Source of the DNA: Paludibacteraceae bacterium
GTDB lineage: Bacteria; Bacteroidota; Bacteroidia; Bacteroidales; Paludibacteraceae
Direction of reading: 5' to 3'
DNA: 48,158 bases
Assembly: GCA_905235225.1 (NCBI GenBank)
Contig: CAJOKE010000027.1
Span: 1 to 48,158 of the forward strand
Of this stretch, positions 1-48,158 are shown piece after piece. The notes below the pieces were generated by a model. The model was not told where the DNA came from. It ran no database searches and worked only from the letters and a program-made list of their open reading frames with translations. Position 1 is the first letter of the stretch, and every line of letters starts with the position of its first letter. The position numbers and the translations under genes are program-made.

Positions 1-36
1 ACCACAGTGAGGAAACAGCGCAACACATAGAACGGC

Positions 37-95
37 GCGACCCTTGCGGTCACGCAGCCGTAAGGCTACAGGGTAGCGGCGCACAGGGAAGCCGC
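37..95. other. GC-rich block with three successive small hairpins
   Basis: Three short inverted repeats follow one another. They are GACC/GGTC near 39-50, AGCC/GGCT at 56-59 and 64-67 with a GTAA loop, and GCGGC/GCCGC at 76-80 and 91-95. The block is much richer in GC than the AT-rich spacer after it. Reading frames are open through 1-130 on both strands, but none shows a start, a ribosome-binding site or a family I recognise. It could be a palindromic repeat element, a structured RNA, or the edge of something outside the window. Confidence 0.35.
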
Positions 96-129
96 GACCA
101 CCTAAATAAGAAACTATGCAATAGAACTC

Positions 130-334
130 CTTAACAAAATTTTCTGCAAAGATAATGCAAAACCACTTTTAGTGTTCCTCACAAGGGTCTTTTTCCGCAA
201 AAAAGTACCCTTTTTCTTAAAAACCGTATATCTTTCCCCGGTTACTATCCCAATTACAATTATTTTGCATCAAAAACCGGATTGTGACGTACTGAATGCG
301 AACGTAATGCGAACGGGAGTAGCTACAAAAGTAT
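130..334. other. AT-rich intergenic spacer, no gene seen
   Basis: This stretch lies between the hairpin block and the terminator of the ribosomal operon. It has AT-rich runs and homopolymers. A short open frame (172-360, +) has no recognisable family, runs into the terminator and is probably chance. Confidence 0.5.
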
Positions 335-335
335 T

Positions 336-372
336 AAAAAAGTGTGCCAAATTATTTTGACACACTTCTTTT
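336..372 (-). terminator. Intrinsic terminator of the rplM-rpsI-rpsB-tsf operon
   Basis: A 7-bp perfect stem, AAGTGTG at 340-346 pairing with CACACTT at 361-367, encloses an AT-rich loop. A/T runs flank it on both sides. Read on the minus strand, the stem is followed by a T run, 80 bases after the tsf stop. The symmetry means it could also work on the plus strand. Confidence 0.75.
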
Positions 373-450
373 AATGGTGCGACATGGTCGCTATCGGTAA
401 AACATTACGCGGCAAGCAGCCGCACAATGCCGATTATTCCATAAAGCCGA

Positions 451-1440
451 TTACTCTTGATTGAGTGTAACGCGCTTGAAGTCAATGATATTGACATTCT
501 GCTTTTTGAGTACGTCCTTAACCAGCTCTTTCGAGTCAGAGAGGATATACTGTTGCTCAACCAAAGTGGACTCTTTGAGGAACTTCTGCAGACGACCTTG
601 AGCGATCATCTCGACTTTCTTCATATTGAGTTGTGCTTCAGCCTCAGCAGGAACGGTAGCACGGATATTGCGTGCCTGTTCAGCCTGTTCCTCGGTCAGC
701 CATCCTTTGGCGGTGTTGGATGCGATATGGTCATCGCTGTCAGCATGAGCAGGATTGATACCGGCTTTGCGCAGTGCGTTCTCAACAGCCTTATTGATTT
801 CGTCCTGTTTGGTTTTGTCAATAGCGACAGCCAGTTCGCGGTCTTTAATCTCTTGAGCGACATGGTCGGCATCGAGTGCAACAGGAGCCATGGAAGCGAC
901 CTGCATATTCATGCCGTGAACGGTCTCCTGGTCAGCGTCTGCACTATCAGCAGCAACGAGAGAAGACAGTTTGTTACCCAGGTGGTTATAAGCGTCAACC
1001 TTCGGTGCGCAGAGGAAAGCGTAGTCGCTCAACTCCATCTTCTCACCGGTGACACCGCTACGCTCCGTAACGATTTCAGCGGCGGTGAAGTTACCGATTT
1101 TGAGGTTTTTCAACTCATCGAGACTTTGCGGTTTGTTTTGCATTGCAGCATCGAGGATCAACTTAACCATTCCGACAAAATCTTCGTTTTTAGCAACGAA
1201 GTCGGTCTCGCACTTAACGCCGACAATTGCACCGAATCCGTTCTCAGCCTTAGCGAGTACGCAGCCTTCGGAAGCCTCACGGTCACTACGTTTAGCAGCA
1301 ATCGCTTGTCCACGTTTACGAAGGAGGTCTTTAGCCACCTCAAAGTCGCCGTTGGCTTCCTCGAGGGCTTTCTTGACATCCATCATGCCTGCACCGGTCA
1401 TATCGCGCAGTTTCTTAATATCAGCAAGTGTTACAGCCAT
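451..1440 (-). CDS. tsf: Elongation factor Ts
   Basis: EF-Ts is the nucleotide exchange factor that recharges EF-Tu with GTP during translation. The N-terminus shows the usual UBA-like domain (residues 1 to about 55, beginning MAVTLADIKKLRDMTGAGMM). The hallmark TDFVAKNEDF loop, which contacts EF-Tu, follows near residue 80-90. At 329 residues it has the long form typical of Bacteroidetes, compared with about 283 in E. coli. It is the last gene of rplM-rpsI-rpsB-tsf, lies 42 bases after rpsB and is followed by an intrinsic terminator. The identification is secure. Confidence 0.97.
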   Translation of the reverse strand: MAVTLADIKKLRDMTGAGMMDVKKALEEANGDFEVAKDLLRKRGQAIAAKRSDREASEGCVLAKAENGFGAIVGVKCETDFVAKNEDFVGMVKLILDAAMQNKPQSLDELKNLKIGNFTAAEIVTERSGVTGEKMELSDYAFLCAPKVDAYNHLGNKLSSLVAADSADADQETVHGMNMQVASMAPVALDADHVAQEIKDRELAVAIDKTKQDEINKAVENALRKAGINPAHADSDDHIASNTAKGWLTEEQAEQARNIRATVPAEAEAQLNMKKVEMIAQGRLQKFLKESTLVEQQYILSDSKELVKDVLKKQNVNIIDFKRVTLNQE

Positions 1441-1482
1441 AGATATTTACTATTTTTCAATTACAAATTAATTGTTTATGAT

Positions 1483-2340
1483 TTACTCGGCAGCCTCTTC
1501 AGCAGCGGGAGCCTCTTTTGCTTCGGCAACTTTCTCTGCTTCAGCTTTAGGAGCAGCCTTGCGAACACGTGCGCGGCGTTCTTTAGCTACGGGAGCCTCA
1601 GCGTCCTTGTTTTCCTCCTGTTGAGCGGCAGCAGCCTCTTCGTCAGCCTTCTCTACCTTGCGCTCCTCAAGACCCTCTTTGACAGCCTCGCAAACGGCAC
1701 CGAGGATAACCTCGATAGATTTGGTAGCATCATCATTAGCAGGAATAACAAAGTCCACATTGTTCGGGTTAGAGTTGGTATCAACGATAGCGAAAACAGG
1801 AATACCCAGACGGTTAGCCTCAGCAACAGCGATATGCTCTTTCATAACGTCAACCACGAACACGGCACTCGGCAGACGGGTGAGGTCAGCGATAGAGCCG
1901 AGGTTCTTCTCCAATTTCTCACGTTGACGGGTGATTTGGAGTTTCTCACGTTTTGAGATGTTGTCAAAAGTGCCATCGGTCATCATTTTGTCGATGTTGG
2001 ACATTTTCTTGATGGCTTTGCGGATGGTGGGGAAGTTAGTGAGCATACCACCAGCCCAACGCTCGGTGATATAAGGCATACCAACCTCTTGTGCCTTAGC
2101 AGCAACGACTTCCTGTGCCTGTTTTTTAGTTCCTACGAACAGGATTTTACGACCTGATTTAGCAATGTTTTTGAGAGCCTCTGCTGCCTCGTCAATTTTA
2201 ATGGCAGTTTTGTTGAGGTCAATGATGTGGATACCGTTGCGCTCCATGAAGATGTAAGGAGCCATTGCGGGATTCCATTTACGTTTGAGGTGGCCGAAGT
2301 GGCAGCCAGCCTCGAGGAGTTGATCAAAATTAGTTCTCAT
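1483..2340 (-). CDS. rpsB: 30S ribosomal protein S2
   Basis: This is ribosomal protein S2 of the small subunit. The start (MRTNFDQLLEAGCHFGHLKRKWNP), the central GTKKQAQE segment and the IVDTNSNPN motif are characteristic. From about residue 225 the protein has a low-complexity Ala/Glu/Lys-rich extension, which makes it 285 residues instead of about 240. Such acidic tails on S2 are seen in Bacteroidetes. It sits between rpsI (105-base gap holding a hairpin) and tsf. Confidence 0.97.
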   Translation of the reverse strand: MRTNFDQLLEAGCHFGHLKRKWNPAMAPYIFMERNGIHIIDLNKTAIKIDEAAEALKNIAKSGRKILFVGTKKQAQEVVAAKAQEVGMPYITERWAGGMLTNFPTIRKAIKKMSNIDKMMTDGTFDNISKREKLQITRQREKLEKNLGSIADLTRLPSAVFVVDVMKEHIAVAEANRLGIPVFAIVDTNSNPNNVDFVIPANDDATKSIEVILGAVCEAVKEGLEERKVEKADEEAAAAQQEENKDAEAPVAKERRARVRKAAPKAEAEKVAEAKEAPAAEEAAE

Positions 2341-2445
2341 TTGATTTGATTAGTTTGAATTATTCTTTCAATAATTATTCCGTTGCTTCCATGCCGCAGA
2401 GAGTCGCGGCACAGAAGATTCAGTTATCAAGCCGCCGGAGGCAGA
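2341..2445 (-). promoter_or_regulatory. rpsI-rpsB spacer with a hairpin, possible rpsB leader
   Basis: The 105-base gap is long for this operon. It contains a 6-bp perfect stem (TGCCGC at 2392-2397 with GCGGCA at 2406-2411, 8-base loop) and a smaller GCC/GGC stem next to the rpsI stop. S2 is autoregulated through its mRNA leader in some bacteria, so this could be a control element. That is inference, because no known motif was matched. Confidence 0.3.
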
Positions 2446-2832
2446 TTAACGTTTACTGAATTGGAAGTGTTTACGTGCTTTGGGTTGACCGGGTTTCTTA
2501 CGTTCAACCTCACGAGCATCACGGGTGAGGAATCCTTCCGCTTTGAGAGCCGGTTTGTCTTCAGCATTAATCTTAACGAGTGCGCGTGCAATAGCGAGAC
2601 GGAGAGCCTCAGCCTGTCCTTTGAAACCGCCACCGTCAAGGTTAACCTTGATGTCATATTTCTCTTCAACACCTAATTTAGCAAGTGGTTGCTTAACGAT
2701 GAATTGAAGAATCGAGCTGGGGAAATAAACGTCCAAGGGGCGTTTGTTGATCGTGATGTTACCTGCACCTTCACTTACGTAAACACGTGCAACAGCTGCT
2801 TTACGACGACCTAATGCATTAATAGTTTCCAT
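2446..2832 (-). CDS. rpsI: 30S ribosomal protein S9
   Basis: Ribosomal protein S9 reaches the decoding centre through its basic C-terminal tail. The start METINALGRRKAAVARV and the end GQPKARKHFQFSKR are diagnostic, and the length (128 residues) is normal. I chose the ATG at 2832, although an in-frame TTG lies 9 bases upstream. The ATG matches the conserved S9 start and leaves 11 bases after the rplM stop. The gene is co-transcribed with rplM, the usual bacterial pairing. Confidence 0.97.
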   Translation of the reverse strand: METINALGRRKAAVARVYVSEGAGNITINKRPLDVYFPSSILQFIVKQPLAKLGVEEKYDIKVNLDGGGFKGQAEALRLAIARALVKINAEDKPALKAEGFLTRDAREVERKKPGQPKARKHFQFSKR

Positions 2833-2843
2833 ATTCTTCAATA

Positions 2844-3299
2844 TTATTTAAGAGTGTTGATATCAATTTGTTTCGGTGTTTGAGCTTGCATGTTATGCTC
2901 GGGTCCTGCAAATACGCGGAGGTTGGTAATGAGTTTGCTGCCCAGACGATTTTTGGGAAGCATACCCTTAACGACCTTGAGGATGAGGCGGTCAGCACCT
3001 TTGTTCATCAAGTCCTGCGGAGTATATTCGCGTTGTCCACCCGGGAAGCCGGTGTAGCGTACATAAACGCGGTCATTCCACTTGTTGCCGGTCAGTTGAA
3101 CCTTGGCAGCATTGATAATAATAACATTGTCACCGCAATCCACATTAGGTGTGAAATTGGGTTTGTACTTGCCACGAAGCAGCTTAGCCACCTTCGTACA
3201 CATACGGCCAAGAATCTGACCTTCAGCATCAACAACGACCCACTCTTTGTTAACGGTCGCTTTGTTAGCCGATACTGTTTTGTAAGATAAAGTATCCAT
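2844..3299 (-). CDS. rplM: 50S ribosomal protein L13
   Basis: Ribosomal protein L13 is an early assembly protein of the large subunit. The beginning MDTLSYKTVSANK, the core VVVDAEGQILGRMCTKVAKLL and the later VKGMLPKNRLG segment identify it. Its 151 residues are the usual Bacteroidetes length. It is the first gene of the operon. Its start lies about 200 bases downstream of a consensus Bacteroidetes promoter, so the mRNA has a long leader. Confidence 0.97.
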   Translation of the reverse strand: MDTLSYKTVSANKATVNKEWVVVDAEGQILGRMCTKVAKLLRGKYKPNFTPNVDCGDNVIIINAAKVQLTGNKWNDRVYVRYTGFPGGQREYTPQDLMNKGADRLILKVVKGMLPKNRLGSKLITNLRVFAGPEHNMQAQTPKQIDINTLK

Positions 3300-3506
3300 T
3301 AATTTGTTTTGTTTTAGACCAGGCCGACAGACATCTTTACGACTTACGGAATAAATTTGAATTCCAAATTAGGAGTTCCATTGTGCCGACTAATGTCGGT
3401 TTTACCGAAAATCCACTGCCCAGCCCGGCGTATTAATAATTAGTTATTGTTACGGGCAAAAGCCCTATTTAATATCTTCTTTCAGGGCGAACCCCAAAAA
3501 AGCGTG
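3300..3506 (-). promoter_or_regulatory. Long structured leader upstream of rplM
   Basis: About 200 bases separate the promoter from the rplM start. Visible inverted repeats include GGGC/GCCC at 3454-3457 and 3462-3465 (AAAA loop) and CCGA/TCGG at 3386-3389 and 3396-3399. Long structured leaders before ribosomal operons often carry autoregulatory sites for one of the encoded proteins. That role here is inferred from position and structure alone. Confidence 0.4.
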
Positions 3507-3538
3507 CAAAAGTACTACTTTTTTTTCGACTATGCAAA
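3507..3538 (-). promoter_or_regulatory. Promoter of the ribosomal operon
   Basis: On the minus strand this is TTTG (3538-3535), a 20-base spacer, then TACTTTTG (3514-3507). It fits the Bacteroidetes -33/-7 consensus exactly. Confidence 0.75.
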
Positions 3539-3576
3539 TATTTCTTGCATTTTTTAGTATTTTTTTACATTTCCGT

Positions 3577-4254
3577 TTATTTCCGAGTGACTGAATCCTT
3601 CAGGAAACGCCGGTCAAGCATTTTGCGCGAGCGCGTAATCCGCTCTTTGTAGTCACCGAATCTATAAAACACATTTCCTTTTTCATTCTCGGTTTCATCC
3701 AAATCAGAAACCTTGGCGGACGAAACGGTATCCGTCCGGGCAGCAGCCTCTGTTTGTATCCGCGTTGTGTCCGATTGAATGACTTTATACACCGGTCCCA
3801 AGCGGACTTCGGCTGAATCGTCCGGCACCTGCCACAAGTCTATAGGATACCCCAGTTGCAACTCATCACAGATTTCATCAATCGGTCTCAGTTGCCGCTT
3901 GACGGTTTTACCCACCTGATCCAAAGCTTCCCATTGGGCTTTTTCATCCATCACACGGTTCATGACTTTAGGATAAATCTTATTGAACAACTGGGGGTGA
4001 TCGGTGTACCAAACGAGGGAACTGTCAAATTCGGCTTTGGTGATATGGTGTTTGTCCAAGACGACCTGATAATATTTAGCCACATCTTCGTCATGCCCGT
4101 ATGTCAGTCCTTCAACCTGCAGGATAGCGTCGGCGCGATGGAGGTCATAGAGGACTTTGCGCATTTGCCGCGAAGTCAAAATACCTTTCGGGCGACAGCC
4201 ACTGAGGGCTATCAGCACAAGGAGTGTCCATATAAGGATATTGCGGTATCTCAT
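3577..4254 (-). CDS. DUF4296 family lipoprotein
   Basis: This is a predicted lipoprotein with a hydrophobic N-terminus and a lipobox (ALSGC, Cys about residue 20). The mature part begins with the DUF4296 signature (MRKVLYDLHRADAILQ, then a Y..VLDKHHIT..EFD segment, residues 30-110). The function of DUF4296 is unknown. The C-terminal half (residues 130-225) is charged and has no family I recognise. It overlaps lspA by 4 bases (ATGA), so it is the last gene of metK-lspA-DUF4296. Being next to the lipoprotein signal peptidase fits its being a lipoprotein. Confidence 0.8.
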   Translation of the reverse strand: MRYRNILIWTLLVLIALSGCRPKGILTSRQMRKVLYDLHRADAILQVEGLTYGHDEDVAKYYQVVLDKHHITKAEFDSSLVWYTDHPQLFNKIYPKVMNRVMDEKAQWEALDQVGKTVKRQLRPIDEICDELQLGYPIDLWQVPDDSAEVRLGPVYKVIQSDTTRIQTEAAARTDTVSSAKVSDLDETENEKGNVFYRFGDYKERITRSRKMLDRRFLKDSVTRK

Positions 4255-4802
4255 TCCTGCTTTTTCATACTATTATCCAAGTCCTGGCGGAAGAAGAGCA
4301 AAAGAACAATGACTGCAACAACGATGCAGGAATCAGCCAGATTAAACACCGGTCGGAAAAATATACATTCTCCGGCAGAATTGGTAATCAGCGGGAAATA
4401 GAGCATGTCCACCACCTTGCCATACATCCAGCCGGCATAGCCGAACAGTTTGCCGTAGAAAACGCAGTCGATGATATTGCCCAAGGCCCCGGCGGTCACC
4501 AACGCAATCATAGCAAGGAAAGACGAACGCACCTTATTTATATATATAAGCCGGTGCATATACCATCCCAAAACGGCAACCGCGACAATGCGGAACAATG
4601 TCAGCAGCAGTTTGGAGAACCATTCAATACCAAACGCCATGCCGTCATTCTCCACGAAACTTATCCAGAACCATGATGTAACAGGATAAGACTCGCCAAG
4701 CGCGAAATGCGTTCTGACATAGAGTTTGAGAGCCTGATCCGCTGCAACAGCCGTCAGCACGATAGCCGTTACAAGTAATGATTGTCTGATTTGCTTAGTC
4801 AT
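4251..4802 (-). CDS. lspA: Lipoprotein signal peptidase (signal peptidase II)
   Basis: This inner-membrane aspartyl protease removes signal peptides from prolipoproteins after lipidation. Four hydrophobic segments are visible. The family motifs are present: NDGMAFGI (about residues 52-59), GALGNIID with the first catalytic Asp, and VFNLADSCI with the second. The length of 183 residues is normal. The start overlaps the metK stop (ATGA) and the end overlaps the DUF4296 gene, so translation is probably coupled. Several lipoproteins in this window (bamD, apbE and the large BACON protein) would be its substrates. Confidence 0.95.
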
Positions 4803-6025
4803 AGACCGAATGTGCGTTTGATTTCAGCCACTTTGTCCAGTTTTTCCCATGTAAACAGTTCCACTTCACGGGTGAAGGTTTTACCGTTTTCGTCCTTGAA
4901 GGTCTTGGTGACTATTTCATTGGTGCGACCTACATGTCCATAGCGTGCTGTTTCCTCATAAACAGGTTCTTTGAGTTTGAGCGTCTGAATGATTCCGGCC
5001 GGTGTGAGGTCAAAATCAGTACGGATATAATCAACCAGTTCATGCTGCGGCACTTTCATCTCTTCGCCTGTCACATAGATACTGACAGGTTCGGCGACCC
5101 CGATAGCGTAACTGAGTTGCACGAGCAGTTCGCGTGCCACGCCCGCGGCAACGAGGTTTTTGGCAATATATCGTGCCATATAGGCAGCCGAGCGGTCCAC
5201 CTTTGAAGGGTCTTTTCCCGAAAATGCGCCACCGCCGTGTGCGCCGCGTCCGCCATAGGTATCGACAATAATTTTTCTGCCTGTCAAACCGGTGTCACCA
5301 TGAGGACCGCCGATTACAAACTGTCCTGTCGGGTTAACAAGCAGGCGGAAGTCACCTTTCAGCAATTCGCCATAGCGTTTGTCGCGCCGAGCCACTTCGG
5401 GCAGAAGGATATTACGAATGTCCGCAGTTATTTGCGCCTGCGTAACATCAGGATCGTGCTGTGTTGAAACAACAATCGTGTCAATGCGCATCGGTTTGCC
5501 GTCATCGCTATACTCAATGGTCACCTGACTTTTTGCATCGGGACGCAGATAACGCATTTGTTTTCCTTCCTTACGGATATGTGCGAGCGCATAGACGAGC
5601 GTGTGCGCCATATCGAGCGTAAGCGGCATATAGTTATCCGTTTCGTTGGTAGCATAGCCGAACATAATACCCTGGTCCCCGGCACCTTGCGCTTCGGTTT
5701 GGCGGACAACGCCCATGGCTATATCCGCGCTCTGTTCATGCAGCGCAGTCAGAACGCCGCAACTGTCCGCCTCAAACTTATATTCGGATTTGGTGTATCC
5801 GATTTTGCGAATAGTCTCACGCGCCACCTGTTGCACATCGACATATCCGGCAGCGGTCACCTCACCGGCGATAATCACCTGTCCGGTGGTTACCAAGGTC
5901 TCGCAAGCCACATGTGCGTTTGGGTCTTGAGCGATAAAATTGTCCAATACTGCGTCGCTGATCTGGTCAGCGACTTTGTCGGGGTGTCCTTCGGACACGG
6001 ATTCAGAAGTAAATAAATAAGCCAT
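4799..6025 (-). CDS. metK: S-adenosylmethionine synthase
   Basis: MetK makes S-adenosylmethionine from methionine and ATP. The N-terminal motif [19 protein letters not shown], the [10 protein letters not shown] segment, the [14 protein letters not shown] loop and the [16 protein letters not shown] loop are all intact. I took the ATG at 6025. The frame stays open 42 codons further upstream, but that extension crosses the promoter at 6121-6152 and is not conserved. The product is 408 residues. It is first in metK-lspA-DUF4296. No riboswitch I recognise lies in the roughly 90-base leader. Confidence 0.96.
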
Positions 6026-6120
6026 TTTAGCATTTGTTTTAGAGGGGTTGCAATTCGCATAAATCTTTCCCCAGAGGTTAATAAAAATGTCCGCTTTCAG
6101 GTCAATCGCCAAAAAGCGCG

Positions 6121-6152
6121 CAAAGGTACAACAAAAATACGGATTATACAAA
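6121..6152 (-). promoter_or_regulatory. metK operon promoter
   Basis: On the minus strand, TTTG (6152-6149), a 20-base spacer and TACCTTTG (6128-6121) match the Bacteroidetes consensus. The leader to the metK ATG is about 90 bases. Confidence 0.75.
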
Positions 6153-6196
6153 TATTTCTGCGCTTTTACGAAAAAAAGTGTAATTTTCAGTCAGCC

Positions 6197-6251
6197 AAGT
6201 GGCGGCTAAGTGGCAGGTAAGTGGCAGGTAAGTAGCAGGTAAATAACAGTT
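6197..6251. repeat. 11-bp tandem repeat, five units
   Basis: The units are AAGTGGCGGCT, AAGTGGCAGGT twice, AAGTAGCAGGT and AAATAACAGTT. The divergence grows toward the prmA side. The array lies between the two divergent promoters. Confidence 0.85.
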
Positions 6252-6302
6252 GTCATTTTGACATAAAAAATTACTGTTTTTTTTTGAACCCATGCCATAA
6301 AA

Positions 6303-6334
6303 TTTGCACGAACCATTTTTTTGTTGTACCTTTG
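6303..6334 (+). promoter_or_regulatory. prmA operon promoter
   Basis: TTTG (6303-6306), a 20-base spacer and TACCTTTG (6327-6334) fit the consensus. The prmA ATG follows at 6350, so the leader is only about ten bases. Confidence 0.75.
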
Positions 6335-6349
6335 CGCGTTTTTGAGATT

Positions 6350-7165
6350 ATGCTTTACAATCAAGCGACATTTCGATATAATTTCAGCCAAGAATGGGAG
6401 CAAGACCTGTTCGAGCAAGCATTAGCGGATATAGGTTTTGATTCGTTTAGCGATAGTGCCGAAGCCGGGACTGTCAAAACCGCGTATATACCGACAGCGA
6501 TGTTTGACGAAGCCCAATTGCATCATATTATCAGTCAATACAAGGGTATTGAACTGCTGTCTGTATCCCCCTGTGAGGACAATAACTGGAATGAGGTATG
6601 GGAAGCGGAACATCCTGTGATGGAACTGCCGGACGGTATCCGCATTGTTCCGCATTGCGCCTTCGGGGCGGGACATCATGAGACAACAAGCATGCTGATT
6701 GAGCGTATGGGTCAGACGGACATGTCCCGATTTGCAGACGTATTAGACAACGGTTGCGGAACAGGGATTTTAGGTATTATGGCTGGGCGATACGGAGTCC
6801 AACGGGTCACCATGGTTGATATAGATGACAAGAGTGTCGAGAACACCCGTGAGAACATTGCGCTCAACCGCGACCTACTTCACGGAGCGGCATTCAATGT
6901 CCGCCAAGGCGACACACCGCCCGACGGGCGATATGACCTGATACTGAGTAATATACACCGTAATATACTACTACAGCAAATGCCGCTATACGCTGCATGC
7001 CTAAACAGCGGCGGAGAATTATGGATCAGCGGATTCTATGAGCAAAACTGCCCCGCCCTGCTTGCTGCCGCAAGTGCGGTCGGGCTGCAACCAAAAGACG
7101 AAAACCAAAAAGGAGAATGGAAACTATTAGTGCTATATCAACCCCTTACGGGACAGGCGGAATAG
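6350..7165 (+). CDS. prmA: Ribosomal protein L11 methyltransferase
   Basis: PrmA trimethylates ribosomal protein L11 using S-adenosylmethionine. The class I methyltransferase core is clear: VLDNGCGTGILGIMAG (SAM-binding loop, about residues 128-143), then VTMVDID and LILSNIHRNIL. Family residues before the core (FGAGHHETTSM) are also present. The ATG at 6350 is chosen because the frame upstream crosses the promoter. The product is 271 residues. The 3' end overlaps mnmE by 49 bases. It heads prmA-mnmE-yicC-gmk. Confidence 0.92.
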   Translation: MLYNQATFRYNFSQEWEQDLFEQALADIGFDSFSDSAEAGTVKTAYIPTAMFDEAQLHHIISQYKGIELLSVSPCEDNNWNEVWEAEHPVMELPDGIRIVPHCAFGAGHHETTSMLIERMGQTDMSRFADVLDNGCGTGILGIMAGRYGVQRVTMVDIDDKSVENTRENIALNRDLLHGAAFNVRQGDTPPDGRYDLILSNIHRNILLQQMPLYAACLNSGGELWISGFYEQNCPALLAAASAVGLQPKDENQKGEWKLLVLYQPLTGQAE

Positions 7166-8436
7166 CCGTTGTCCGTATCAGCGGCGACAAAGCGATAGCG
7201 ATTGCAGGACGTCTGACCTGTCCGTTAGACAGTGTCAAAGGCTACACCATCCGTCATAGCAAGCTGCATCGGGGAACAGAGATATTAGACGATGTATTAG
7301 TGTCGGTATTCCGTGCGCCGCATTCGTTCACCGGCGAAGATGTGGTGGAGATAGCCTGCCATGGCAGTCTGTATATCCAGCAGGAGTTACTACGCTGGTT
7401 GGCAGAAGAGGGTTGCCGGATGGCACATCCGGGCGAGTTCACACAGCGTGCTTTCTTGAACGGCAAGATGGACTTGACACAAGCCGAGGCGGTGGCGGAT
7501 TTGATTGCTGCAGAGACCAAAGCAGAAAAAGACCTCGCATTAAGCCAGTTACGCGGCGGCGTTTCCAATGAGTTAGCCGCTTTACGCGAGCAACTGCTGC
7601 ATTTCACCTCACTTATTGAATTAGAGTTGGACTTTGCCGACCATGAGGAATTGGAGTTCGCCGACCGCAGCGAACTGAACAGTCTTGCCCATCATATCGA
7701 GCAGAGGCTGTCGTCATTGGCCGGTTCGTTCAAGACAGGCAATGCCATTAAGAACGGTATAGCCGTAGCCATAGCCGGTGCGACGAATGCCGGCAAATCA
7801 ACCATGCTGAACGCCCTGGTAGGTGAAGACCGCGCTATCGTAAGCGATATAGACGGCACGACACGCGACACGATAGAGGACACGGCGGTTATCGGGGGGA
7901 TACTGTTCCGTTTTATAGATACGGCAGGAATCCGCGATACATCTGACCGCATAGAGTCCATGGGGATAGCACGCAGCCGTCAGGCAATAGAGAAAGCACA
8001 AATTGTACTGCATGTAATAGATGCCGCACACCCGGTAGATGACGGATTAAGCGAACTAATCGGCAGCAAGAAGGTAATTCATGTCTATAATAAATCCGAT
8101 ATAGCCGACACGACAAAAGAGATCGGGACAGACAGCCTGTATATCAGTGCCAAGCAAGGCGATGTAGATGCGCTGAAGTCCTTATTGGCAGCAACAGCAC
8201 AGGCGATGTTTCATTACAACGGCACCGTTATCTCCAATGCGCGGCACTACGAGGCACTGATTAGGGCATTAGACGCTATCCGTCGTGTGCAGCAAGGGCT
8301 TCAGGACGGTGTGAGCGGTGAGTTTCTGAGTATGGATCTGCAAGACTGTCTTGCCGCCTTGGGTGAGATAACGGGACAAATCACCTCGCAGGAAGTACTG
8401 AACAACATTTTCTCCAAATTCTGCATAGGCAAATAA
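7117..8436 (+). CDS. mnmE: tRNA uridine-5-carboxymethylaminomethyl modification GTPase
   Basis: MnmE (TrmE) works with MnmG to modify the wobble uridine of several tRNAs. Domain order is typical: an N-terminal tetrahydrofolate-binding domain (METISAISTPYGTGGIAVVR, residues 1 to about 118), a helical domain, and an inserted G domain with P-loop GATNAGKST (about 221-229), DTAGI and NKSD. The C-terminal CIGK, whose Cys is essential in the family, is present. The length of 439 residues is a little short but complete. The start lies inside the prmA reading frame, a 49-base overlap. Confidence 0.95.
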   Translation: METISAISTPYGTGGIAVVRISGDKAIAIAGRLTCPLDSVKGYTIRHSKLHRGTEILDDVLVSVFRAPHSFTGEDVVEIACHGSLYIQQELLRWLAEEGCRMAHPGEFTQRAFLNGKMDLTQAEAVADLIAAETKAEKDLALSQLRGGVSNELAALREQLLHFTSLIELELDFADHEELEFADRSELNSLAHHIEQRLSSLAGSFKTGNAIKNGIAVAIAGATNAGKSTMLNALVGEDRAIVSDIDGTTRDTIEDTAVIGGILFRFIDTAGIRDTSDRIESMGIARSRQAIEKAQIVLHVIDAAHPVDDGLSELIGSKKVIHVYNKSDIADTTKEIGTDSLYISAKQGDVDALKSLLAATAQAMFHYNGTVISNARHYEALIRALDAIRRVQQGLQDGVSGEFLSMDLQDCLAALGEITGQITSQEVLNNIFSKFCIGK

Positions 8437-8482
8437 ATCGAAAACATAACATTTCAAATTACAATATAATATCAACTAACAC

Positions 8483-9385
8483 ATGATATATTCCATGACC
8501 GGTTACGGAAAAGCCGAGTATATATTTTCCGACCACAAGACAATCGTAGAGATTCGTTCGCTGAACAGCAAGCAGCTTGACTTAACATTGAAACTGATGC
8601 CGCATTTCCATGACAAAGAGACAGAGATACGGCGTATCTTGTCTGCTGCATTGGAACGCGGCAAGGTAGATGTAGCAGTGTATATGACGGATATTGCCGG
8701 AGCCAATGTAAGCGGGCAGAGTTATACACCCATCAACAAAGAGGCATTCAAATACTACTACCACGAGTTATGCGCTCTGAAGGAAGAACTGCATATGCCG
8801 GAAACGACTGACCTGATACCGGCAATCATGCGTATTCCCGATGTACTGCGTGTAGCGGCAGACAACGGGATAAGTGATGAAGAATGGGTAATGCTGCAGG
8901 CAGCACTGACAGAGGCGATTGAGGCATTTACAGCCTTCCGCAAGCAGGAAGGTGCTGCCTTGGAAGCGATGTTCACCGAGAAGTTAGACGGCATATCCGC
9001 ATTACTTGCCGAAGTGGAGCCTTTTGAGAAGAACCGTGTAGAAAACATCCGGTTGAGTTTAGTCAAGAACCTCGACAAGCTTGCCGAAGAGACCAAGCAA
9101 CAGGTTGACAAGAACCGTCTTGAGGCAGAACTGATTTACTATCTGGAGAAATTAGACATAACCGAGGAGAAAGTCCGACTGACCAATCATATCAAATACT
9201 TCCGTGAAACGATGTCAGCCGTCGGAGCCGGTGTAGGCAAGAAACTGGGTTTTATAGCCCAAGAAATGGGGCGTGAAATCAACACACTCGGCAGCAAGAG
9301 CAATCAGTCCGAAATGCAGATTATCGTTGTCAAGATGAAAGACATACTGGAGCAAATCAAAGAACAAGTGCTGAACGTATTATGA
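8483..9385 (+). CDS. yicC: YicC family endoribonuclease-like protein
   Basis: The start MIYSMTGYGKAE is the family signature. The conserved C-terminal portion (KLGFIAQEMGREINTLGSK, about residues 250-268) is also present. YicC proteins have been linked to RNA cleavage and stationary-phase survival, but their role in Bacteroidetes is not settled. At 300 residues it is full length. It overlaps gmk by 4 bases (ATGA), and the yicC-gmk pairing is common in bacteria. Confidence 0.9.
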   Translation: MIYSMTGYGKAEYIFSDHKTIVEIRSLNSKQLDLTLKLMPHFHDKETEIRRILSAALERGKVDVAVYMTDIAGANVSGQSYTPINKEAFKYYYHELCALKEELHMPETTDLIPAIMRIPDVLRVAADNGISDEEWVMLQAALTEAIEAFTAFRKQEGAALEAMFTEKLDGISALLAEVEPFEKNRVENIRLSLVKNLDKLAEETKQQVDKNRLEAELIYYLEKLDITEEKVRLTNHIKYFRETMSAVGAGVGKKLGFIAQEMGREINTLGSKSNQSEMQIIVVKMKDILEQIKEQVLNVL

Positions 9386-9945
9386 TACTTATTTTTTCAG
9401 CCCCGAGCGGTGCGGGCAAAAGCACGCTAATCAATTATCTGCTGACGCAGCGTCATGATTTGGAGTTTTCGGTAAGTGCAACGACACGTTTGCCTCGCGG
9501 TCAAGAGGAACACGGGAAAGAGTATTACTTTATCACCAATCCTGAGTTCGAGCGACTGATACGAGACGAGCAGTTAGTCGAGTGGCAACAGGTATATAGC
9601 GGCACGTACTACGGGACGCTCAAGTCAGAGATAGAGCGGATAGAGTCTGCGGGACACCATGTTGTATTTGATGTGGATGTGAAGGGCGGAATCAATCTGA
9701 AGAATATCTTCGGAGACAAAGCGCGCAGCATATTTGTAGCACCGCCATCGGTTGCAGAACTGCGCAAGCGATTAATCGGACGCGCCACCGATTCCCCTGA
9801 GAAGATAGAGGAGCGTGTTGCGAAAGCAACAACCGAGATGGAAGACGCCCAATACTTTGACACCGTTATCGTCAATGACAACCTTGAGAAGGCAAAGATG
9901 GAGTTAATGAACGAAGTGGCGACATTTCTTGAAGATGAAAAATAA
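9382..9945 (+). CDS. gmk: Guanylate kinase
   Basis: Guanylate kinase phosphorylates GMP to GDP. The P-loop FSAPSGAGKST (residues 5-15), the GMP-binding segment (TTRLPRGQEEHGKEYYF) and the FDVDVKGG motif are all visible. The length of 187 residues is normal. Translation is probably coupled to yicC through the ATGA overlap. Confidence 0.96.
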   Translation: MILIFSAPSGAGKSTLINYLLTQRHDLEFSVSATTRLPRGQEEHGKEYYFITNPEFERLIRDEQLVEWQQVYSGTYYGTLKSEIERIESAGHHVVFDVDVKGGINLKNIFGDKARSIFVAPPSVAELRKRLIGRATDSPEKIEERVAKATTEMEDAQYFDTVIVNDNLEKAKMELMNEVATFLEDEK

Positions 9946-9972
9946 TTTTCCGGTCATCAAAATTTCAAGATT

Positions 9973-10707
9973 ATGAACAGTATCTATACCGTTATTTTTG
10001 CGGCAGTGTTGCCGCCGTTTCTACTGATTTTATATGTCTGGTGGAAGGACAAGTACCAACGCGAGCCGTTCAGTCAGATTGCCAAAGGGTTCTTCTATGG
10101 CGTATTGTCCGCGGGTATTGCTTTAGGTTTGGAAACCGCATTGTCCGCCATGATGCTTGTACCGAACGAGGTGGTCACCCCGTTTCAGGCGTTTTGGAAA
10201 GCGTTTGTAGGTGCCGCCATACCCGAAGAATTAGCTAAGCTGTTCATGCTGTGGCTGCTATTACGCCGCAACAAATACTTTGACGAACGGTTTGACGGTA
10301 TCGTTTACGCGAGCTGTATCGCGATGGGTTTTGCGGCAACGGAGAATATCATTTACCTGTTTTCGAACATTGACAACTGGCAGTCGGTTGCAGTAGGTCG
10401 TGCGATGTTTGCCGTACCCGGTCACTGGCTGTTCGGCGTAGCGATGGGTTATTTTTATTCGATGATTTATTTCGGCGACATGAACTGGCGCAAAGCAAAC
10501 CGTGTGTTCTGGATTCCGGTGCTGCTTCACGGCACCTATGACGGTTTGTTGTTTTTGTCGAATGTCAGCACGATGTGGTCAGGCATTATCTTGATGTGCT
10601 TCTATATATTCTGTTTCAAGATGCTGCAGTACGGTCGCAGAAGGATTTCCGAACATTTATCACGTGACAAGAAAGACCCGACTCAAGCGGCGTTTTGGCA
10701 ATCGTAA
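9973..10707 (+). CDS. PrsW family intramembrane metalloprotease-like protein
   Basis: A polytopic membrane protein of 244 residues with about seven to eight hydrophobic segments. It carries the PrsW family residues: PEELAK (Glu85-Glu86, Lys89), ATENIIY (about 125), GHWLFG (about 152) and HGTYDG (about 187). PrsW in Bacillus cleaves an anti-sigma factor in the membrane. The substrate here is unknown and no anti-sigma gene is nearby. It starts 27 bases after gmk and is probably the last gene of the prmA operon. It ends directly against the convergent gene at 10708, with no spacer. Confidence 0.8.
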   Translation: MNSIYTVIFAAVLPPFLLILYVWWKDKYQREPFSQIAKGFFYGVLSAGIALGLETALSAMMLVPNEVVTPFQAFWKAFVGAAIPEELAKLFMLWLLLRRNKYFDERFDGIVYASCIAMGFAATENIIYLFSNIDNWQSVAVGRAMFAVPGHWLFGVAMGYFYSMIYFGDMNWRKANRVFWIPVLLHGTYDGLLFLSNVSTMWSGIILMCFYIFCFKMLQYGRRRISEHLSRDKKDPTQAAFWQS

Positions 10708-11565
10708 TCAGAACGTGATGCATGCTGTGAGAGCGGGTGTATACGGATCAATCATTGTCGGAGCCAAGCGCATGGAGTAGCCTTTGAATTTACTATCGAC
10801 GACCATCCGTCTGGCACCCCGTGCGACTCCGGCATCTATAATATTATAAATCCATAATCCTGCCAAAGCACCAATACAGATATAACTACCAGTTCCCCAG
10901 TTGTTTGCCGTGTTTGTATAGTTTTTAATATTCGTGGCATTATGGTCTTTGTTTGCCAGAGCCATGTATCCGGCTTTGGTAGATTCACAGAACACTATGC
11001 CACCTGCAGCAAGAACGGAAAAGCCCATAATCAATCCACCTTTCAGGTAGGAGCCTTTATACATTTGTCCTGCACCCGGGATGATAGACAGTGCCACCGG
11101 TCCAAAGCCGTATTTGTCTGTAAGGCGTGTATATTCAACAGCTCTGGCACCGGGACGCACGACTTGGTATAAGACATAACAGCGGTACTTGTTAGAATAG
11201 CCTATACGCACGTATTCCCAATAGGAGTCCACTTCCTTGCAATCCATGGGAACAGCGACGGGCGAACCTTCAAGCATAACTTTAATCTCGTTACTGCCAT
11301 TCCCTTTGACCTGCCATTCGGCATATCGGTTGACTTCCCAAGACTGAGGGAGATAGTTAGTCAGTTCCATTAGGGATTTCCGGTGCATGTCATTCAGGTT
11401 ATCAACATAGACCTGCACGACACGATATGCGATATTGGGATTTTCCGATTTGGGTGTATGTTTTACCCAATGCGGAATCATTTTATCGGACTTTTGCAAC
11501 GTATTATTTGCTTGTACCAATCCGATGGCAAAGAAGCAGCATAAGAGCAGGAGAATCTTTTTCAT
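10708..11565 (-). CDS. Predicted membrane protein, DUF5683-like C-terminus
   Basis: A 285-residue protein with an N-terminal signal peptide (MKKILLLLCCFFAIG). A soluble region (residues 25-160) contains a conserved-looking tract ending in YRCYVLYQV. The C-terminal part (about 165-255) has two or three hydrophobic segments starting SIIPGAGQMYKGSYLKGG, the pattern of DUF5683-type membrane proteins. The function is unknown. The ATG at 11565 is preferred over an in-frame TTG at 11574. It starts 12 bases after the large lipoprotein gene and is probably co-transcribed with it. Confidence 0.65.
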   Translation of the reverse strand: MKKILLLLCCFFAIGLVQANNTLQKSDKMIPHWVKHTPKSENPNIAYRVVQVYVDNLNDMHRKSLMELTNYLPQSWEVNRYAEWQVKGNGSNEIKVMLEGSPVAVPMDCKEVDSYWEYVRIGYSNKYRCYVLYQVVRPGARAVEYTRLTDKYGFGPVALSIIPGAGQMYKGSYLKGGLIMGFSVLAAGGIVFCESTKAGYMALANKDHNATNIKNYTNTANNWGTGSYICIGALAGLWIYNIIDAGVARGARRMVVDSKFKGYSMRLAPTMIDPYTPALTACITF

Positions 11566-11577
11566 TTGTGTCAATAT

Positions 11578-12336
11578 TTATTCGTCAAACACAGGAACAG
11601 CAAAACCGTCAATAGTTTCGTATTTCCATTTTTTATATTCAGTCGGACCATTGGATGTTACCCAGTTATTTAGGAGAGTGACAATGTCTTGGTTAGAACC
11701 TTTCAGATAGCATCCTGCATTATCATGCATATACCATGCATCGATATAATTGTCTGTGCCGACACCTGACTCTTGCCCGATATTATTGACAAGATCATAA
11801 AGCCAATAAGAATTATTATAATTGATATCCACATAAACACTACTATAATTGCGTGAAACATCTTTAAGAATTGTATGTACTAATCCTGCTCGCTCGCTAA
11901 CACAATTAATCACATGTAATATTCCTTGCATACGGCTATAACGAGAATCACTAAGTTCATAGCCTTTTATTTCTGCTTTGGCACAAATACCTCCTGCATA
12001 ACTATTACTATAAATTTGGGCCATATTGCCACAGTTATAGATATGTACGCCAACAGAATATGTAGGCGAATTATTACCATAATAGGTAGATTCACCTATA
12101 TTGTAAGCTTGCACATGTCCAACGATTCCGCCTGCGCCACCTGCGCTACCATTAGAGGCAGTAATAACACCCTTATTATAGCAATTATTTATTGATTTAA
12201 CATTGTCAACGGTACTTTCGATGAAATACTGTCCGCATATTCCTCCTACATAATCACCGCCCGTAATAGACGCGGTATTATTATTTCCACTGAATAATCC
12301 CCCTTCACTTTTTCCACTTATACCTCCTACATAATC
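11578..12336 (-). pseudogene. 3' part of the large surface lipoprotein gene, out of frame
   Basis: From 12336 downward the minus strand continues the lipoprotein coding sequence in a different frame. It reads DYVGGISGKSEGGLFSGNNN, then a second TGGDYVGGICG repeat, then GGIVGHV and a C-terminal region ending VPVFDE. These Gly-rich units are the same GLUG-type repeats that end the first part, so both belong to one gene. Starts inside this piece (such as the ATG at 12114) are internal. The fragment is about 250 residues. See the entry at 12305-15415 for the break. Confidence 0.75.
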
Positions 12337-15300
12337 TTCCTGTACTATTAATAGTACCTTGATTGACGCAGTCTTTGATAGTACCCGTAGAGGATGCGGC
12401 TATGCCCCCTGCGGAACCATTAGCATTAATAGCCACAGAACTTATACAATTTATAATAGTACCCGTATTAGTTGCTGCAATACCTGCGGTATTGTTCGCA
12501 CCGGATGAAGTACCAGATACCCTTACATTCTGTATGGTTCCGCTGTTATTGCCAAACAATCCGCCAAAACCAGTGGTGTTATTCATACCGCTAATATTCA
12601 TTCCGTTACCGTCAAAGTTTCCGGCAAAGGTATTAGAGCCATTCCCGATAGGCGTCCAAGTAAGATTATTAAGACTGATATTTGTCGTCAATTTGAAATA
12701 CACGCCATTATAGGTAGTACCTGCATTGACATTTTTGGCGATCAGTGCCAGCTGGTCAGCGGCGGTTACCTGAATAGGATTACCGGCAGTACCCATACCG
12801 CCGCCGAACTTTGTAGCAATAGTTCCATCCCACACATCGTTATCTATATTTGTAGTTTGGAATGGCATGTCGTCACTATAGGAAGTACCAATCGCATTGA
12901 CTGCATACGCACGTACATGAATAGTACTCAATTCGGGAAGTCCTGTTATTTTAACGGTAAAGTTATCCTTTGACAACTGATATTTACCCATATTATCCGT
13001 TAACGTGGGGTTCGCCGTAGTTGACCAGATAATACCACATTCGGTAACAGGCGAATTACCGTCGCTGACAATACTGGAAGACACTGTTGCCGTTGTTTTT
13101 CCGATATTGTCAACAATGACACTTGACAATTGCGGTCGTGTGATAGCCCCTGTTTTGAACTGTGTTGCCGTCGGGCTATAGTTGATACCCATATTATTCA
13201 CGGCGAACGCGCGCACGTAGTAAGTTGTGTTTTGGTCCAAGTCAGTCAGTTTTTTGCCTAACGCTTTCGAGTTGGGGTCACACTCCACATAAGCATTATC
13301 CACCGTAGGCAATTCTACTGCGCCATAACAGAATCCGCAAGATGTAATCTCTGCATTTCCGTTTGAAACGACCGTAGCCGTGAGTTGTACAGATGTAGGT
13401 TTGATGTCGGTAACTGACACATCCGACAATGTCGGCAGCGTTACTTCGGCAGTCGTCGTAAACCGTTGGTCACTGCCATAGTAGATATTTCCGTCGGATG
13501 TAATAATATAAGCTCTCGCATAATACGCTGTTTGTTTAAGCAAGCCCTCAATACGGCAAGTGAATGTACCACCATTAATAGCCTGACGCGGTGTAGGAGT
13601 TTGTCTGTCAGAACGGATCAATGCAGATGCAGGCTGTTGCACAGTGCCTCGTGTTACCAAGGTTGCAGCCCCAATAGGTTTGCTTGTAGGAGTTACACGG
13701 GCAGGTTTATTTTGTCCGCCTTCTGTAGCAACGATATAATTCCCATTTTTGTTAGGTTGCGGTGAAGTTCCCCAACAAACGCCTTTTTCTATAATCTCAT
13801 TTCCGCCGGTATCTGTTATTTCACCACCGACAGTAGCGGCGTTATGAATGATTGCCGTCGGTTCCAAAGTTTTCACCACAGCTAATCCTTTATAGGTAGT
13901 GAATGTCAATGTTTCTCCATAAGCCGTGCCTTTGTCATTAGTGGCATACGCCCGATAATAATAAACGGTGTTAGCATCCAAGTTTTCAAAGGCGGATGTG
14001 AAAGTGCCAGTTTGTTTTGTTTCACCGAGATCCGTGAATTTGGCAGTTTCGAGTGTAGGTTCGTCCGCAGTAGATAGTACGTGTCCATAATGTGAAACAG
14101 CCTCAACATTACCCAAGGAGCCAACTTGTCCAGTAAGAGAGACTGTAGCGGAAGTAATGTCCAGTGCCTGCCCTGTGATTACAGTAGGCATAGTCGGGAG
14201 TTGAGCTGTAGTGAATACCTGCACTTCGTCGCTATATGACAACCCGACACTATTTTCAGCATATGCCCTATAAGTATAGAACGTTTCAGATTTGAGATTA
14301 GTCACAAAAGACTCAAATGCCATCGGTTTGGTACAGTCTCCCAAATTGGTAAAGTTATTATCCACGGTAGGTATTCCATCCCCTTCTACCCAGCAGAATC
14401 CATAGCGTGTAATGGCGGCACTACCCGGTGAAACGACAGTACCGTGCATAATGACACTATTATATTTGACTTCAGTCGGTTTTTCGACTGTAATTGTCGG
14501 CTTTTCATTTATGGCGACCGCCATTTTTACAGGAACAGAGACAGTTCCACTATCGACCGTAAATAAAATGGAAGAAGTATAATTCCCCGAAGACAAACCT
14601 TCCCGTGAAACGAAGGCATTCAGATATTCAGTATCTGTGACCTCGCCGCTTGTACGCTCTAAAGTCAACCATTTGTTAGCAGATTCTGCTTTATATTTGA
14701 CTGTACCCTTTTTGCTGACATTAGTAATCATCATCTGTATCGAGTTGGTAAGTGACCCAAAGTCCAATTCAGCAGGTTCGACTTCGATATTAACGCCAAT
14801 AACGCTGACAGAGACCAAGACAGTCTGACTTCCTCCGTTGGATGAGACGATGACTGAACCGATATATGCGCCACGTTCCAATTTAGTACGATCAACCGTA
14901 ACGTTAACTGTTTGTGATTTTTTTGTTACAGATCCACCTTTAGGTGAGCAAATGAGCCATGGGACCTCATAGCCAAGCTCCCATATAAGTTCACCTTTGC
15001 CTTTGTTGGATATATCAAAAGACAGGGTATTGATTTCTTTACCGAAATCCAAGGCATTAGTGGATATTTGAAGTTCGGGGACAATGGGATCCATCGAAAT
15101 CTGGATAGAAGCATCCACGCCTGCTTTTACGACCACATTCTGTTCATAATCCTCATAACTATCCTTGCTAAAAGCAACCGTGTAAGTACCGGGTTCCAAA
15201 TCCGTAAAATTGAAACTACCATTGTCACCAGTCATTTGGCTGACGCCGGTTTGCTTAAGCATTACATTCACTCCAGAGATGGCCTGTTTAGTGTCAGAAT

Positions 15301-15415
15301 CTTTCACGAAACCGGAAATAGAGCCAAACACATTTGGTTCCTCTTTTACACAACCGGAAATAACCGCCAAAATCAGTGAAATCAACAAAACTAATACAGA
15401 GATTTTACTTTTCAT
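12305..15415 (-). CDS. Large multidomain surface lipoprotein (carboxypeptidase-regulatory-like, BACON, Fn3-like, GLUG repeats), frameshifted near its 3' end
   Basis: The protein starts with a lipoprotein signal (lipobox ending ISGC, about residue 22). A carboxypeptidase-regulatory-like beta domain follows (about 30-110, GSISGFVKDSDTKQAISGV), then BACON-type modules (about 115-300). At least five fibronectin-III-like repeats of 80-100 residues come next, with the recurrent phrase TYYVRAFAVNNMG or similar. GLUG-type repeats start near residue 900 (GGLFGNNSGTIQNVRVSG). Such proteins are surface-exposed and often bind glycans or other polymers; the ligand is unknown. The frame breaks at 12334-12340 and ends in a short unrelated tail, RLCRRYKWKK. 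Removing one base there restores an open frame of about 1278 residues down to 11578. Confidence 0.85.
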   Translation of the reverse strand: MKSKISVLVLLISLILAVISGCVKEEPNVFGSISGFVKDSDTKQAISGVNVMLKQTGVSQMTGDNGSFNFTDLEPGTYTVAFSKDSYEDYEQNVVVKAGVDASIQISMDPIVPELQISTNALDFGKEINTLSFDISNKGKGELIWELGYEVPWLICSPKGGSVTKKSQTVNVTVDRTKLERGAYIGSVIVSSNGGSQTVLVSVSVIGVNIEVEPAELDFGSLTNSIQMMITNVSKKGTVKYKAESANKWLTLERTSGEVTDTEYLNAFVSREGLSSGNYTSSILFTVDSGTVSVPVKMAVAINEKPTITVEKPTEVKYNSVIMHGTVVSPGSAAITRYGFCWVEGDGIPTVDNNFTNLGDCTKPMAFESFVTNLKSETFYTYRAYAENSVGLSYSDEVQVFTTAQLPTMPTVITGQALDITSATVSLTGQVGSLGNVEAVSHYGHVLSTADEPTLETAKFTDLGETKQTGTFTSAFENLDANTVYYYRAYATNDKGTAYGETLTFTTYKGLAVVKTLEPTAIIHNAATVGGEITDTGGNEIIEKGVCWGTSPQPNKNGNYIVATEGGQNKPARVTPTSKPIGAATLVTRGTVQQPASALIRSDRQTPTPRQAINGGTFTCRIEGLLKQTAYYARAYIITSDGNIYYGSDQRFTTTAEVTLPTLSDVSVTDIKPTSVQLTATVVSNGNAEITSCGFCYGAVELPTVDNAYVECDPNSKALGKKLTDLDQNTTYYVRAFAVNNMGINYSPTATQFKTGAITRPQLSSVIVDNIGKTTATVSSSIVSDGNSPVTECGIIWSTTANPTLTDNMGKYQLSKDNFTVKITGLPELSTIHVRAYAVNAIGTSYSDDMPFQTTNIDNDVWDGTIATKFGGGMGTAGNPIQVTAADQLALIAKNVNAGTTYNGVYFKLTTNISLNNLTWTPIGNGSNTFAGNFDGNGMNISGMNNTTGFGGLFGNNSGTIQNVRVSGTSSGANNTAGIAATNTGTIINCISSVAINANGSAGGIAASSTGTIKDCVNQGTINSTGRLCRRYKWKK

Positions 15416-15441
15416 AATCCTATTACTTAATAATTTGGCGA

Positions 15442-15472
15442 CAAAAGTAGTGTTTTTTTTTCATATATCAAA
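15442..15472 (-). promoter_or_regulatory. Promoter of the large lipoprotein gene
   Basis: On the minus strand, TTTG (15472-15469), a 19-base spacer and TACTTTTG (15449-15442) match the consensus. The -33 box lies right beside the terminator of the upstream tnaA operon. Confidence 0.7.
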
Positions 15473-15473
15473 A

Positions 15474-15501
15474 AAAAAGTGCGGGTGACCGCACTTTTTT
15501 T
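15474..15501 (-). terminator. Intrinsic terminator after tnaA
   Basis: The stem GTGCGG (15479-15484) with CCGCAC (15489-15494) is extended by A/T pairs on both sides. It has a 4-base GTGA loop and long T/A runs. It lies about 90 bases after the tnaA stop and is symmetric enough to act in both directions. Confidence 0.8.
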
Positions 15502-15592
15502 TAACAGGGCTTGCGGAGAATGCTAATGTGTACCGCGGAATGAATCTGTAGTATGATGTTTGTTTACGGAGTAATATGGGGTTGCCGGGGGA

Positions 15593-16969
15593 CTAAGTGA
15601 GTCGTTCGAGTTCGACGGTGAAGTGTCTCATGAGCGGTGCTTCTTTGACAATACGCAGTCCGCGTGTGATGTTATCACGGCGGTCATAGACGTTTTTGAG
15701 TGCGGCAGCAATGACATCCATATGGTTGTTAGTATAAACCCGCCTCGGAATACAGAGGCGCACGAAATCAAGTCCTCCAAACCGATTCAGGCGCGTAACG
15801 GGGTCACGGTCGGCAAGGATATATCCGATTTCACAAGCACGTATTCCTGCTTCGAGGTAGAGTTCGCAGGTCAGGGTCTGCGCAGGGAATTCCTCTTTAG
15901 GGATATTCGAAAGTACTTTGTCGGCATCGACAAAGATAGCGTGACCGCCTGCGGGACGCTGGTAAGGAATGCCATATTCGTCCAGTTTGGCAGCAAGGTA
16001 TTGTACTTGTCGGATACGGGTATCCAGCATGTCAAACTCGGTATTTTCCATCAGTCCGACAGCGAGTGCCGCCATATCCCGTCCATTCATACCGCCATAG
16101 GTTATAAATCCTTCAAACGGGATACAGAACTGTTTGCAGCCTTCATACCAATCTTCACGGTTAGTGGCGATAAATCCGCCCATATTGACGAGTCCGTCTT
16201 TTTTGGCGGACATGGTCATCGAGTCCACATAGGAGAACATCTCGCGTGCAATCTGTTTGATGGATTTATCGGCATATCCGGGTTCGCGTGTTTTGATGAA
16301 ATAGGCATTTTCGGCAAACCGTGCGGAGTCCATATTGACGGGAACGCCATATTTGTGGCAGAGTTCGCACGTTGCTTTAATATTCGCCATGGAAACGGGC
16401 TGTCCGCCAACGGTGTTGTTGGTGACGGTGAGAACCATGAACGGCACGTTTCCTTGGTTTTCGCGCAGTACTTTTTCAAGTTTTTCTAGGGACACATTTC
16501 CTTTGAACGGAGCCTCAAGTTGTGTGTTTCGTGCTTCGTCACAAGTGACATCAACGGCGAGTGCTTTACGCGCTTCGATATGTCCTTTGGTAGTGTCGAA
16601 GTGTGCGTTTCCGGGGATGACCTGTCCCTGTTTGACGAGGTATGAGAAGAGTACATTTTCGGCAGCGCGTCCCTGGTGTGTAGGGATGACATAATTGAAT
16701 CCGGTGAGTGCGGTGACGACATCTTTGAATTCAAAGAAAGAGCGTGCGCCGGAGTAACTCTCGTCTCCGGTCATGATTGCCGCCCATTGCCTGTCGGACA
16801 TAGCACCTGTTCCCGAGTCCGTGAGCAGGTCGATATAGACATGCTCGGACTTGAGCATAAAGACATTGTTTTTTGCTTGGCGGAGCCATTGCTCACGCTC
16901 TTGACGAGTGGATTTACGGATGGGTTCGACCATTTTGATTTTCCACGATTCTGCAAAAGGAAGTTCCAT
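15593..16969 (-). CDS. tnaA: Tryptophanase (tryptophan indole-lyase)
   Basis: A PLP enzyme that splits tryptophan into indole, pyruvate and ammonia. The sequence closely follows the Bacteroides-type tryptophanase: MELPFAESWKIKMVEPIRK at the start, YIDLLTDSGTGAMSD, PTHQGRAAENV, then MTMSAKKDGLVNMGG holding the PLP lysine (about residue 256), and a C-terminal RRVYTNNHMDVI. The related tyrosine phenol-lyase is the main alternative, but the AKKDG context and N-terminus favour tryptophanase. The length of 458 residues is normal. There is no TnaC-like leader upstream. Instead it follows a secreted-protein gene by 27 bases and seems to be transcribed from the fic promoter. Confidence 0.88.
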   Translation of the reverse strand: MELPFAESWKIKMVEPIRKSTRQEREQWLRQAKNNVFMLKSEHVYIDLLTDSGTGAMSDRQWAAIMTGDESYSGARSFFEFKDVVTALTGFNYVIPTHQGRAAENVLFSYLVKQGQVIPGNAHFDTTKGHIEARKALAVDVTCDEARNTQLEAPFKGNVSLEKLEKVLRENQGNVPFMVLTVTNNTVGGQPVSMANIKATCELCHKYGVPVNMDSARFAENAYFIKTREPGYADKSIKQIAREMFSYVDSMTMSAKKDGLVNMGGFIATNREDWYEGCKQFCIPFEGFITYGGMNGRDMAALAVGLMENTEFDMLDTRIRQVQYLAAKLDEYGIPYQRPAGGHAIFVDADKVLSNIPKEEFPAQTLTCELYLEAGIRACEIGYILADRDPVTRLNRFGGLDFVRLCIPRRVYTNNHMDVIAAALKNVYDRRDNITRGLRIVKEAPLMRHFTVELERLT

Positions 16970-16996
16970 GGTATAGGGGATTTAGAAGATTTCAGG

Positions 16997-17662
16997 TTAT
17001 TTGATTTCGGTGCCGGTGAGGGTATAGGTATTCCCTTCGCGCAGGATGTATGTTTTGCCGTTCATGATAACGACGCGGGTATTGGGATTGGGGTCAGTTT
17101 GTATGTTCTGTATAGGAGCAGGTTCGACCGTTGTGATGATCATTTTCTTGGTCATACATGTCCCTGCCCCGTCTTTGTTCTGTTCAGCACAGTCAATGCC
17201 ATATTCGCATTTATGTCCGACGATGAAGGTGACATCCTGCGTGTTGCCGCTCCAGAAGAGTTTGTATTCCCGGAAGGAATCGGTAGGGTCTTTTCCGAGA
17301 TAGGGTGTGTCCATTGTACCATTGGACGGTGTGAGTTGTGCGAGTTTATAGTGTCCGTTACCGCCGATAACGAACGTGACGGCGGTAATTTCGGCATTTT
17401 TGAGGCTTTCGATACGGAGGGTGTTGTCGGCATAGAGTCGCAGGAGTAATCCGGCTTTGCTATCCTCACCGAATTGCGGTCCGCTTTCGCCAGAGGCTTT
17501 ATCGGTAGTAAAGCGAAACATGCCGTCGGGTGTCGTGAAATCGGACGAAGGAATTTGTGATTTGTAGTTGGGGAAGACGGTACTCCACTCGTAGTTATGT
17601 TCAGTAGCGGCGATGTTGATGGTTGCCAATAAGGCAATGAAGGTTAAAAGGATGTTTCGCAT
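16997..17662 (-). CDS. Secreted protein with C-terminal sorting-like motif
   Basis: A 221-residue protein with a signal peptide (MRNILLTFIALLATINIA) and no family I recognise in its body. Residues 30-165 look like a single beta-rich domain (LLLRLYADNTLRIESLKNAE, then TFVIGGNGHYKLAQL), possibly binding or lectin-like. Two Cys pairs may form disulfides. It ends in NGKTYILREGNTYTLTGTEIK-type sequence (about residues 200-221), the tail shared by three other secreted proteins here. It lies between fic (14-base gap) and tnaA (27-base gap). Confidence 0.7.
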   Translation of the reverse strand: MRNILLTFIALLATINIAATEHNYEWSTVFPNYKSQIPSSDFTTPDGMFRFTTDKASGESGPQFGEDSKAGLLLRLYADNTLRIESLKNAEITAVTFVIGGNGHYKLAQLTPSNGTMDTPYLGKDPTDSFREYKLFWSGNTQDVTFIVGHKCEYGIDCAEQNKDGAGTCMTKKMIITTVEPAPIQNIQTDPNPNTRVVIMNGKTYILREGNTYTLTGTEIK

Positions 17663-17676
17663 AGTATTATATGGTG

Positions 17677-18885
17677 TTAGTTGTTGAAATCAGTATTGAA
17701 CCATGCCAATCCCTTGACTGTCAAAGTGTATTTTTGTCTTGGATGGTGCGGGCTATCAGGATAGAGCATTCGCACAAAACCTAAGTTCATAGCAGGATTG
17801 AGCGAGTATTCGACGAAGTTCATTCTATCCTTCAACCCGACAGCAGTCATCATTTGTTTGAGCGACATTTTATCGTGTCCGATAGCCAGAAGCAAGCGTT
17901 TGACATTATCGTTATCAATGTCCATCGGTTTTTTTTCTACTGTTTCCGCGGAACTTGCGGGGGTGGTTATCGGGGTAGTTGCGGGGGAAGTTGAAGGGGA
18001 AGTTGCGGGGGTAGTTGCGGGGGTAGTTGAAGGGGTAGTTGAAGGGGAGTGCCAGTCCAAGTGCATTTCTCTGTTTCGGAGAACATTATTTTCCCCCAAA
18101 AGCAGGTTTCGGAAGAATCGTTCAATAAACGCAGTATCATAACTTATACCATCAACGACACTAATGTAGTTAGCGCGTACAAGTGCATTTCGGAAATACC
18201 ACGAATGTTCAGCAAACATATCATTAGTGACCACAAATCCAAGGGTACGCAAGTATTTAATCATGAATACAGCAGTAGTTCTTGTATTTCCCTCTCCAAA
18301 GGGATGAATTTGCCAGATATTGCTACAGAAGCGCGCCAGATGATTCACAGCCTCGGACAAGTCAACTTTGGAATAGTCAAATTCCTTTTCCTGCGAGAAA
18401 TCGTACTGCAACGTATCGCGAATCATATCAGCCCCGGCATAGAAGATGGTTTCGCCACGCAATATCCATTCTTTTTTTGTAATATTATAGTCGCGTATTT
18501 TACCGGCAAACTTAAAGATACCATAGAAGAGGTATTTATGAATAGCAATCAGTTGTGCAGGATTAAATGAAAATGTTTTTTCAGAGAGGAGTTCTGCAAT
18601 CCGCTGTGAAACGATGTCCGCTTCCTGTTTGTCATCATAGTCAAGGCTGTTACGGTTTTGTTCAGTTTTATAATATGTTTCGATGAGCAGTTTAGCTTTT
18701 TTAAGCGTTATATCCCCTTCAATATGCTGCCGAGCCAAATCCTTGAGGTAGTCGGACGTTTGCAGTCCGTCCACCTGTTGGAGTCCAATAGCGGTGCGCC
18801 AGATGAGGGCGCGTTCCTTCTGTTCGGGTTCGCCCTGTCGGATATATTCCTCGAAGTCAGGCTGATATGGCGGTATTTCGTTCAC
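17677..18885 (-). CDS. Fic family protein (predicted AMP/NMP-transferase) with Thr/Pro-rich linker
   Basis: Fic proteins attach AMP or related groups to target proteins. The catalytic motif IHPFGEGNTRTT (about residues 195-206) keeps the His, the Gly-Asn core and the Arg. The N-terminal region (DFEEYIRQGEPEQKERALIW, then GLQQVDGLQTSDYL) is the usual Bacteroidetes Fic leader domain. Residues about 280-312 are a Thr/Ser/Pro tandem repeat linking to a C-terminal winged-helix-like domain (about 325-402). I chose GTG at 18885. The frame extends to an ATG at 18942, but that crosses the promoter. With this start the mRNA is nearly leaderless. No obvious antitoxin gene is adjacent, so it may be a regulatory Fic and not a toxin. 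It heads a three-gene run with tnaA. Confidence 0.85.
   Translation of the reverse strand: MNEIPPYQPDFEEYIRQGEPEQKERALIWRTAIGLQQVDGLQTSDYLKDLARQHIEGDITLKKAKLLIETYYKTEQNRNSLDYDDKQEADIVSQRIAELLSEKTFSFNPAQLIAIHKYLFYGIFKFAGKIRDYNITKKEWILRGETIFYAGADMIRDTLQYDFSQEKEFDYSKVDLSEAVNHLARFCSNIWQIHPFGEGNTRTTAVFMIKYLRTLGFVVTNDMFAEHSWYFRNALVRANYISVVDGISYDTAFIERFFRNLLLGENNVLRNREMHLDWHSPSTTPSTTPATTPATSPSTSPATTPITTPASSAETVEKKPMDIDNDNVKRLLLAIGHDKMSLKQMMTAVGLKDRMNFVEYSLNPAMNLGFVRMLYPDSPHHPRQKYTLTVKGLAWFNTDFNN
17953..18048 (-). repeat. 12-bp tandem repeat inside fic encoding a Thr/Ser/Pro linker
   Basis: About eight imperfect 12-base units of GGGTAGTTGCGG type (plus strand) encode four-residue units such as TPAT, TPST and SPAT. 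All units keep frame. The repeat lies between the Fic domain and the C-terminal domain. Confidence 0.8.
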
Positions 18886-18889
18886 GCTG

Positions 18890-18921
18890 CAAAGGTAGTA
18901 TTTTTTTTTGATATGTGCAAA
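18890..18921 (-). promoter_or_regulatory. fic operon promoter
   Basis: On the minus strand, TTTG (18921-18918), a 20-base spacer and TACCTTTG (18897-18890) fit the consensus. The -7 box ends five bases before the GTG start of fic, leaving almost no 5' leader. Confidence 0.75.
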
Positions 18922-18966
18922 AAAAAGTGCGTGGTATTCCATTTTTGCCTAAATTTGCACAAAAAG

Positions 18967-18998
18967 TTTGCATAAATGGAATTTTTGTTGTACCTTTG
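18967..18998 (+). promoter_or_regulatory. Promoter of the 126-residue basic protein
   Basis: TTTG (18967-18970), a 20-base spacer and TACCTTTG (18991-18998) fit the consensus. It is divergent from the fic promoter 45 bases away. Confidence 0.75.
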
Positions 18999-19053
18999 CA
19001 CGCATAAAGCAAACAAAGCTAATTTATTAACAAACGATTTAAGCTATACGACT

Positions 19054-19434
19054 ATGAAAGCAAGATTATCAACATGGTTAAATACATTGTCGGGTTCGAT
19101 GGGGGACCGCGTGTATGCGAGTAAATGCCCGAACGAGCCGGGTTGGGTGATACTAAAGAAGAAGCCGGGTCCGCATAACCCTTCAGGGACGCGGAAAGAT
19201 CGTCGTTGGGTGATGCCGGAAAAGCAAGCGGCGGGAGTGGAACGTATGATGGATATTCAACGCCGTGCGACAGAGGAGTATCACGACCCCGAAAAAAGGG
19301 CAATATGGCAGAAGGAGTATGAAGAATGGGTTCGGCGCGAGAAGAAAAACAATAGGACAGGGACAGAACTAAACGGTAAAAAAGTACGGTTTTTATGGGA
19401 TTATGTACGTATTCGAGTAAAAGAAATGTCATGA
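19054..19434 (+). CDS. Small basic protein of unknown function
   Basis: A 126-residue protein, rich in Lys and Arg, with several Trp. It begins MKARLSTWLNTLSGSMGDRVY and includes PGWVILKKKPGPHNPSG. A long predicted helix (about residues 70-105, with EEWVRREKK) and FLWDYVRIRV near the end follow. There is no signal peptide or membrane segment. The basic charge suggests nucleic-acid contact, but no family is recognised. The ATG at 19054 is taken because the upstream frame to 18976 crosses the promoter. It has its own promoter, divergent from fic. An array of 11-bp repeats begins 12 bases after the stop. Confidence 0.65.
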   Translation: MKARLSTWLNTLSGSMGDRVYASKCPNEPGWVILKKKPGPHNPSGTRKDRRWVMPEKQAAGVERMMDIQRRATEEYHDPEKRAIWQKEYEEWVRREKKNNRTGTELNGKKVRFLWDYVRIRVKEMS

Positions 19435-19446
19435 TATTGTCCGTTT

Positions 19447-19534
19447 CATGTCAGGTGTATGTCAGGTATCTGTCAGGTTCAGGAACTGATCAGCAACTGA
19501 TCAGGTACTGATTAGGAACTGATTAGCAACTGAT
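19447..19534. repeat. 11-bp tandem repeat, eight units
   Basis: Eight consecutive 11-base units fall into two families: NATGTCAGGTN-like (three units) and NAGNAACTGAT-like (five units, for example CAGGAACTGAT, CAGCAACTGAT, TAGCAACTGAT). The 11-base spacing is kept without a slip for 88 bases. The array lies between the 126-residue protein and nadD. Confidence 0.85.
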
Positions 19535-19606
19535 GTAGAGAGTCGGAAGGGAGTCGGAAAAAGGATATGAGAACGAGGGCATAAGAACGTGGATATTAAG
19601 ATAGAA

Positions 19607-19648
19607 ATATGAGGATAAAAATACGAGGATAAAAATATGAGGATCGGG
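19607..19648 (+). repeat. 14-bp tandem repeat containing the nadD start codon
   Basis: Three 14-base units follow each other: ATATGAGGATAAAA, ATACGAGGATAAAA and ATATGAGGATCGGG. The last contains the nadD ATG at 19637 and its second and third codons. The first unit carries an out-of-frame copy of the same ATGAGGAT start. Confidence 0.8.
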
Positions 19649-20470
19649 ATATACGGAGGGTCGTTCAATCCAGTGCATTACGGGCATAAGGGATTAGTGA
19701 AATGGGTGTTGGAGCATACCGATTTGGATGAGGTATGGATGTTAGTGAGTCCAAAGAACCCGCTGAAGGCAGCGGGAAAGAGAACAGGGGGAGTGACAGA
19801 CGCGGCAGCGGACATGGCAGCAGAGGGAGTGACAGACGCGGCAGCGGGCATGGCAGCGGGGGGAGTGACAGACGCGGCAGCAGGTATGGCAGCTGGCGGA
19901 GCGACGGACGCGGCAGCGGGCATGGCAGCGGGCATGGCAGCAGGTATGGCAGCAGGCGGAGTGATGGGCGCGGCAGCGGGCATGGCAGCGGGTGGAGACA
20001 AGAGCGGGAATATGGGGGAAAACAAAGATGGAGAGAAGGGGGATAGATATAATTTGGACACGAATTATGGGGAACGGTTAGCCGCAGCACGAGAGGCGAT
20101 GAAGGATGTGCGGCATGCGGTGGTGAGCGACTTCGAGCGGAATCTGCCCATACCGAGTTATACGGCGAATACGCTGCGGGAACTAAGCAAGAAATATCCC
20201 GAGCATTCGTTCACGCTGATAATCGGAGAAGACAACCGAGAAGTGTTTGACCGCTGGCGCGAATGGGAGTACATATTGGAGAACTACCGCGTGATGGTTT
20301 ATCCGCGGCGGAAAGCGAACGAGCGGAGCGAGGGAGAAATGCGGAGCGAGGGAGAGATGCGGAGCGAGGAGAAAAAGGATGAGTTGTTCGGGAAGATGGT
20401 GTATTTGAGTGATGCGCCGATGTTTGACATCTCGAGTACGGAAATACGGGAATCGGGATGTCGGGAATAA
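19637..20470 (+). CDS. nadD: Nicotinate-nucleotide adenylyltransferase with repeat insertions and altered C-terminus
   Basis: NadD joins nicotinate mononucleotide and ATP to form deamido-NAD. The nucleotidyltransferase signature IYGGSFNPVHYGH (residues 5-17), VSPKNPLK (37-44), the SDFERNLPIPSYTANTL segment, TLIIGEDN and the ISSTEIR motif near the end are all present. The protein is 277 residues instead of about 190-200. About 80 residues of Ala/Gly/Met repeats are inserted after NPLK (residues 52-119), and a second repeat (SEGEMR units) follows YPRR. The C-terminus stops eight residues after the start of IRESGCRE, about 20 residues short of the family, inside a 27-bp tandem duplication. All inserts keep the frame, so the gene may still work, but activity is uncertain. 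Confidence 0.88.
   Translation: MRIGIYGGSFNPVHYGHKGLVKWVLEHTDLDEVWMLVSPKNPLKAAGKRTGGVTDAAADMAAEGVTDAAAGMAAGGVTDAAAGMAAGGATDAAAGMAAGMAAGMAAGGVMGAAAGMAAGGDKSGNMGENKDGEKGDRYNLDTNYGERLAAAREAMKDVRHAVVSDFERNLPIPSYTANTLRELSKKYPEHSFTLIIGEDNREVFDRWREWEYILENYRVMVYPRRKANERSEGEMRSEGEMRSEEKKDELFGKMVYLSDAPMFDISSTEIRESGCRE
19790..19993 (+). repeat. 36-bp in-frame minisatellite inside nadD
   Basis: The unit encodes GVTDAAAGMAAG-like 12-mers. Four full 12-residue units and one 20-residue expanded unit cover residues 52-119. Because the unit is a multiple of three and has no stops, the other plus-strand frame and two minus-strand frames are also open here. Those frames are shadows. Confidence 0.9.
20324..20377 (+). 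repeat. 18-bp in-frame tandem repeat inside nadD
   Basis: Three 18-base units starting CGGAGCGAG encode RSEGEM, RSEGEM and RSEEKK. They are inserted between the YPRR and ELFGKMVYLSDAP segments of nadD. Confidence 0.85.
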
Positions 20471-20495
20471 ATACGGGAATCGGGATGCCGGGAAT
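20442..20495 (+). repeat. 27-bp tandem duplication across the nadD stop codon
   Basis: Two 27-base copies (20442-20468 and 20469-20495) differ at one base. In the nadD frame the first ends with TAA and the second with TAG. The duplication replaces the family's usual C-terminal region. Confidence 0.85.
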
Positions 20496-20524
20496 AGCAA
20501 ATAATTAACCAAAATATGTTAGAT

Positions 20525-23500
20525 ATGAAGAAATTTTTATTGATGTTAGTGGTAGCGACAGCCGCTGTGACGAGTGTGAAGGCGGGAAACTATGATTTGC
20601 CGCCGTATCAGCCTTATTTTGAGGATATTACGTATAATCCGAAGACGCAAGAGCTCCGATTCAACGAGACGTACAAGGCAGATGAGGCCATCAACAGGAT
20701 GTACATTGTGGAGTTCTACTACCGTACGCCCTCAACCAAAATCATGGGAATAATGGATAGCGGTAATGCGTCGTGGTCGTATGGCGACTCAAACGGCACG
20801 ACGGTTATATATGACAGCGAAACGGGTAAGCCGGTCAAACAACGTTTCTACGGCGGGAAGCAGACAGGCGGCATCGGCTACCTGAAAATAAGCAAGGGCA
20901 TAGCCGCGTGTCTCAAAGCGGGCGAGGGACGGTTGTTTATCGCCATTGCCGGACGCGAGTCAGACAGCAAATGGGAAAAGAGCACGGCATACGAGGTTGC
21001 GCAAGGCGGCAAGAACGAAAAAGGATGTAACCTGAACAACCATATCGAGTTGGATCTGACGAATTTTGTTCAGCTGGATTTAGAGGCGACGAAAGACGCT
21101 TATTACGGTAAGGATTACAATATCAACGTGACGTTCCGGGGCGTGGATGTGACCAACTACAAGCTGCAGAGCAAGTCCCCGAGCAGCAATTCGTGGAATA
21201 CGATTGAAGGCGGACAGTTTACGCTTGCCGAGGCCCGCACGGGCGTGACCAAGCATTTTACACGTTCATTCCAAAACGATCACCAACCGGCAGAGAGGTA
21301 CTATCGCGTGGTGGTTGAAGACCCGATTACGCATGAGCATGACACTTCGGATGTACAGACGGTGAAGTTCTACTACAAATGGCAGGACGGTGACCAGTTG
21401 AGTTTCTATCAGCCCGGCGAAGCGATCGAGTATGAGAAGCCGGCAGACGAATGCCTTGAGTATCAAGTAGAAAGCAAATGGTTGGTCGGCAAGAAAGAAG
21501 AGGGCGACAAAATCATCTTCTATCAGCCGGACTGCAATGCGGAACTGAAGAGAGTGCAGAAGAAATATACGGTGAATTTTCTCAATAGCGATTTCACGTT
21601 GCTGAAGAGCGAAAAAGTGCCGTGCGGCGAAGCAGCCACGCCGCCAGCGGGGACACCGAAAATGGGCGATCTGATTTTCAGAGAATGGAGCCGGGACTAC
21701 ACGAATGTTCGCGAAAACATGTCCGTTGTCGCGCGGTACGACATGGGTGATTATTCCTTCGACACCGAGATGACGGAACACAAGAACGAGAATTATCCGT
21801 TTGCGGGTTTTGAGGGTAGCAAGGAGCGCGCGATGTTGGATGACCAGTTCGTGTTTGAGACGCGAGTGCAGGCTCCGGCAGAAGGTCAAGTATATTATGA
21901 AGTCGCCTATTGGGACCGTGGCGCGGAAAAATGGAGCGATTATACAGGAAAGGTGATAGCAGACTATCCGGCATCAGATGCGGCGGCAAAGAAAGTAAAC
22001 ACCTATACGGCGACCATAGATGCCGGTATTTTAGACTACGGTCACCAAGTACGTCCGTTCGAGACACGCATGTCGGTGCGTTTCGTACTGTCCGTAAGCG
22101 GCAACAAGGTTTATTCGGAGCCGTACGAGTTCGACCTCTACTATCCGATGTACATTAGGAGCATGATAGACGATCCGGCAGACCCGCAATTTGCAGCCAG
22201 TTTGCAGGCATATAACGAAGAAGGCGACATGAGCGAGGGAACATATTTCCTCATGCCGGTGCGTTATCAGGAGAAGGTGAATGTTCAGATGGGCGATGGT
22301 GCCGGCGGGTGTCTGCAATTCAAGCGGAAGGTCAAGGAAAGCGGATTGCTGGACAACGGTGTGGATGAAAACGGCACAGCGTATATAGTATGTCCGGGGG
22401 AGCCGGAAACCATCAATGTGACGACAAGCCGCAAAGTGGTGTGGTTCAGCAATACGAAGGAGAAGGAATCCTATGATTTCTCGTCACAAGGACTTGGCAA
22501 ATACAATGCGTACTATGCGGAAATAGTGAATTGCGGCGGCAGTATCAAGAAGATACCTGCCGACCCTGTATGGGAGGGACGGGTATTCTTAGGATGGAAG
22601 AACGAATCCCCGGACGAGTATGCAGATGACGCATATCTGAATGTCCCTGCTGTAGACGACTATAACGTAGAGTTCACCGCACAATGGGAAGACCCGGCAG
22701 ACCCGGAGTTGCATGATGTGACCTTTATGGGCGGCGTTGACGGGAAGACGGTATTGAAAGAGGAGCAAGTGGTCGAAGGTCAAGACGCCACAGCACCCAT
22801 AGTTCCATCTATCAGCGGTTATACATTCCTCGGTTGGGACAAGTCGTTCAATGCGGTTATCGAGGACATCGTGGTTACGGCTGTCTATGGAAAAGAAAAC
22901 ACCACGTGGACCATTACGTACAAAGTGGGCAGCGAGGTTGTAGGAACCGAAGAAGTGGCTGACGGTCAGACGGCAGTCGGCATGGAAGTGTCCGCGGCAG
23001 GCAAGCAATTTTTAGGCTGGGACGAGGACCTGCGATATGTACACAACAATATAACAACCTACGCGCAGTTTGAAGAGATTGTTTTCACAGTAAGTTTCCG
23101 TGTCGATGGTCAGGTAGTGAAGACCGTGGATGCCGTATTCGGCACCTTAGTCCAAGCGATCATGCCGGCGGAGACGCCCAGCAAGGCGCAGACAGAGGCA
23201 GCCTATTACACGTTTGAGGGCTGGAGTCCGAGTGTGAGCGAGGTAACGGAGGACCTTGTGTTAGACGCTGTATTCGAGGAGCATGCGCGGACTTACACGG
23301 TGACATTTATCGGCTGGAACGGCGAAGCATGGAGTACCCAGAGCATTCCCTACGGGCAGTCTGCAGATGAGCCGGCGACTCCCTACTGTCCGGAAGACTT
23401 TGTGTTTACCGGCTGGGACAAGGACTTTGACCATATAACGGGGGATTTGACAGTAACCGCACAGTTCAGCGAAAAGCCTGAAGTGCCGACTTATGTTGTG

Positions 23501-23836
23501 ACATTGGCAGAGATGGAACATGCAGTTGTGGTTGTGATGAACGATGAGCCGATAGACTTGAGCAAGGTGCCGGAGAACACGGTGCTGCAATTAGGGGTAA
23601 CGGTAGATGAGGGTTATCAGTTTGTCGAATGGATGGACGGTGTGAAAGATGTTCCGCGGGAACTGGTTGTAACGGAAGATGTCATCGTTTCCGTCCTTGT
23701 CGAAGAAGCCCCGGATGAAGCGATTGAGCATACGTTAGAGGGAAGCAGTCCGATGAAAGTGCTGCATGAAGGACAACTGTATATCCTGCGTAACGGCAAG
23801 CAATATGATGCGACAGGCAAAGAAGTTAACAAGTGA
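20525..23836 (+). CDS. Secreted InlB-repeat surface protein with C-terminal sorting-like motif
   Basis: A 1103-residue exported protein with a signal peptide (MKKFLLMLVVATAAVTSVKA). The N-terminal half (about 25-330 and 400-640) is beta-rich and unassigned. One InlB-type (Listeria-Bacteroides) repeat lies near residue 340-400 (YTVNFLNSDFTLLKSEKV). At least four more run from about 740 to 990, each with an FxGWD phrase (TFLGWDKSF, QFLGWDEDL, TFEGWSPSV, VFTGWDKDF). It ends with the short tail VLHEGQLYILRNGKQY...TGKEVNK seen in three other proteins here. The function is probably adhesion or surface binding, by inference. A second ATG lies 9 bases upstream (20516). An intrinsic terminator follows the stop. 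Confidence 0.8.
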   Translation: MKKFLLMLVVATAAVTSVKAGNYDLPPYQPYFEDITYNPKTQELRFNETYKADEAINRMYIVEFYYRTPSTKIMGIMDSGNASWSYGDSNGTTVIYDSETGKPVKQRFYGGKQTGGIGYLKISKGIAACLKAGEGRLFIAIAGRESDSKWEKSTAYEVAQGGKNEKGCNLNNHIELDLTNFVQLDLEATKDAYYGKDYNINVTFRGVDVTNYKLQSKSPSSNSWNTIEGGQFTLAEARTGVTKHFTRSFQNDHQPAERYYRVVVEDPITHEHDTSDVQTVKFYYKWQDGDQLSFYQPGEAIEYEKPADECLEYQVESKWLVGKKEEGDKIIFYQPDCNAELKRVQKKYTVNFLNSDFTLLKSEKVPCGEAATPPAGTPKMGDLIFREWSRDYTNVRENMSVVARYDMGDYSFDTEMTEHKNENYPFAGFEGSKERAMLDDQFVFETRVQAPAEGQVYYEVAYWDRGAEKWSDYTGKVIADYPASDAAAKKVNTYTATIDAGILDYGHQVRPFETRMSVRFVLSVSGNKVYSEPYEFDLYYPMYIRSMIDDPADPQFAASLQAYNEEGDMSEGTYFLMPVRYQEKVNVQMGDGAGGCLQFKRKVKESGLLDNGVDENGTAYIVCPGEPETINVTTSRKVVWFSNTKEKESYDFSSQGLGKYNAYYAEIVNCGGSIKKIPADPVWEGRVFLGWKNESPDEYADDAYLNVPAVDDYNVEFTAQWEDPADPELHDVTFMGGVDGKTVLKEEQVVEGQDATAPIVPSISGYTFLGWDKSFNAVIEDIVVTAVYGKENTTWTITYKVGSEVVGTEEVADGQTAVGMEVSAAGKQFLGWDEDLRYVHNNITTYAQFEEIVFTVSFRVDGQVVKTVDAVFGTLVQAIMPAETPSKAQTEAAYYTFEGWSPSVSEVTEDLVLDAVFEEHARTYTVTFIGWNGEAWSTQSIPYGQSADEPATPYCPEDFVFTGWDKDFDHITGDLTVTAQFSEKPEVPTYVVTLAEMEHAVVVVMNDEPIDLSKVPENTVLQLGVTVDEGYQFVEWMDGVKDVPRELVVTEDVIVSVLVEEAPDEAIEHTLEGSSPMKVLHEGQLYILRNGKQYDATGKEVNK

Positions 23837-23855
23837 TATTGACAGAAAAACGAGG

Positions 23856-23882
23856 AAAAAAGCGGCGCAGGTCGCTTTTTTT
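23856..23882 (+). terminator. Intrinsic terminator after the InlB-repeat protein
   Basis: AAAAAAGCG (23856-23864) pairs with CGCTTTTTTT (from 23873), with an 8-base loop and a T run. It begins 20 bases after the stop codon. Confidence 0.75.
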
Positions 23883-23891
23883 CATTTTTTA

Positions 23892-23923
23892 TTTGCGTAT
23901 GTCAGTTTTTTGTAGTAATTTTG
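23892..23923 (+). promoter_or_regulatory. Promoter of the HTH-like gene
   Basis: TTTG (23892-23895), a 20-base spacer and TAATTTTG (23916-23923) fit the consensus. It follows directly after the terminator. Confidence 0.7.
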
Positions 23924-23985
23924 CGGCAAAATTAAGAGAATGGGCGAGAAAGTCCTTTAAAAGAGAAATTAAACAAACAAAAGAT

Positions 23986-24234
23986 ATGACAAGAACAACA
24001 TTTAATCGCCTCCGTGAGGTAAAGGATGGTCTGCCCCATGGCAGCATGGCTGCAATCGCCGCAGAACTGGGGATTGCAGCAGACGAAGTACGCGCATTTT
24101 TTAACGGACAGGGTACAGCCGAAAGCGGTTATCACATCGAGGCCGGTCCAGACGGCGGTATCGTAATGATCAATGACACCCGCATTTTAGAGGTAGCACT
24201 CCGAATGCTGTGGGAAGCAAAGAATGGATTATAA
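23986..24234 (+). CDS. Small conserved Bacteroidetes protein, HTH-like
   Basis: An 82-residue protein. The first half (TFNRLREVKDGLPHGSM, then IAAELGIAADEVRAFFNG) has the look of a helix-turn-helix. The second half contains GPDGGIVMINDTRILEVALRML. I recognise this arrangement from small Bacteroidetes proteins sometimes called DNA-binding, but the function is not established. The ATG at 23986 is chosen because the longer frame crosses both terminator and promoter. The last 11 bases overlap the next gene, so the two are probably co-expressed. Confidence 0.7.
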   Translation: MTRTTFNRLREVKDGLPHGSMAAIAAELGIAADEVRAFFNGQGTAESGYHIEAGPDGGIVMINDTRILEVALRMLWEAKNGL

Positions 24235-25078
24235 GCACCGAATAATCGCAGTTTGCGGCATAGTGATGCTACTATGCAGTGTTAATGCGGCAGGCGAGGA
24301 AGGAGAGAAGCGTTGGTTAGACGAGCATCCAAAGCATGTCGGATTAACATGGGAAGCAAGCGCGATTGTCAATGCCAATTACATATGGCGGGGCTTATAT
24401 GTGGGCGGTCTGAACGTCCAGGCGGATGCGAATGTCGGTTACGGCGGAGCGTTTGTCGATGTATGGTGGAACGTAGGAGCCGATAATTGGAAATTCGGTG
24501 GTTTTTTGCCGGAGACAGATATATCAATCGGCTTTGCGAGATGGGGGTTGAAAGTGCTGTATATGCACATGTACTATTTTGACACGTACAGTGACGGCAC
24601 GCCGACAAAGTTCTTTGATTTCAGTGATCCGAAAGACGGGATAGGCGGAATAACGAGCGAGTTCCGCATCGGGTACAAAGTATCGTCCAAGCTGCCGCTA
24701 AGCATAATATGGTGTACGCGGTTTTTTGGCAGGGACGGATATTTTGACAGTGCAGGCGCGAGACACAGAGCATATTCGACTTATATTGAATTGGGCTATG
24801 ATTTCCGTCTGCCGTGGGAACTGACATTGGAAGCCCGTTTAGGCATGACGCCGTGGAAGAGTTTGTACACCGGGTATGAAGGCGAGTTTGCTGTGGTGAA
24901 CATCGGATTGACCCTGCACAGGGACTGGAAATTAACCGATTACTGCAGATTGCGCGTATTGGGACAGCTGATGTTAAAACCGTGGCACATTGACAAGAAG
25001 AACATCCAATGGAATGCCGGTTACCCCTATGAACAAAGGCTGAATGCCAATTTAGGTTTCGGAGTATTATTTAATTAA
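24224..25078 (+). CDS. Predicted outer-membrane beta-barrel protein (first paralogue)
   Basis: A 284-residue exported protein with an N-terminal hydrophobic signal (about residues 5-23). The mature part has alternating aromatic and polar strands typical of a small outer-membrane barrel. Key phrases shared with the next gene are NANYIWRGLYVGGLNVQAD near the start, AYSTYIELGYDF, LGMTPW and FAVVNIG. It ends in a hydrophobic strand with a terminal aromatic pair close by (FGVLFN). Similar proteins are annotated only as hypothetical. The start overlaps the HTH-like gene by 11 bases. Confidence 0.7.
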   Translation: MDYKHRIIAVCGIVMLLCSVNAAGEEGEKRWLDEHPKHVGLTWEASAIVNANYIWRGLYVGGLNVQADANVGYGGAFVDVWWNVGADNWKFGGFLPETDISIGFARWGLKVLYMHMYYFDTYSDGTPTKFFDFSDPKDGIGGITSEFRIGYKVSSKLPLSIIWCTRFFGRDGYFDSAGARHRAYSTYIELGYDFRLPWELTLEARLGMTPWKSLYTGYEGEFAVVNIGLTLHRDWKLTDYCRLRVLGQLMLKPWHIDKKNIQWNAGYPYEQRLNANLGFGVLFN

Positions 25079-25101
25079 AATCACAATTGAAAGTTGAAAC
25101 A

Positions 25102-25965
25102 ATGAAAAAAGGGTTATTAGCAGTGGTGTTATTAGCGACCGCAATGATTGCTAAAGCGGAAGTGAATTTTGCATACGATGCAGGAGCCGAATTAGTGAGT
25201 GCCTACATATGGCGCGGACAATACAACGGCGGTTTGAGTCTTCAGCCGGATTTGGAAATCGGTTTTGACGGAGAACATTCTTCATTCCGTGCAGGCGTAT
25301 GGGGAAATATCGGTGCGTCGGACTGGGGCTTCCGAAAGGGTCTTCCGATTGATGAAGAAGCCGACTATAATCCCAACACGTATTTTGTTCCCGAGTTGGA
25401 TGTAATACTATCCTACTCTATTTACGGTGCGAGTGTCGGATTGAACCACTATTATTATTGCGACGGGTCCAACTTTTTCTCATGGCAGAAGATGGAGAAG
25501 ATCATCGAAGACGGCAACACCAGTGTGACCGAGGTATGGTTAGGGTATAATTTTGCGGAGTGGATCAGCGACAAGCTTGACCTTCATGTCAACTGGAATA
25601 CAACTGTAGCCGGTAACGATTTTGTATGGGACGATGAAGATAATGCGAAACGTGCGTGGAGCAGTTACCTGGAAGTAGGTGCCGGATTTACGTTTGAGAA
25701 GATCGGTTTATCCGCGAGTGCGGAACTCGGCATGTCTCCGTGGGCAAGTGATATATACGGGAATGAGAAATTTGCCGTTATCAATATCGGTGCGCGTGTT
25801 GAGAAGGAATTTGATCTGGATGCATGCAGCCTGAGTGTATTTGTACAAGGCAACATCAATCCAGACGGTCTAAACAAGGACAACGCTTACATCAAGGCGT
25901 CCGGTGATGACAAGTTATATAACCAGAAGCTGAATGGTGTTATCGGCTTGGGTATCTGGTTTTAA
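25102..25965 (+). CDS. Predicted outer-membrane beta-barrel protein (second paralogue)
   Basis: A 287-residue paralogue of the preceding gene, with signal peptide MKKGLLAVVLLATAMIAKA. Shared landmarks in the same order are SAYIWRGQYNGGLSLQPD, WGNIGASDW, SSYLEVGAGF, LGMSPW and FAVINIG. It ends GLGIWF, a terminal aromatic as expected for a barrel's last strand. The ATG at 25102 is preferred to a TTG 15 bases upstream. The pair probably arose by tandem duplication, and the substrate or role is unknown. Confidence 0.72.
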   Translation: MKKGLLAVVLLATAMIAKAEVNFAYDAGAELVSAYIWRGQYNGGLSLQPDLEIGFDGEHSSFRAGVWGNIGASDWGFRKGLPIDEEADYNPNTYFVPELDVILSYSIYGASVGLNHYYYCDGSNFFSWQKMEKIIEDGNTSVTEVWLGYNFAEWISDKLDLHVNWNTTVAGNDFVWDDEDNAKRAWSSYLEVGAGFTFEKIGLSASAELGMSPWASDIYGNEKFAVINIGARVEKEFDLDACSLSVFVQGNINPDGLNKDNAYIKASGDDKLYNQKLNGVIGLGIWF

Positions 25966-26016
25966 TCGTGCAAATAACCAATTAAATCAATATTAACCAT
26001 TAAAAACATTAAGCGT

Positions 26017-27024
26017 ATGAAAAGAACTCGAACACTGATTGCATTAGGTTTGACGCTTTTAGCCGCCTGCCTGTTGATTTTCCTGCCCGGTTGCAAAGGC
26101 AAGAAGTACTACTTCAATGAGGGATTGGTATTCGGAACGTATTACAACATCCGCTACGAGGCGTCCCAAGATTTTGAAAATGAGATAACCGCCGAGTTGG
26201 CCCGGATGGATTCGTCCCTGAGCATATTCAACAAGGCGTCCATCATCTCTCGTATCAACCGCAACGATGATGTATTGACAGATTCATTGTTTGAGACTAT
26301 GTTCAAGACAGCAGTGGAGGTGACCAAGATGAGCGACGGCGCATTCGACATCACCTGCGGTCCGCTGGTAAACATATGGGGATTCGGTCCTGACGGTATC
26401 GGTTACAAGCCGACCCAGCACCAGATAGACAGTATTCTGCAATTCGTCGGGTTCCAATATGTCGAACTGGACGAGCAGGAGCACCGTATCATGAAGATGG
26501 ACACCCGAATCCAGATGGATGCAAGTGCTTTGGCGAAGGGGTACGGATGTGACATCATTGCCGCCCTTCTGCGTGAAAAAGGCTGTGAGAACTACCTTGT
26601 AGATATAGGCGGTGAAGTGGTAGCCAAAGGTTTGAATGACAAGGGCGAGAAATGGAAACTCGGAATCACCAAACCGATAGATGACCCGACCGGTGAGATT
26701 CAGGAAGTTGAAGACATCATCCAATCCGATGACATTTGCATAGCATCCTCAGGCAACTACCGCCGCTTCTACTATGACGGCGGTGAGCGTCGCAGCCACA
26801 CAGTAGATCCGCGTAACGGTTACCCTGTGAACCACAATGTATTGAGTGCCACAGTAGTAGCGAAGAGCGGTATTATGGCAGACGCATTGGCAACCGCCTG
26901 CATGGTAATGGGTGAAGAAAAAGCAATGGAAATGATTGAAGCAACAGACGATTGCGCCTGCCACCTTATCCTATCAGAAGGGGACGGCACCCGTGTAGTT
27001 GTTTCATCACGGTGGAATTATTAA
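26017..27024 (+). CDS. apbE: FAD:protein FMN transferase (ApbE lipoprotein)
   Basis: ApbE attaches FMN covalently to Thr residues of flavoproteins such as Nqr and Rnf subunits, outside the inner membrane. It has a lipobox (FLPGC, about residue 26). The family motifs are VFGTYYNIRY, MDSSLSIFNK, GAFDITCGPL, MDASALAKGYGCD (about 168-180), VDIGGEVVAKG and HTVDPRNGYPV. The length of 335 residues is normal. No Nqr or Rnf genes are in the window, so its targets lie elsewhere. The gene ends 19 bases before the likely bamD start. Confidence 0.94.
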   Translation: MKRTRTLIALGLTLLAACLLIFLPGCKGKKYYFNEGLVFGTYYNIRYEASQDFENEITAELARMDSSLSIFNKASIISRINRNDDVLTDSLFETMFKTAVEVTKMSDGAFDITCGPLVNIWGFGPDGIGYKPTQHQIDSILQFVGFQYVELDEQEHRIMKMDTRIQMDASALAKGYGCDIIAALLREKGCENYLVDIGGEVVAKGLNDKGEKWKLGITKPIDDPTGEIQEVEDIIQSDDICIASSGNYRRFYYDGGERRSHTVDPRNGYPVNHNVLSATVVAKSGIMADALATACMVMGEEKAMEMIEATDDCACHLILSEGDGTRVVVSSRWNY

Positions 27025-27043
27025 AAAGATACTTGACAATACG

Positions 27044-27847
27044 TTGAAACGCCAACTATTGATATTAGGAACACTGCTGGTACTTCTCACAAGTTGCGGG
27101 GAGTACCAACAGGTTCTCAAATCCCGTGATCCGGATTATAAGTTCCAAAAGGCGTTGGAATATTTCAATCTGAAGGAATACGGCAAGGCACAGACCTTAT
27201 TTGATGATGTCGCATCGTATTACAAAGGAACGGAACGCAGTGAAGATGTGCTGTGCTATTTAGCACGCACCAATATGGGGCAAAAGTCTTACACAAATGC
27301 CGCAGACTATTATGCCGCATACATACGTAACTATCCCAAGGGGAAGTACATAATCGAGGCACGCTTTCAGATGGGTCACTGCTATTATCTTGACTCACCG
27401 GATGCCCGTCTTGATCAGGAAATAACGAGAAAAGCGATTGATGCCTTTACGCAATTTGTCGAACTGTACCCCGCCAGTCCGTATGCCGAGCAGGCTTACA
27501 CGGAGATGGGGGAGATGTATGACAAGTTAGCATACAAGGAGTACCTAAGCGCGAAACTATACTACAACCTCGGCACCTACCTTGGCAACAACTATGAAAG
27601 TTGCGAGATTATTGCAAAGAACGCATTAAAAGATTATCCGAGCAACAGTTATCAAGAGGAGTTAAGTTGGCTGGTATTTACAGCCAAATACCAACAGATG
27701 GTCAACTCCTTCGAAGAGAAGAAAATTGACCGTGCGAGAGACACCCAAGATGAATATTACAGTTTCATCACGGAGTTTCCGAACTCAAAGCACCGCAAGG
27801 ATGCAGACAAATTATTCAAAGAAATCGGCAAGGTTTTACATGATTAA
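27044..27847 (+). CDS. bamD: Outer membrane assembly lipoprotein BamD
   Basis: BamD is a TPR lipoprotein of the Bam complex, which folds outer-membrane barrels. It has a lipobox (LLTSCGEYQQ, Cys about residue 18) and TPR repeats through residues 45-250 (phrases KFQKALEYFNLKEYGKAQTLF, YYAAYIRNYPKGKY, FITEFPNSKHRKDADKL). There is no in-frame ATG. A TTG at 27044 gives a normal 267-residue prolipoprotein. A TTG at 26999 would add 15 residues overlapping apbE. I prefer 27044 but the start is uncertain. It precedes the omega-like gene and coaBC, an order known in Bacteroidetes. Confidence 0.85.
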   Translation: MKRQLLILGTLLVLLTSCGEYQQVLKSRDPDYKFQKALEYFNLKEYGKAQTLFDDVASYYKGTERSEDVLCYLARTNMGQKSYTNAADYYAAYIRNYPKGKYIIEARFQMGHCYYLDSPDARLDQEITRKAIDAFTQFVELYPASPYAEQAYTEMGEMYDKLAYKEYLSAKLYYNLGTYLGNNYESCEIIAKNALKDYPSNSYQEELSWLVFTAKYQQMVNSFEEKKIDRARDTQDEYYSFITEFPNSKHRKDADKLFKEIGKVLHD

Positions 27848-27900
27848 GTCATTGTCAAAACCACAATAATACAGTAAATGAACAAATCGTAAATAAATTT

Positions 27901-28233
27901 ATGGATTACAAAAAAACAAAAGCCCCGAAGACAACTATCACCCGTGATTTGAACCAACTGACGGAGAAAGTAGGCAACGTGTATGAAACAGTTGCCATTA
28001 TCGGAAAACGTTCCAATCAAATTGCCAGTTCCCTGAAGAAGGAGTTGGACACGAAACTACAAGATTTCGCGATGCCGCAAGACACACTGGACGACACCTT
28101 TGAGAACCGCGAACAGATTGAGATTTCGCGCAGCTATGAGATTCTTCCCAAGCCGACATTGATTGCCACGCAGGAGCTTCTTGATGACGAATTGGTATTC
28201 CGCATCGGAAGCAAGGATGACCAATTGAAGTAA
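27901..28233 (+). CDS. rpoZ: RNA polymerase omega-like subunit (Bacteroidetes type)
   Basis: A 110-residue protein matching the Bacteroidetes omega form. It starts MDYKKTKAPKTTITRDLNQL, followed by NVYETVAIIGKRSNQI (the omega-like helix). A C-terminal segment, NREQIEISRSYEILPKPTLIAT, then follows. Omega helps assemble RNA polymerase and in other phyla carries part of the ppGpp site. It overlaps the coaBC start by one base (TAATG). Confidence 0.8.
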   Translation: MDYKKTKAPKTTITRDLNQLTEKVGNVYETVAIIGKRSNQIASSLKKELDTKLQDFAMPQDTLDDTFENREQIEISRSYEILPKPTLIATQELLDDELVFRIGSKDDQLK

Positions 28234-29456
28234 TGCTGGAAGGCAAGCACATATTAGTCGGTATAAGCGGCGGCATAGCCGCATACAAGATACCAGACCT
28301 TATTCGCCGATTACGGAAAGAAGGAGCCGAAGTGAAAGTGACGACCACCAAGCACGCCTTGGAGTTCGTCACTGAACTTACGTTACAGACGCTAAGCGGG
28401 AATAAAGTTTACACCGATGTGTTTGCCGCCATCAACGAGCATTCCACGGAGCATATATCCCTACCCGACTGGGCAGACGCTATGATTATCGCCCCCGCGA
28501 CCGCTAATGTGCTTGGCAAGATGGCGCATTCAATAGCAGATGACGCATTAACGACCACTTTCTCAGCCATGCGGAAGCCCGTTGTCATTGCGCCTGCGAT
28601 GAATGACAAGATGTACGCCAATGCTGCGACACAAGCCTCTATCGCCACGTTGGCAGCATGGGCAAACATCACGATGCTGGATTGTGCGTCAGGAGAATTA
28701 GCCTGCGGGACAACCGGGAAAGGACGAATGCAAGAAACAGATGCCATTCTTGAGGCAGTGCGTTACGCATTGACCACAAAAGACATGGCAGGGATGGATG
28801 TACTCATTACAGCAGGTCCGACACAAGAACATTTTGATCCTGTGCGATATATCAGCAACCACTCTACCGGCAAAATGGGAACAGCAATAGCCCATGAGTG
28901 TCTAAGACGCGGTGCCAAAGTGACTTATGTCTGCGGTCCGGTTTGCTCCATGCCCCAAATGCCCATACTATGGACAGATCAGGCAGAGACAGCACAATTA
29001 ACCATTGTGTCCGTAACCTCTGCAAAGGAAATGGAAGAAGCTGTTTTAAGCGTGTCCGGGAAAGCACACCTTATTATATTATGTGCTGCAGTAGCAGATT
29101 TCACCCCGCTACATTACACAGACGAAAAGATAAAAAAAGCAGCCGGTCAAACGACCCAGATACTGGAACTGAAACTGACAACAGACATTGCGGCAACACT
29201 TGGAGAACAAAAGAAAGAAGGACAAGTGATTGTCGGATTCGCGCTTGAGACCACCCATGAGCAATCCAATGCACAGCACAAGCTTGAGTCGAAGAATTTG
29301 GACTATATTGTTTTGAACTCACTGCGTGATGCCGGTGCAGGCTTCGGTTATGACACCAACAAAGTGACCATTTACGGTGCCGATGGCACAAAAAAAGACA
29401 TTCCCCTTCTTTCGAAAGAGAATGTCGCACGGGAAATTATTTCCGTTATTCTCTGA
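28233..29456 (+). CDS. coaBC: Bifunctional phosphopantothenoylcysteine decarboxylase/phosphopantothenate-cysteine ligase
   Basis: CoaBC carries out two steps of coenzyme A synthesis. The N-terminal flavoprotein decarboxylase (CoaC, residues 1 to about 185) shows ILVGISGGIAAYK, PATANVLGKMA, APAMN and the ACGTTGKGRM substrate-clamp motif. The ligase (CoaB, about 190-407) shows VLITAGPTQEHFDPVRYISN and STGKMG. The length of 407 residues is normal. It ends 4 bases from the convergent DUF3276 gene, and both stop codons lie in one 10-base palindrome (29454-29463). Confidence 0.95.
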   Translation: MLEGKHILVGISGGIAAYKIPDLIRRLRKEGAEVKVTTTKHALEFVTELTLQTLSGNKVYTDVFAAINEHSTEHISLPDWADAMIIAPATANVLGKMAHSIADDALTTTFSAMRKPVVIAPAMNDKMYANAATQASIATLAAWANITMLDCASGELACGTTGKGRMQETDAILEAVRYALTTKDMAGMDVLITAGPTQEHFDPVRYISNHSTGKMGTAIAHECLRRGAKVTYVCGPVCSMPQMPILWTDQAETAQLTIVSVTSAKEMEEAVLSVSGKAHLIILCAAVADFTPLHYTDEKIKKAAGQTTQILELKLTTDIAATLGEQKKEGQVIVGFALETTHEQSNAQHKLESKNLDYIVLNSLRDAGAGFGYDTNKVTIYGADGTKKDIPLLSKENVAREIISVIL

Positions 29457-29460
29457 TTAA

Positions 29461-29868
29461 TCAGTCATTACCTTTAATCAAACGATTCAAGAAACCACGC
29501 CGAGGTTTTTCTTCGTTGTTGGTTTGTGCTGCCGTTTCCGGTTCTTTTGTCTCCGATTCATCTTCTTTCGGAGTCCACTCCTCACGATCCTCAATAGCAC
29601 CGACTTGCGCTTTGACAAAGTTCATGACATCCTCAAGTCCTTCGGTGAAATGTCTGAAATCCTCTTTGTAAAGGAACACTTTGTGTTTCTCGAATTGAGG
29701 GGCTTCATCTTCAGCACCTGATTTTTTCTTACTCTCCGTAATACAGAGATACAAATCCTCATTACGCGCTTTCTTTACATCCAAGTAGTAAATGCGCTTC
29801 CCTGCTTTGACCGCCCGTGAATACACGATTTCGGGTTCGCGTCGGTCTTCAAATCTGCGTTCTTCCAT
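29461..29868 (-). CDS. DUF3276 family PUR-alpha-like nucleic-acid-binding protein
   Basis: A 135-residue protein. The PUR-like domain occupies about residues 1-95: MEERRFEDRREPEIVYSRAV, KRIYYLDVKK and KHKVFLYKEDFRHFTEGLED. An acidic Glu/Pro-rich linker and a basic tail (PRRGFLNRLIKG) follow. Bacterial PUR-alpha homologues bind single-stranded DNA or RNA. Their role in Bacteroidetes is not established. The ATG at 29868 is used because the frame continuing to 30000 crosses the promoter and the start of nusB. Confidence 0.85.
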   Translation of the reverse strand: MEERRFEDRREPEIVYSRAVKAGKRIYYLDVKKARNEDLYLCITESKKKSGAEDEAPQFEKHKVFLYKEDFRHFTEGLEDVMNFVKAQVGAIEDREEWTPKEDESETKEPETAAQTNNEEKPRRGFLNRLIKGND

Positions 29869-29901
29869 CTTAAAAAAGTATATTGTTTTCAAAAATATGT
29901 G

Positions 29902-29932
29902 CAAAAGTACTACTTTTTTTGCATATATCAAA
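29902..29932 (-). promoter_or_regulatory. Promoter of the DUF3276 gene
   Basis: On the minus strand, TTTG (29932-29929), a 19-base spacer and TACTTTTG (29909-29902) fit the consensus. It overlaps the nusB promoter on the other strand. Confidence 0.72.
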
Positions 29933-29949
29933 ATATTTTTATAATTTTG
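29918..29949 (+). promoter_or_regulatory. nusB operon promoter
   Basis: TTTG (29918-29921), a 20-base spacer and TAATTTTG (29942-29949) fit the consensus. The leader to the nusB ATG is about 47 bases. The divergent DUF3276 promoter shares 15 bases with it. Confidence 0.72.
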
Positions 29950-30001
29950 CGCGATATTTCGGTAGTAAGCCGAACAAGAACGAAAGTCAAACAAGACCAT
30001 A

Positions 30002-30955
30002 ATGATAAACAGGACACTGGTTCGAACCCGCGTAGTACAGACGCTTTATGCGTACTACCAATGCGGCGACAAAACGCCTTTAACGGCACAAAAGGAATTA
30101 TTACGTAGTTTTTCTGACACGTACAGTTTGTATTTCATGTTGCTTGCATTTGTGAATGAGCTAACCGATTATGCGAATAATCAGATTAGCGAAAACATAG
30201 CCCGTTCGCGTGCTACTCACACAAATTACAAGCCCAACCGCAGGTTTGTAGAGAATGCGTTTGCAAAGCAATTGTTTGACAACCGAATGCTGCGTCATTA
30301 TACGGATGACCAGCATTTAAGTTGGGAAGCAGGGAATACAGTATTCAGCAGCATCTATGCCCAATTACAGGAAGCCCCGTATTACAAGCAATACATGTCT
30401 CTTTCGACCGTGACATACAACGATGAAAAGCAAGTATGGCGAAAGATTATGTCGGAGTTACTCCCCTCAAATGATGATATGATTTCCGCATTAGAGGAAT
30501 TAGAAGTCGCTCTTGACCACCAGAATTGGGTGGTTGATTTAGATATAGTTTTGTCCTATGTAGTAAAGACTATCCGGCAATTCCGCGAGGAGAACGGTGC
30601 AGATCAGCAGTTGCTGCAAATGTTCGACAACGAAGACGAATTAAAATTTGCGCAAGAACTTTTACGTCAGACCATTGCACACCGCGATGAATCGCTTGAC
30701 ATGGTGAACAGCCACCTTAAGAACTGGAACGCTGACCGCATAGCGTATATGGATACCATTATTTTGCAAACGGCATTGGCGGAATTACTGTATTTTCCCG
30801 AAATTGCGCTGGAAGTTACCCTGAATGAATATATTGAGATTGCCAAAGAGTATTCGGGGGACAAAAGCTATCTATTTGTCAATGGTATATTGAATGAAAT
30901 ATTGCTGGAACTGAAACGAAGCGGAAAATTATTAAAAGCATTAACTCTTAAATAA
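30002..30955 (+). CDS. nusB: Transcription antitermination protein NusB (long Bacteroidetes form)
   Basis: NusB binds boxA RNA with S10 in antitermination complexes for rRNA transcription. The N-terminus MINRTLVRTRVVQTLYAYY and the C-terminal NusB fold (DRIAYMDTIILQTALAELLYFPEIALEVTLNEYIEIAKEYS, residues about 240-300) are typical. At 317 residues it is about twice the E. coli length. The long middle region is normal for this phylum. It is the first gene of a run of eight going to 37872 with no gap longer than about 11 bases. Confidence 0.9.
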   Translation: MINRTLVRTRVVQTLYAYYQCGDKTPLTAQKELLRSFSDTYSLYFMLLAFVNELTDYANNQISENIARSRATHTNYKPNRRFVENAFAKQLFDNRMLRHYTDDQHLSWEAGNTVFSSIYAQLQEAPYYKQYMSLSTVTYNDEKQVWRKIMSELLPSNDDMISALEELEVALDHQNWVVDLDIVLSYVVKTIRQFREENGADQQLLQMFDNEDELKFAQELLRQTIAHRDESLDMVNSHLKNWNADRIAYMDTIILQTALAELLYFPEIALEVTLNEYIEIAKEYSGDKSYLFVNGILNEILLELKRSGKLLKALTLK

Positions 30956-30963
30956 CAACAAAT

Positions 30964-31290
30964 ATGTTCAATCTTATTCTTTTACAAGAGCCTGCACAGC
31001 AAGGCAACACATGGGGTTTCTGGATTATGATGCTCCTTGTTTTCGTGGTATTTTATTTCTTCATGATTCGTCCACAGACCAAGAAGCAAAAAGAATTGCA
31101 AAAGCAACGCGATGCAATGAAAAAAGGCGACAAAGTAGTAACGGCCGGCGGTATTTACGGTGAAATCAAGGAAGTTCAGGACACTGCACTTCTAATAACC
31201 GTTGCCAAAGATGTGACAATCAAGGTGGATAAGAACAGTGTCTATGTAACAGCAGACGATGCCCAACAAGCTCCGAAAGAAGACAAATAA
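30964..31290 (+). CDS. yajC: Preprotein translocase subunit YajC
   Basis: YajC is a small membrane partner of SecDF in protein export. A short N-terminal region is followed by one transmembrane segment (about residues 17-37, FWIMMLLVFVVFYFF). The conserved MIRPQTKKQKE follows, then KKGDKVVTAGGIYGEI. The length of 108 residues is normal. The stop overlaps the next start by one base (TAATG). Confidence 0.94.
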   Translation: MFNLILLQEPAQQGNTWGFWIMMLLVFVVFYFFMIRPQTKKQKELQKQRDAMKKGDKVVTAGGIYGEIKEVQDTALLITVAKDVTIKVDKNSVYVTADDAQQAPKEDK

Positions 31291-32249
31291 TGGGGGTCAC
31301 GTGGCTTGATGATATTAAACATTATTTTAAGCAACGACTAACGTTACAGGAGTCGCTGGTTTTTTTGTTCTTTTTGGCTCTTGCCAGTTTGATTTGGTAC
31401 GGACATGCCATGAACTCAGTCCGTAATGCGATGTTAGGCGTATCCGTAAGCTATAAAGGGATACCAGACAACATCGTATTCAGTGACACGTTACCGGATG
31501 TGATATACGTAGAGGTACGCGATGCCGGCAAACGGTTAAAGAGTTACGGCAACCATTTGGAAGTGTCTTTTGATTTGAGCAACCAAATCATAGGACACCA
31601 AGGAGAAGTGAATATTACAACCGATTTGATTCGTAATAGCATTACCACGATTCTGCAAGGTACAACCAAGTTACAAAACATCCAACCGGAGCAGATTTCG
31701 GGTAATTATTACCGGCAACAAAGCAAAGAGGTTCCAATCCGGCTGGTTGCATCACCTTCCCCCGCTGCCCAATACCAGTTAGTAGGCGATCCCAAAATCA
31801 CCCCGTCAAAGATTACCATTTACGGACAAAAAGCTCAATTGGACAGTATTCATTTCATCGCCACGATTCCTCTTACAGTTTCAGAAATCAAAGACACTCT
31901 ACAGGTTACAGCGACATTATCATCGCCTGCCGGTATCCGGTTGGCGGACAATCACATCACTGTTACGTACATTGCCGAACAATTTACAGAGAAAGTTCTG
32001 ACCATGCCGATTACCGCCCATGGGGTTCCTGCCGCGACTCATCTGCGTTTATTTCCGTCAGAGGCGGCAGTGCATCTACGTGTCGGAGTATCCCATTTCA
32101 ACGAGGTAAGCGAGCGTGATGTCCATTTATACTGTGAGTACCCTCATGCCCCAGTAGAGAAACTACCTGTAATCATCCAATGTACCAATCCGTATGTGAC
32201 TTTTAGCCGCTGTACGCCGGCAAGTGTAGAATTTTTAATTGAAAAATAA
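31290..32249 (+). CDS. YbbR-like domain protein
   Basis: A 319-residue protein with an N-terminal transmembrane anchor (about residues 22-38, SLVFLFFLALASLIWY) and a large outer region of YbbR-type beta domains (phrases VSVSYKGIPDN, LPDVIYVEVRDAGKRL and PSKITIYGQKAQLDSI). In Firmicutes, YbbR (CdaR) regulates a cyclic di-AMP synthase. No disA/cdaA homologue is next to it here, so that role is not implied. It is linked to yajC by a one-base overlap, as is usual in Bacteroidetes. Confidence 0.82.
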   Translation: MGVTWLDDIKHYFKQRLTLQESLVFLFFLALASLIWYGHAMNSVRNAMLGVSVSYKGIPDNIVFSDTLPDVIYVEVRDAGKRLKSYGNHLEVSFDLSNQIIGHQGEVNITTDLIRNSITTILQGTTKLQNIQPEQISGNYYRQQSKEVPIRLVASPSPAAQYQLVGDPKITPSKITIYGQKAQLDSIHFIATIPLTVSEIKDTLQVTATLSSPAGIRLADNHITVTYIAEQFTEKVLTMPITAHGVPAATHLRLFPSEAAVHLRVGVSHFNEVSERDVHLYCEYPHAPVEKLPVIIQCTNPYVTFSRCTPASVEFLIEK

Positions 32250-32250
32250 G

Positions 32251-33381
32251 ATGCGTAAGATTCAAATGGTTGATTTGCAGACGCAATATCAGCACATCAA
32301 ATCAGAAATAGACCGCGGTATAGCAGAAGTGATTGAATCAACCGCTTTTATCAAGGGTCCCAAGGTTGCAGAATTCCAACAACATTTAGAGCAATACACC
32401 GGTGCGAAACATGTGATTCCTGTCGGCAACGGAACGGATGCCCTTCAAATAGCATTAATGTCACTTGGTTTGAAACCGGGTGATGAAGTTATCACTCCTA
32501 CTTTTACATTTATAGCGACAGCAGAAGTTGTTGCACTGTTAGGACTGACTCCTGTGGTGGTTGATGTAGATTGGGAAACGATGAATATCTCCGTAGATGG
32601 TATTCGCAAGGCAATTACCCCAAAAACAAAAGCCATTGTACCGGTTCATTTATTCGGTCAGTGCGCCAATATGGAAGCCATCATGTCACTGGCACACGAA
32701 CATCAGCTGTATGTTGTCGAAGACGCATGTCAGGCGATTGGTGCCAAGTACACCTTTGCAGACGGCAGCGTCAAGCAGGCAGGCACAATAGGCAATATAG
32801 GATGTACAAGTTTCTTTCCGTCAAAGAACCTTGGTTGCTATGGTGACGGCGGTGCCATTTTCACCAATGATGACACATTAGCCGAACGCATGAAAGCAGT
32901 AGCCAACCACGGTTGTTTTGTACGTTATCATCACGATTTTGTAGGAGTCAATTCCCGTCTGGACAGTATCCAAGCCGCCATACTGGATGCCAAACTGCCG
33001 CACCTGAACGAGTATATTGCAGCCCGGCAACATGCAGCAGCATACTATGACAAAGCCTTTGCAGGCAATCCGCACATATTGATTCCCGGACATGAAGCAA
33101 ACAGCACTCATGTCTATCACCAATATACTTTGCGCCTGCAAGATGTCAACCGTGACGAAGTCAAGGCGGAACTTGCAAACCGCAATATTCCTGCCATGAT
33201 ATACTACCCTATTCCACTGCATTTGCAAAAAGCATATCAAGACCCGAGGTATAAGAAAGGAGACTTCCCCGTGGCAGAACGTCTGATGAACTGCGTTTTA
33301 TCATTACCTATGCACACGGAGTTGGATAACGAGCAGTTGGAATACATTACCCAAAATGTAATTGAAACAGTCAACCGTTAA
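32251..33381 (+). CDS. DegT/DnrJ/EryC1/StrS family aminotransferase
   Basis: A PLP-dependent sugar aminotransferase family protein of 376 residues. Family landmarks are VGNGTDALQIAL, TPTFTFIATAEVV, VHLFGQCANM, VEDACQAIGA and SFFPSKNLGCYGDGG with the PLP lysine (about residue 188). The substrate, a nucleotide-linked keto-sugar, cannot be read from the sequence. No other sugar or polysaccharide genes are next to it. The ATG at 32251 follows the YbbR stop directly and is preferred over an in-frame TTG at 32239. Confidence 0.9.
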   Translation: MRKIQMVDLQTQYQHIKSEIDRGIAEVIESTAFIKGPKVAEFQQHLEQYTGAKHVIPVGNGTDALQIALMSLGLKPGDEVITPTFTFIATAEVVALLGLTPVVVDVDWETMNISVDGIRKAITPKTKAIVPVHLFGQCANMEAIMSLAHEHQLYVVEDACQAIGAKYTFADGSVKQAGTIGNIGCTSFFPSKNLGCYGDGGAIFTNDDTLAERMKAVANHGCFVRYHHDFVGVNSRLDSIQAAILDAKLPHLNEYIAARQHAAAYYDKAFAGNPHILIPGHEANSTHVYHQYTLRLQDVNRDEVKAELANRNIPAMIYYPIPLHLQKAYQDPRYKKGDFPVAERLMNCVLSLPMHTELDNEQLEYITQNVIETVNR

Positions 33382-33392
33382 ACATCACGTAA

Positions 33393-34712
33393 ATGTCTTC
33401 CCTTAGTCTGACACAACAGCAACGATTGCAGACAAAACTTGCACCGGCTCAAATCCAGCTTATCCGAATGCTGGAGATTCCGTCCTATGAGTTACAGCAG
33501 CGTGTAAATGAAGAATTACAGGAAAATCCCGCACTTGAAGAGGGTCGCGACCCCGATGAGCTTCAGCAGGATGAAGGCTATGCAGAAGAGTATTCGGAAG
33601 AGGAAGAATATGCCAACCCTCTTCAGACCGAGGATTTCAACTATGATGACTATGTTTCCGATGACGAGACCCCAGACTATATGTTGCGCACCAACAACGG
33701 TCCTATCGAAACGGAATCAGAGGAAATGTATTTCACGGGCAGCACCTCATTTACGGAATACCTCAAATCACAGATTTATCTTACAAAGATGACAAAACCC
33801 CAGCGTCACATTGCCAAATGGGTGCTTGGCAATATTGACGATGACGGTTTTTTACGCCGCACAACGGAACAGTTAGTGGATGATTTGGCTTTTCAGGAAG
33901 GGCTAATTGTGTCAGATGAAGAAATGGCAGACATCGTCCGTCAAATCAAAGAATTTGACCCGCCCGGAGTTGCCGCATACGACTTGCAGGAGTGTCTGCT
34001 TACCCAACTAAAGATGAAGCCTCAGACCCCAACAGTGCAAATGGCTATCACATTGTTAACCAAGCATTTTGATGATTTTGCCCAACGCCGTTTTGACCGT
34101 TTGATGAGTCAATATGACTGGAAAGACAGTGATCTAAACGCTGCCATTGAGGAAATTGTACATCTGAACCAAAAACCATCCAATGCCTTCAACGGCAACA
34201 TTTACGAGTCCCGCCAGACAACGATTATTCCTGATTTCTACGTTGAAAACCGAGACGGAGAATTGATTATTTCACTTAACAACGGCGATGTACCAGACCT
34301 GCATGTAAGTAAGGAATACACGCAGATGCTTCATGATTATTCGGCACAACCTAAAACAGGAAAAGAGCAGAAGGAAGCCGTACAATTCATACGGAACAAG
34401 ATTGAGTCTGCCAATGGTTTCATAACAGCTCTGCAACAACGAAATGACACATTGTCCCGGACGATGAAAGCGATTGTCCAAAAGCAGCGTGACTTTTTCA
34501 TGGAAGGAGACGAGATGGCACTCAAGCCAATGACAATGCTCGATATTGCAGAACTAACGGGATACGATGTATCCACCATTTCCCGTGTGTGCAACTCCAA
34601 GTATGTGCAAACAGAATTCGGAATATTTCCGCTCAAATACTTTTTCTCCGAAGCCATAATGAGGGAGAGGAAGTGTCAACCCACGAAATCAAACAATTAT
34701 TGTCAGAACTGA
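33393..34712 (+). CDS. rpoN: RNA polymerase sigma-54 factor, frame broken before the RpoN box
   Basis: Sigma-54 directs RNA polymerase to -24/-12 promoters together with enhancer-binding ATPases. The N-terminal activator-interacting region (LSLTQQQRLQTKLAPAQIQ, LQENPALEE), an acidic linker (about 50-105) and the core-binding and DNA-binding domains (WVLGNIDDDGFLRRTTEQLV, TMLDIAELTGYDVSTISRV, FGIFPLKYFFSEA) are in order. After FFSEAI the frame shifts near 34656-34660 and this frame ends with an unrelated tail (MRERKCQP...). The real C-terminus, including the RpoN box, continues in another frame to 34864. One missing base explains it, giving a 490-residue protein. Confidence 0.92.
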   Translation: MSSLSLTQQQRLQTKLAPAQIQLIRMLEIPSYELQQRVNEELQENPALEEGRDPDELQQDEGYAEEYSEEEEYANPLQTEDFNYDDYVSDDETPDYMLRTNNGPIETESEEMYFTGSTSFTEYLKSQIYLTKMTKPQRHIAKWVLGNIDDDGFLRRTTEQLVDDLAFQEGLIVSDEEMADIVRQIKEFDPPGVAAYDLQECLLTQLKMKPQTPTVQMAITLLTKHFDDFAQRRFDRLMSQYDWKDSDLNAAIEEIVHLNQKPSNAFNGNIYESRQTTIIPDFYVENRDGELIISLNNGDVPDLHVSKEYTQMLHDYSAQPKTGKEQKEAVQFIRNKIESANGFITALQQRNDTLSRTMKAIVQKQRDFFMEGDEMALKPMTMLDIAELTGYDVSTISRVCNSKYVQTEFGIFPLKYFFSEAIMRERKCQPTKSNNYCQN

Positions 34713-34864
34713 TTGATAACGAGGACAAACAATCGCCTCTGACCGATGCAGAATTAGTTGATCTTCTAACCAAGCACGGATACAAGGTAGCACGCAGAAC
34801 GGTAACCAAATACCGTGAACAATTAGGTCATCCCGTTGCGCGTCTGCGTCGCGGATTAGCATAA
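34658..34864 (+). pseudogene. rpoN: 3' end of rpoN in the shifted frame (RpoN box)
   Basis: This frame reads NEGEEVSTHEIKQLLSELID, then ends ARRTVTKYREQLGHPVARLRRGLA-like. It contains the RpoN box (ARRTVTKYREQ), the element that recognises the -24 promoter region. It joins smoothly to the rpoN reading frame if one base is added near 34658. A start at 34589 in this frame is artificial. The stop overlaps the next gene's ATG by one base, as expected of the intact rpoN end. Confidence 0.85.
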
Positions 34865-35499
34865 TGAAAAAGCGTCTGCCGGACATATTGTGCAAAATTA
34901 CAGGAGCGATTTTACACCCCTTGCTAATGCCGACTTACGGGATTCTATTGTTTTGTGCCGTTTTGGGACAAGCCATGCCTCTTCCAACCGCCTATTGGCT
35001 GATTGCAGTATTGGGAACATTCACCCTGACTGCGGTTATACCGATGTCCCTGATAATCATACGCTTATTCGCAGGAACGATTTCCGATATAGAAATCAGA
35101 AATGCGTCAGAGCGCACGCCGATATACATCTACTCGATTGTCTGCTATATCTTCTGGGGATATTTTTTACTCAAAATCCTGCATGCTCCAATAGTGCTTT
35201 TCCTGATTGCAACAGGTGCTACCATGTCGTTAATCGGTGTTACCGCCATCAATCGCCGTTGGAAGATTTCCGCCCACCTGACCGGAATAGGCGGACTTAT
35301 CGGCGGCATTTGCGCGTATTGTCTGAATCAATATCTTGCCCTGCCGTTGGGTTTAATAGCCGTTCTGTTAAGTTTGGCATTGATTTTGATGTATAGCCGC
35401 ATATACATGAAAGCTCACACGCCTCACCAAGTCGTTGCGGGATTATTATGGGGACTAACAATGACTTCATTGCCCACGCTCATATACAATCTGATATAA
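34864..35499 (+). CDS. PAP2-like integral membrane protein
   Basis: A 211-residue membrane protein with about six hydrophobic segments. It has degenerate PAP2 (lipid phosphatase) signatures: RNASERTP (about residues 79-86), RWKISAHLTG (about 136-145) with the motif 2 Ser/His, and YSRIYMKAHTPHQVVAG (about 178-194) with the motif 3 Arg and His. This suggests a PAP2-like phosphatase acting on lipid phosphates, but the first motif is weak. The start overlaps the rpoN stop by one base. The next gene begins one base after its stop. Confidence 0.72.
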   Translation: MKKRLPDILCKITGAILHPLLMPTYGILLFCAVLGQAMPLPTAYWLIAVLGTFTLTAVIPMSLIIIRLFAGTISDIEIRNASERTPIYIYSIVCYIFWGYFLLKILHAPIVLFLIATGATMSLIGVTAINRRWKISAHLTGIGGLIGGICAYCLNQYLALPLGLIAVLLSLALILMYSRIYMKAHTPHQVVAGLLWGLTMTSLPTLIYNLI

Positions 35500-35500
35500 G

Positions 35501-36427
35501 ATGCTGAAACTGCTAATTATATATTTTTCCATACTTTCATGTTCCCCGGGAGATGAATTATATGCCCGATACGGGCATACGGCTCTTCGAATGCAGGACA
35601 CGGAAAACAATATTGACGCTGTATTTAATTACGGTGTATTCAGTTTTGAAACCGATAATTTCTACTATAAGTTTGTCAAGGGTGAAACCTACTATCAATT
35701 AGGCATTGAGCCGACCCGTTACTTTTTGATGGACTATGATGCAGAGAAACGCCCGGTGTATGAGCAACGCCTTAACCTGACGGAAGAGCAATCCCAAGCA
35801 TTGGCAAAAGCGTTAGCGATCAACTACAGGCCATCCAACCGGCATTACCTGTACAATTTTGTTTTTGACAACTGCGCCACACGTCCATATAATTTGATCA
35901 AATCCGTTTTAGGTGATACCATCATTTCAAGTTACAACGAATGGGAAGGCTGTACTTATCGCGAGTTTTTACAGCATTTTACGGGGCGCGGAACTTGGGA
36001 AGACTTTGGTATCAACATGATTTTCGGTCATCGCGCAGATATACGGATGCATGGCGAAGAGCGACTTTTCCTGCCGGAGGCCTTGATGTTTCATCTTCAG
36101 TCAGCCCGGTTGCCGGACGGCACCCCCGTTGTAGAACCGACGCAAATTGCCCCCTTCACCATTGCCCATACGCCGTGGTACAAAACATGGTATTTCGGGG
36201 TAGTGCTATTTGTGCTTTTCATGTTAATCGTCAATTTATCCGATCTACGCCGCAATAAATGGTCATGGTGGGCGGACGCACCGTTTATATTGCTCTATCT
36301 CTGCTTTTTCGCCATTGCAATATTTCTGACTTTCTTCTCCATTCACCCGTTAGTCGGTTTTAACTGGCGATTATTCCTATTCCCCATCATACACTTATGC
36401 GTAAGACTTATTTACATTTTGCGATAA
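35501..36427 (+). CDS. DUF4105/Lnb-type lipoprotein N-acylation domain protein
   Basis: A 308-residue protein. The N-terminal DUF4105 (Lnb) domain has SCSPGDELYARYGHTALRM (His26), a YQLGIEPTRYF segment and FDNCATRPYNLI with the conserved Cys (about residue 124). Three membrane segments follow (about 227-247, 258-278, 285-305). Lnb of Enterococcus transfers an acyl chain onto the lipoprotein N-terminus. Related domains may do the same in Bacteroidetes, which usually lack a normal Lnt. The activity here is inferred. The end overlaps the next gene by 31 bases. Confidence 0.78.
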   Translation: MLKLLIIYFSILSCSPGDELYARYGHTALRMQDTENNIDAVFNYGVFSFETDNFYYKFVKGETYYQLGIEPTRYFLMDYDAEKRPVYEQRLNLTEEQSQALAKALAINYRPSNRHYLYNFVFDNCATRPYNLIKSVLGDTIISSYNEWEGCTYREFLQHFTGRGTWEDFGINMIFGHRADIRMHGEERLFLPEALMFHLQSARLPDGTPVVEPTQIAPFTIAHTPWYKTWYFGVVLFVLFMLIVNLSDLRRNKWSWWADAPFILLYLCFFAIAIFLTFFSIHPLVGFNWRLFLFPIIHLCVRLIYILR

Positions 36428-37872
36428 TCATAGTCCTTTGCGTTATCAGTTCCTTTCTGCATGCTGCCCAACGACTGACTGTGGTAGTTGTTGTGGACGG
36501 GTTAAGGCAAGATAATCTGGACATGCTGCGTCCTTACTGGCAGCAGGGCGGTTTGCGTACATTAAGCGAAGAGGCATTCCAGACAACGATTGATTTTCCG
36601 CACTTGGTTTATGGCGGCAATGAAACGACAGCGACCATGATGACCGGTGTTTGTCCTTCGCAACACGGTTATGCAATGGATAATTACTTCTCCCGCTCCG
36701 ACCGGCATATACACCCGCTGTTGGAAGACCCCAAGCAAACGGGCATAGGTACAGAACTGACATTGTCCCCAAAAGCACTGTATTCACCGACAATAGGCGA
36801 CCTTCTCCGAATGCAATATGGCGACAAAGCAAAGATTTATGCAATCGGTCTAAATCCCGCGACCACTATTGTGCTGGCAGGCCACAGTGCCAATGCCTGC
36901 TGTTGGCTGGACGGAGAAAAAGGGACTTGGGTAACGACTTCCTACTACTCGCAGGGGCTGCCTTCTGTGGCGGACGACATGAATATCGCCGAGCGGCTGC
37001 CCCTGTTGCTCGACAGGCAATGGACCCCCAGATTAAGCATCACCTCATACATGAAGCCGACAGACTTGGAAATCCGCAAGTCCTTCTCATATAACAGCCG
37101 TGACGTGTTATTGAATGCACCGGTAGCGAACACCCTTGTTATCGAACTGGCTTTGGCTTTGCAGAAATCAGAGCAGTTAGGGGCGGACATGAATCCGGAT
37201 ATTCTCCTGCTTCAACTAAACACCATTACCCCGAATGCCCATGCCGACCGCATTCAGTCTGCCGAGCAGGAAGACATGTACCTATGTCTCAATCAGGATT
37301 TAGGTTATCTGATTGAGCAATTGCAAAAGCGCGTCGGACAACAGAATGTTGACTTTCTGGTACTCGGTCGTCCCGTTTTGGGCATAGGTAAAGAGACCAT
37401 GTCTACGGCGGGAATTAACGTGCAATCCTTTAATGTCAGCCGCGCCGCCGCCCTTGTTTCCACTTACCTGATGGCATTATACGGCCATGAGCGTTGGGTA
37501 GATGGCGGTTATGGCAATGCGATTTATCTCAACCGCACGCTGATTGAACAAAAAAAGATTTCCTTGCAGACCATACAGCGACAGGTAGCCAACTTCATGA
37601 TGGATTTTGAGGGCATTCAGACTGCTTTTCCTCAAAACGAAGCATTACTCTACCCCGCATTGGCAGCATCCATTAACAAACGACAATCCGGCGATGTGGT
37701 TTTCACATTGCTACCCGGATGGCAACTGATGGAAAACGACAAAACCGTCATCGACAATGTGCTTGAACATAATCCGACAGCACCTTTGCTTTATCGGTCA
37801 GGAGCTTTCCGCCAGTTCCCTGACGGAAAAATCTCCGCTACCGATATTACGAAAACAATCTTGGGCTTTTGA
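36397..37872 (+). CDS. Alkaline-phosphatase-superfamily protein, probably catalytically dead
   Basis: A 491-residue exported protein (signal peptide about residues 1-24, ending SFLHAA) with the fold signature of PafA-like phosphatases and nucleotide pyrophosphatases. Matching elements are LTVVVVVDGLRQDNLDML, GVCPSQHGYAMDNYF and EDMYLCLNQDLGYLIEQL. Several active-site residues look replaced. The nucleophile position before MMTG reads GGNETTA where the family has PTxTxxGH. The metal-binding Asp of the D-x-x-x-H motif reads TPNAH, and the DH of the TADHG motif reads LGRPVLG. It may be a structural or binding pseudoenzyme. It is the last gene of the nusB run. Confidence 0.72.
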   Translation: MRKTYLHFAIIIVLCVISSFLHAAQRLTVVVVVDGLRQDNLDMLRPYWQQGGLRTLSEEAFQTTIDFPHLVYGGNETTATMMTGVCPSQHGYAMDNYFSRSDRHIHPLLEDPKQTGIGTELTLSPKALYSPTIGDLLRMQYGDKAKIYAIGLNPATTIVLAGHSANACCWLDGEKGTWVTTSYYSQGLPSVADDMNIAERLPLLLDRQWTPRLSITSYMKPTDLEIRKSFSYNSRDVLLNAPVANTLVIELALALQKSEQLGADMNPDILLLQLNTITPNAHADRIQSAEQEDMYLCLNQDLGYLIEQLQKRVGQQNVDFLVLGRPVLGIGKETMSTAGINVQSFNVSRAAALVSTYLMALYGHERWVDGGYGNAIYLNRTLIEQKKISLQTIQRQVANFMMDFEGIQTAFPQNEALLYPALAASINKRQSGDVVFTLLPGWQLMENDKTVIDNVLEHNPTAPLLYRSGAFRQFPDGKISATDITKTILGF

Positions 37873-37892
37873 AAGCTTTTATATACCAAAGG

Positions 37893-39776
37893 TTATTTTA
37901 CCTCTTGGCCCTGGACGGTGTATGTTTTTTCCTTGCGGATGATAAGGAATTGCCCGTTGCGGAAGAACTTCTGCGCATTTGACTGAACGGCGGAATTATC
38001 CAGTGCCGTGTGAACGGGTTCAGCCTCATTTACATGCACCTTATAATAAACGACGCTGTCGCAATTATTCACGTTGAGCAAGGAATCCACAAAGACGGTA
38101 TCTCCGGCTTGTCCGAGAACGTATGCCGTCTCATGCCAAGTAACGGACTCGCCCGCCGTTATGGTGTCAAACAACTCCGTGTTGTTTTTGTCAAGGACAG
38201 CGACATTAACGGTAATGAGGGTGTCGCGCACTTCTCCGACGGCATTGAGTTTGTATTCATCAGCAAGTTTATACCACCTGTCGCGATATTCGACAGAGTC
38301 TCCTGCGCAGAATTGCAAGTCTGCTTGTACCTCGAATACATCCATTTTATTAACGGTCAGGTTGAGTGTCACCACAGAATCACAGCCTACTGCATTGACA
38401 GTAGTGAATGTTTCTTCGTGATGCCCAACGGTATAAACAGACAGGTCATAGCCGTTCCATGTTTTTTGTTCACCGTAAACGACAGACATATTTTCTTCGG
38501 ATACGGAAGGCTGATTGACGATTACGGTGAGCGTTACAACCGAATCACCGCCGGTTCTGTTCACCAATGTAAAGTTCTTGACAATAGATTCGGTAAATGT
38601 TTGTTGTTGATAATCAACCTTTTCTCCGGCACAAATAACATGCTCCTCTGCCCCGGTGTTGTGAATCGGGTTAACGGTTACCTTAGCAGAACGGACAAAC
38701 GTGTAATAGTCATCCGTAGCAGCAGCCGTTGCAGTCAATGTAGTCTCGCCTTTATATACAGGCATTCCTTCGGCATTGATGATACTCTTGTCGGCAGCGG
38801 CATAAGTGATACTACGACCGCTCACAGTAGCAGCCGGAGAACCAAGAGCCTCAAGGGCGGTGAACTCCAACACGTTGAATGTAACAGGGTCAATTGCCTT
38901 TAGAGCCGGAGCGGAAGTAGCCGTTTGCAAAGCCTCAACAGTCATTGCTTTTTCAATGGCTTCTTTCGCGGCGGCAATACCCGCTGTAACTTCTGTGAAA
39001 TCTTCGCCTTTGTCCTCAACTTCTTCCACAGCGTTAATTGCCGCCTTGGCAGCCGCATAGGCTGCAGCAACGTCATCCGCGTTGTTATACAGATTATTCA
39101 GCTCAACGTGAACCGCCTGAACCGCCGCTTTGGAATGTTCCGCATTCTTGACGTTGAATGTATAACCCCGTGCCTTAGTCATTGCGTCATAATAAGCCGC
39201 GGGGACAAGTCCTTCGTACTTCGTATAATCAGCTGTCTGCTCAACACGTCTGTCATAGTTGTAAATCGCCCAGTGACGATCATACTGCGCGGGGGAAACC
39301 ACATACCAGTGGAACTTGGCGTCATCCAAATCCGGATTGAGACAGGTTGCCTTATATTCACTGTTCTCATAACGCAAATAGGCTTTCTGCGCCCAAATAA
39401 ACGTGTACGAACCATACACCAACCAATAACCGGATTTCCCTTCCCAAATCATGGTACTTCCATCCGTATTCGTTCCGCCTACAGGACCACAAGTCTTGGT
39501 TTCGTAGGAGCAAAGATAATTGCTGCCGCTATACGTCCTGTTATTGGTCTGGTTTATTGTGAACAGCAGCCCGGATTCGGTGTTATAGTTATTCTGATTA
39601 ACCGATTTTACTTTGGAATTCCCGCCCTGCATAAAACCCTTACCGTTGACCGAATAAATGTAATACTGACCGCCGTTCGTAATCGACGGCACATCATTGT
39701 ACCATGCCTGCTCCGTTGCTGCAAACATACTTACCGTGGCAAAAAACGCCACAAACAAAATGTAAATCCTCTTCAT
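37893..39776 (-). CDS. Secreted repeat protein with C-terminal sorting-like motif
   Basis: A 627-residue exported protein, with signal peptide MKRIYILFVAFFATVSMFA. Residues 20-170 form a lectin-like or beta-trefoil-like region (GGQYYIYSVNGKGFMQGG, then WYVVSPAQYDR). A helical Ala-rich part follows (about 200-290). The C-terminal half has repeated units ending in GCDSVVTLNLTVN or GGDSVVTLTVIVN, a phrase common in large Bacteroidales surface proteins. The last residues (NGQFLIIRKEKTYTVQGQEVK) are the motif shared with three other secreted proteins here. The ligand is unknown. It converges on the nusB run with a 20-base gap. Confidence 0.75.
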   Translation of the reverse strand: MKRIYILFVAFFATVSMFAATEQAWYNDVPSITNGGQYYIYSVNGKGFMQGGNSKVKSVNQNNYNTESGLLFTINQTNNRTYSGSNYLCSYETKTCGPVGGTNTDGSTMIWEGKSGYWLVYGSYTFIWAQKAYLRYENSEYKATCLNPDLDDAKFHWYVVSPAQYDRHWAIYNYDRRVEQTADYTKYEGLVPAAYYDAMTKARGYTFNVKNAEHSKAAVQAVHVELNNLYNNADDVAAAYAAAKAAINAVEEVEDKGEDFTEVTAGIAAAKEAIEKAMTVEALQTATSAPALKAIDPVTFNVLEFTALEALGSPAATVSGRSITYAAADKSIINAEGMPVYKGETTLTATAAATDDYYTFVRSAKVTVNPIHNTGAEEHVICAGEKVDYQQQTFTESIVKNFTLVNRTGGDSVVTLTVIVNQPSVSEENMSVVYGEQKTWNGYDLSVYTVGHHEETFTTVNAVGCDSVVTLNLTVNKMDVFEVQADLQFCAGDSVEYRDRWYKLADEYKLNAVGEVRDTLITVNVAVLDKNNTELFDTITAGESVTWHETAYVLGQAGDTVFVDSLLNVNNCDSVVYYKVHVNEAEPVHTALDNSAVQSNAQKFFRNGQFLIIRKEKTYTVQGQEVK

Positions 39777-39805
39777 CTTCTTTTAACCTTAATTAAATTT
39801 GCCTG

Positions 39806-39837
39806 CAAAGATACTGCTAAATCCACAGTCACGCAAA
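39806..39837 (-). promoter_or_regulatory. Promoter of the secreted repeat protein
   Basis: On the minus strand, TTTG (39837-39834), a 20-base spacer and TATCTTTG (39813-39806) fit the consensus. Confidence 0.68.
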
Positions 39838-39959
39838 CAAAACAAACCTTTTCCCAACAAACGAGTAACAAATCTTAACAAACGGATTACTTCAAATCCG
39901 AATCCGCAGTTTATTATTCGATTCTTGTCCCTTGGGCGTTATATGTCTTTCTTTTGCAG

Positions 39960-40459
39960 TCACACACCTCTCTGTCTATCCGCCTCAACAGCGAGATACA
40001 TGTGCTGCCGTTTTTCGCGCAGTATCTGCAGCAAGGGTATTATCCTTTTTACTGGGATGCGCAATCTACCTATCAGGCACGTTTGCAGCAAGCCATCTCT
40101 ACCAACACTCGGCACTGATACGCAAACTCTATCCGGAGCAAAGCGGCATCCAGTCCCTCGCAAAACCCGAGAAGATACTCTTAGAGAACACCAACCTGAT
40201 ATATGCGCTATCGCCCACCATCGAGAGAGGAACCGTCCGGGTGACTTTCTTCTGTAACCAGATGGCTCTTCAGCATACACTCACAATGCCGAACAAGGGA
40301 GATGTGCTGGTAGATGAGAAATATCTCTTTGAGGTGGGTGGGCATACCAAGGGCTACAAACAAATCAAGGGGATAACCGATAGCTGGATTGTCGCCGATG
40401 ACATAGAAACCGGATTCGGTAACAACATTCCGCTCTGGTTGTTCGGAATGATGTATTGA
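39960..40459 (+). pseudogene. Remnant of an AAA ATPase (DUF4143-type C-terminus) with an internal deletion
   Basis: Two pieces of one gene lie in different frames. In the frame of 39984-40118 the DNA reads VLPFFAQYLQQGYYPFYWDA and then YQARLQQAIS, which matches the middle of the Bacteroidetes ATP-binding proteins (LPYFREYLQ.GYYPF). It ends at TGA 40116. In the frame ending at 40459 it reads ALIRKLYPEQSGI, then KPEKILLENTNLIYAL, then FEVGGHTKGYKQIKG and IPLWLFGMMY, the family's C-terminus. The roughly 100 residues normally between them and the whole ATPase domain are missing. A long frame from 39932 is a chance fusion. A terminator follows. Confidence 0.75.
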
Positions 40460-40490
40460 TTTTTCCCTACATTATGTCAAAGACCGTTGC

Positions 40491-40515
40491 GGGTGCTTTG
40501 CACCCGCTTTTTGGG
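40491..40515 (+). terminator. Intrinsic terminator after the ATPase remnant
   Basis: GCGGGTGC pairs perfectly with GCACCCGC around a TTT loop, followed by five T. It is a strong terminator that outlived the gene it served. Confidence 0.85.
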
Positions 40516-40740
40516 TACACCCGTATGTACAACCTGCCCGCCCATTATAGGCGAGAACCTGATTTACATATACACGGGAAATTCATTGTTGCCGTCCGGA
40601 CTGTGAAAGATCACAACATGTACATCTGCCGGTTATCACGAAATGTATCCCAAATCGCATACGAGTACGATTTTCTGAATATTCGGTAAATATTCAACGA
40701 GTATTCATAGGTTATTTATCTATGCCTTATGACCTATGGA

Positions 40741-40817
40741 TAAGCTTTGGGGGACTTGTGCTTGACTTATGGGCCACCTTTGGGCGACCTTTGGGCGACC
40801 TTTGGGCGACCTTTGGG
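40741..40817. repeat. 11-bp tandem repeat, seven units
   Basis: CGACCTTTGGG occurs three times in a row, preceded by CCACCTTTGGG and by three more diverged 11-base units (TGACTTATGGG, GGACTTGTGCT, TAAGCTTTGGG). The 11-base spacing never slips. Confidence 0.85.
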
Positions 40818-40857
40818 AAGAAGTCGGAAAGAGAGGGGGTGTTTTTGATTATTTTTT

Positions 40858-41077
40858 CGTACTGACGGGATGGCGTACTGACGTACTGATTTTTCGGGAT
40901 GACGGGAGGATGATTATTTTTCGTACTGACGTACTGACGGGATGACGTACTGATTTTTCGGGCTAGCGGGATAGTGATTATTTTTCGTACTGACGTACTG
41001 ACGGGATGACGTACTGATTTTTCGGGATGGCGGGAGGACGGACTGATTTTTCGGGATGGCGGGAGGATGAAGTTTTT
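40858..41077. repeat. 64-bp tandem array, three units and a partial fourth
   Basis: Copies begin at 40858, 40922 and 40986, exactly 64 bases apart. Each starts with CGTACTGA units, contains CTGATTTTTCGGG and ends with a T run. Within each copy, the 8-mer CGTACTGA recurs two or three times. A partial copy (from about 41039) ends just before the valS promoter. Confidence 0.88.
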
Positions 41078-41099
41078 ATCAAAAAAAATGCCCGAACGC

Positions 41100-41130
41100 T
41101 TGCACATGTGCAATTTTTGTTGTAATTTTG
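41100..41130 (+). promoter_or_regulatory. valS: valS promoter
   Basis: TTG (41100-41102), a 20-base spacer and TAATTTTG (41123-41130) fit the consensus. The spacer begins inside the palindrome GCACATGTGC (41102-41111), a possible operator. Confidence 0.65.
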
Positions 41131-41170
41131 TGCGTTTTTTTGGTTTGGATAATTGAAAATATAGATTTAT

Positions 41171-43792
41171 ATGGAGTCAAAGTACAACCCGACTGAAATA
41201 GAAACCAAATGGTATCAGTATTGGTTAAACAACAAGTTCTTTCACAGTACGGTGAACGAAGCAGAGCCGTACACCGTCGTTATTCCGCCACCCAATGTAA
41301 CCGGCGTGTTACACATGGGACATGTTCTCAACGAGACTATTCAGGACGTTCTTGTCCGCCGCGCGCGATTGGAAGGCAAAAACGCATGCTGGGTTCCCGG
41401 CACAGATCATGCGTCTATCGCCACGGAAGCCAAAGTAATCAAACGCCTCAAAGAACAGGGCATCAACAAAAGTGACCTGACTCGCGAAGAGTTTCTCAAA
41501 CACGCATGGGATTGGACAGACGAACACGGCGGAATAATCCTCAAACAACTACGCAAACTCGGCTGCTCCTGCGACTGGGACCGTACTGCGTTCACAATGG
41601 ACGAAACACGCAGCAAAGCCGTCATCAAAGTGTTCTGCGACCTGTACAATAAAGGCCTGATCTACCGCGGACTGCGTATGGTCAACTGGGATCCCGAACG
41701 CCAGACCGCCCTTTCGGACGAAGAGGTTATTTACCACGACGAACACTCAAAGTTCTATTATTTACGCTATGCCGTAGTCGAAAACCCCGGCAAATACGCC
41801 ATCGTTGCCACCACGCGACCCGAAACAATTTTCGGCGATATTGCAGTGTGCATCAATCCCAAAGAGGAGAAAAACCAATGGCTCAAAGGCAAACATGTGG
41901 TCGTTCCAGGCGTCGGTCGTGTTATCCCGATTATCGAAGACCGCTATGTCGAAATCGGCTTCGGTACCGGATGCCTCAAAGTCACTCCGGCACATGATGC
42001 CAACGACTATATGCTCGGGCAAAAGCACAACCTTCGCACCATAGATATCCTCACCGCCGACGCACGGTTGAATATGGACACAATGGAAGATGAACTCCAA
42101 GACAATGTCCGCAAATATCACAGGATGGACAGATTCGAATGCCGCAAGCAGATCGTGGAAGATTTGCAGGCTCTCGGATTGGTGGAGAAAGTGGAAGATT
42201 ATGACAACAAAGTCGGTTACAGCGAGCGGACTAATGTCCCTATCGAACCGCGACTCAGCCTCCAATGGTTCATCCGCATGCAGCACTTCGCTCATATCGC
42301 ATTGACGCCTGTAATGAATGACGACATAGAGTTCTACCCCGCCAAATACAAAAACACCTACCGCAACTGGCTGGAAAACATCAAAGACTGGTGCATCAGC
42401 CGACAACTATGGTGGGGACACCGCATTCCTGCTTATTACAATGCAGAATTATTAAAGGAAACAGGGCTGGAGAACTATCCGGCTGACAAAATCATTGTCT
42501 CCGAAACAGCCCCGGAAGGCAATTATGTCCAAGACGAAGGCGCACTGGACACTTGGTTCAGTTCCTGGCTCTGGCCAATCAGCCTCTTCGACGGCATTGA
42601 ACATCCTGACAACAAAGAGATTCAATACTATTATCCGACTGCCGACCTCGTAACAGGACCCGACATAATCTTCTTCTGGGTGGCACGAATGATTATGGCA
42701 GGCTATGAGTACATGGGCAAAATGCCGTTCAAACATGTCTATTTCACCGGCATTGTCCGTGACAAATTAGGCCGTAAAATGTCAAAGTCCTTAGGCAACA
42801 GCCCCGATCCGCTCGACTTGATTGAACGATACGGTGCAGACGGCGTACGAATGGGCATATTGCTCAGCGCACCTGCCGGAAACGATATACTATACGATGA
42901 TGTCCTGTGCGAGCAGGGCCGTAATTTCTGCAACAAGATTTGGAACTGCTTCCGAATGGTAAAAGGGCTTGAGGTACAGGATTTCGCACAACCCGAAACC
43001 AATAAGACTGCAACCGAATGGTTTACCGACAAACTGCAGGAACAAAGTGCCGAAGTCGCGGATTTGCTGCACAAATACCGTCTGAGCGAAGCACTGATGG
43101 CGGTTTACAAACTCTATACCGATCAGTTCTCCGGCTGGTATCTCGAGATGATCAAACCGGCTTACCAACAGCCTATTGACCGCACCACTTATGAGCAGAC
43201 ACTAAGTTTCTTTGACCAACTGCTCCGACTGCTGCACCCGTTCATGCCGTTCATCACCGAGGAATTATGGCAGAACCTTGAGGAACGCCGCCCCGGCGAG
43301 TCGATCATGACTTCGCGCCTTGGCTCCTCAAGCGAAACGTATGACAAAGCCATTCTTGAAACGATAGACGAAGTCAAAGAGATTGTTGCAGGTGTACGCA
43401 ATGTTCGTGCATCAAAGAACATTGCGCAGAAAGAGAAACTGACGCTCCTGTCCCCAAAAAGTCTGGACGCACTCGTCGGGAAACTTGCCAACTGCCAAAT
43501 CGCTGATGCCGCCACGGCACCGCAGAACGCACAACTGTCCACCTTCATCGTCGGCACTACCGAATACAGCATTGTGTTGGACGGCTTTGTGAATACGGAA
43601 GAAGAACTGCGGAAATTGGAAGCAGAACTGCAACACCAACAGGGCTTCTTGCGCGGAGTAATGGCAAAATTAGGCAACGAACGTTTTGTTCAGAACGCAA
43701 AACCCGAAGTCGTAGCTTTGGAGCGTAAAAAGAAGGCTGACGCAGAACAGCGTATTGCAGCATTGCAGGCTGCCATCGCTGCCCTCAAATAA
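41171..43792 (+). CDS. valS: Valyl-tRNA synthetase
   Basis: ValS charges tRNA-Val. The class I signatures are clear: [13 protein letters not shown] (HIGH-type motif, residues 48-51) and [14 protein letters not shown] (KMSKS, about residue 537). The editing domain (CP1) lies between them, including [10 protein letters not shown] (about 215). The anticodon-binding domain and a coiled-coil C-terminus (about 800-873, [18 protein letters not shown]) complete it. The 873-residue length is normal. It has its own promoter after the repeat arrays and is followed by the DAHP synthase gene at an 18-base gap. Confidence 0.97.
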
Positions 43793-43810
43793 ACAAAATC
43801 GGACAACGGA

Positions 43811-44833
43811 ATGCCTACTGTCAACATCTTGGGACCCTGTGCCGCGGAGAGTGAAGAGCAGACTATGCGAATTGCCCGCCGGTTAGCAACGGCTTTGTCC
43901 GGACGGAAGTTTATCTTCCGCGCAGGCATATGGAAGCCGCGAACCGCCCCCGAGACGTTTCAAGGTGTCGGAGACATCGGTTTGCAGTGGCTGTTGCGCG
44001 TCCGCAACGAACTGCAAATCCCCGTTGCAACCGAAGTCAGCACCCCAGGACAGGTCAGTCTCGCGCTGGATGCAGGGATTGATTATATTTGGCTTGGCGC
44101 ACGCACTACTGCCAACCCCATCTTGGTACAGGCACTTGCCGATGCCGTGGCTGCGTACGCAGATTCAGAGAACTGCCGACAAGTCACCCTTTTAGTCAAG
44201 AACCCCGTCAATGAAGACGCGGATTTATGGTTGGGCAATCTCCGCCGGCTTAGCAACGCCATAGACAAAAGTACACACAACATCCGCCTAATGGCCATCC
44301 ATCGCGGCTGCAACCACCGCCCCTGTTGGGAAATGGCGTATCGGCTTCGACAGAAAATGCCGGACATTCCTCTTCTGCTGGATCCAAGCCACATGAGCGG
44401 CAACGCCGACAAAGTGCCGCTGCTCTGTTCCATCGCAAACGAACTGGCATATGACGGCTTGATGATTGAGATACATGACCGCCCCCAAGAGGCACTCTCT
44501 GACGCCAAACAGCAAATCGCACCGGAAACAGTAGCGGACATTCTTCAATCTATGACATCCGCAACAGAGTCTCCGACCGACCTCACATGGTTGCGCAGAA
44601 TGATGGACGAAGTGGATGACGACTTGTGGGAGATGATTGCCAAGCGAATGAAGGTTAGCCGACAAATCGGTGACTATAAGCGGGCGAACGATATCGAGGT
44701 TATACAGCCCTCCCGATTTGACGAGATACTGCAGCGGCGACTTCGCTGGGCAAGCGGACAAAATATATCCGCAGACACCGTGCAAGCCGTCATGACAGCC
44801 CTTCATGAAGAAAGCATCCGTGTCCAAAAATAA
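43811..44833 (+). CDS. Bifunctional DAHP synthase/chorismate mutase
   Basis: The N-terminal domain (about residues 1-255) is a 3-deoxy-7-phosphoheptulonate synthase: NILGPCAAESEEQT, FRAGIWKPRTAPETFQG, LGARTTANP, LLDPSHMSG and EIHDRPQEALSDAKQQ. The C-terminal domain (about 262-340) is an AroQ-type chorismate mutase (RRMMDEVDDDLWEMIAKRMKVSRQIGDYKR). The first enzyme starts the shikimate pathway, and the mutase makes prephenate and may also mediate feedback control. In Bacteroides this gene is often in an aromatic amino-acid operon; here it follows valS. It ends at an intrinsic terminator. Confidence 0.92.
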   Translation: MPTVNILGPCAAESEEQTMRIARRLATALSGRKFIFRAGIWKPRTAPETFQGVGDIGLQWLLRVRNELQIPVATEVSTPGQVSLALDAGIDYIWLGARTTANPILVQALADAVAAYADSENCRQVTLLVKNPVNEDADLWLGNLRRLSNAIDKSTHNIRLMAIHRGCNHRPCWEMAYRLRQKMPDIPLLLDPSHMSGNADKVPLLCSIANELAYDGLMIEIHDRPQEALSDAKQQIAPETVADILQSMTSATESPTDLTWLRRMMDEVDDDLWEMIAKRMKVSRQIGDYKRANDIEVIQPSRFDEILQRRLRWASGQNISADTVQAVMTALHEESIRVQK

Positions 44834-44835
44834 TT

Positions 44836-44861
44836 AAAAGTGCGGGAAACTGCACTTTTTA
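44836..44861 (+). terminator. Intrinsic terminator after DAHP synthase/chorismate mutase
   Basis: AAAAGTGC pairs with GCACTTTT around an 8-base loop and runs into a T tract, three bases after the stop codon. The next promoter's -33 box starts at its edge. Confidence 0.78.
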
Positions 44862-44893
44862 TTTGCATATATGCCAAATATATTGTACTTTTG
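44862..44893 (+). promoter_or_regulatory. Promoter of the secreted endonuclease gene
   Basis: TTTG (44862-44865), a 20-base spacer and TACTTTTG (44886-44893) fit the consensus. The ATG follows at 44912. Confidence 0.72.
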
Positions 44894-44911
44894 CACGCTA
44901 TTTTGAAAATC

Positions 44912-46945
44912 ATGAGAAACAAATCATTTATCTTACTCACATTCGCGGTTTGTACTGCACTGAGTGTATTTGCAGAAATTCCGTCACATTACTATGACGG
45001 AGTAGAGTCAAAGAAAGGTTCTGACAATATTCTAAACGCCTTGAATGCCCGCATTACAAATCATACGGTCATTGGTTATGATGGTTTGGAGCCATACTAT
45101 TTTCGCACGGACTTCCGTGCCGATACATTATGGGACATGTATTCCACTTGCCGTTTCACGATGGCAGACGCAAACAAAGCTCAGAAAGCCCTCTGCGACG
45201 GTTGGAACAAAGAGCATGTGGTTTGCCAGTCATGGTTAGGTAGCGGTCCAATGGTCTCCGACCTTTTTAACGTGTATCCGACTGATGCACGCGTCAATAA
45301 TTTGCGGAGCAATTACCCTTATGGTGTGGTAGGGACGAACAAAGGTTTCTCCAAAGATCCTAACAGACATGCGCTCGGCAAATTAGGTAGCAGTGCCATC
45401 AGTGGTGCCGGAAGTGATGTAGTTTATGAGCCGGACGACCAGTACAAGGGTGATTTCGCACGCACCTATTTTTATATGGTGGCGCGCTATCGTCAAAACA
45501 CGCTTAATTCCGGCAATGGTAGTGCTATGTTCACCAGTAATCCGACCAATCTGACCGCCTATAGTCTGTCTTTCCTGCTCAAGTGGCACCGCGAGGATCC
45601 TGTATCCGAGAAGGAGATAGCGCGAAATGATTCAGTCTATGCTATTCAGCACAACCGCAATCCGTTCATTGACTATCCCTATTTAGTGGAATATATTTGG
45701 GGAGACTTGACAACGACAGCGGTGGACTTTACCGAACTTATTTCATCGCAAGACCCTGATTTTATTCCGGGTGTGAGCGATGGTCATGTCGAGTCAACAG
45801 ATCCGCTACTTATCTGCTCCGCAAAGGCATTAACCTTCCCCACCATTTTGGAAGGAGAAGAAGCGCAGTTGGATTTGCCAATCCAAGGCGCGCGGCTCGC
45901 ACATGATGTATCTGTTTCTATTTCCGGCGCAGATGCAGCGATGTTCAGTGTCAGTCCTACATCGGTAAGTCTTGCAGATATGCAGAAAAACAGCAAGCAG
46001 ACATTAATAGTTACTTATAAGCCGACCACCAACGCCGTTCACAAAGCGACATTGACTATTTCTTCCGAGGGAGCCAATCCACTCTCCGTTGCTTTATCCG
46101 GAGCATGTGCTGTCGAATGTGACCTTATGTGGATCGTTAACTGCGAAGAATACAATGAGGGTAATCCGGACGTTCATCTGGCAGTCGGCAGCGCAATCAC
46201 CAACCTGCCGGACGCTCCGCGTTCCTGCTCCGAGACAAGCAAGCAGTTTGTCGGCTGGAGCCGGCAACAAATAGCAGGCACTACGGATGAAATGCCGGAA
46301 GACCTGTTCTCCGACGCTTCCGAGGCTCCGGCAGTAAATGGCAACATGACCTTCTACGCCGTCTTCGCACGCCTTACCGAGCAAGGTTCGGACACACCGG
46401 AAAACATCACTTGGACTATCAATAACGCTGCAGGCTGGACGGCTATCGGTATGTCCGACAAAGGTAGTTACCATGTCTTTGTATCAGGTGCGTCGATCAC
46501 ATCGCCCGAAATCAATTTGGCGACCTTAGAGTCCGTCACTCTTAATGCACGCACTTTCGGTGGCACACAGTACAATATCATTGACATAAAAGCGAACGGA
46601 AAAGTCATCGGTTCAATTGATGCCAAGAATAACACCCTTAAAGATGTGATTTGGACAAATGACCAAGATCTCACAGGCAAAGGGCAACTTGTATTCAGCA
46701 GTTCTACATCTACGGACAAATACGGTCCTGCAGTAGCAAGTATCACCATCAAGTCCGCCGGAATGAAGTACACCTATGACCAATACTTGACTTCCTGCAA
46801 CGGAGAATGTGAAGACAAGCCGATTGATCAGGCTGTTGAAAACAATAGTATAAAGGCGGCTGCACAGAAAGTACTGATAAACGGACAATTGTTCATCAAG
46901 TCCGGCGAGTCTATGTACAATATATTCGGACAACGCGTACAATGA
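44912..46945 (+). CDS. Secreted endonuclease I family protein with surface domains and C-terminal sorting-like motif
   Basis: A 677-residue exported protein with a signal peptide (residues 1 to about 21, ending LSVFA). The endonuclease I (His-Me finger) domain spans about 25-275, with GWNKEHVVCQSW carrying the catalytic His and DLFNVYPTDARVNNLRSNYPYG. The usual family phrase is EHVWPQS, so WP is replaced by VC here. After it come an Ig/ASH-like region (about 300-400), an InlB-like repeat (about 405-490) and another beta domain (about 500-620). The end (INGQLFIKSGESMYNIFGQRVQ) is the tail shared with three other secreted proteins. The enzyme probably degrades extracellular DNA or RNA. It overlaps the next ATG by 4 bases. 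Confidence 0.82.
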   Translation: MRNKSFILLTFAVCTALSVFAEIPSHYYDGVESKKGSDNILNALNARITNHTVIGYDGLEPYYFRTDFRADTLWDMYSTCRFTMADANKAQKALCDGWNKEHVVCQSWLGSGPMVSDLFNVYPTDARVNNLRSNYPYGVVGTNKGFSKDPNRHALGKLGSSAISGAGSDVVYEPDDQYKGDFARTYFYMVARYRQNTLNSGNGSAMFTSNPTNLTAYSLSFLLKWHREDPVSEKEIARNDSVYAIQHNRNPFIDYPYLVEYIWGDLTTTAVDFTELISSQDPDFIPGVSDGHVESTDPLLICSAKALTFPTILEGEEAQLDLPIQGARLAHDVSVSISGADAAMFSVSPTSVSLADMQKNSKQTLIVTYKPTTNAVHKATLTISSEGANPLSVALSGACAVECDLMWIVNCEEYNEGNPDVHLAVGSAITNLPDAPRSCSETSKQFVGWSRQQIAGTTDEMPEDLFSDASEAPAVNGNMTFYAVFARLTEQGSDTPENITWTINNAAGWTAIGMSDKGSYHVFVSGASITSPEINLATLESVTLNARTFGGTQYNIIDIKANGKVIGSIDAKNNTLKDVIWTNDQDLTGKGQLVFSSSTSTDKYGPAVASITIKSAGMKYTYDQYLTSCNGECEDKPIDQAVENNSIKAAAQKVLINGQLFIKSGESMYNIFGQRVQ

Positions 46946-47127
46946 ACAGGCTGTTGAATTATATAATCGCCTTGCTTGTCCCCTCACTTGCGAGCTGCAG
47001 CATGAACAGCAAAGTGCAGGATGTTCCGGAGGAGATTTATGCCTGTCCTATGCCCGGTGATTGGCAGGACGAAGAACCGGAAGAACCTGATACGCTTGTT
47101 ATAGAAACACAAAAAAACGATAAATAA
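46942..47127 (+). CDS. Small predicted lipoprotein
   Basis: A 61-residue protein: signal peptide, lipobox VPSLASC (Cys about residue 19) and a short acidic, Pro/Glu-rich mature part (DEEPEEPDTLVIET). There is no family I recognise. It is coupled to the endonuclease gene by an ATGA overlap and ends 12 bases before mutA. It is short enough that chance coding cannot be ruled out, but the lipobox and overlap support it. Confidence 0.55.
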   Translation: MNRLLNYIIALLVPSLASCSMNSKVQDVPEEIYACPMPGDWQDEEPEEPDTLVIETQKNDK

Positions 47128-47139
47128 AAAACAAAAAAC

Positions 47140-48158
47140 ATGGAAGAAAAACTGAACCTGTTGGCTGATTTTCCTGCTGTCTCTACCAAAGAGTGGAAAG
47201 AGAAAATCGTGACCGACCTCAAGGGCGCCGACTTCGAGAAAAAACTCGTTTGGCGCACACCGGAAGGGTTTAACGTACAACCCTTCTATCGTCAGGAAGA
47301 CCTCCGCGGTTTGAAAACGACCGTTTCCGCCCCCGGACAATTCCCTTACGTTCGCGGAACCCGCACCACTAACGAGTGGGCTATCCGACAAAACATCTGC
47401 GCCTGCGACAACGCCCGCAAAGCAAACAAACTGGCACTCGATGTCCTCAACAAAGGCATCACTTCGCTCGGTTTCTGTCTTAACGCAGAAAAAGTCAACT
47501 ACCGTTTCATCAAGAACCTTCTTCAGGATATTGATGCACGCGCTATTAACATTAACTTCAGCATTTGCGCATGTCATGCACCGGAGTTGGCTAAGATTCT
47601 CGTCCGTTATTACGGTCGTTGCGGATATGATTTCAAATCCGTTTACGGCACCATCAACGTGGATCCGATCAAGAACATGCTTATCAAGGGCAAAGCTCTC
47701 TCCCGCGAACAAGTTGCCGAGAAATTAGTAGCAACCGTTAATGCCGCCAAGAGTCTGGTTAACTACCGCGTTGTCGGCGTTAATTCAGTTATTCTGAACA
47801 ACTCGGGTGCTTATTGCGCTCAAGAGCTGGCTTATGCACTTGCCTGGGGTGCCGAGTACATGACGATGATGACCGAGGCGGGCATCCCGAACTACCGCGC
47901 CGCCAATGCTATCCGTTTCAACATGGGTATCGGCGGTAACTATTTCATGGAGATTGCCAAGTTCCGCGCAGGCCGTCTGCTGTGGGCGAAGATCGTCGAG
48001 GCGTACAAAGACCCGATTTTCACCACCGCCCTCCGCAATGCCGCTAAGATGAACGTCTCCGCCGAGACCAGCCGTTTCAACATGACTATCTTCGACGCGT
48101 ATGTGAACCTGCTGCGTTCGCAGACCGAGACGATGTCCGCAGCCCTCGCAGGGGTCGA
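47140..48158 (+). CDS. mutA: Methylmalonyl-CoA mutase small subunit, partial at the window edge
   Basis: The beta subunit of the B12-dependent methylmalonyl-CoA mutase, which interconverts succinyl-CoA and methylmalonyl-CoA on the propionate pathway. It starts MEEKLNLLADFPAVSTKEWK and continues through EGFNVQPFYRQEDL, GTRTTNEWAIRQNI and MGIGGNYFMEIAKFRAGRLL, all typical of the mutase barrel. The frame is open from 47140 to the end of the window (339 codons), so the gene is cut off. The catalytic large subunit (mutB) would be expected just beyond. The preceding small lipoprotein gene ends 12 bases upstream. Confidence 0.93.
   Translation, partial: MEEKLNLLADFPAVSTKEWKEKIVTDLKGADFEKKLVWRTPEGFNVQPFYRQEDLRGLKTTVSAPGQFPYVRGTRTTNEWAIRQNICACDNARKANKLALDVLNKGITSLGFCLNAEKVNYRFIKNLLQDIDARAININFSICACHAPELAKILVRYYGRCGYDFKSVYGTINVDPIKNMLIKGKALSREQVAEKLVATVNAAKSLVNYRVVGVNSVILNNSGAYCAQELAYALAWGAEYMTMMTEAGIPNYRAANAIRFNMGIGGNYFMEIAKFRAGRLLWAKIVEAYKDPIFTTALRNAAKMNVSAETSRFNMTIFDAYVNLLRSQTETMSAALAGV

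What the first reader, a model, noticed from the sequence alone, without database searches (positions are those of the whole stretch)
19607..20495. nadD is expanded by several independent tandem repeats, inside and at both ends
One essential-pathway gene carries a 14-bp repeat around its start codon, a 36-bp repeat adding about 68 residues after NPLK, an 18-bp repeat after YPRR, and a 27-bp duplication that supplies the stop codon and replaces the family's C-terminal end. Every internal insert keeps the frame and the catalytic motifs (GGSFNPVHYGH, ISSTEIR) are intact. The inserts fall in positions that look like loops. This could be a phase-variable or adaptively variable enzyme, or a gene decaying while NAD is made another way.
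Basis: partly seen in the sequence, partly recalled or inferred. Interest (0 to 1): 0.82.

Follow-up and report, generated by a model that had tools for sequence, protein, structure and literature searches.

The report
Repeat-swollen loops in essential NadD enzyme
In an uncultured Bacteroidales bacterium, the only detected gene for a key NAD-making enzyme carries tandem DNA repeats in two loops, which are together about 100 amino acids longer than is typical in its genus, without breaking the frame; the repeats likely grew by local copying slips and are probably tolerated rather than useful, and relatives carry different repeats in one of the same loops.

Summary
The repeats are real. nadD (19637-20470, 277 aa) has a 14-bp array at its start, a 208-bp array (36-bp units) after NPLK (site A), an 18-bp array after YPRR (site B) and a 27-bp duplication at its stop. 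It is the only nadD found in an 83%-complete genome; frame and motifs are intact, and NadC and NadE are present, so decay is unlikely.

In 110 same-genus nadD genes (Paludibacteraceae), site B carries an array in 41, against 0.8 in shuffles and 0 of 30 in sister genera. Some species with identical cores have different site B inserts. In relatives tested, such inserts belong to repeats scattered through the genome; in one, 31 of 32 copies examined lie inside reading frames, among them RadA, DXS and RNase R. The window's own nadD inserts have no second copy found, so they likely grew by local slippage. Its site A is the longest of 110. The short C-terminus is shared by all 107 unfused genes examined. 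Internal units are multiples of three, so unit changes should not switch the gene off.

Best reading: tolerated minisatellite growth in a repeat-prone genus, akin to but distinct from Rickettsia palindromic elements. Strain variation and activity are untested.

The parts
19637..20470 (+). nadD, nicotinate-nucleotide adenylyltransferase, 277 aa, only copy found in the genome
19438..19557 (.). intergenic region with 11-bp arrays (19448-19478, 19479-19534); a member of a dispersed family of this genome
   Evidence: TRF; eight further matches on six contigs, best 120 bp at 93%; DNA fold z -3.86 for 19445-19560
19600..19644 (+). 14-bp array, 3.2 copies, whose last full copy holds the start codon
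19609..19632 (+). 7-codon upstream reading frame (MRIKIRG*) made by the 14-bp copies, ending 4 bases before the nadD start; any role is untested
19655..19687 (+). GGSFNPVHYGH motif, intact
   Evidence: mostly invariant columns
19769..20143 (+). site A: 125 residues between NPLK and LPIPSYTA (genus median 33)
19785..19992 (+). site A tandem array: 36-bp units with 12-bp subrepeats and 60-bp higher-order copies; no other significant match in the genome
20323..20374 (+). site B tandem array, 18-bp units, 2.9 copies, in the loop after YPRR; no other significant match in the genome
20429..20449 (+). ISSTEIR motif, intact
20442..20496 (+). 27-bp duplication over the last codons and stop; the stop spans the copy junction, and the second copy alone would also read a stop in the same register

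Best explanation
This is a nadD, the only one found in its genome, whose loops after NPLK and after YPRR hold in-frame tandem DNA arrays that likely grew by local replication slippage and are probably tolerated because they lie in predicted flexible loops of an enzyme that would still work. Shown: the arrays, the lack of a second copy of them in the genome at hand, the intact frame and motifs, the presence of NadC and NadE, and a genus-wide habit of repeat arrays at site B and next to the start codon. Shown in the relatives tested: site B inserts there belong to short repeat families dispersed through the genome, many copies of which sit in frame inside conserved genes, and the insert differs between some species whose NadD cores are identical. 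Inferred: slippage as the mechanism (12-bp subunits inside 36-bp units inside a 60-bp higher-order copy; the 9-mer GGCAGCGGG already stands at the NPLK edge); that selection on frame and core removes most insertions other than frame-keeping loop insertions; that the enzyme is active.
For: Site B arrays in 41 of 110 genus genes against 0.8 in shuffles; upstream 60 bp 14 against 0.6; site A 2 against 0.3; the three core segments 1, 0 and 0. 0 of 30 sister-genus genes have a site B array. Site B is 25.8% tandem repeat, against 1.0% in interiors of flanking ORFs and 7.2% outside ORFs. 110 of 110 genes keep both motifs in one open frame. In a 387-kb sample of this genome, periods divisible by 3: 34 of 59 arrays in ORFs against 4 of 45 between genes, Fisher p 1.6e-7; in ORFs of 200 aa or more 25 of 35. 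Window inserts without a second significant match in the genome. Tandem arrays 186-307 per Mb in samples of three genus genomes against 67-75 in samples of two sister genera; dispersed short repeats 127-272 against 4-38 per Mb. Identical cores (129 of 129 columns) with different site B (L013 and L027: 36% identity). GGCAGCGGG at 19768 next to NPLK and six more times in the array.
Against: No strain or read data, so slippage was not seen happening. The MAG is 82.75% complete, so copies of the array could lie in missing sequence. Differences between the 36-bp units are fewer at the protein level than expected (5 of 12 changed codons nonsynonymous, 70% expected, p 0.038, small n), which hints at some constraint on the insert. 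The period-mod-3 effect is not general in the genus: inside ORFs of 200 aa or more it is 16 of 19 in G000 but 13 of 37 in G125 and 13 of 25 in G146. Some close pairs keep the same site B (L100/L114, L106/L107). Genus genes are not independent, and the 109 genomes were the better-matching ones, so counts overstate events and may not hold for the rest. Activity is not tested.
Confidence: 0.7

Rival explanations
1. The inserts are copies of a mobile, protein-invading repeat element (Rickettsia-palindromic-element-like) that landed in nadD.
For: In relatives this fits: the site B insert of G125 has 47 matches in that genome, nadD's own included (40 of 89 candidates scored), 32 in G105, 30 in G022; the heptamer insert of G146 has 19 matches, its own included. 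The 11-bp region upstream of the window's nadD is dispersed.
Against: The window's own site A, site B and 27-bp sequences have no other significant match in its genome, and the two site A stretches and site B fold as DNA with z -1.84, -1.10 and +1.34 only.
Confidence: 0.1
2. A contingency locus: unit number changes tune NadD length or translation, adaptively.
For: Arrays in loops and around the start codon; recurrence of arrays near the start codon in the genus; a 7-codon upstream frame created by the 14-bp copies.
Against: Internal periods are multiples of three, so no on/off switching; unit copies have diverged (88% matches for the 36-bp array), which would damp slippage; no polymorphism could be looked for.
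Confidence: 0.08
3. The site A insert is a selected new flexible arm with a function (regulation, condensate formation, partner binding).
For: Fewer nonsynonymous unit differences than expected (p 0.038); the three genes of this clade all have an enlarged NPLK-to-LPxPSYTA stretch (125, 80, 57).
Against: Read by eye the three stretches share no insert sequence, and part of the 80 and 57 comes from a second insertion nearer to VVSDFE that the window lacks. The array is also open in four of the other five frames, so openness proves little.
Confidence: 0.1
4. Assembly artefact of a metagenome-type assembly.
For: 82 contigs, 82.75% complete; tandem repeats are prone to misassembly.
Against: Array copies differ from one another; the frame is kept through the arrays; 40 other genus genes show arrays at site B.
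Confidence: 0.04
5. A decaying gene, NAD being made another way.
For: TIGR00482 score is only just above the cut-off (119.9 against 112.45), and below it when the two pieces are scored apart (79.2 and 41.1). NadR and PnuC were not searched.
Against: Only nadD found, NadC and NadE present, PncB not found; no stop or frameshift; motifs kept.
Confidence: 0.03

Closest known systems
Rickettsia palindromic elements (RPE) inside conserved genes, e.g. gmk (Ogata et al., Abergel et al., as told in PMC2229807 and PMC3767692, passages read)
   Same: Short repeat DNA lies in frame inside conserved enzyme genes; insertion spots are shared by orthologues; the RPE-bearing guanylate kinase is reported as translated and active, with changed substrate affinity. 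The relatives' site B elements match this pattern: dispersed and intragenic.
   Different: RPEs are 105-146 bp with long stem-loops and dispersed copies. The window's inserts are tandem arrays with no second copy found, and not strongly palindromic. Relatives' elements are built of 7-bp or 16-bp units of differing sequence. Host is a Bacteroidales genus, not Rickettsiales.
Heptamer direct repeats next to start codons (TAACTGA in Beggiatoaceae, Cyanobacteria and five Bacteroidetes; PMC4679880, abstract and sections 12 and 15 read)
   Same: Short tandem repeats just upstream of start codons, as in several genus nadD genes (7- and 14-bp units). That paper also reports some repeats within reading frames, mostly at protein ends, one of them near the end of purC in a Bacteroidetes species.
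   Different: The window's unit is 14 bp of another sequence; in this genus the repeats also sit in mid-protein loops.
Intragenic VNTRs / contingency loci (recalled; PMC3899988 seen in a search listing only)
   Same: Tandem repeats inside a coding region with units of 3n bases.
   Different: Known cases are mostly surface proteins (recalled); here it is a cofactor enzyme, and variation between strains could not be looked for.
Canonical bacterial NadD (TIGR00482; B. subtilis 1kaq)
   Different: Two enlarged loops, and no segment after about residue 166 of the B. subtilis chain; a short tail of 2-22 aa is found in all 107 unfused genus genes examined against 27-36 aa in 27 of 30 sister-genus genes.

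Membership tests
NadD (TIGR00482) | Family model over the curated cut-off | tested here: met
   119.9 bits against 112.45 for the whole protein; the two pieces scored apart fall below it, 79.2 and 41.1
NadD (TIGR00482) | GGSFNPVHxGH and ISSTxIR motifs | tested here: met
NadD (TIGR00482) | NadD-type nucleotidyltransferase fold | tested here: met
NadD (TIGR00482) | Catalysis of NaMN + ATP to NaAD | not testable with these tools
   needs an assay
Rickettsia-palindromic-element-like insert (window nadD) | Copies dispersed in the genome | tested here: not met
   (genome 82.75% complete)
Rickettsia-palindromic-element-like insert (window nadD) | In frame inside a conserved gene | tested here: met
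Rickettsia-palindromic-element-like insert (window nadD) | Long stem-loop | tested here: not met
   DNA fold z -1.84, -1.10, +1.34
Rickettsia-palindromic-element-like insert (window nadD) | Sequence similarity to described RPE families | not tested
   no RPE sequence was fetched
Contingency locus / VNTR | Unit number differs between strains | not testable with these tools
   best listed relative about 63% over residues 136-277
Contingency locus / VNTR | Unit changes switch the frame (on/off type) | tested here: not met
   internal periods 36, 60, 72, 12, 18

The most novel reading that the evidence does not exclude
In this Bacteroidales genus, loops of essential enzymes, above all the NadD loop after YPR, are standing entry and growth sites for short repeat DNA: dispersed heptamer and mini-hairpin repeats invade conserved genes in frame on a scale at least like that first described in Rickettsia (19 frames there; 21 reading frames in 20 sampled regions of one genome here), are swapped between sister species with identical enzyme cores, and in the window's species have grown into a 92-residue arm beside the NadD active site.
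Probability: 0.4. Interest if true: 0.78.

Novelty: new variant of a known kind. Interest (0 to 1): 0.6.

Why it matters
It shows the gene of a key metabolic enzyme taking up large, fast-changing, repeat-encoded loops while its core stays fixed. I found no report of this for this genus in nine literature searches of one open-access library; scattered in-gene heptamer repeats in other Bacteroidetes are in print (PMC4679880). The genus offers dozens of natural variants of the same enzyme with different loop inserts, so the old question of how proteins tolerate or exploit selfish or slippage-born DNA becomes directly testable. It also warns that family models can under-score such genes: here TIGR00482 finds NadD as two stretches, only just over the cut-off together and under it apart.

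Tried and rejected
Dispersed-element origin for the window's own inserts was tested and dropped. The idea that the 27-bp duplication shortened the protein was dropped. Codon-position test of the 36-bp units: five units, 12 changed codons, 5 nonsynonymous against 70% expected, p 0.038; too small to carry weight. DNA fold test of arrays: only the intergenic 11-bp region stands out, z -3.86; the G125 element does not (z -0.36), so 'mini-hairpin' describes its GCGNAGC units and is not a demonstrated structure. A gmk neighbour search by one motif found none in 110 loci; the pattern may be too strict. A first parse of sister-genus NadD caught only 13 of 30 and was redone for lengths (27 of 30) and for TRF (30 of 30). 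A first landmark pattern missed 37 of 110 genus genes and was loosened (none missing). Intergenic 'dispersed repeats' of the window's genome are inflated by what look like Bacteroidota promoters (recalled motif). An earlier count said 32 of 34 element copies in ORFs; a recount gives 31 of 32. Literature searches for Colicola or Paludibacteraceae with repeats, for nadD repeats and for Bacteroidales in-frame repeats gave no relevant paper in the listings. The second structure job and the third protein search were not used.

Full report
1. The observation. TRF and the raw sequence confirm four repeat features in and around nadD: 14 bp at 19600-19644, 36 bp at 19785-19929 with a 60-bp overlap to 19992, 18 bp at 20323-20374, and a 27-bp duplication at 20442-20496. 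The ORF 19637-20470 is NadD by TIGR00482 (119.9 bits, cut-off 112.45). It is the only NadD match in its genome, a 2.24-Mb, 82-contig, 82.75%-complete assembly.

2. What relatives show. In one search, 140 of 151 same-genus genomes have a NadD match (11 do not, all under 90% complete). I extracted the gene from 110 loci: the window's, 29 loci, and 80 fetched. They come from 109 of the 140 genomes (G029 gave two); they are the better matches, and the other 31 genomes were not examined. The genus includes Candidatus Colicola coprequi: contig G081:C119 has 8774 bases, the length of JAGHSR010000067.1 of that organism, found with the same query, and NCBI places it in Paludibacteraceae. All 110 genes have both NadD motifs in one open frame.

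3. Where the repeats sit. With TRF score 40 or more: site B (after YPR) has an array in 41 of 110 genes (shuffles 0.8), the 60 bp upstream in 14 (0.6), site A in 2 (0.3), the three conserved core segments in 1, 0 and 0. Unit lengths are mostly 7 bp, also 9, 11, 16 and 18 (score 30 or more). Of 30 sister-genus genes none has a site B array; one has an upstream heptamer array and one a weak array in the core. The site B fraction in tandem repeats (25.8%) exceeds that of non-ORF DNA around it (7.2%) and of flanking ORF interiors (1.0%). These counts are not corrected for shared descent.

4. The window against its genus. The NPLK-to-LPxPSYTA stretch (site A) is 125 aa, the longest of 110 (median 33; L003 80, L002 57); site B is 30 aa (rank 18, ties counted; median 19); the tail is 6 aa (median 6). 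On a tree of core columns (137 columns, few for 113 rows) the window groups with L002 and L003 (99/95), the two genes with the next-longest site A. Read by eye their inserts are not alike, and part of theirs is a second insertion nearer to VVSDFE. Sister genera have site A 31-33 aa and tails of 27-36 aa in 27 of 30 genes. So the short C-terminus is shared by the genus genes examined, and the large site A belongs to this small clade.

5. Turnover. Among 29 pairs with at least 95.5% core identity, site B identity ranges from 0.29 to 1.0; L013 and L027 have identical cores (129 of 129) and 36% site B identity. Several pairs do keep the same loop (for example L100/L114 and L106/L107, 100%), so change is frequent but not constant.

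6. Where relatives' inserts come from. The G125 site B sequence has 47 matches in G125, nadD's own included (40 of 89 candidates scored), 32 in G105, 30 in G022, 24 in G113, 5 in G076, 2 in G052, 1 in G021, 0 in G146. G022's own nadD carries another insert, with the palindrome CCTCCCGACAAACGGGAGG. Its pattern is found 1-3 times in 10 of 20 genomes: in five only at nadD, in one at nadD and two other places, in four only elsewhere (places compared), so it is shared but low-copy. The G146 heptamer insert has 19 matches in G146, its own included. In 20 regions chosen from the G125 hits, 31 of 32 copies lie in ORFs of 100 aa or more, 21 ORFs in all. Ten of these 21 ORFs were scanned: seven match named families at E 1e-20 or better (glutamate synthase type, DXS, BglX type, aminoacyl-histidine dipeptidase, GldA-like ATPase, RNase R, RadA; BglX, GldA and the contig-cut RNase R below their cut-offs), three do not. 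These regions were picked by match strength, and about 84% of the sampled G125 DNA is in ORFs of 200 aa or more, so this shows tolerance of insertion in genes, not preference. In a wider sample, dispersed short repeats inside ORFs of 200 aa or more number 27 of 75 in G125, 18 of 104 in G146, 4 of 49 in the window's genome, and 0 of 7 in two sister-genus genomes.

7. The window's own arrays. Site A, site B and the 27-bp unit have no other significant match in G000. The 11-bp-unit region just upstream has eight further matches on six contigs. The 36-bp unit contains 12-bp subunits and a 60-bp higher-order copy, and the 9-mer GGCAGCGGG stands already at the NPLK edge. This is what local slippage would leave; it is inference.

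8. Frame. In the 387-kb sample of this genome, array periods divisible by three are 34 of 59 in ORFs and 4 of 45 between genes (Fisher p 1.6e-7). In other genus genomes this is weaker inside ORFs of 200 aa or more (G125 13 of 37, G146 13 of 25, G000 16 of 19): there 7-bp units keep frame only by total length. For the window's nadD, changes by whole units would keep the frame.

10. Literature. RPEs in Rickettsia are in-frame repeats in conserved genes (19 reading frames in the first report), and the RPE-bearing guanylate kinase is reported as translated and active with changed affinity (PMC2229807, passages; PMC3767692, passages). Heptamer repeats at start codons are known (PMC4679880, abstract and sections 12 and 15), with some intragenic cases, mostly at protein ends. 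I found no report for this genus in nine searches.

11. Verdict. A real and unusual gene, best explained as tolerated minisatellite growth in loops of a probably working NadD, within a genus in which short repeats are found in coding loops of several species. The genus-wide pattern is more interesting than the single gene.

Noticed in passing
L268-L287 (G125 loci): A dispersed repeat with 16-bp units (GGTCTGTCAGCGAAGCGG and kin) lies inside conserved reading frames: 31 of 32 copies in the 20 regions taken.
   Followed up: partly
L125, L129, L116: NadD fused at its short C-terminus to another protein: a Mur-ligase-type (FolC-like) enzyme in L125 and, by its sequence, L129; a haemolysin-III-related membrane protein in L116 (L129 not scanned).
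   Followed up: partly
nadD loci of the genus (110 examined): Absence of the roughly 28-residue C-terminal segment of NadD found in sister genera.
   Followed up: partly
window 40770-41067: A dense block of 11-, 8-, 64- and 29-bp tandem repeats just upstream of a class I tRNA synthetase gene at 41171.
   Followed up: no
window 17955-18047: 12/24/36-bp array coding a Thr/Pro-rich linker (TTPATTPATSPS) in a Fic-family protein.
   Followed up: no
window 3490-3564: One of many similar intergenic sequences (GCAGTACCTTTGCA-like core) that look like strong Bacteroidota promoters (motif recalled).
   Followed up: partly
L029, L065 (G146, G145): Heptamer repeats (GAAATCA kin) of nadD site B have 19 and 17 matches in these genomes, nadD's own included.
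   Followed up: partly
L022 and L130 (G029): G029 carries two nadD genes of different kinds; its 7% contamination may explain this.
   Followed up: no
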